Source: Nitrosomonadales bacterium (GTDB lineage: Bacteria; Pseudomonadota; Gammaproteobacteria; Burkholderiales; Gallionellaceae). Taken from it: DNA of 36,857 bases. The stretch's first letter is position 1. Each line of letters opens with the position of its first letter. The stretch covers positions 1 through 36,857 of the forward strand of contig JAHFRC010000014.1 in the NCBI GenBank assembly GCA_023259015.1, written 5' to 3'. Below are positions 1 through 36,857 of this stretch, in pieces. The notes beneath the pieces are model-generated. The model searched no databases. It worked only from the letters and a program-made list of their open reading frames with translations, and had not been told where the DNA came from. Made by a program: the position numbers and the translations under genes.

Positions 1-594
1 GCTTTATCGGGAGCAATGTATGAACAGCGATTCAACGTGGCGGCTTCGCGCGCACGCGACCGGATGTATTTAGTGCGTTCAGTTGAAAAAGAGCATCTGA
101 GTCCAGCAGACAAGTTGCGCCGTGGTTTAATACAGCATTTTAGTTCGCCTTATGCACAAGATGAGAATCGAGTAGATGATCTACGCAAATTGTGCGAATC
201 ACCTTTTGAGCATGAGGTATATGACGAATTGATTCAACACGGCTATCGGGTTATTCCACAAGTAAAGGTTGGGAGTTATCGACTTGATATGGTTGTCGAA
301 GGGCATAATGATTTGCGCCTGGCAGTGGAGTGTGATGGTGATCGTTATCATGGCCCAGATAAATGGGCTGATGACATGCAACGACAACGCATCCTTGAGC
401 GTGCGGGGTGGGTATTCTGGCGGTGTTTTGCATCTAGTTTTGTGCGACGCCGCAGCGAGATGATTTCAGACTTATTGAGAACGCTGGACGAAAGAGGAAT
501 TGAGCCCATAGGCTCAGAAAATGCACCACGTAGTGTCCATACTGAGCAACGCCGTTTATCAGCTTTCCCAATAGTTGTTTCGGATATGGCATGA
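1..594 (+). CDS. C-terminal part of SF1 DNA helicase with REase-fold (DUF559/Vsr-like) C-terminal domain; 5' end outside window
   Basis: Frame is open from base 1 (ALSGAMYEQRFNVAASRARDRMYLV, resembling SF1 helicase motif VI), followed by SPFEHEVYDELIQHGYRVIPQVKVGSYRLDMVVEG...LAVECDGDRYH, typical of a DUF559/Vsr-like nuclease domain. Confidence 0.8.
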   Translation, partial: ALSGAMYEQRFNVAASRARDRMYLVRSVEKEHLSPADKLRRGLIQHFSSPYAQDENRVDDLRKLCESPFEHEVYDELIQHGYRVIPQVKVGSYRLDMVVEGHNDLRLAVECDGDRYHGPDKWADDMQRQRILERAGWVFWRCFASSFVRRRSEMISDLLRTLDERGIEPIGSENAPRSVHTEQRRLSAFPIVVSDMA

Positions 595-1661
595 GTGATT
601 TGAAAGTCTCTCCTGAGGGCGATCTGTACCAAGGCATCCGCGACATTCTGTTGTCGGCCAGAACTCAGGCGCGGCGAGCGGTTAACGATGCCATGGTGCA
701 GGCCTATTGGCACGTCGGGCGCTTGATCGTGGAGGATGAGCAGGGCGGAGAGAAGCGGGCCGAGTATGGCAAGGCGGTGTTGTCCGAATTGTCGCGCCGT
801 TTGACGGCAGAATTCGGCAGCGGATTTGCGCCCGATAACCTGCGTAATTTCCGGCAGTTTTACTTGCGCTTTAGCAAGGATGAGATTTGCGACACAGTGT
901 GTCGCGTTTTGTCATGGTCGCATTTCCGCATGTTGATGCGGGTGGAGAACAAGGCGGCGCGAACCTGGTATACCAATGAGGCCGCTTCGCAAGGCTGGAG
1001 TGTACGGGCGCTGGATAGGCAGATTTCCACGCTGTATTACGAGCGTTTGCTGGGTAGCACAAAGCAGGACGGTGTACGTGAAGAGGCCGCAGTAAAAATT
1101 GCCGCCGAAGCGCCAACTGACCCGCGCGACTTTATTCGCGATCCTTATGTGCTGGAATTCCTCGGCGTACAGCCGGACGCATTTCTTTATGAGCAGGAAG
1201 TCGAACAGGGTTTGATCGACCGCTTGCAGCAATTCATGATGGAGCTGGGCAAGGGGTTCGCTTTTGTGGCGCGGCAAAAGCGCTTGCAGGTGGAGGGCGA
1301 TGATTTCTTCGTTGACCTGGTGTTCTACAACTACTTGCTCAAATGCTTTGTGCTGATTGATCTCAAGGTGGGCAAGTTGGCGCATCAGGATGTCGGGCAA
1401 CTGGATATGTATGTGCGGGTGTTTGACGAACAGCAGCGTGGCACGGGCGACAACCCAACCATCGGTTTGATCCTGTGTTCGGAACGCAATGCGGCGGTAG
1501 CCAAATATTCTGCGCTTGCCGACAATGAAAAATTGTTTGCCAGCAAGTACCAAACTTTCTTGCCGAGCGAGGAAGAATTGCGTGCCGAACTGGAGCGGGA
1601 TCGCGCGTTGTTGGAGAATGCACGTGAAAGTTTGGATCAAACAGGGGCGGTGGATGATTGA
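591..1661 (+). CDS. DUF1016 / YhcG-type PDDEXK nuclease domain protein
   Basis: N-terminal DUF1016-like region (AYWHVGRLIVEDEQ...NLRNFRQFYLRF...LSWSHFRMLMRV) plus C-terminal PDDEXK-like FFVDLVFYNYLLKCFVLIDLKVG; ATGA overlap with upstream gene. Confidence 0.9.
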   Translation: MSDLKVSPEGDLYQGIRDILLSARTQARRAVNDAMVQAYWHVGRLIVEDEQGGEKRAEYGKAVLSELSRRLTAEFGSGFAPDNLRNFRQFYLRFSKDEICDTVCRVLSWSHFRMLMRVENKAARTWYTNEAASQGWSVRALDRQISTLYYERLLGSTKQDGVREEAAVKIAAEAPTDPRDFIRDPYVLEFLGVQPDAFLYEQEVEQGLIDRLQQFMMELGKGFAFVARQKRLQVEGDDFFVDLVFYNYLLKCFVLIDLKVGKLAHQDVGQLDMYVRVFDEQQRGTGDNPTIGLILCSERNAAVAKYSALADNEKLFASKYQTFLPSEEELRAELERDRALLENARESLDQTGAVDD

Positions 1662-1777
1662 CTTTACTCCCGCACAAGTCATTACCGATTTTCAAGTCTT
1701 CCCAATTTGGAACGCAGTGCGTACCGAATTGATGAGACTGGTAAAATGGGAACTCAAGATGGCGAAGGAATTACCGG

Positions 1778-2191
1778 ATGAGTAGGCATTTGCAGGTTTA
1801 CACCCTGCCGATCCGCGTGTACTTTCAGGACACCGATGCGGGCGGTGTGGTGTATCACGCCAGCTATGTGAACTTCATGGAGCGGGCGCGCACCGAGTGG
1901 TTGCGCGAGCGCTATGGCTACAGCAATGCCGATCTGATGCGCGAATTCGGCGTGGCGTTTGTGGTGCGTTCGCTCAAGCTGGATTATATGAAGCCCGCGT
2001 TGCTGGATGACTTGTTAAGCGTCACCGCGCAGGTCAAGGATCTTGGCAGTAGCCGCGTGACATTGCTGCAAACGGTGATGCGCGGCGATGAGGTGCTGGT
2101 GGAGGCGGAAATTCATCTGGTGTGTGTGACCATGACCAATTTCAAGCCGGTGCGTGTGCCGGAAGCGTTGCGTGAACAATGGAAAGAATAA
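1778..2191 (+). CDS. ybgC: Tol-Pal system-associated acyl-CoA thioesterase
   Basis: Hot-dog thioesterase motif YFQDTDAGGVVYHASYVNFMERARTEWLR; first gene of tol cluster. Confidence 0.95.
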   Translation: MSRHLQVYTLPIRVYFQDTDAGGVVYHASYVNFMERARTEWLRERYGYSNADLMREFGVAFVVRSLKLDYMKPALLDDLLSVTAQVKDLGSSRVTLLQTVMRGDEVLVEAEIHLVCVTMTNFKPVRVPEALREQWKE

Positions 2192-2192
2192 A

Positions 2193-2867
2193 ATGAATGT
2201 GACACAGGATTTGTCGTTTCTGCACCTGCTTGAAAACGCCAGCGTGCTGGTGCAACTGGTAATGGGGCTGTTGCTGCTGGTCTCGCTGATGTCGTGGTGG
2301 TACATTTTCATCAAGATGTTTGCCGTCAGGATGGCGGTAAAGCAGAGCGAAGAGTTCGAGGAGACGTTCTGGAATAATCCCGACCTCGTAAAGCTGTACC
2401 AGAGCTCTAATGTTGCGAGCGGCAATGCGGGAAGCATGGCGCGGATTTTCGCCGCCGGCTTTGCCGAGTTCATCAAGCTGAAGAAGAAGCATGGCATGGA
2501 AAACAGCGCGGTAATGGAGGGTACGAGCCGCGCCATGCGCGCCACTTACCAGCGCGAGATGGATAATCTCGAATCGCATTTGTCTTTTCTCGCCACTGTG
2601 GGTTCGGTAAGCCCCTATGTCGGGCTGTTCGGCACGGTGTGGGGTATCATGAATGCATTCCGCGGCCTGTCCAATGTCGGCCAGGCTACGCTGGCACACG
2701 TAGCGCCGGGCATCGCCGAGGCGCTGGTCGCCACCGCGATGGGCCTGTTCGCCGCTATTCCGGCGGTGGTGGCCTATAACCGCTATGCGCATGATGTGGG
2801 GCGTTTGTCATCGCGCTTCGAGAGTTTCATGGAAGAGTTTTCCAACGTACTACAACGCCAATCATGA
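2193..2867 (+). CDS. tolQ: Tol-Pal system proton channel subunit TolQ
   Basis: TolQ/ExbB family sequence (SPYVGLFGTVWGIMNAFRGL...GIAEALVATAMGLFAAIPAVVAYN); start chosen at ATG 2193 (MNVTQDLSFLHLL) within the longer ORF. Confidence 0.95.
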   Translation: MNVTQDLSFLHLLENASVLVQLVMGLLLLVSLMSWWYIFIKMFAVRMAVKQSEEFEETFWNNPDLVKLYQSSNVASGNAGSMARIFAAGFAEFIKLKKKHGMENSAVMEGTSRAMRATYQREMDNLESHLSFLATVGSVSPYVGLFGTVWGIMNAFRGLSNVGQATLAHVAPGIAEALVATAMGLFAAIPAVVAYNRYAHDVGRLSSRFESFMEEFSNVLQRQS

Positions 2868-3292
2868 ACATCCGCCGTTCCACCCACAGCCCGATGAGCC
2901 AGATCAATGTGGTGCCTTACATCGATGTGATGCTGGTGCTGCTGGTGATATTCATGATCACCGCACCGCTGATGAATCCGGGGCAGATCGACTTGCCCAG
3001 CGTGGGCAAGTCGCTGGCGCCGCCCATTGCGCCGCTGGAAGTCATCATCAAGAAGGATGCTACGCTGGCGTTGCGTGACCGCAGCAAGGGTGACAGGGAG
3101 CTGGATGTGTCGCGTGGTGAATTGGTTGAAATGATCAAGCAGAAGCAGGCGCAGAATGAGGAACAGCCGGTGGTGATCTCTGCCGACAAGAATGTGCGCT
3201 ACGAAGAAGTGATCAACGTCATGGATGTATTGCAGCAACAGCAAATAAAGAAGGTTGGGCTGCTGGCGCAAACCAGGGCAGCCTCCAAATAA
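2864..3292 (+). CDS. tolR: Tol-Pal system protein TolR
   Basis: ExbD/TolR family: MSQINVVPYIDVMLVLLVIFMITAPLM; ATGA overlap with tolQ. Confidence 0.95.
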   Translation: MNIRRSTHSPMSQINVVPYIDVMLVLLVIFMITAPLMNPGQIDLPSVGKSLAPPIAPLEVIIKKDATLALRDRSKGDRELDVSRGELVEMIKQKQAQNEEQPVVISADKNVRYEEVINVMDVLQQQQIKKVGLLAQTRAASK

Positions 3293-3299
3293 GCCCGCC

Positions 3300-4082
3300 A
3301 TGAGCGCAGCCGTATATGCCGAGCCTTACAAACTGCCCGCCGGGGCATTGGCGCTGGCGGTGCATGCCGCATTTTTTGCGCTGCTGTATTTTGGCATTAG
3401 CTGGCGCGCCGAGCCGCCGCAAGGCATGGTGGTAGATATCTGGGACAGCCTGCCCGAGATGAAAAATATCCCGGCCAAAGTTACGCCGCCCGAAGAAGCG
3501 CAACCCGAACCCCTGAAGCCGGTGGAGCCGCCCAAGCCGGTTGAGACTCAAAAATTAGCCAAGCCTGCGCAACCTGCGGAGCCGCACAAAGCCGACATTG
3601 AGCTGGCAGAAAAGAAAAAGCAAAAGGCCAAACTCGACGAGATCAAGAAGCAAATGGAGCAGAAAAAAATAATTGAGGCCGAAAAGATGCGGGCTGCACA
3701 AGCAGAGCAGGAGCGGATACGCACCGTACAGGCCGAACAGGAACGGGCGCGCGCAGAACAGGCAGCCAAGGCGGCTGCAGCCATTGCCAGCGAGATTGGC
3801 AAATACAAGGAATTGATTCGTTCCAAGATACGCCACAACATCGTGCGTCCGCCAGATGTGCCGGATAACGCCAGGGCGGAATTCGATGTGACGCTGCTGC
3901 CCGGCGGGACAGTGCTGAATGCAAAGCTGAACAGGCAGAGCGGAAATGAGGCTTACGACGCGGCGGTGGAGCGCGCCATCTTGAAATCGCAGCCTTTGCC
4001 GCTGCCGCCAGATGTGGCGTTGTTCAATAAATTTCGTGAGCTGCACCTGAAATTCTGCCCCGAGGAAAATTCATGCAAGTAA
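3300..4082 (+). CDS. tolA: Cell envelope protein TolA
   Basis: N-terminal TM segment, Pro-rich and Lys/Glu/Ala-rich coiled-coil middle, C-terminal TonB-like domain; synteny tolR-tolA-tolB; start at ATG 3300. Confidence 0.9.
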   Translation: MSAAVYAEPYKLPAGALALAVHAAFFALLYFGISWRAEPPQGMVVDIWDSLPEMKNIPAKVTPPEEAQPEPLKPVEPPKPVETQKLAKPAQPAEPHKADIELAEKKKQKAKLDEIKKQMEQKKIIEAEKMRAAQAEQERIRTVQAEQERARAEQAAKAAAAIASEIGKYKELIRSKIRHNIVRPPDVPDNARAEFDVTLLPGGTVLNAKLNRQSGNEAYDAAVERAILKSQPLPLPPDVALFNKFRELHLKFCPEENSCK

Positions 4083-5347
4083 CAAGGTTTTTGCGGTGTT
4101 TTGGTTTGCTGGTGTTGTTCTATGTCGCAATGCCTGCACATGCCGCATTGGACATCGAGATCATCGGGGCGGGGGAACACCAGATTCCTGTTGCCATTGT
4201 GCCGTTCGCGGGTGAAGAGAAGTTTGCGCAGAGCATCAGCCAAGTGGTTTCTGCAGACTTGGCGCGCAGCGGCCTATTCCGGCTGGTTGACCCGGCCGGC
4301 AAAACGCCGCACGACCCGCGCGAAGTGGCGTATGCCGACTGGGCGGGAGTCGATGCAATAGCCATAGGCAGCGTAGAGGAACAGGTTAACAACCGTGTCT
4401 CGGTAAAATTCCGGCTGTTGGACACCGTCAAGAAAACTGAGCTTGCCGGCCAGGCAGTATCCGGCAGGACAGACCAATTGCGCGCCATCGCACATCGCAT
4501 TGCCGACTTGATTTATGAAAAACTCACCGGTGACGCCGGGGTGTTCAGCACGCGTATTGTTTATGTCAACAGGCAAGGCAAGGCTAACCGGCTGGTGGTG
4601 GCGGACAGCGACGGATATGGTGAACAGACAGTGCTGGCGACCAACGAACCCATCATGTCGCCTTCTTGGTCGCCGGATGGCAGCCATCTCGCCTATGTGA
4701 CTTTCGAACATGGCCATGCGGTGGTGTATGTGCAATCTCTGCTTACCAGCCAGCGTATTGTGGTGGCCAAATTTCCCGGCAGCAACAGCGCTCCCGCCTG
4801 GTCGCCGGACGGCAGGCAGCTTGCCGTCGTGCTGACGCGCGATGGCAGCTCGCAGATATACCTGGTGCGGCCTGACGGCAGCGACTTGCGCCGGATTACA
4901 TTCAGCGGAGCGATTGATACGGAGCCGAATTTTTCACCGGACGGGCAGTACCTGTTGTTCACTTCTGACCGTGGCGGCAGCCCGCAGATTTACCGGGTGC
5001 CGGTGGAGGGCAGGGAAACCGAACGGCTAACCTTCGATGGCGGCAATAATTTTTCGCCGCGTTACAGCCCGGATGGCAAGAGCTTTGTTTTTGCGCACCT
5101 GACTGGAGGACGTTTTTATATAGCCACCCAGGATTTTGAAACCAGGCAGATGCAGTTATTAACCGAAGGGGGATGGGAGAAAAAACCGAGTTTTGCCCCC
5201 AACGGCAAACTCATCCTGTTTGCCACCGAGGCACAGGGTCGTGGTATATTAGCGACAGTGTCCAGCGACGGCAGGGTAAAACAGAGAATGTTTCCGCAAG
5301 CAGGGGATATTCGCGAGCCGGTGTGGGGACCTTTCCTGAAACAATAA
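4073..5347 (+). CDS. tolB: Tol-Pal system beta-propeller protein TolB
   Basis: Signal peptide, TolB N-domain and repeated WSPDG/FSPDG propeller motifs. Confidence 0.96.
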   Translation: MQVTRFLRCFGLLVLFYVAMPAHAALDIEIIGAGEHQIPVAIVPFAGEEKFAQSISQVVSADLARSGLFRLVDPAGKTPHDPREVAYADWAGVDAIAIGSVEEQVNNRVSVKFRLLDTVKKTELAGQAVSGRTDQLRAIAHRIADLIYEKLTGDAGVFSTRIVYVNRQGKANRLVVADSDGYGEQTVLATNEPIMSPSWSPDGSHLAYVTFEHGHAVVYVQSLLTSQRIVVAKFPGSNSAPAWSPDGRQLAVVLTRDGSSQIYLVRPDGSDLRRITFSGAIDTEPNFSPDGQYLLFTSDRGGSPQIYRVPVEGRETERLTFDGGNNFSPRYSPDGKSFVFAHLTGGRFYIATQDFETRQMQLLTEGGWEKKPSFAPNGKLILFATEAQGRGILATVSSDGRVKQRMFPQAGDIREPVWGPFLKQ

Positions 5348-5367
5348 TTTTTAAAGGGGATAAATTT

Positions 5368-5886
5368 ATGAAAAAGCTGCTTATAGGTGCATTGCTGGCA
5401 AATCTCCTGGCCGCTTGCGCCAGCCAAAAACCAGCAGAACCAGTTGTTGAAGCCAAACCCGCTCCGGTTGCCGAAGCTCCCAAACAAGTTGAGCAAAAGG
5501 CAGCTCCCGCTCCGGCTCAAGTTGTGATTGACCCCCTGAATGATCCCAACAGCATTTTGGCCAAACGTAGCACATATTATCCATTCGATGTGTATGTATT
5601 GCAGGATGCCGACAAGCTCATTGTTCAGGCACACGCCCGTTACCTGAGCGAACATCCCTACCGCATGGTGCGGCTGGAAGGCAATTGCGATGAGCGCGGC
5701 AGCAATGAATACAACTTGGGGTTGGGCCAGCGCCGCGCCGATGGCGTGAAAAAGGCATTGCAAATGGGCGGTGTCAAGGATAGTCAGATTGAAACCGTCA
5801 GCTATGGCGAGGAAAAACCGAAGCTTACCTGCCATGAAGAAAAGTGCTGGAAGGAAAACCGCCGCACCGACCTGAACTATCGCTAG
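5368..5886 (+). CDS. pal: Peptidoglycan-associated lipoprotein Pal
   Basis: Lipobox LLAAC, OmpA-like domain (LEGNCDERGSNEYNLGLGQRRADGVKKAL); start at ATG 5368 with upstream AAGGGG. Confidence 0.95.
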   Translation: MKKLLIGALLANLLAACASQKPAEPVVEAKPAPVAEAPKQVEQKAAPAPAQVVIDPLNDPNSILAKRSTYYPFDVYVLQDADKLIVQAHARYLSEHPYRMVRLEGNCDERGSNEYNLGLGQRRADGVKKALQMGGVKDSQIETVSYGEEKPKLTCHEEKCWKENRRTDLNYR

Positions 5887-5894
5887 ATTAAAGC

Positions 5895-6671
5895 ATGAAG
5901 TTGCGTGTTTTGCTGGTGGTCGGCTTGTGTGTTGCCGGGGGGCAGGCCCGTGCGGGCCTGCTCAGCGATGACGAGGCGCGCGAGCAGGTGCGCCAAGTCG
6001 ATACGCGTGTTTCAAAACTGGAAGAATCAAGCAAGCAACAGGACGGAATCAACAAGCAACAAACCCGTTCCCTGCTTGACCTGCAAACACAGATAGAAGC
6101 GCAAAACGCGGAATTGCGCAAATTAACCGGACAGAACGAAGAGCTGGTGCATAACCTGCAGGATGCGGAAAAGCGACAGAAAGATTTTTACATTGATCTG
6201 GATACCCGCTTGCGCCATTTCGAATCGGCCGAGGCGGCTGCACCGCCCCCTCCTTCGCCGGATAAATCAGCCGATATGGATGAGGCGGACAACCCGGCAG
6301 TGGAGAACCGCGCCTACGAGGCAGCATACAAGCTTTTCAAGACGAACGAGCACCAGAATGCCATAAGCGCATTTCAGGAATTTTTGAAAAAATTTCCCGG
6401 GTCGGTACATGTGCCAAGTGTTCATTACGCAATGGGTAGCGCTTATTTTGCGATGAAGGATTATAAGAATGCGCTGGCCAGTTACCAGATGATAATGAGC
6501 AAGTACTCGTTCAGTCCGAAGATGCCTGAAGCCATGCTGAATTCAGCAGCCTGCCAGCAGGAACTCAAGGATGTGGCGGCAGCCAGAAAAACCCTTACGC
6601 AACTCATCGCCAAATACCCCGGTAGCGAAACGGCCATCGAAGCCAAAAAACGCCTGGCGGCACTCAAGTAG
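5895..6671 (+). CDS. ybgF: Tol-Pal system protein YbgF/CpoB
   Basis: Signal peptide, N-terminal coiled coil, C-terminal TPR repeats (YEAAYKLFKTNEHQNAISAFQEFLKKFP), directly after pal. Confidence 0.92.
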   Translation: MKLRVLLVVGLCVAGGQARAGLLSDDEAREQVRQVDTRVSKLEESSKQQDGINKQQTRSLLDLQTQIEAQNAELRKLTGQNEELVHNLQDAEKRQKDFYIDLDTRLRHFESAEAAAPPPPSPDKSADMDEADNPAVENRAYEAAYKLFKTNEHQNAISAFQEFLKKFPGSVHVPSVHYAMGSAYFAMKDYKNALASYQMIMSKYSFSPKMPEAMLNSAACQQELKDVAAARKTLTQLIAKYPGSETAIEAKKRLAALK

Positions 6672-6679
6672 GGCTGTTC

Positions 6680-7330
6680 ATGCCCGCCAGCAAGCAACTG
6701 CGCATCAGCGAAATTTTTTATTCATTGCAAGGCGAAACCAGCCGCACCGGGCTGCCTACGGTTTTCGTGCGCCTGACGGGGTGTCCGTTGCGCTGCACTT
6801 ATTGCGACACCACTCACGCCTTCAGCGGCGGAAAGAGCATGACGCTTGCCGCGATACTTGCCGAAGTGGCAACTCATCACGCGCGCTATGTTACGGTTAC
6901 CGGCGGCGAGCCATTGGCGCAAAAGGATTGCCCTGTTTTGCTGAGCGCCTTGTGTGACGCCGGTTATGAGGTGTCGCTGGAAACCGGCGGTGCGCTGGAT
7001 GTGTCGGGCGTGGATGTGCGCGTGATGAAGGTGCTGGACATCAAGGCTCCGGCATCGGGAGAGGCTGAAAAAAACCTGTGGAGCAACCTGGCCGCATTGA
7101 ACGCACACGATGAAATAAAATTTGTATTGTGCGATGAAGCGGATTACATGTGGGCCAAACAGGTGCTGCACGAGCGGAATTTGGCGGGCAGATGCGGCGT
7201 GCTGTTTTCCCCCGTATCCGACCGGCTGTCGGCCACCACATTGGCCGGGTGGATATTGCGCGATAACTTGCCGGTGCGCCTGCAATTGCAATTGCATAAG
7301 TTATTATGGGGCAATGCCACGGGACATTAG
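6680..7330 (+). CDS. queE: 7-carboxy-7-deazaguanine synthase QueE (radical SAM)
   Basis: EIFYSLQGETSRTGLPTVFVRLTGCPLRCTYCDTTHAF. Confidence 0.93.
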   Translation: MPASKQLRISEIFYSLQGETSRTGLPTVFVRLTGCPLRCTYCDTTHAFSGGKSMTLAAILAEVATHHARYVTVTGGEPLAQKDCPVLLSALCDAGYEVSLETGGALDVSGVDVRVMKVLDIKAPASGEAEKNLWSNLAALNAHDEIKFVLCDEADYMWAKQVLHERNLAGRCGVLFSPVSDRLSATTLAGWILRDNLPVRLQLQLHKLLWGNATGH

Positions 7331-7419
7331 GCATGGCTTGGCAGTGTCAATCAATTAACGCCTGCAACTTATTGCAACAGATTTAAGGGTAGTTTTGTTT
7401 TTAATTTAAGGGAATAACC

Positions 7420-8511
7420 ATGAGTTTGAAATGCGGTATCGTCGGCCTGCCCAATGTGGGCAAGTCCACGCTGTTTAATGCCCTTACCAATGCCGGCATC
7501 GAAGCCTCCAACTACCCATTTTGCACGATAGAGCCTAACGTCGGTATCGTGGAAGTGCCGGATGCGCGCATGGCGGCGCTGGCGGAAATCGTCAAGCCGC
7601 AAAGAATGCAATACGCCATCACCGAATTCGTGGATATCGCGGGGCTGGTGGCGGGCGCATCCAGGGGCGAGGGGCTGGGCAACCAGTTTCTTGCCAACAT
7701 CCGCGAAACGGACGGCATCGTAAATGTGGTGCGCTGCTTCGAGGATGACAACGTGATACACGTCGCGGGCAAGGTAGACCCGATTTCCGACATCGAAACC
7801 ATCAACACCGAGCTGGCGCTGGCCGATTTGCAAACAGTGGAAAAAGCGCAGCAACGCAACGGCAAGCTGGCGAGATCGGGCGACAAGGAAGCCGCCAAGT
7901 TCGGCCTGTTGCTGGAGCAGGTTTCCGCGCATCTCGACCAGGGCAAGCCGGCGCGCATGATGAAGCTGGATAAAGACCAGCTCGCACTGCTCAAACCGCT
8001 GTGTCTGCTCACCATCAAGCCGGCCATGTATGTCGCCAATGTAGCGGAGAAAGGCTTCAGCAATAACCCGCTGCTGTCACGGCTGGAAGAATATGCCGCC
8101 AGGGAAGATGCACCGGTGGTGCCGATCTGCGCCGCATTGGAAGCGGAGATTGCCGAGCTTTCCGAAGAAGACAAAAAAGAATTTCTGGCCGATGTAGGAC
8201 TGGAGGAGCCGGGCCTGAACCGCCTGATCCGCGTGGCTTACAAGCTGCTCGGCTTGCAGACCTACTTCACCGCAGGGGTCAAGGAAGTACGCGCTTGGAC
8301 CATCCATGTCGGCGATACCGCACCACAGGCTGCTGGCGTCATCCACAACGATTTCGAGCATGGCTTCATCCGCGCCGAAGTCATCAGCTACGACGACTTC
8401 ATCGCCTGCAAGGGCGAGGCTGGCGCCAAGGAAAAAGGCAGGATGCGCCTGGAAGGCAAAGACTATGTGGTGCGGGATGGCGATGTGATGCACTTTCGCT
8501 TCAATGTATAA
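7420..8511 (+). CDS. ychF: Redox-regulated ATPase YchF (Obg family)
   Basis: [44 protein letters not shown] and full-length conserved sequence. Confidence 0.97.
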
Positions 8512-8627
8512 TTGTAACCTCACAAAGAGTTCAAGACTGCCGTGCAGCAAGCGCTGGCAAAATGCAGATTGGTTACAATTTTTTCATTATGTTTTTCATG
8601 CGCCACAAAAACTCCATGGCTCAGGGC

Positions 8628-10292
8628 TTACTTTGGATGAGCGAGCAATTTTTCCAGGCTATCCCAGCCATTCGTGCCAGAAATGGCGTTGTCGCTGTCT
8701 CCCTCGTTGACAAATTCCACCGTGCAGACAAGTTCATGCGGTAACAGCGGTTCCTGTGCTGCATGCAGCGCCTCCAGCACGCCGCTGTCGGCTTCCGAGG
8801 CATCGCGAGCATCTGCGCGCCGCTGTGTGACGCGCGCACGCAAAGTGATATTGCTTGCCTGCATCGAGGCGATGGCAAACGGAACCTTCAGCTCATGCGC
8901 GAGCTCGCGAAATTGTTTGCGCTCTTCCTGTTTGAGAAAGGCCGCATCCACAATCACTGGAAAGCCGGCCATGAGCAGCCCGCGCGCCAGTTCACGAAGG
9001 CGCGCATAGGTACGCCGGGTTGCATCGGCGCCATAGATGCCTCCGCCGATGGACGAGCGGCTGTCCGCCGATGGCGCAAGGCCGAACAAGCGTTTGCGTT
9101 CCACATCGGAGCGGATGCGGACCGCCTGCAACCGCTCCAGCGCAGCCTGCGCGAAGGTGCTCTTGCCGGAGCCAGGCAGGCCGTGGGTGATGATCAGCAC
9201 GGGCTGGCATTGGGTGAGATACGCCTCGCCTATGTCGAGATAGCTGCGGCAGGCTGCCAGCGCATCCGCCGTGCTGCGTTTTGACATTCCTTCCTGCGAG
9301 GCGCGGATGGCGCTGACCTTGGCACGCACCGCAGCGCGGTAGGCGACATAGAAGCGCAGCACGGACACGCCGCCGTAATCACCCGTGGCTTCCAGATAGG
9401 CATTCAAAAAACGGTAGGCGAATTCCGGCCGCTCGCGGTGCAACAGATCCATTACTGTAAAGGCAACTTCGTCCATCACGTCGATCCAGCGCAACGCGGG
9501 ATTGAACTCGATGCCATCAAAGGGAATGGGTTCATCGCCGATGAGCACGATGTTGCCGAGATGGAGATCGCCGTGGCACTCGCGTATGCGGCCTTGCGCG
9601 CGGCGCTCCGCAAAGCGCTTTTCACAGGCTGCATAGGTGATTTCGCTGGCGCGGCGCAATGCGGACAGCGCATCCAGGTCGGCCGGCTGTTTCAGCAACG
9701 GCTGCAACTGCTCAAAATTTTGCAGCGCCGATGCGCGTATGGCGGCGGCAGTGCCGAATGCCGAGCCGGCCTCCGCCGCAGGCAAGCCCTCGTGGAAACG
9801 CGCAAGCGTGGCAGCCAGGCTATCCAGATGCCGGGGTAAAATCCTGCCGCGCAGCAGCAGCCGGTCCATCTGGCTGGCAAAGGCAAAGCGCCGCATCCTG
9901 ACGGCATATTCAATGGCAGGCTGTGTTCCCAACTCAGGCGTTTCAATATCGCCGCCGATGGGGATGACATCGAGATAAATTTTCGGCGCCAGGCGGCGGT
10001 TGAGGCGAATCTCTTCGGCGCAGAAAAAACGGCGCGCCTCCAAGGTGGTAAAGTTGAGAAAGCCCATATCCAGCGCCTTCTTGATCTTGTATGCGTAGCG
10101 GCCGGCCAGCAACACCCATGAAATATGCGTTTCGATCAGCCGCACAGTCCTTGCCGGATGCGGATAGCAGCGGCCATCCAGCAAGGCAGCGACAAGCCTG
10201 CTTTGGGCTGAGTAATCGGTCGGGCAGTCACCCATTTGGTATTCCCGCGTTAACGAATGCAAGTGAGCCATTTGAAAGCCGTGCATCAACAC
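8628..10292 (-). CDS. Fusion protein: N-terminal aminoglycoside phosphotransferase-like domain and C-terminal AAA/zeta-like P-loop kinase domain
   Basis: ECHGDLHLGNIVLIGDEPIPFDGIEF (APH/choline-kinase-like) and VLIITHGLPGSGKSTFAQAALE (Walker A). True start may be the internal ATG at 10235 (MGDCPTDYSAQ). Confidence 0.85.
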   Translation of the reverse strand: MLMHGFQMAHLHSLTREYQMGDCPTDYSAQSRLVAALLDGRCYPHPARTVRLIETHISWVLLAGRYAYKIKKALDMGFLNFTTLEARRFFCAEEIRLNRRLAPKIYLDVIPIGGDIETPELGTQPAIEYAVRMRRFAFASQMDRLLLRGRILPRHLDSLAATLARFHEGLPAAEAGSAFGTAAAIRASALQNFEQLQPLLKQPADLDALSALRRASEITYAACEKRFAERRAQGRIRECHGDLHLGNIVLIGDEPIPFDGIEFNPALRWIDVMDEVAFTVMDLLHRERPEFAYRFLNAYLEATGDYGGVSVLRFYVAYRAAVRAKVSAIRASQEGMSKRSTADALAACRSYLDIGEAYLTQCQPVLIITHGLPGSGKSTFAQAALERLQAVRIRSDVERKRLFGLAPSADSRSSIGGGIYGADATRRTYARLRELARGLLMAGFPVIVDAAFLKQEERKQFRELAHELKVPFAIASMQASNITLRARVTQRRADARDASEADSGVLEALHAAQEPLLPHELVCTVEFVNEGDSDNAISGTNGWDSLEKLLAHPK

Positions 10293-10538
10293 GGCTTATG
10301 ATGGACTTAATCCGGGGTGCATTCAAGCTCCTGCACCGACTACCCGGCCCAGCAGGAAGCATTTATATAGCGGAGAAAGCCGGATAACTGGCAGTTCCAT
10401 CAATGAGGAATTGGCAATGACGAATTTGAATTTTCAGGATTGCATTACCAAGGCTCCACCAAAGCCGCCCTTCAGAGCCGTGTGTGCCGCCATGGCGGTG
10501 TGCTATTCTTCTCCGCAGTTGATTCCGTGCGTTCTCCG

Positions 10539-12536
10539 ATGAAGTTTTTATTACTTGCCTTGCTGCTGCTCCCCCCTCATGCGATAGCGGGTAAAGCTGC
10601 AAAAAGCCTGCCGCAACATGGCGCAACCGCACTTTCTGGCGACGGCACACACGTTGCAGAGGATGCGGATTTTCTTGCCGCGCGCGATGCATTCCGCATT
10701 GGCGATGCCGCACGGCTTGACCGCATTGCCGTGCGCCTCAAAAATTCCCCGCTGGAACCCTATATCTCCTATTACCAGTTGCGCATGCGCCTGGAAACTG
10801 CGGATGCCGCCGCTGTTCAGGCATTTCTTGCGCGCCCAGACGAAACCCCGATGATTGACCGCATGCGCGCGGAATGGCTGAAGTTGCTCGGCAAAAAACA
10901 GCAGTGGGACGCCTTCATGGCGGAGTACCCGCACCTGCTGAACGAGGATGCTGAACTCGCATGCTATGCCCTGCAAGCGCGCCGCCATTCGCAGGGGAGC
11001 GAGGTATTGCAGGAGGTGCGCAAGCTGTGGTTGTCCGGCAGCAAGGAGCTTCCTGATAGCTGCAAACCGCTGTTCGATGCGGCGCTCGCCGACGGTGTCA
11101 TCGATGAAGCCGCCATATGGCAGCGCTTGCGCTTGGACTTGGAGGCGGGCAACGTATCGCTGGCCAAACAATTGGCCGCCAAACTTCCTGCGCATCGGGC
11201 AATTCCTGCGGCTGAGCTTTCCCAGGCTGCCGCCAATCCTGAGCATTACCTTGGCAGAATAAAACTGGAAAAAGCTTCCGAAGCACAGCGCATGGCGGCG
11301 CTGTTCGCCCTGCACCGCCTCGCCAAGCAGTTGCCGCAACTGGCTTATGCGCAGTGGGAAAAAATCGCCGCGCATTTCAATGCTGATGAGCAGCATTATT
11401 TTTACTCCTGGCTGGGCTACGAGGCTGCGCGCAAACAGGATGACCGTGCGCTGGAATGGTTCAGGGCGGCGGGAGATGCACCACTTACGGAGCAACAGTT
11501 GGCCTGGCGCATCCGGGCCGCGTTGCGCGCGCAGGATTGGCAGGAGGTGCTGGCGGGTATAAGCAGGATGCCGCCGCAACAGCAGGATGAAGGCGCATGG
11601 CGCTACTGGCGCGCGCGCGCGCTGAAGGCATTGGGGCAAACCCGCGAGGCAGAAGAATTATTTTTTGCGTTAAGCAGGGAATATAATTTCTACGGCCAGC
11701 TCGCAGCGGAAGAAATTGCCACAGCATCCGTGACAAATATAATGCCGCCAGCCTATAAGCCGGGCGATGAGGAATTGAACGTCATGCTGGCGCAACCTGC
11801 CATCCAGCGCGCGCTGGCGCTATACCGCATGGACCTGCGCACCGATGCGGCAAAGGAATGGGCGTGGGCCGTGCGGAATTTTGATGACAAACAACTGCTG
11901 GCGGCTGCGGAAATTGCGCGCCGCAATGAAATGTATGACCGTGCCATAAATACCGCCAACCGCACGGTGCAGTTGCACGATTTCAGCCTGCGCTATCTCG
12001 CGCCTTACCGGGAAGCCCTGCGCGGGCATATCCAGCAGCAAGGGCTGGAGGAAGCATGGGTGTACGGGTTGATGCGCCAGGAAAGCCGTTTTGTGACAGC
12101 GGCGAAATCGAACGTCGGCGCAAGCGGGCTGATGCAGATCATGCCCGCAACCGCGCGCTGGATAGCGCGTAAACTGGGCATGAAAGATTACCACCGCACG
12201 CTGGTTCGCCAAGTGGAAACCAATTTGACATTGGGGACGTATTACATGAAGACCGTGCTGTCATGGTTCGACAACAACCCGGTGCTGGCCTCCGCCGCCT
12301 ACAACGCCGGGCCTTCGCGCGCGCGCCAGTGGCGCGGCAACACACCGCTGGAAGGCGCGATCTATACCGAGACCATTCCCTTCGACGAAACACGCGATTA
12401 TGTCAAGAAAGTGATGAGCAACACCGTGTATTACGCCCAGCTCTTCGGCCAGCCGCCGCGTTCGCTCAAGCAGCGCCTGGGCATAATTGCGGCAAAAAAC
12501 GAAACCAACCAGCAGCCGATACCCGATGAAAAATAG
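10539..12536 (+). CDS. slt: Soluble lytic murein transglycosylase
   Basis: C-terminal SLT domain: YGLMRQESRFVTAAKSNVGASGLMQIMPATARWIARKLG...SAAYNAGPSRARQWR; alpha-helical superhelix upstream; start at ATG 10539 (MKFLLLALLLLPP). Confidence 0.92.
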   Translation: MKFLLLALLLLPPHAIAGKAAKSLPQHGATALSGDGTHVAEDADFLAARDAFRIGDAARLDRIAVRLKNSPLEPYISYYQLRMRLETADAAAVQAFLARPDETPMIDRMRAEWLKLLGKKQQWDAFMAEYPHLLNEDAELACYALQARRHSQGSEVLQEVRKLWLSGSKELPDSCKPLFDAALADGVIDEAAIWQRLRLDLEAGNVSLAKQLAAKLPAHRAIPAAELSQAAANPEHYLGRIKLEKASEAQRMAALFALHRLAKQLPQLAYAQWEKIAAHFNADEQHYFYSWLGYEAARKQDDRALEWFRAAGDAPLTEQQLAWRIRAALRAQDWQEVLAGISRMPPQQQDEGAWRYWRARALKALGQTREAEELFFALSREYNFYGQLAAEEIATASVTNIMPPAYKPGDEELNVMLAQPAIQRALALYRMDLRTDAAKEWAWAVRNFDDKQLLAAAEIARRNEMYDRAINTANRTVQLHDFSLRYLAPYREALRGHIQQQGLEEAWVYGLMRQESRFVTAAKSNVGASGLMQIMPATARWIARKLGMKDYHRTLVRQVETNLTLGTYYMKTVLSWFDNNPVLASAAYNAGPSRARQWRGNTPLEGAIYTETIPFDETRDYVKKVMSNTVYYAQLFGQPPRSLKQRLGIIAAKNETNQQPIPDEK

Positions 12537-13752
12537 CGGCCTGAAAATTTACTGCGTGGGCGGCGCGGTGCGCGACCGGCTGCTCGGCCTGCCGGTGCAG
12601 GATCGCGACTGGGTGGTGGTCGGCAGCACACCGGAAGACATGGTTGCGCGCGGCTACCGGCCGGTGGGCAAGGATTTCCCGGTGTTTCTGCATCCCGAGA
12701 CGCACGAGGAATATGCGCTGGCGCGCACCGAACGCAAGACTGCGCCGGGCTACAAGGGCTTCTTCATCCATGCCGCGCCGGAAGTGACGCTGGAACAGGA
12801 TTTGCTGCGGCGCGACTTCACCCTCAACGCCATCGCCGAGGATGCAGGCGGCAAATTGATCGACCCATACGGCGGCGAGGCTGACCTGCGCGCGGGCATA
12901 CTGCGCCACGTCAGCCCTGCATTCAATGAGGACCCGGTGCGCATCCTGCGCGCGGCGCGTTTCGTGGCGCGTTTCGGTTTTTCCGTCGCGCCGGAAACCA
13001 TGGAATTGATGCGTTCGATAGTAAACAACGGCGAAGTGGATGCGCTGGTGCCGGAGCGCGTGTGGCAGGAACTGGCGCGCGGCCTGATGGAAAAAAAACC
13101 TTCGCATTTTTTCACCGTGCTGCGCGAATGCGGCGTGCTGGCGAGAATCCTGCCGGAAGTGGATGTGCTGTTCGGCGTGCCGCAGCCGGAAAAATATCAT
13201 CCGGAAATAGATTGCGGCATTCACACCATGCTGGTGCTGGACGATGCGGCGCTCCACAACCATACGCTGGAGGTGCGCTTCGCCGCGCTCGCGCACGACC
13301 TGGGCAAGGGCAATACGCCGAAGAACATCCTGCCGCACCACATCGGCCATGAGGCGCGCGGCGTGGAGTTGTTGCATGCCCTGTGCGGGCGCCTGCGCGT
13401 GCCCAATGAGTGCCGCGACCTCGGCCTGCTGGCGGCGCGCTATCACGGCGACGTGCATCGCGTCCGCGAGCTGCGCCCCGACACCATCGTGCGCCTGTTG
13501 CAAGGCTGCGACGCGTGGCGCAAGCCGGAGCGCTTTATGCAACTGTTGCAGGCATGCGCCTGCGACGCGCGTGGGCGCACCGGCCATGAGCACGATGCCT
13601 ACCCGCAGGCGGATTACCTGTTGTGCGCCCTGCAAGCGGCGCAAGCGGTGCGTGCCGGTGAAATTGCGCGGCAGTGCGAGGATAAAAACCTGATTGCCGA
13701 GCAAGTGCGGCTGGCGCGTGTGGCGGCGGTAGAACATGCCATCCAGGGCTGA
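12526..13752 (+). CDS. cca: Multifunctional CCA tRNA nucleotidyltransferase with HD domain
   Basis: YCVGGAVRDRLLGLPVQDRDWVVVGSTPEDM, RRDFTLNAIAED, HD-domain ALAHDLGKG. Confidence 0.95.
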   Translation: MKNSGLKIYCVGGAVRDRLLGLPVQDRDWVVVGSTPEDMVARGYRPVGKDFPVFLHPETHEEYALARTERKTAPGYKGFFIHAAPEVTLEQDLLRRDFTLNAIAEDAGGKLIDPYGGEADLRAGILRHVSPAFNEDPVRILRAARFVARFGFSVAPETMELMRSIVNNGEVDALVPERVWQELARGLMEKKPSHFFTVLRECGVLARILPEVDVLFGVPQPEKYHPEIDCGIHTMLVLDDAALHNHTLEVRFAALAHDLGKGNTPKNILPHHIGHEARGVELLHALCGRLRVPNECRDLGLLAARYHGDVHRVRELRPDTIVRLLQGCDAWRKPERFMQLLQACACDARGRTGHEHDAYPQADYLLCALQAAQAVRAGEIARQCEDKNLIAEQVRLARVAAVEHAIQG

Positions 13753-14353
13753 AAATCTGAATGCACTGCTGCGCGAAGTGCGCGCCTGCAAAGTGTGTGC
13801 GGCGCACCTGCCGTTCCCGCCCAAACCGGTTTTACGCGCCGCCGCTTCAGCGCGCATCCTGGTTGTCGGGCAAGCGCCGGGGCGGCGCGTGCATGAGACC
13901 GGCATTCCATGGAACGACCCGTCCGGTGACCGCTTGCGCGACTGGATGCAAGTGTCGCGCGATACTTTCTATGACGAAAAACACATTGCCATCATCCCCA
14001 CCGGTTTCTGCTATCCCGGCACAGGCAAAGGCGGCGACCTGCCGCCGCGCCCGGAATGCGCGCCGCTTTGGCACCCCCGCCTGCGCGCCGCCTTGCCGGA
14101 TATCCGCCTGACCCTGCTCATCGGCAGGTATGCGCAGGCCTATTACCTCGGCGGGCGCAGAGGCAGGACGCTGGCCGAAACCGTGCGCCATTACCGCGAT
14201 TACCTGCCGGAATTTTTGCCGTTGCCGCACCCAAGCCCGCGCAACCAGATGTGGCTCAAGCGCAACCCATGGTTTGAGGAGGAGGTGTTACCGCTGTTGC
14301 GCGAGTTGGTGCATAAGCAGTTAACACTGGAGAAGTTAAAAGTGCGGAGCTAG
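13736..14353 (+). CDS. Uracil-DNA glycosylase superfamily protein
   Basis: ILVVGQAPGRRVHETGIPWNDPSGDRLRDWM, IPTGFCYPG and HPSPRN motifs of the UDG fold; overlaps cca 3' end. Confidence 0.8.
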   Translation: MPSRAENLNALLREVRACKVCAAHLPFPPKPVLRAAASARILVVGQAPGRRVHETGIPWNDPSGDRLRDWMQVSRDTFYDEKHIAIIPTGFCYPGTGKGGDLPPRPECAPLWHPRLRAALPDIRLTLLIGRYAQAYYLGGRRGRTLAETVRHYRDYLPEFLPLPHPSPRNQMWLKRNPWFEEEVLPLLRELVHKQLTLEKLKVRS

Positions 14354-14463
14354 CCATGAAAAATTCATTTTCTTAGCCTGTCTTTTTCATGAGGGGCTGA
14401 TGGCGGAGCGGCTTGAGGCAAATATTAGGAGCGTTTTTATGAAATATACGCTAACCCTTGTTA

Positions 14464-14838
14464 TCAAGGGTGGCCGGGGTGCACCCATTCTTCCAAAACG
14501 TCATGCAGTTGCATGAACTGGAAAGATTTGTCGAGAAAGCAATCAACTCCGGCGCGCTTGCAGCGCTCGAGGTAAAATTTTTCGGAATAGTGGGTCAACA
14601 CCATGACCTTGATCCAGGCATGGCGCTTCTTGATGTTTTCCAGCACATCCATTCCCGATCCGGATTGCAGGAGGAGATCTAGGATCACGGCATCAGGCAA
14701 CAGTGCGTCGATTTGTTCGATCGCATCCTGCGCGTTCATGGAATGGCCAACCACCCTGATTTCCGGAATATCAGACAGCACAGATTGCAGGTTTTCATCC
14801 ACCGCTGCTGAATTATCCACGACAATTATGTCCATCAA
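14464..14838 (-). CDS. Stand-alone receiver (response regulator) domain protein
   Basis: CheY-like fold: MDIIVVDNSAAVDENL...DAVILDLLLQSGSGMDVL...VMVLTHYSEKFYLERCKRAGVDCFLDKS; no output domain. Confidence 0.88.
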   Translation of the reverse strand: MMDIIVVDNSAAVDENLQSVLSDIPEIRVVGHSMNAQDAIEQIDALLPDAVILDLLLQSGSGMDVLENIKKRHAWIKVMVLTHYSEKFYLERCKRAGVDCFLDKSFQFMQLHDVLEEWVHPGHP

Positions 14839-14880
14839 TCCACTCCCTTTATTTCGACGCGCCAGGCTACAAGATACACT

Positions 14881-14995
14881 GTGTAATGATGCTTCATCAC
14901 TCGTGGATTGGGTATCGGCGTCTGTCTGATTTTAATGTAAGGAACAGGGAAATTTTGCCGTCAGTATTTGCCTGACAAGGAAAAAAGCGCGATGC
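14881..14995 (-). repeat. Copy A of a duplicated upstream/promoter module, 5' of the receiver gene
   Basis: Gapless alignment to 17275..17389, about 75/100 identical by hand count; contains two TCrGtrTtTGyCTGA-like motifs 46 bp apart. Confidence 0.65.
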
Positions 14996-15205
14996 GATGA
15001 ATGGCTTGCACGCAGTTGATATTCCTGTGATTCAGTGAGGCAAGCCGCCAGCCTTTTGACTCATTACGGATGGCATGGCACACCTTTGGCATAACAAATG
15101 AGGTCGATGCTTAACGCGGCAAGAATGATGCAGGGCATTCATTTTTAAAATCCAGGGAGACAATACCCGGCCAGATACACCAGGCCGGATGCTGGACGCA
15201 CAGCT

Positions 15206-16372
15206 TCACATTTTCTGTTCCGGTTCTCCTTGTTTGGGAAACAGCACCCACATCCGCCCTTGCTGTTTCATCTTCCCCGCCTGCTCTGCGGCATGCGCGC
15301 CAAAACCCCAAAAGAAATCCGCGCGCACCGCGCCCCTGATTGCGCCGCCGGTATCCTGCGCCAGCATCAGGCGGTTGAGCGGGGTGTTATTGTTGGGATA
15401 GGTGGTGGAGAGGAATACCGGCGCGCCGAGCGGGACGGTGCGCGCATCCACCGCCAGGCTGTATTCGTCGGTGAGCGGCACTCCCAGCGCGCCCAGCGGC
15501 GCAGACAAACCATTCGGCAACTCGCGGAAAAAAACATAGCTTGGGTTTTGCGCGAGCAATGCGCCGAGTTTATCCGGATGCTGTTCCGCCCATGCCTTTA
15601 TGCCCTGCATGGAGGCTTCTTCCAGCTTGAGCTCGCCCATCTCGACCAGTTTTTTGCCGATTGAAACGTAGGGGTAGCCATTCTGGTCGGCGTAGCCGAC
15701 TTTCACCATGCCGCCATCCGGCAATTCGATGCGCCCGGAACCCTGGATTTGCAGGAAAAACAATTCGACTGCATTGTCCACCCAGAACAGCTCGCGCCCC
15801 TTGATTGATGCGGTTCCGGAATCAATTTCCGCGCGGCTGTAGTAGGGCACCACACGCTTGCCTTGCAGGCGTCCGCGCAAGCGCAGGTCCTTGAGTTGCG
15901 GGTAGGCTTCGCCCAGATCGATTGTAAGCAGGTCATCCGGCGCGGCGTAGAGCGGGTAGCGGAATTGCGCGGTTTTGGAACGGCTGCCCTTGAGCAACGG
16001 TTCGTAATAGCCGGTGATCATTCCCTGTTCGCTGCCGTCCGGGTTGAACACCTGATAGGGCGTAAACCATGTTTCATAAAATTCGTGCAATGCGGTGTTG
16101 TTGCCTGTGCCCAATTGTTCGGCGCGAGCACATACCTCGCTCCAGTTCGGTTTATTTTTCAGCGCGCGGCAGCTTTGCAAAAACGCGGGCCAGGCTGGCG
16201 TGAGATCAAGCGTCTGCCAATCCGGCAGCATCTCCCACTTGCTCACGGAAAAAAGCTTGGCAGGAGCGGTAACCGGCAACGCAACAACGGGCGGTTTGGG
16301 TGGCGCAACACAGGCGACAAGCAGCAGGCTCAGCCCGATGGCCAGCCAATTCTTTTTTGCTTCAAACATCAT
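15206..16372 (-). CDS. mltA: Membrane-bound lytic murein transglycosylase A
   Basis: MltA/3D domain sequence (GMITGYYEPLLKGSR...IQGSGRIELPDGGMVKVGYADQNGYPYVSIGKKLVE...GGAIRGAVRADFFWGFG); lipobox LLVAC. Confidence 0.94.
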   Translation of the reverse strand: MMFEAKKNWLAIGLSLLLVACVAPPKPPVVALPVTAPAKLFSVSKWEMLPDWQTLDLTPAWPAFLQSCRALKNKPNWSEVCARAEQLGTGNNTALHEFYETWFTPYQVFNPDGSEQGMITGYYEPLLKGSRSKTAQFRYPLYAAPDDLLTIDLGEAYPQLKDLRLRGRLQGKRVVPYYSRAEIDSGTASIKGRELFWVDNAVELFFLQIQGSGRIELPDGGMVKVGYADQNGYPYVSIGKKLVEMGELKLEEASMQGIKAWAEQHPDKLGALLAQNPSYVFFRELPNGLSAPLGALGVPLTDEYSLAVDARTVPLGAPVFLSTTYPNNNTPLNRLMLAQDTGGAIRGAVRADFFWGFGAHAAEQAGKMKQQGRMWVLFPKQGEPEQKM

Positions 16373-16974
16373 GCTTTTTCCTTGTGCAATTCAATCAAGC
16401 GGAACCAGCCGCGCGCCAGCACAGGCTGATCCGATATTACATACATCCCCGGAACCGCTTCCAGCACATCTTCGAATACCACATCCAGGCGCGTCGCCAA
16501 CTGCCCGGACAGGGGACTCAGGCTGCGCCGCAGCCAGGCGCGCTCGCCACGGCGCAAAAATTTGTCGAACAGCAGTATGTGCCCACCCGGCTTGAGCACA
16601 CGCGCAGACTCCACCATGCAGCGCTGCGGTTGCGGCACTACCGCAACAATGAGGTGCAACACCACATAGTCGAAACTTGCATCCGCGAATGGCAATGCCA
16701 TGCTGTCGCCCTGCACCATCTGCATGTGCAGGTTGCCTGCCCTTGGCCGCGCCCGTGCCAGCATCGCACCGGTCAGGTCGAGTGCGGTGTAATCGTGGTG
16801 CGGCGGGAGGAAGGGAAAATCCAGCCCGGTGCCGGCGCCGCTGAGCAACACATGTTTGCGTTCATGCTGCACCAGTGAACTTAAGCTGCGCCGCCTGATA
16901 TTGGCTGCGATGCCGCGATCCAGAACAGCATCGTAGAATGGGGCGATGAACCGGTAACTGGTTTTTAGCGACAT
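16369..16974 (-). CDS. Class I SAM-dependent methyltransferase
   Basis: VLLSGAGTGLDFPFLP, YTALDLTGAML, DYVVLHLIVAVV; ATGA overlap with mltA. Confidence 0.85.
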   Translation of the reverse strand: MSLKTSYRFIAPFYDAVLDRGIAANIRRRSLSSLVQHERKHVLLSGAGTGLDFPFLPPHHDYTALDLTGAMLARARPRAGNLHMQMVQGDSMALPFADASFDYVVLHLIVAVVPQPQRCMVESARVLKPGGHILLFDKFLRRGERAWLRRSLSPLSGQLATRLDVVFEDVLEAVPGMYVISDQPVLARGWFRLIELHKEKA

Positions 16975-17167
16975 GTAAATTGCGCAATGAGTGCGAAAAA
17001 AATGGCGCCGCTACTGGTGATGCTGACAGGAAATTCGCCGCCTTTATCCATGGCGGCATTTCACCTTATTTTACCGGCAATGACAAGCCTCCGACTGTTT
17101 GCTTTACCCTGAATCCCTCATTTGAACCACGAAGAACCGGTAGAACTGCAAAGCATAAGTCATGGGT

Positions 17168-17199
17168 AAAAAAAGCCCCTGACCCGGGAGGGCAGGGGC
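17168..17199 (-). terminator. Rho-independent terminator of candidate sRNA
   Basis: GCCCCTGCCCTCCCGGGTCAGGGGC followed by TTTTTTT on the minus strand. Confidence 0.75.
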
Positions 17200-17275
17200 A
17201 AAAGTCTTAACAACGGAGGAGAAGGGGGGATGTTGTTAAGATGCTACTTCGAGGCTCTGGGTTACGAAGCCTCAG
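17168..17275 (-). ncRNA. Candidate small RNA with C/U-rich anti-SD-like loop and intrinsic terminator
   Basis: Minus-strand hairpins: GAGGCT..AGCCTC (17251..17273), CTTAACAAC..GTTGTTAAG (17206..17240) with loop ATCCCCCCTTCTCCTCC, and GCCCCTG..CAGGGGC (17175..17199) followed by 7 U. Possible -10 TATCAT (17280..17285) and -35 TGCACA (17303..17308), 17-bp spacer. Confidence 0.6.
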
Positions 17276-17389
17276 TGAAATGATATTTCAATGCGCGTGA
17301 ATTGTGCATCGGTGTTTGTCTGATTGTTGTGTAGGAAGCAGAGAAATGTTGTTGTCGGTGTTTGCCTGACAAAGCATGAAGTGTGATGG
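17275..17389 (-). repeat. Copy B of the duplicated upstream/promoter module, 5' of the candidate sRNA
   Basis: Same alignment; motifs TCGGTGTTTGTCTGA and TCGGTGTTTGCCTGA (plus strand) 46 bp apart. Confidence 0.65.
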
Positions 17390-17555
17390 CAGAAATAGCC
17401 GGTATCTTATTGACCCATAGGCATGTTGAATTTCATCCCCGGAAATGGGCCAATATTTATCGCATGATAGGGAGGCAGATGTGCCTTTGGCGTCGGAGAG
17501 CAAAGACCGCTTGATACGCAAACATTGCAACGGGGCAATTTGGTAAACTGCGCGC

Positions 17556-18230
17556 ATGTCTGAATTTTATGCACTCGTCCCCGCCGCCGGCTCCGGTTCG
17601 CGCATGGGCGGCGAGCTACCCAAGCAATACCTGCCGTTAGCCGGCAAGCCGATGGTCCATCATGCGCTGGCAACATTGTGCGAATGCGCCGACATCGGCG
17701 CCGTGTTCGTGGTGCTCGCGCCGGACGATGTTCATTGGCGCCGCTATGACTGGTCGCACTTTGGCGACAAGTTGCAGCCGCTGTTTTGCGGCGGCGCGAC
17801 GCGCGCGGAAAGCGTGCGCAACGGCCTGATGGCCTCCGAGCTGGAGCCGGACGACTGGGTGATGGTGCACGATGCAGCGCGCCCCTGTTTGAGCCAAGCG
17901 CAACTTGCGCGCCTGATTAACGAGCTGCGCGACGATGCAGTGGGCGGCATCCTGGCCGTGCCGGTGGCGGATACGCTGAAGCGCGCCGATGCCACGCAGC
18001 GCATCGCGCAAACCGAAAACCGCACAGGGTTGTGGCAGGCGCAGACGCCGCAAATGTTCCGTACCGGCTTGCTGCTGCAAGCTCTGCAACAGGCGCATGG
18101 CGTTACCGATGAGGCTTCTGCGGTGGAGGCGCTGGGGCTGAAACCGAAACTGGTGGAGAGCGAGACGACCAATTTCAAGGTGACTTATGCGCAGGACATG
18201 AGGCTGGCGGAGTTAATGTTGAAGGAATAA
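17556..18230 (+). CDS. ispD: 2-C-methyl-D-erythritol 4-phosphate cytidylyltransferase
   Basis: [46 protein letters not shown]. Confidence 0.96.
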
Positions 18231-18237
18231 GGAGAAT

Positions 18238-18828
18238 ATGCGTACGTTAGTTCCGATTCTTTTACTTACAGTACTAACTGGATGTGGCACTGTCGCATCC
18301 GTGAAGATGACTACTCTGCAAATAGAAAATCCTTCATTCAAGCTTTTGGATAACAGGCCCAGCGAGACGCGACAATCACGCATTGATAAAGATGCATCTG
18401 GTACCACGACCTTCTATGCTGATGACAACATTTCTCCATCGGTGCCAGAGTTGGTAACGGCTGCACTTCAAGCTGAACTTCGAGATAAGTTGGCAGGGCG
18501 CACGGTAATTTTGAATGAATTCGTCATGTATGTTTACGAGCATAGGGCATCGGTGGACATGAACCAACTGCATACTGCGGCGGCCTCAACACCAGGAGGA
18601 TATGCTGCTGCGCCCTTTGCCGGACTGCTTATCTCTAGTATTGATGAAGTCATAGGAGAGAAAACCGTGTATGTAAGAATTAGCGGAAAGGTCGAGGGTC
18701 AGGAATTCTCAACTTTTATCGGCGACCTATACCGAGGGCGCGTAACAGAGTCCAACATTCAAATAACACTGCAAAAAACACTGACTCAACTCGCGAGTGA
18801 TGTACAAAGTGTTGTTGACAAAAAATAG
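18238..18828 (+). CDS. Hypothetical lipoprotein
   Basis: Signal peptide with lipobox LTGC ([22 protein letters not shown]); complete ORF preceded by AAGGAG; no recognised family. Confidence 0.75.
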
Positions 18829-18839
18829 GAGGAACATCT

Positions 18840-19313
18840 GTGCGCATCGGTCAAGGTTTTGATGTCCATCAATTAGTGGAAGGCCGCAAGCTGATTATCG
18901 GCGGCGTGGAGATTCCCCATGACAAGGGGCTGCTCGGCCATTCCGATGCGGATGTGCTGCTGCACGCGATCAGCGATGCGCTACTCGGCGCGGCGGCGCT
19001 GGGCGACATCGGGCGGCACTTTGCGGATAGCGATGCCAAGTACAAAAATATCGACAGCCGCATCCTGTTGCGCGAGGTGGTGCACATGGTGCGCGAGCAG
19101 GGTTTCCGCGTCGGCAATGTGGACGCCACCATCATCGCGCAGGCGCCGAAGATGGCGCCGCATATCCCGCAGATGGTGGCGCATATCGCCGCCGACCTGC
19201 GTGTGGAAAAAAACGCCGTCAACGTGAAGGCAACCACCACCGAGCAACTGGGATTCAGCGGGCGCGGCGAGGGCATCGCGGCGCAGGCGGTGGTGTTGCT
19301 GCTGGCGGAATGA
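18840..19313 (+). CDS. ispF: 2-C-methyl-D-erythritol 2,4-cyclodiphosphate synthase
   Basis: [63 protein letters not shown] start. Confidence 0.96.
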
Positions 19314-19329
19314 TGAATTCCTGTGCTTG

Positions 19330-19355
19330 CCCTTCGATAGGCCCAAGGCGAACGG
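19330..19355. repeat. Degenerate CCCTTCGAyAGGCyCArGGCGAACGG-type intergenic repeat
   Basis: cccttcgataggcccaaggcgaacgg between ispF and tsaB resembles a commonly seen bacterial intergenic motif. Confidence 0.4.
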
Positions 19356-19367
19356 ATTCGTAAATTG

Positions 19368-20042
19368 ATGCGCATATTAGCACTGGAAACTTCCACCGAA
19401 TACTGTTCCGTCGCGTTGTGGCAGGACGGCAATGTCAGCAGCCGTTGCGAGCTGGTGGGGCAGAAACATTCCGAAGTGTTGATCGAAATGCTGGACGGTT
19501 TATTGCGCGCAGAGAATGTGAAATTGGCGCAACTCGATGGCATCGCCTTCGGCAAGGGACCCGGCTCCTTCACCGGGGTGCGCATCGCCTGCGGTGCGGC
19601 GCAAGGGTTGGCGCTGGGGGCGGATTTGCCGGTAGTGGGCGTATGCACCTTGCAGGCGCTGGCGCAAGCTTCCGGCCGCGATAAGGTGATCGCCGCGCTG
19701 GATGCGCGCATGGCCGAGGTGTACCACGCCACATATGAAAAACGCGGTGGGGAATGGGTGACAGTATGCGAACCGAACCTATGCCTGCCGCAGCACGCGC
19801 CTCAAGTTGCGGGAACATGCTGGTTCGGTGCGGGCAGCGGATTTGCCTTGCATGGCGCGGCCTTGAATGAGCGCTATGCCGGGCAGCTTGCCGGCAGCGA
19901 TGCGCAGGCCGTGCCGCAAGCCAGCGCCATTGCCATGCTGGCCGCGTTGCGTTTTGCCGCCGGGGATGGCTTGGATGCGGCGCAAGCCATGCCGCTGTAT
20001 TTGCGCGACAAGGTGGCGCTAAAGACTTGCGAGAGAGTGTGA
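19368..20042 (+). CDS. tsaB: tRNA threonylcarbamoyladenosine biosynthesis protein TsaB
   Basis: MRILALETSTEYCSVALW...FGKGPGSFTGVRIACGAAQGLALG. Confidence 0.93.
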   Translation: MRILALETSTEYCSVALWQDGNVSSRCELVGQKHSEVLIEMLDGLLRAENVKLAQLDGIAFGKGPGSFTGVRIACGAAQGLALGADLPVVGVCTLQALAQASGRDKVIAALDARMAEVYHATYEKRGGEWVTVCEPNLCLPQHAPQVAGTCWFGAGSGFALHGAALNERYAGQLAGSDAQAVPQASAIAMLAALRFAAGDGLDAAQAMPLYLRDKVALKTCERV

Positions 20043-20587
20043 TGTCCATTCCACTTCGACAGACTGATGGAGCTACTAGCCATTCGACTGGGCCGTCAAA
20101 CGACAACGGCCAAGTCGCTGGTTATCAGTGCGAGCAGGTTTCTGGAATGCAGTTACGCGGAATGAGCCTGGCTGACGTGGATGCGGTCATGCGCATCGAA
20201 CAGCATGTGCATGCGTACCCGTGGACGCGCGGCAATCTTACCGATGCGCTCAACAGCGATTGCGTGTGCAAGGTGTATGAAGTTGGAGGAGAGTTGCTTG
20301 GATATTTCATATTGATGCCTGCGGTGGATGAGATGCAGTTGCTCGACATCAGCATTGCCGCCGCACACCAGCGCAAGGGGCTGGGTCGCAAGCTGCTGGG
20401 AGAGGCAATGGAAATGGCGCGCGGCATGAACATGCGCCGCATGTTGCTGGAAGTGCGTTCTTCCAATACGGCGGCGCTGGGGCTGTACCGCGCTGCGGGG
20501 TTTCGCGAAATCGGTTTGCGGCGCGGTTATTATCCTTCTGCGGCTAATGGGCGGGAAGACGCCATTGTGATGGAATGTGTATTGTGA
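20027..20587 (+). CDS. rimI: Ribosomal protein S18-alanine N-acetyltransferase
   Basis: GNAT fold: LLDISIAAAHQRKGLGRKLLGEAMEMARG...LEVRSSNTAALGLYRAAGFREIGLRRGYYP. Start uncertain; 20149 (MQLRGMSLADVD) is a plausible alternative. Confidence 0.9.
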   Translation: MRESVMSIPLRQTDGATSHSTGPSNDNGQVAGYQCEQVSGMQLRGMSLADVDAVMRIEQHVHAYPWTRGNLTDALNSDCVCKVYEVGGELLGYFILMPAVDEMQLLDISIAAAHQRKGLGRKLLGEAMEMARGMNMRRMLLEVRSSNTAALGLYRAAGFREIGLRRGYYPSAANGREDAIVMECVL

Positions 20588-21333
20588 ATCGGGAAGAAGC
20601 GGTCTTGCGCGAGCTTAACCTCTACCCGCAGTGGCGGCTGCGTGAGAGTAATGGCAAAGCCATTGGGCACCCTGCGGCACCCCCCTTGGTTGCATCCGCT
20701 CCGGTTCAAATGTCGGTACCTGCCGAAACAATAACCGATGCTGCTCCAGACAAGAGCCGTGAACAGCTCATCAGCGAACTCCACTGGCCGGAACTGAAAG
20801 CGATGGTGCGCGCTTGCACCGTATGCAAGCTGCGTGCGGGCTGCACGCAAACCGTGTTCGGCGTGGGCGATGAAAAGGCGGACTGGCTGTTCGTGGGCGA
20901 AGGGCCGGGGGCGGATGAGGATGCGCTGGGCGAGCCGTTTGTGGGGCAGGCAGGCAAGCTGCTCGACAACATGCTGGCCGCAATCAAGTTGAAGCGCGGC
21001 AACAACGTGTACATCGCCAATATTGTAAAATGTCGGCCACCCGGCAACCGTACACCGGAAGCGGACGAAATCGCGGCATGCCTGCCCTATCTGCAAAGAC
21101 AAATCGGGCTGATCCAGCCCAGAATCATCGTGGCGCTGGGCAAGACCGCCGCCACATCATTGCTGGGCAGGGAAGCCACGCTGGGTTCGTTGCGCGGCAC
21201 GCTGCACGATTATCATGGCGTTCCGTTATTGATTACCTACCATCCCGCTTATTTGCTGCGCAGCCCGATGGAAAAATCCAAGGCATGGCAGGATTTGCGC
21301 CTGGCGGTGGAAACGATGAAGGGATTAAGTTGA
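20575..21333 (+). CDS. Type-4 (Fe-S) uracil-DNA glycosylase
   Basis: [78 protein letters not shown]. Confidence 0.93.
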
Positions 21334-21385
21334 TCCAGCTAAGCACCCATTTGTTTCATGGGCGGATATTTTAAAAGGGCAAGGC

Positions 21386-22342
21386 ATGTCGAAAAGCGGC
21401 GATGAATTGAAAGTGATGGTGGTCGAGGACAGCAAGGTAACCATGAAGGCGCTGTGCAATTACCTCTGGCGCATGGGTATTTCCCCGCAGACTGCGGTGA
21501 ACGGGCAGGACGCGATAGAAATTTTCCGCAAGGACCGGCCCGACATCATCCTGCTCGACGCCATCCTGCCCGACATTGACGGCTTCGATATCGCAAAAAA
21601 GTTGCGCGACATGGAGCAGGGAGACGAATGGACTGCCATCATCTTCCTGACCAGCATGGCGAAGGATGAAGACCTGGCGCGCGGCATTGCGGCGGGCGGA
21701 GACGATTACCTGATGAAGCCGATCAGCGAAGTGGTGCTGCACGCCAAGATGCGCGCCATGCGCAGGTTGGTGGAGATGCAGCGCGCGCTGGTCGAAGTCA
21801 CGCAGGAATTGAATGTGGCGAACAAGGAATTGCAGCGCCTTTCCACCACTGACGGCCTGACCGGCATCGCCAACCGGCGTTTCTTTGACGAGCTGGCGCC
21901 GCGCGAGTGGCGGCGTTGCGCGCGCATGAAGCAGCCCATGTCGCTGGTGATGATCGATGTCGATTTTTTCAAGAAATACAACGACACCTATGGCCACCAG
22001 GCGGGGGATGAATGCCTGAAAGCGGTGGCCGCGCAAGTGGGGCGCGCCACACCGCGCGCCAGCGACCTGGCGGCCCGTTATGGCGGCGAGGAGTTTGTGC
22101 TGATACTCGGCGAAACCAGCATGGACGGCGCAAAATGGGTGGCGAACAATATCCGCCAGCATGTGTCCGACTTGAATATACCGCACGCCGCATCGTCATT
22201 GCAGCATGTCACCATCAGCTGCGGCGTCGCCTCGACGATTCCGCGCGAAGACCAGCCGCTGGAAACCTTGCTGAAAGCCGCCGACGAAGCCTTGTACATG
22301 GCCAAGATGCAAGGCCGCAACACGGTTGCCGGCGCGGAGTAG
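21386..22342 (+). CDS. Receiver-GGEEF diguanylate cyclase
   Basis: REC domain (VVEDSKVTMKALCNYLW...IILLDAILPDIDGF) and RYGGEEFVLILGE, with I-site-like RASD five residues upstream of GGEEF. Confidence 0.93.
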   Translation: MSKSGDELKVMVVEDSKVTMKALCNYLWRMGISPQTAVNGQDAIEIFRKDRPDIILLDAILPDIDGFDIAKKLRDMEQGDEWTAIIFLTSMAKDEDLARGIAAGGDDYLMKPISEVVLHAKMRAMRRLVEMQRALVEVTQELNVANKELQRLSTTDGLTGIANRRFFDELAPREWRRCARMKQPMSLVMIDVDFFKKYNDTYGHQAGDECLKAVAAQVGRATPRASDLAARYGGEEFVLILGETSMDGAKWVANNIRQHVSDLNIPHAASSLQHVTISCGVASTIPREDQPLETLLKAADEALYMAKMQGRNTVAGAE

Positions 22343-23581
22343 TCATACCTGACCTGCATCCTGGTCGTGGCCGTGTTTCTTGTACAGTGCGGCCATGATG
22401 CCCGACAGCAGCAAACCGAACACCACGATGGTGAAGTAGATGCCGAATTCCAGTTTTTCCATCAGGGCATACAGCGAGAGCATGGCGAAAATGCTGAGGT
22501 TTTCGTTGAAATTCTGCACCGCGATCGAACTGCCCGCGCCCATCAGCAGGTGGCCGCGGTGTTGCAACAGGGCGTTCATCGGCACCACGAAATAGCCGCC
22601 CATCGCACCGATGGCGATGAGCAGCGCGATGGCGAGCAAGGGGCTGGTGACCGGGATCATCACCAGCACCGCCAGCCCCATGGCGATGCCGACCGGCAGG
22701 ACTTTCACCGAGTGTTCCAGTTTGACAAACCTTGCCGCCAGCGCTGCACCGATGGCGATGCCGACGGCAACCCATGCAGTAAGCTTGGCGGCCGCGCTCA
22801 TGTCATAGCGCAATGCGATGGCGGCCCACGTCAGCACCATCAAGCGCAGGGTGGCGCCGGCTCCCCAGAATAGCGTGGTGACGGCAAGCGACACTTGCCC
22901 CAGCGGGTCATTCCACAGCAGCTTGAAGCAGTGTGCGAATTCCTTTAACAGGAAAACCGGATTGCGGCTTAACGGCCTGTGGTCAATGGGTACGCGCGGG
23001 ATGCGGAGGTTGAACAGCGCAGCGACGAGATAGATGGCGGTGATGACAGAGATGGCCAACTCCGGCGGAGTGTCTATGCCGGTGTCGATCAGCGGCACAT
23101 CCCACCATTGCAGCATGGGATTGGCGATTTCCGGGGTGATGAGCACACCGCCGACTACCGCGCCGAGGATGATGGCGAGGACGGTCAAACCTTCCATCCA
23201 GCTGTTCGCTACAACCAGTTTTTCCGGCGGCAGGTATTCGGTGAGGATGCCGTATTTGGCAGGCGAGTAAGCCGCTGCGCCGAACCCCGCCACACCATAG
23301 GCGATGAGCGGATTGGCGCCGGACAGCATGATGATGCAGCCGCAAAACTTGATGGCATTGCTGATGAACATCACACGGCCCTTGGGCAGGGAGTCGGCGA
23401 ATGCGCCGACGAATGGCGCCAGCACGATATAGGAGAAAACGAAAGCTTCCTGCAGCACGGGGGTGTGCCACGCGGGAGCGTGCATATCCTTCAGCAAGGC
23501 AATGGCGGCGAACAGGAACGCGTTGTCTGCGAGCGCGGAAAAGAACTGCGCCGCAAGAATGATATAGAAACCGAGATTCAT
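22343..23581 (-). CDS. lplT: Lysophospholipid transporter LplT (MFS)
   Basis: MNLGFYIILAAQFFSALADNAFLFAAIALL...LAPFVGAFADSLPKGRVMFISNAIKFCGC; LplT-like throughout. Confidence 0.9.
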   Translation of the reverse strand: MNLGFYIILAAQFFSALADNAFLFAAIALLKDMHAPAWHTPVLQEAFVFSYIVLAPFVGAFADSLPKGRVMFISNAIKFCGCIIMLSGANPLIAYGVAGFGAAAYSPAKYGILTEYLPPEKLVVANSWMEGLTVLAIILGAVVGGVLITPEIANPMLQWWDVPLIDTGIDTPPELAISVITAIYLVAALFNLRIPRVPIDHRPLSRNPVFLLKEFAHCFKLLWNDPLGQVSLAVTTLFWGAGATLRLMVLTWAAIALRYDMSAAAKLTAWVAVGIAIGAALAARFVKLEHSVKVLPVGIAMGLAVLVMIPVTSPLLAIALLIAIGAMGGYFVVPMNALLQHRGHLLMGAGSSIAVQNFNENLSIFAMLSLYALMEKLEFGIYFTIVVFGLLLSGIMAALYKKHGHDQDAGQV

Positions 23582-23835
23582 GTTCTTTCGGCGGAGGCTA
23601 ATGCGCGCAGCGCGTTATACATAGCGACAGAAATCGTAGCGAGCGACTCTGGGGTGGGGGAAGCCGGAGCACAGCACCCGGAGCATACAAATAGTATGTG
23701 AGGAGTGCGAGCACCGCCTGACCCTGCTCCGGAGTCGCGCAGTAGATTTATGTCGCTATGTATGAAAGCGGGTTTATCGTCTGGCCGTAGCCAAAAGAAC
23801 TGCGCCGCGAGGATGATATAAAAGCCGAGATTCAT
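23578..23835 (-). pseudogene. Chimeric ORF: duplicated lplT 5' end fused to repeat-derived sequence
   Basis: First 14 codons MNLGFYIILAAQFF identical in protein to lplT, with four synonymous nucleotide differences; then unrelated palindrome-derived sequence; stop overlaps lplT start (ATGA). Confidence 0.7.
23617..23763. repeat. Long imperfect inverted repeat (MITE/REP-like element)
   Basis: Perfect 13-bp terminal arms ATACATAGCGACA (23617..23629) / TGTCGCTATGTAT (23751..23763), extended imperfect pairing, central CATACaaataGTATG hairpin. Confidence 0.7.
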
Positions 23836-23931
23836 TAAGGGAAGCAGTCTTGGTCAGCGCGTTTTATAACATGAAAACGAGATGCCTGCTATCATTAGCG
23901 GCAATCACGTACTGTCTGCAAAGCCGCATCC

Positions 23932-25119
23932 ATGCCCCGTCCGATACAAGCACGCATCGATCTTTCCGCGCTGGAGCACAACCTGCAAGTGGCGCGCCGC
24001 GCGACCAGCGCGCGCATCATGGCAGTGATCAAGGCCGGCGCTTACGGGCATGGCCTGTTGCGCGCCGCCAAGGCGTTAAACGCAGCGGATGGCTTTGCAC
24101 TGCTGGACGTGAATGAAGCCGTGCATTTGCGCGAAGCGGGTTTCCGCCAGACCATCTTGCTGCTGGAAGGGTTTTTCACCCCGGACGATTTGCCGTTGAT
24201 AGACAAACACGAACTCGCCTGCGTTATCCACAGCCCGCACCAGGTCGCCATGCTGGACAATTTGCCGCGCCGTGGCCGCCTGCCGGTGTGGCTCAAGGTC
24301 AACAGCGGAATGAACCGCCTGGGTTTTGATCCGCAGGATGTTTTCGCTGTGATGGAAAAACTGAAGGGCCATCACGCCGTGCGCGATATCACGCTGATGA
24401 CGCACTTCTCCCATGCCGATGAGGCGGCAGGCGTGGCGGCGCAACTCGGGGTATTTAATGAGTTGGCGGCGCCGTACCGCGTGGCGCGCTCGCTGGCCAA
24501 TTCTGCCGCGCTGCTGCGTTATCCCGCAACCCATGCCGACTGGGTGCGCCCCGGCATCATGCTGTACGGCGCCTCGCCATTTGCCCCGGGCAGCGGAGAG
24601 CGGCATACTGCGCAGCAACTCGGCTTGCAGCCGGTGATGACGCTGAGCAGCGAAATCATCTCTGTGCGCGAATTGAAAGCAGGCGAGCATATCGGTTATG
24701 GCGGCCTGTTTCGCGCAGAAACCGCCATGCGCGTAGGCACGGTTGCCTGCGGCTACGCCGACGGCTATCCGCGCCATGCGGCGAGCGGAAGGGTGGAGCC
24801 GCAGGCTGCGCCAAGACCGGACGAAGTCCGAGTGTCTGGCGGCGTACCCCTTGCGGGTGCTCCGGGTACCCCCCGGCGTACCCCTTGCGGGTGGAGCGGT
24901 ACGCCGTTGCTGGTGGAAGGCCGGCGCACGCGTATCTTGGGGCGTGTTTCGATGGATATGCTGAGCGTGGATTTGAGCGCATTGCCCGCTGCAGATGTCG
25001 GCAGCAATGTCACGCTGTGGGGCGCCGGGCTGCCGGTGGAAGAAGTCGCCCACGCGGCGGGCACCATCAGCTACGAGTTGCTGTGTGCGTTGACCACGCG
25101 CGTGCCGGTGGTGGTTTAG
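23932..25119 (+). CDS. alr: Alanine racemase with in-frame insertion
   Basis: PLP-Lys motif AVIKAGAYGHGL, GYADGYPRHAASG, GRVSMDMLSVDLS; about 37-residue non-canonical segment between AASG and TPLLVEG. Confidence 0.93.
   Translation: MPRPIQARIDLSALEHNLQVARRATSARIMAVIKAGAYGHGLLRAAKALNAADGFALLDVNEAVHLREAGFRQTILLLEGFFTPDDLPLIDKHELACVIHSPHQVAMLDNLPRRGRLPVWLKVNSGMNRLGFDPQDVFAVMEKLKGHHAVRDITLMTHFSHADEAAGVAAQLGVFNELAAPYRVARSLANSAALLRYPATHADWVRPGIMLYGASPFAPGSGERHTAQQLGLQPVMTLSSEIISVRELKAGEHIGYGGLFRAETAMRVGTVACGYADGYPRHAASGRVEPQAAPRPDEVRVSGGVPLAGAPGTPRRTPCGWSGTPLLVEGRRTRILGRVSMDMLSVDLSALPAADVGSNVTLWGAGLPVEEVAHAAGTISYELLCALTTRVPVVV
24790..24905 (+). repeat. Palindrome-rich insertion inside alr with 19-bp direct repeat
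   Basis: GGCGTACCCCTTGCGGGTG at 24841..24859 and 24875..24893; hairpin CGGACgaaGTCCG; GGGTACCC palindrome; GGTACGCC (24898..24905) is the inverse of GGCGTACC. Confidence 0.7.
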
Positions 25120-25204
25120 CCTGCCGCTAATACGCAGCGCAGTTGACTAACCTCGGTGTACCATGCCAATGTGTAAGCTGAGAGTGAACTCATGAAGAAA
25201 ATTT

Positions 25205-26071
25205 ATGGATAAAACTACTGTTGCCGAACTGGTAAAGGGAATAGGCGGCCTGGTTACGTTGCCAGATGTTTTTATCCGCATCAACCAGATGGTCGAAGAC
25301 CCGGATAGTTCCGCCGCCGATATCGCCAAGGCGGTGAGCCAGGATCCTTCATTCACCGTACGCCTGCTGCGTGTCGCCAACAGCCCGTTCTACGGTTTTT
25401 CCTCCACTATCGACACCGTTTCCAGGGCGGTGTCGGTGATCGGCACCAGCCAGATACGCAACCTCGCGCTGGCAACGGCTGTCGCGCGCAGCTTTGCCGG
25501 TTTGCCCAACGACCTGGTGTCGATGGAAAACTTCTGGCGCCACAGCCTGTATTGCGCCCTGGTTGCGCGCATCCTTGCCAGACGGGTGAAGGTGCGCAAG
25601 TGCGATGCCGAAGCGGTGTTTACCGCGGGGCTGCTGCATGACATCGGCGAACTGGTCATTTTCAACCGCCTGCCCGAGCAGGCCAAGGAGTCGCTGCTGA
25701 TGGTGCTGGACAGCGCGGATGAGGTGCCCGTTTACCAGGCCGAAAACCAGGTGATGGGGTTTGACCATTCCGAAGTGGGCGGCGAATTGGCGCGCCAGTG
25801 GAGCCTGCCGCCGCTGCTGGAAGAGTGCATCGCCTACCATCACAATATCCGGCAGGCACAGCATTACCCGCTGGAAACTGCGGTGGTGCATATCGCCAAT
25901 ATCCTCGCGCTGATGGCGGAAACAGACACCCTTGATCCTGCCGATGTTTCCCCCGTTGACCCGCTCGCGTGGGAAATTACCGGACTGGTTGCAGAAGAGG
26001 TGATTGAGCCGGTGGTGCGCGAGGCGCAGGAAGAAATCGCCGAAGCCGAAAAGCTTTTCCTCGGTAAATAG
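25205..26071 (+). CDS. HDOD domain signalling protein
   Basis: LPDVFIRINQMVEDPDSSAADIAKAVSQDPSFTVRLLRVANSPFYGFSSTIDTVSRAVSVIGTSQIRNLAL; GLLHDIGELV. Confidence 0.92.
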   Translation: MDKTTVAELVKGIGGLVTLPDVFIRINQMVEDPDSSAADIAKAVSQDPSFTVRLLRVANSPFYGFSSTIDTVSRAVSVIGTSQIRNLALATAVARSFAGLPNDLVSMENFWRHSLYCALVARILARRVKVRKCDAEAVFTAGLLHDIGELVIFNRLPEQAKESLLMVLDSADEVPVYQAENQVMGFDHSEVGGELARQWSLPPLLEECIAYHHNIRQAQHYPLETAVVHIANILALMAETDTLDPADVSPVDPLAWEITGLVAEEVIEPVVREAQEEIAEAEKLFLGK

Positions 26072-26083
26072 GCAGGCCGGCTA

Positions 26084-26725
26084 ATGGCTCCAGACCCCAC
26101 TCGCCGCCTGCCTCTGGCTTTGCCCGGATTCGAACATGTCCGCAGGGCATGGCACAGTGCTTACGAGACCTTTGCCGCGCGGCTTAATCCTGGAGAATAT
26201 TATGTCACACAGTGCGACGAGGGGGTTTATACCACGCTCGGCTCCTGCATTTCGGCGTGCATCCGCGACCGCGTTACCGGTATCGGTGGCATGAACCATT
26301 TCATGCTGCCCGCTTCTGCCGAGGCTGATGCAGGCGGCTGGAAATCCACCGACCTGAGCGACGCCACCCGCTATGGCAACTTCGCCATGGAACACCTGAT
26401 CAACGACATCCTGAAAAATGGCGGCAAGCGGCAAAACCTTGAAGTAAAGCTCTTCGGCGGCGGGCGCGTGATGAAGGGCATGACAGATATCGGTGCGCGC
26501 AATATCGCCTTCGCTCACGATTATCTCAAGACCGAAGGGCTGCGGGTGACATCGGAGGATGTCGGCGATGTCTTTCCGCGCCTGGTGGTTTACTTTCCCG
26601 CCACCGGAAAGGTGAAGGTGAAACGGCTGCGTTCCCTGCACAGCAACACCATCGTCGCACAGGAAGTCAGGTACCTCGAGACCATTGCGGCAAAACCGGT
26701 GGGCGGCGAAATCGAATTGTTCTGA
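26084..26725 (+). CDS. cheD: Chemoreceptor glutamine deamidase CheD
   Basis: TTLGSCISACIRDRVTGIGGMNHFMLP (catalytic Cys and His), KLFGGGRVMKGMTDIGARN. Confidence 0.93.
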   Translation: MAPDPTRRLPLALPGFEHVRRAWHSAYETFAARLNPGEYYVTQCDEGVYTTLGSCISACIRDRVTGIGGMNHFMLPASAEADAGGWKSTDLSDATRYGNFAMEHLINDILKNGGKRQNLEVKLFGGGRVMKGMTDIGARNIAFAHDYLKTEGLRVTSEDVGDVFPRLVVYFPATGKVKVKRLRSLHSNTIVAQEVRYLETIAAKPVGGEIELF

Positions 26726-28556
26726 CTATGTGCTACTGCAATCCGATAATGTTAGCCGGGGAATAAAAGTGGAGCCTCAACAAACCAGGGAACACAAGTT
26801 GACATTACCCGAGGTGCTCGGCATGCTGGTCGCCGACGGCATGGTTGCCCAAGCTGACGCCGATGCGCTGTCCGCCGAGCGGCGCATCCACCGCAACGAA
26901 GCGCACCCGTTGGTGGCGGTCGCCGGACGGAATTGGAAGTCCCTGTTGCCGCCGCACAAATTGCTGCACCTGGAAGCGTTGACGGAATGGCTGGCCGGGC
27001 GCGTCGGCCTCGAATATATCCATATCGACCCGTTGAAAATAGATTTTTCCAAAGTCACCGACATCATGTCCAGTGACTATGCCGAGCGTTTCGGCATCCT
27101 GCCGGTGCAGGTGACGGCGCACGAAGTGGTGGTAGCCACGTCCGAACCTTTCATGCGCGAATGGGAGAAAGTGCTCGCGCCCATGTTACGCAAGGATATC
27201 CGCCGCGTCATTGCCACCCCGGTGGACATCAGCCGCTACCTGGCCGAGTTCTACAACCTGGCGCGCTCGGTGAAGACCGCATCAAAAGGCGACCGGCAGG
27301 GTGTATCCGGCCTGTCTTCGTTCGAGCAATTGGTGGAGCTGGGCAAGGCCAACCGCCAGTTCGATGCCAACGACCAGCATATCGTCCACATCGTGGACTG
27401 GCTGTGGCAATATGCTTTCGAGCAGCGCGCCTCGGATATCCATATCGAGCCGCGGCGCGAAATCGGCATCGTGCGTTTCCGCATCGATGGCGTGCTGCAC
27501 CAGGTGTACCAGATTCCCATGTCGGTGATGAACGCCATGACCAGCCGCATCAAGATTCTTGGCCGCATGGATGTGGTCGAGAAGCGCCGCCCCCAGGATG
27601 GCCGCATCAAGACGCGGACAGCCGATGGGCAGGAGGCGGAGTTGCGTCTTTCCACCCTGCCGACGGCTTTCGGCGAAAAACTGGTGATGCGGATTTTCGA
27701 CCCTGAAGTGCTAGTGCGCGACTTTTCCGAACTCGGATTTTCCACTGAGGATCGCGCCCGCTGGGAGCAGATGACGGCGCAACCCAACGGCATCATCCTC
27801 GTCACCGGCCCCACCGGATCGGGCAAGACAACCACGTTGTATTCCACGCTCAAGTCTCTTGCCACGCCCGAGGTCAACGTTTGTACCATCGAAGACCCGA
27901 TCGAAATGGTCGAGCCGGCATTCAACCAGATGCAGGTGCAGCACGGCATCGACCTCGGTTTTGCCGATGGATTGCGGGCGCTGATGCGCCAGGATCCTGA
28001 CATCATCATGGTGGGCGAAATCCGCGACCTGGAGACTGCCGAAATGGCTATCCAGGCGGCGCTGACCGGCCATCTCGTGTTATCCACGCTGCACACCAAC
28101 GATGCGCCGTCGGCCATCACCCGCCTGCTTGATCTCGGCGTGGCGCCGTATCTGGTCAACTCCACGCTGCTCGGCGTCATGGGGCAGCGCTTGGTGCGCA
28201 CCTTGTGTCCGCACTGCAAGCAACCGCAATTGCTTCAGGCGGAGGAAGGCGAATTATGGGATTCGCTCGTTGCGCCATGGAAAGCCAACCGCCCAACTCA
28301 ACTCCAACACCAGAAAGGCTGCCTCGAATGCCGGATGACGGGGTATCTTGGTCGCATCGGCATTTATGAAATTCTGCTCATGTCGCCGGAATTACGCAAG
28401 CTAATCACCCCAGCCGCCGATATTGCCGCAATCCGCGAGCAAGCCAGCCGCGAAGGGATGAAATCGCTACGCATTTCAGGGGCAATGAAAGTTGCTGCCG
28501 GAGTAACCACGCTTGATGAGGTAATCAAGGTAGCGCCGCCGGCAAACCAGCCATAA
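26685..28556 (+). CDS. GspE/PulE/PilB-family secretion/pilus ATPase
   Basis: LVTGPTGSGKTTTLYSTLKSL (Walker A), RALMRQDPDIIMVGEIRDLETAEMAIQAALTGHLVLSTLHTNDA, C-terminal CPHC...CLECRMTGYLGR. Likely true start is GTG 26769. Confidence 0.93.
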   Translation: MRQNRWAAKSNCSDYVLLQSDNVSRGIKVEPQQTREHKLTLPEVLGMLVADGMVAQADADALSAERRIHRNEAHPLVAVAGRNWKSLLPPHKLLHLEALTEWLAGRVGLEYIHIDPLKIDFSKVTDIMSSDYAERFGILPVQVTAHEVVVATSEPFMREWEKVLAPMLRKDIRRVIATPVDISRYLAEFYNLARSVKTASKGDRQGVSGLSSFEQLVELGKANRQFDANDQHIVHIVDWLWQYAFEQRASDIHIEPRREIGIVRFRIDGVLHQVYQIPMSVMNAMTSRIKILGRMDVVEKRRPQDGRIKTRTADGQEAELRLSTLPTAFGEKLVMRIFDPEVLVRDFSELGFSTEDRARWEQMTAQPNGIILVTGPTGSGKTTTLYSTLKSLATPEVNVCTIEDPIEMVEPAFNQMQVQHGIDLGFADGLRALMRQDPDIIMVGEIRDLETAEMAIQAALTGHLVLSTLHTNDAPSAITRLLDLGVAPYLVNSTLLGVMGQRLVRTLCPHCKQPQLLQAEEGELWDSLVAPWKANRPTQLQHQKGCLECRMTGYLGRIGIYEILLMSPELRKLITPAADIAAIREQASREGMKSLRISGAMKVAAGVTTLDEVIKVAPPANQP

Positions 28557-28768
28557 TTATTTTGGGGGGCAGGCTGTGTTCCATGCAGCCGTTACTTGAC
28601 CTCAGAGTTGCCGAGGTTAACCCGTGCTGCTGGAGTCCATATGTACCCCCATGTATACTTCGATTGCTGCGCTGCTGCCCATATTGCATGCCCGCATGCT
28701 TTTCAGAACTGCTTTCAGGCTAAACGTGCAGGATCAGGCTTCAAGCCAAAAAATCAGGCAGAATTTCT

Positions 28769-29866
28769 ATGGATATTAACGCCCTAGTACAGCCGCACAT
28801 CAGCGACCGTGAGGCACTGCAAGATTTTCTCGATGGGTTGACTGATCAGGCTCCCAATATCGAGCGCAGTATTGCAATGCTCAAACGCGCCCCCGGCGAC
28901 AAGAAGCTGGTCGCCAATCTGTTCCGCCTCATACACAATATCAAGGGCGATGCCGCATTATGCAAGGTTGATGTTGGCGCGATGATCGCCCATCCCATCG
29001 AGACGCTGCTGGCGCGCCTGCGCAACGATGAAATCGGGTTTTCCAGCCTGCTCGCCGAAGCCATACTGCTGGCCATGGATCGGCTCGAACTCGCTGCCGA
29101 GGCGCTTGCCGGGGGGCGGTCGTTCGGGCACCTCAAGCTGTTGGAACTGGTCGGCGGGCTTGAAGAACTGGCTGAAACGCCAGCCGGCATGCTCGACGAA
29201 AAAGCCGTTCTTCTGATAGAGAAAGTGACAGGCTTTCGCCCGGTCAGCGCCGCGAAAACCATCAAACGGCGCGCTACCGCCATCAAGCATGGTGCTGAGA
29301 TCGCCGCCGACCTGCATTTCTTCCGCTCGCTGGCGCTACAGTATGAGGCACGCTCGCCGCTGTTCAGGGGCCGTAGCGAGCGGCAATTGCATTTCGCGCT
29401 GGAAACCAATGAAATTGCGGGCAAGCCGGTTGATGCCATGCAGCTTGAGGCGGCAGTTTACATGCATGATCTTGGCATGTTGTTCTTGCCTGAATCATTA
29501 TGGCTTAAGGTCGGCCTGCTTACAGAGGGCGAAAAACGTTTGCTGAAAAATCATCCCGGCTTCGGCGCCGGCCTGCTGGCGCGCATGAATGGTTGGCAGG
29601 CAGCAGCCGAGATGGTGTTGCAGCACCATGAAATGCTGGACGGCACCGGCTATCCGCAAGGCTTGAAGAGCGGGCAGATTACACCCGGCGCAAAGATACT
29701 GGCGGTCATAGACACTTTTGAAGCGGTCACGCTGAAGCATAGCCAGCGCGGGGAAACCCGCTCCCTTATTCGTGCCATTGCAGAAATCAACGCCTGCGAC
29801 AACCAGTTTGCGCCGGAGTGGATCGCTTCATTCAACACCGTCATCCGGCAAATGGTCGAGGGCTGA
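28769..29866 (+). CDS. Hpt-like plus HD-GYP-like domain protein
   Basis: N-terminal Hpt-like LFRLIHNIKGDAALCK; C-terminal VYMHDLGMLFLPE ... LQHHEMLDGTGYPQGLKSGQITPGAKILAVIDTFEAVT. Confidence 0.85.
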   Translation: MDINALVQPHISDREALQDFLDGLTDQAPNIERSIAMLKRAPGDKKLVANLFRLIHNIKGDAALCKVDVGAMIAHPIETLLARLRNDEIGFSSLLAEAILLAMDRLELAAEALAGGRSFGHLKLLELVGGLEELAETPAGMLDEKAVLLIEKVTGFRPVSAAKTIKRRATAIKHGAEIAADLHFFRSLALQYEARSPLFRGRSERQLHFALETNEIAGKPVDAMQLEAAVYMHDLGMLFLPESLWLKVGLLTEGEKRLLKNHPGFGAGLLARMNGWQAAAEMVLQHHEMLDGTGYPQGLKSGQITPGAKILAVIDTFEAVTLKHSQRGETRSLIRAIAEINACDNQFAPEWIASFNTVIRQMVEG

Positions 29867-29962
29867 GAAAATTAACTTTTCAGATTTGCGCATTGCCGGT
29901 TGAACAATCTTCCTGTTGTAGTGTAGAATCGCGCCTCTTTTGAAAAAGGTCTGGAGTAATTC

Positions 29963-30199
29963 ATGGCACGCGTCTGTCAAGTAACGGGGAAAAGCCCGAT
30001 GGTGGGTAACAATGTGTCCCACGCAAACAACAAAACCAAGCGCCGGTTCCTGCCGAATTTGCAGCGCCGCCGCCTCTGGGTGGAGAGCGAAAATCGTTTC
30101 GTGTCCTTGCGCCTGAGCAATGCCGCCCTGCGCACCATCGACAAGAATGGTATCGATGCGGTGCTGTTTGAAATGCGCGCCCGCGGCGAAAACGTCTAA
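29963..30199 (+). CDS. rpmB: 50S ribosomal protein L28
   Basis: [53 protein letters not shown]. Confidence 0.98.
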
Positions 30200-30210
30200 G
30201 GGGAACGGAC

Positions 30211-30378
30211 ATGGCCAAGGGCGCACGCGAAAAAATCAAGCTGGAATCCAGTGCAGGCACCGGACATTTTTATACCACGAACAAGAACAAGCGCACCACG
30301 CCGGAAAAGCTCGAAATGAAAAAATTCGATCCGGTTGCGCGCAAACATGTGGCATACAAGGAAACCAAGCTGAAGTAG
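30211..30378 (+). CDS. rpmG: 50S ribosomal protein L33 (absent from the supplied ORF track)
   Basis: Manual translation from ATG 30211: [55 protein letters not shown]. Confidence 0.97.
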
Positions 30379-30403
30379 GCTTTCGGCTGCTATTCAGTTG
30401 AAG

Positions 30404-30432
30404 AATAAAGCCCGCACAAGCGGGCTTTATTG
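30404..30432 (+). terminator. Rho-independent terminator downstream of rpmBG
   Basis: AATAAAGCCCGcacaagCGGGCTTTATT. Confidence 0.85.
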
Positions 30433-30554
30433 TTTGGCGTGCATTTCCTGAATCAGGCCACCCGGGAACTCATCCTGTTCTCTATCCGGAAACGTGCGTC
30501 ATGTTGAGGCAGCATCACGCCAACGCACTGACCATTCCAGCGGGACAGTTCCAA

Positions 30555-30902
30555 TCATGCAGTTACCCAGTCCATTGCTTGATCATAATCGGCAAAAGCG
30601 CGGATGTCCGCATCCACGAACAAGCGCGATAGCCATGCATGCCAAGTGAGCCACTGGTCATCGGTGACCACGGCGATCTTGTTGAAGTCATGCTGGTGTT
30701 CCCGGTTGAAAAATTTGATTTCCTCCCATGCCACGTCCAGCGTGTAACTGATCATGTCGCGTAAATCAAAAAGCAGGTTGACTGCGCCGGGCGATTTAAG
30801 TTTGTGGAGCGCAAGCTCCTCGAATTGTTTGAAGTCATCCAAGGTGAATTCACCCAATACGTCGACGTTGAGCAAGGCGCCGGTCTGTTCTGTGGCAATC
30901 AT
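30555..30902 (-). CDS. STAS/SpoIIAA-like domain protein
   Basis: NVDVLGEFTLDDFKQFEELALHKLKSPGAVNLLFDLRDMISYTLDVAWEEIKFF...KIAVVTDDQWLTW resembles SpoIIAA-like proteins. Confidence 0.75.
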   Translation of the reverse strand: MIATEQTGALLNVDVLGEFTLDDFKQFEELALHKLKSPGAVNLLFDLRDMISYTLDVAWEEIKFFNREHQHDFNKIAVVTDDQWLTWHAWLSRLFVDADIRAFADYDQAMDWVTA

Positions 30903-30922
30903 GAGGTTTCTCCTTTCGTTGG

Positions 30923-31768
30923 TTATGCATTATGCCTTGGCGACAGTTTCAAGCTTAACACACCGCCCGCAATGATGAGCGCCATGCCTATCCATCCCGT
31001 CAACGGCAATACTTCGCCCCATAAAAGCATGCCAAACAGGCTGGCGAACAACACCGTGCTATAGGACAAGCTGCCTACCACCTGGGTTTTTCCGGTGCGG
31101 TAGGCGCGTGTCATAGCAAGTTGCGCCAGCGTGGCGCTGCTGCCCATTCCGATCAGGATGAGCAGGCTGGTTGCGCCGACCGGATGGATGGAACCAAACA
31201 GCATGGCACAACCGCTGATGAGCGAGGCCGTCAGGCTGAAATAAAACACCACGCGCCAATCCGGCTCGCCCAGCAGGCCGAGTTGGCGCACGTTAAGCAT
31301 GGCAATGCCGGCGAAAAAACCGGAGGTTAGCCCGAGCATGCCGGGAATGATCTGTCCATGCTCCAGCGTGGGGTGCAGCAACAGCACCATGCCGGTGAAG
31401 CCAAGCGCGATGGCGAACGCGATAGGGATGTGGAAACGCTCTTTGAGCACCAGCATGGCCAGCAAGGTGAGGAATAGCGGCGATGTATAGTTCAGGGTGA
31501 CGGCGGTGGCCAGCGGCAGGGCGGTGATGCAGTAGAAAAACAGCAGCAGCGCGATGGAGCCGGAAATGCTGCGCCACAGGTGCCCGCCCCAGTGCGCGGT
31601 GGCAACCGACCCACCCTGCTGCCGGATGATGGCGTATACCATCAGCAGACCGAGGAAGGAGCGGTAGAAAGCCAGTTCGATATCGGAGAAATATTGCGCG
31701 CCCAGTTTGACAAATACGCCCATGCAACCGAACAGGAATCCGGCAGCGAGCATCCATAGTGCACCCAT
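30923..31768 (-). CDS. EamA/DMT family transporter
   Basis: Multiple TM helices with EamA pattern (MLAAGFLFGCMGVFVKLGAQYFSDIELAFYRSFLGLL). Confidence 0.9.
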   Translation of the reverse strand: MGALWMLAAGFLFGCMGVFVKLGAQYFSDIELAFYRSFLGLLMVYAIIRQQGGSVATAHWGGHLWRSISGSIALLLFFYCITALPLATAVTLNYTSPLFLTLLAMLVLKERFHIPIAFAIALGFTGMVLLLHPTLEHGQIIPGMLGLTSGFFAGIAMLNVRQLGLLGEPDWRVVFYFSLTASLISGCAMLFGSIHPVGATSLLILIGMGSSATLAQLAMTRAYRTGKTQVVGSLSYSTVLFASLFGMLLWGEVLPLTGWIGMALIIAGGVLSLKLSPRHNA

Positions 31769-32144
31769 TTATATTTTCCTGCGGCTTGTTGCAGGCTGCT
31801 CGCCATGCCATACCGTAACGGCCAAGCCGTTACTCGTTTTAAATTCATGGCCTCGTGTGGGCAACGGTTTTTTCAATTTATACATGGCAGTTATTATTGC
31901 ATAACGGTGTGCTTGAAGAGTTAACTGCAAGAGCTGGAAGTTGAATCTTGCAGCGTAGATTCTGACTCTTCATCCCAAGTTCAACATAACAATTCCCGCA
32001 AGCCTATGCATCGCAAACATTGGCAGCATCCGCCCTTTACGGCATAATTCGCCCTGCCGTTCAGATCAAGGTGAATGTGTGCCAGAAAGCGCCGCCAAAG
32101 GCCCAACACTCGCAACCAAGCTCAAGGAACCATTAAGGCGGACA

Positions 32145-32222
32145 AATTCGGTGAGTGCTGTTTAACAGCCGCCGACGGAGCACACGACGCAAGCTACAAT
32201 CTCTCAGGCAACAGATAGAGAT
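32145..32222 (+). promoter_or_regulatory. Glycine riboswitch aptamer (divergent)
   Basis: GGTGAGTGCTG...CAGCCGCCGACGGAGCAC...ACAATCTCTCAGGCAACAGATAGAG resembles the gcvT aptamer core (GCCGAAGGAGCAA ... CTCTCAGGCAAAAGGACAGAG), directly upstream of gcvT. Confidence 0.8.
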
Positions 32223-32224
32223 GT

Positions 32225-32256
32225 GGCGCAGCACGAAACCGTGCTGCGCCTTTTTT
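32225..32256 (+). terminator. Intrinsic terminator of the riboswitch expression platform
   Basis: GGCGCAGCACGaaacCGTGCTGCGCCTTTTTT. Confidence 0.9.
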
Positions 32257-32268
32257 CAGAAAGCAACC

Positions 32269-33429
32269 ATGACACTCAAGCAAACCCCGCTCAACGCAGC
32301 ACACCGCGCCATGGGTGCAAAGATGGTCGACTTCGGCGGCTGGGACATGCCGGTGAATTACGGCTCGCAGATCGATGAGCACCATCAGGTACGCAACGAC
32401 TGCGGTATGTTCGACGTGTCGCACATGCGCGGCGTGGACATGCGCGGCGAGGGTGTGCGCACTTTTCTGCGCACCCTGTTGGCGAACAATGTGGACAAGC
32501 TGGCGCTACCCGGCAAGGCGCTGTATTCCTGCATGCTGCGCCCGAATGGCGGCGTGATCGACGATCTCATCACCTACTTCATGGATGAGCAATGGTTTCG
32601 CATCGTGGTGAATGCATGCACGGCGGACAAGGACATCGCGTGGATGAAGGAACAAGCTGCACAGCACGCACCACAGTTAACCATCACTTCGCGCGACGAC
32701 CTGGCGATGGTCGCGGTGCAGGGGCCGAATGCACGTGCCAAGATATGGCAGGTATTGCCAGACTTCAAAATATACACCGAACATTTGCAACTATTCCAGG
32801 CAGCACATATAGGAACACCGACACTTTCGGTTAACCCATCCACAGGAAAAGCAGGTGCCAATGATCTGGTTTGGCAACTTGCCATTAGCGGCGAAACATT
32901 TATTGCGCGTACCGGCTACACCGGCGAGGATGGCTTCGAGATCATGCTACCGAAAGAGAGGGCGGAAGAATTCTGGTATGCGCTGCACAAGACAGGCGTG
33001 CCGCCCATCGGCCTCGGCGCGCGCGACACGTTGCGCCTGGAAGCGGGCATGAACCTGTATGGGCAGGACATGGACGAGAGCATTAACCCGCTGGAAGCCG
33101 GGCTGGCCTGGACGGTGGACTTGAAGAGTCCACGTGACTTCATCGGCAAAGCCGCATTGCTGGCCAACCCGCCGGCACGCAAGCTGGTCGGGCTGGTGCT
33201 GCTGGATCGCGGCGTGTTGCGCGGCCACCAGAAAGTGGTTACTGCACACGGCGAGGGTGAAATCACCAGCGGCACGTTTGCGCCCACGCTGGAAAAATCC
33301 ATCGCTCTGGCACGCGTGCCGAACGGTGTGCAAACCGGCGATACGGTGCAAGTGGCGATACGCGATAAAATGCTGGAGGCAAAGGTGGTGAAATATCCGT
33401 TCGCGCGCAATGGCAAGAGCGGTTTGTAG
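32269..33429 (+). CDS. gcvT: Glycine cleavage system aminomethyltransferase (T protein)
   Basis: [53 protein letters not shown]; start at ATG 32269. Confidence 0.97.
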
Positions 33430-33496
33430 ACGTAAGTCGTTAGTCGCAAGTTAAAACCGCGTAGCGACAACATCAACTTACGTCTTACAACTAAAT
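33428..33496. repeat. Intergenic GTAAGTYG-type imperfect repeat (gcvT-gcvH)
   Basis: tagacgtaagtcgttagtcgcaagtt ... aacttacgtcttacaact; related to 33912..34014. Confidence 0.55.
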
Positions 33497-33508
33497 AGGA
33501 GACACAAC

Positions 33509-33898
33509 ATGAACAACCCGAGCAACCTGAAATACGCCGCATCCCACGAGTGGATCAAAACCGAAGCCGATGGCACGGTCACTATCGGCATTACCCATCA
33601 CGCGCAGGAATTGCTGGGCGACATGGTGTTCGTGGAGAGTCCTGCCGTTGGGCGCAAGCTGAAGGCGGGCGAAGAATGCGCGGTGGTGGAATCGGTCAAG
33701 GCCGCTTCCGACGTGTATGCGCCGATTGCCGGTGAGGTAGTGGCGGTGAACAGCGAACTGGACAACGCCCCCGAGAAAATCAATGCCGACCCGTATGGCG
33801 CATGGATGTTCAGGCTCAAGCCGGACAATGCGGCCGATGTGAACGGCCTGCTGGATGCGGCGGCGTATCAGGCGGCAGTGGACAGCGAAGCACACTAG
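33509..33898 (+). CDS. gcvH: Glycine cleavage system H protein
   Basis: [39 protein letters not shown]; lipoyl-Lys region [12 protein letters not shown]. Confidence 0.97.
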
Positions 33899-33911
33899 AA
33901 GAACAGTTATT

Positions 33912-34014
33912 AGACGTAAGTCGTAAGTTGTTAGTTAAACCTGCATAACGGACAACGACAACTACCAACTTAAGTCTTACAACTACCAACTTACGACTAC
34001 CAACTTACAACTGC
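33912..34014. repeat. Intergenic GTAAGTYG-type imperfect repeat (gcvH-gcvPA)
   Basis: tagacgtaagtcgtaagttgttagtt ... caacttaagtcttacaactaccaacttacgactaccaacttacaact. Confidence 0.55.
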
Positions 34015-34017
34015 ATT

Positions 34018-35370
34018 ATGCCTTTCATCCCCCACACCGAACCCGACATCAAAGCCATGCTGGCCAGCATCGGCGCGCCTAACATCGATGCGCTGTTCGA
34101 TGAGATTCCTGCCGCGCTCAGAAGCGGCAAGCTGAGCGCCGTGCCCGAGGGCATGAACGAGATGCAGGTTACGCGCCTGATGAACGAGCGCGCCGCGCAG
34201 GACACGCCGCTGCTCAACTTCATCGGCGCGGGCGCTTACGAACACCACGTTCCAGCTGCGGTATGGCAGATCGTCACGCGCGGCGAGTTCTATACCGCCT
34301 ACACGCCGTATCAGGCCGAGGCCAGCCAGGGTACGCTGCAAGTGCTGTACGAATACCAGACCATGATGACCTCGCTCACCGGCATGGACGTGTCCAACGC
34401 CAGCCTGTACGACGGCGCATCCGGCCTGGCCGAGGCCATGCTGATGGCGGTGCGCGCGCACAAGGATGCGCGCCGTATCTTAATCCCCGCCTCGGTCAAC
34501 CCAATTTACCGCAGTGTGGCGCGCAGCATCGTCAAGCTGCAAGACATCGAACTGGTGGAAATCCCGTTCGACGCGACAACCGGTACGACAGACATCAAGG
34601 CATTGGAACAGCACGCAGGCAGCGGCTTTGCCGCGCTGGTCGTGCCGCAGCCGAACTTCTTCGGCGCGCTGGAAGATGTGGACGCACTCACGCAATGGGC
34701 GCAGGCGCAGGGCGCGCTGGCCATCGCGCTGGTCAATCCGCTGTCGCTGGCGCTGCTGAAAGCGCCGGGCAACTGGGGCGACAAGGGCGCCGACATTGCG
34801 GTGGGCGAAGGCCAGCCGCTGGGTGTACCGCTGTCCAACGGCGGCCCGCACTTCGGTTTCATGTGCTGCAAGCAGGCGCTGGTGCGCCAGATGCCGGGGC
34901 GCATCATCGGGCGCACCGTGGATCTCGACGGCAAGCAGGGATTCACGCTGACCTTGCAAGCGCGCGAACAGCACATCCGCCGCGCCAAGGCTACTTCCAA
35001 CATCTGCTCCAACCAGGGTTTGATGGTGACGGCGGCGACCATCCACATGGCGCTGCTCGGTGCCGACGGCCTGCGCCGCGTGGCCGCCGCTTCGCATACC
35101 AACACTGCCGCGCTCACCATGCAGGCCACGGGCATCCACGGCGTGAAGCGCATTTTCCATGGGCCGCATTTCCACGAGGTGGTGCTGCAATTGCCCAAAC
35201 CTGCCGCAGGCGTATTGGCGAAAATGCAGGCGCAGGGGGTGCTTGGCGGCTTCGATCTTTCGGAGCATTATCCGCAACTGGGCAACGCAATTCTGGTATG
35301 CGCCACCGAAACCAAGACCGCAGAAGATTTACACCGCTACATCACCGCGCTGCAACACGCGCTCAACTAA
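34018..35370 (+). CDS. gcvPA: Glycine dehydrogenase (decarboxylating) subunit 1
   Basis: [31 protein letters not shown]...[41 protein letters not shown]. Confidence 0.97.
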
Positions 35371-35384
35371 AGGAGCCTTCTGTC

Positions 35385-35906
35385 ATGAGCAAATCGCCAT
35401 CAAACAATACTGCCGTCACCCTGAAGGGAACACCCATCACCCTGTTCGGCGAATTCCCCACGGTCGGGCAAACCGCCCCGGATTTCACGCTGGTGAGCAA
35501 GGATTTGAAGGATGTGGGGCTGAAGGATTTTGCCGGCAAGCGCAAGGTGCTGAACATCGTGCCGAGCCTGGATACCGCCGTATGCGCCACTTCCACGCGC
35601 AAATTCAACGAGGCCGCGAGCAAGCTCGACAACACCGTGGTGCTGGTGATCTCCGCCGACCTGCCGTTTGCCATGAGCCGCTTCTGCGTCGCCGAAGGCC
35701 TGGAGAATGTCACCACGCTGTCGCTGATGCGTGGACGCGATTTCATGCGCAACTACGGCGTGAAGATCGCCGATTCCGCCTTGAGTGGCGTGACCGCCCG
35801 CGCCGTGGTGGTGCTGGACGAAAACAACAAGGTGATCCATACCGAACTGGTGCCCGAGATCACGCAGGAACCGAACTACGATGCTGCGCTGGCGGCGTTG
35901 AAATAA
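35385..35906 (+). CDS. tpx: Thiol peroxidase
   Basis: [34 protein letters not shown]...[18 protein letters not shown]; start at ATG 35385, not at 34263 as in the ORF track. Confidence 0.95.
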
Positions 35907-35908
35907 CA

Positions 35909-35992
35909 AAACCCAATCCCCTCAATCCCCCCTTGTCAGGGGGGAGCCGGACTCCTCCCCTGACAAGGGGAGGCTGGGAGGGGTTGGGGTTT
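35909..35992. repeat. Imperfect palindromic intergenic repeat (MITE/REP-like)
   Basis: aaacccaatcccctcaatccccccttgtcagggggga / tcctcccctgacaaggggaggctgggaggggttggggttt are near-complementary arms. Confidence 0.75.
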
Positions 35993-36019
35993 AGGTCTAA
36001 TGTAGAAAAAGAAAAAACT

Positions 36020-36857
36020 GTGCTGATTTTTGAACGCTCCCATCTCGGCCGCCGCAACGCGGCGCAGGCTCCGCTGCACGACGCAGCCGTGAGCAACATT
36101 CCCGCAGCGCTGCTGCGCGCCGACCAGCCGCTGCTGCCGGAAACCTCCGAGATGGACACGGTGCGCCATTACACGCGCCTGTCGCAGAAGAATTTTTCCA
36201 TCGACACGAATTTCTACCCGCTCGGTTCCTGCACCATGAAGTACAACCCGCGTGCCTGCAATTCGCTTTCGATGCTGCCGCAATTCCTCGCGCGCCATCC
36301 GCTGGCACCGGATTCCACCGGGCAAGGCTTCCTCGCCTGCCTGCACGACTTGCAGGAAATATTGAAAGACGTGACCGGCATGGCCGGAGTGAGCCTCACA
36401 CCGATGGCCGGCGCACAGGGTGAATTCGCGGGCATCGCGATGATCCGCGCCTATCACGACGCACGCAACGACACCGCACGCACCGAGATCATCTGCCCCG
36501 ATGCGGCACACGGCACCAATCCCGCGACGGCGGTAATGTGCGGTTACACGGTAAAAGAAATTCCCACCGACCATAACGGCGATGTGAACCTCGACGCGCT
36601 ACGCGCCGCAGTCGGCCCGCAGACCGCAGGCTTGATGCTGACCAACCCTTCCACGCTGGGCGTGTTCGAGAAACAGATACAGGCCATCCAGAAGATCGTG
36701 CACGATGCGGGCGGCCTGCTGTATTACGACGGCGCGAACCTGAATGCGATCCTGGGCAAGGTGAAGCCGGGCGACATGGGCTTCGACGTGATCCACATGA
36801 ACCTGCACAAGACCTTCTCCACCCCGCACGGCGGCGGCGGACCGGGCGCGGGCGCGG
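36020..36857 (+). CDS. gcvPB: Glycine dehydrogenase (decarboxylating) subunit 2, truncated by window end (absent from ORF track)
   Basis: Manual translation from GTG 36020: [16 protein letters not shown]...[25 protein letters not shown]...[16 protein letters not shown]...[43 protein letters not shown]; no stop before the window end. Confidence 0.95.

Follow-up and report, generated by a model that had tools for sequence, protein, structure and literature searches.

A predicted Gallionellaceae small RNA with a C/U-rich, anti-Shine-Dalgarno-like loop as a divergent relative of anti-hemB under a distinct promoter element

Anti-hemB (Rfam RF02837; Burkholderia RNA 7 or ncS04) is a small RNA (sRNA) that is expressed in B. 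cenocepacia, is 105 nt long and reportedly binds Hfq, and overexpression of ncS27, a Betaproteobacteria toxic small RNA (BTSR, RF02278), attenuates growth (PMC5688073). NmsR of Neisseria has three stem-loops with UC-rich tracts and represses mRNAs at the Shine-Dalgarno (SD) sequence (PMC5362039), and NfeR1/ar14 represses by base-pairing where translation begins (PMC10746234). The RNA described here lies in a window of 36,857 bp, the whole stretch of DNA that was analysed, and appears to be a distant relative of a known RNA family, itself unlisted in Rfam and with a promoter class of its own. The source assembly belongs to the Gallionellaceae and comprises 1.79 Mb in 94 contigs at 73% completeness. 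The source organism is a freshwater bacterium; its family includes iron oxidisers, and post-transcriptional control in the family seems little described, a literature search on the topic having given no result.

The predicted transcript of 106 nt occupies positions 17168..17273 of the minus strand and is supported by its fold, a covariance model and orthologues. Hairpin 1 (17251..17273), GAGGCUUCGUAACCCAGAGCCUC, has a stem of the GGCUUCG..AGAGCC type and lacks an anti-SD tract, which anti-hemB carries at this position. Hairpin 2 (17205..17241) is closed by a stem of UCUUAACAAC (17241-17232) and GUUGUUAAGA (17214-17205) around the 17-nt, C/U-rich loop AUCCCCCCUUCUCCUCC (17215..17231), the presumed anti-SD seed. 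Hairpin 3 (17168..17199) is a GC-rich intrinsic terminator, GCCCCUG..CAGGGGC (17199-17175), followed by seven U residues (17174-17168). An earlier note on this DNA had proposed three consecutive minus-strand hairpins, a 17-nt pyrimidine-rich middle loop and a last, GC-rich terminator hairpin with 7 U, all of which we found in place; the middle stem that it gave as a perfect 9 bp is indeed perfect but one pair longer, at ten pairs. The folding energy of the 106-nt RNA was -40.6 kcal/mol. Dinucleotide shuffles gave -23.0 +/- 3.3, none of the 200 matching the RNA (z -5.4), and the fold thus exceeds chance. Both the minimum-energy and the centroid structure leave AUCCCCCCUUCUCCUCC wholly unpaired. 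A protein-coding reading was rejected, the RNA having neither an ATG nor a conserved frame, and the statement that no ORF accounts for the region holds, as no conserved ORF overlaps the RNA.

A covariance model, R2, was built from the window RNA, a second copy in its own genome (G000) and the orthologues in G003 (contig C176; same genus) and G099 (contig C18; another genus). R2 matched 69 of 159 Gallionellaceae genomes at E <= 0.001. The window RNA itself scores 102 bits within a branch of 86-110 bits that comprises G000 (two copies), G003:C176, G099 (two copies) and G124:C184; G000:C48 and G003:C229 score 52-57 bits, and about 85 more matches, anti-hemB copies among them, lie at 30-48 bits. 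A DNA similarity search of 61 genomes (the own genome and 60 relatives) returned the second own-genome copy and copies in nine others. This second copy of the window-type sRNA, L002 (G000:C29:19699-19807), is 79% identical over hairpins 2-3 and lacks the R1 promoter described below; G099:C67 and G124:C184 are its probable counterparts.

Pairing was assessed in an alignment of 51 distinct sequences (A5), which was fitted to the model, so that the counts that follow lean toward the structure. In this alignment 91.5% of cells pair, falling to 24-68% with the partner slid, and helix 2 of the family shows two-sided changes in 9 of 11 pairs with 95% of cells paired. The terminator hairpin is also kept among homologues. 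Homologues devoid of compensatory stem changes and of a conserved C-rich loop had been named beforehand as grounds for giving up the sRNA; the comparison was made and the proposal survived it, with two-sided compensatory changes at 20 of 25 pairs (10.7 +/- 1.4 in shuffles) and a loop that stays C/U-rich. Covarying hairpins, a conserved terminator, a promoter kept in three genomes and the C/U-rich loop together support the proposed minus-strand sRNA gene, which on this comparative evidence appears to be real.

Throughout the family the hairpin 2 loops are C/U-rich and G-poor. CUCC is present in 26 of the 51 loops, where letter shuffles give 11.4, and CUCCC in 20, where they give 3.6, the loops being related sequences and hence dependent observations. 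The CUCCUCC heptamer to which the earlier note drew attention varies, although the C/U-rich character around it is conserved: the loop of the nearest orthologue, in G003, is GCCCCCCUG, with CCCCCC, no CUCC and a less perfect hairpin 2 stem, that of the G099 orthologue contains CCCUCCUC, and that of the second own-genome copy contains CCCCCCUU. The conserved feature is a C/U-rich loop capable of pairing with ribosome-binding sites rich in purines, rather than one heptamer. With an unpaired anti-SD-like tract lying within a conserved structure, the RNA has one of the features of the functional class of anti-SD trans-acting sRNAs.

Upstream of the sRNA we identified a conserved promoter element of 108 bp, R1 (17267..17374, minus strand; 84 bits, E 1.5e-25), copies of which were first found by searching the upstream DNA against genomes of the genus. 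R1 is built of tandem palindromes, TGTCAG-N7-CTGACA, at constant spacing to the -10; 19 aligned copies follow the order TGTCAGGCAAACACTGACA, about 26 bp, ATCAGRCAAACACCGAT, about 23 bp and a CATTAT-like -10, with almost constant length. On the minus strand of the window, alignment A2 places putative operator site 1, the imperfect palindrome TTGTCAGGCAAACACCGACAA, at 17352..17372 (near -89), putative operator site 2, ATCAGACAAACACCGAT, at 17308..17324 (near -43) and, together with a promoter scan, the -10 hexamer TATCAT at 17280..17285, the site centres being reckoned from a start at 17273. The same 108-bp element precedes the sRNA in G000, in G003:C176 and, in the other genus, in G099:C18, the orthologues with this promoter being loci L006 and L259. 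The earlier note missed R1 and cited a -10/-35 pair with 17-bp spacing instead; the TATCAT -10 and a TGCACA -35 do exist, but chance alone would give 0.8 pairs of this kind in the region, and a plain sigma-70 scan gave nothing beyond a weak pair, as often as chance predicts. R1, at 17374-17267, is the stronger promoter evidence, and its geometry suggests an activator touching RNA polymerase.

The R1 profile was found in at least 40 of the 159 Gallionellaceae genomes, with at least 22 copies each in G100 and G116. The element sits upstream of genes and is oriented toward them. A reading of R1 as a MITE or REP element was dropped because the internal geometry does not vary between copies, which lie upstream of genes and face them.

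A second R1 copy in the window (14867..14979, minus strand; 83 bits, E 3.5e-25) stands before a gene for a single-domain response regulator (14464..14838, minus strand; Pfam Response_reg, 1.1e-19). Three loci, L263 (G070:C52), L281 (G087:C104) and L218 (G100:C6), place a further conserved RNA type behind R1, in which CCCYUCCYRGGCGCAAYGCCUGGG is followed by a GGGGCAG..CUGCCCC terminator and an unpaired CCCYUCCY tract precedes the two hairpins; for L263 and L281, the two loci scanned, no Rfam family was among the matches listed. Another R1-preceded, sRNA-like locus, L158 (G016:C21, minus strand, downstream of 8814), is structurally unrelated and has a long terminator hairpin whose loop contains CUCCUCCUCCC, with an anti-hemB copy about 1.1 kb away on the opposite strand.

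Among the genes behind R1, Pfam identified those for single-domain response regulators, a PAS protein, a LonB-like protease, a ShlB transporter, cytochrome cd1, a dihaem cytochrome and a DUF6600 protein; visual inspection alone pointed to Hsp20, cold-shock and pilin-like proteins. The Gallionellaceae may possess an uncharacterised activator-controlled regulon, with tandem TGTCAG-N7-CTGACA / ATCAG-N7-CCGAT sites, that couples protein genes to anti-SD sRNAs and under which at least three structurally unrelated sRNA types with unpaired C-rich tracts (the window RNA included) would have been placed independently. Its protein genes would encode receiver proteins, PAS proteins, cytochrome cd1 and other cytochromes, and proteases or chaperones, with about 22 copies of the element per genome at most. 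Taken as a whole, we judge this proposal to be evenly balanced between right and wrong.

Apart from the sRNA, the window contains a glycine riboswitch aptamer (32138-32228, plus strand) that scores 32.8 bits, just above the Rfam cut-off, and an ispD gene that is 82% identical to ispD of Gallionellaceae bacterium BIN13. Linkage of the sRNA to ispD was rejected: none of 80 named ispD loci had an RNA of this type upstream of the gene. The placement is therefore not ancestral to ispD, and the neighbourhood is incidental. On the other side, about 190 bp separate the terminator from the downstream start codon of a methyltransferase gene on the same strand (16369-16974, minus), a placement that would suit a transcription attenuator, or a 5' leader, for that gene. 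We consider either role highly improbable, since the gene downstream of the window-type RNA differs between genomes (a lipocalin gene in G003, a convergent ORF in G099), alternative antiterminator pairing is not evident and the RNA matches no known riboswitch. Because the flanking genes differ, the sRNA seems rather to move as a unit of its own.

The reading we favour, and regard as probable, is that of a free-standing, trans-acting sRNA of about 106 nt, a divergent anti-hemB-like branch, which is induced by an activator and represses mRNAs by occlusion of their ribosome-binding sites. Structure, compensatory conservation, the shared promoter and DNA similarity to anti-hemB copies can be read from the sequence itself, and from these we infer the steps that would follow. 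A putative activator would bind both tandem palindromes, whose centres lie near -89 and -43, and bring RNA polymerase to a weak -10, and the transcript would end at the intrinsic terminator with its U7 tract. The unpaired loop of hairpin 2 would then pair with the SD regions of several mRNAs and block ribosome entry, probably with the help of Hfq. Occlusion is proposed because studied RNAs of like build (NmsR, NfeR1/ar14) act in this way, and the anti-SD reading of the hairpin 2 loop is likely. Of four genomes in the genus, three encode Hfq; no hfq gene was found in the own genome, which is 73% complete.

Searching the own genome for full-length complements of the loop returned only the sRNA gene itself and no gene target, complements with 2-3 mismatches numbered two, barely above the one for the reversed control, and a pairing scan of the window genes, with crudely chosen start codons, gave generic SD pairing only. 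That these searches gave no specific target, that exact loop sequences vary and that the hairpin 2 stem is conserved beyond the needs of pairing (core pairs identical in 42-47 of 51 sequences) are all points in favour of a sponge or protein-binding decoy, in which the C/U loop would engage Hfq, another sRNA or a stem-binding protein instead of repressing mRNAs and the near-invariant GUCUUAAC/GUUAAGAC stem would be the functional part. However, the loops keep CUCC/UCCC far above shuffles, the three unrelated sRNA types behind R1 all have unpaired C-rich tracts, and look-alikes that have been studied experimentally repress via such tracts (NmsR, PMC5362039; NfeR1, PMC10746234), which makes a decoy distinctly unlikely and mRNA repression the reading that we retain.

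Neither the RNA nor its close surroundings gave a match at the gathering threshold of any Rfam family. The best sub-threshold match was to ar14 (RF02344; 26.2 bits, cut-off 58.8), and scores of 21.2 bits for BTSR (cut-off 50), 17.6 bits for anti-hemB (cut-off 49.5) and 14.9 bits for NmsRb (Neisseria NmsR/RcoF, RF02877; cut-off 52) were also obtained. Anti-hemB is near-universal among the relatives, with matches above the cut-off in 52 of 61 genomes. Six of the loci found by DNA similarity exceed its cut-off, and the relatives that adjoin engB/hemB are Rfam anti-hemB, the engB side having been assigned from reading the flanks. The window RNA could on these grounds be a true member of a known family (anti-hemB, BTSR or ar14) that merely scores low, with nothing new about it: its three-hairpin layout and terminator match those of Gallionellaceae anti-hemB copies, and the RF02837-positive loci L003, L004, L005 and L007 have DNA similarity to it and score 27-45 bits with R2. 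Against this stand the low scores for all three families, the lack of any Rfam match at E <= 0.1 for the six other side-branch loci, the different sequence and loop of hairpin 1, and the presence in G003 of both a proper anti-hemB (C208) and the window-RNA orthologue (C176), from which it follows that the two are paralogues. We therefore think simple membership of a listed family unlikely; the window RNA appears instead to be a paralogous, sub-threshold and divergent side branch of anti-hemB-like sRNAs, with the anti-SD tract in hairpin 2 and not in hairpin 1.

Anti-hemB-like RNAs would accordingly form a multi-copy group in the Gallionellaceae, in which the seed has moved between hairpins and which is missed by the present Rfam model. 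R1 gives the sRNA a regulatory context of two-component and PAS signalling, nitrite/cytochrome and stress genes, supplies a list of co-regulated genes and a searchable operator, and offers a way of testing whether one regulator repeatedly has anti-SD sRNAs as its output.

Set beside the described systems, the window RNA shares with NmsR/RcoF three stem-loops, a UC-rich loop in the second of them and sibling copies, whereas NmsR occurs in tandem copies and has another sequence and promoter control. With ar14/NfeR1 it has in common three hairpins and anti-SD motifs in unpaired regions, but ar14 carries CCUCCUCCC in all three hairpins; this motif is absent from the window RNA, in which the C/U tract is mainly confined to one 17-nt loop, and as ar14 comes from a different class of bacteria the resemblance is likely convergent. 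The betaproteobacterial toxic sRNA family, which the earlier note had suggested, is likewise betaproteobacterial, with C/U-rich anti-SD tracts and a strong terminator; membership failed on the score given above and on architecture, BTSR having two hairpins with a leading UGUCUCCU, and RF02278 was undetected in the 13 Gallionellaceae genomes searched. The closest known family appears to be anti-hemB, which has the same hairpin-hairpin-terminator architecture with a GC-rich third hairpin and U tract, similar C/U-rich loops, and above-cut-off Gallionellaceae copies that resemble hairpins 2-3 of the window RNA at the DNA level. The window RNA differs from anti-hemB in a GGCUUCG..CGAAGCC-like hairpin 1 that has the loop region UUCGUAACCCAGA in place of the UUCUCCUCCCUGAG loop, in the position of its anti-SD tract in hairpin 2, in its location away from engB/hemB with ispD and a methyltransferase gene as neighbours, and in its placement under the R1 promoter element.
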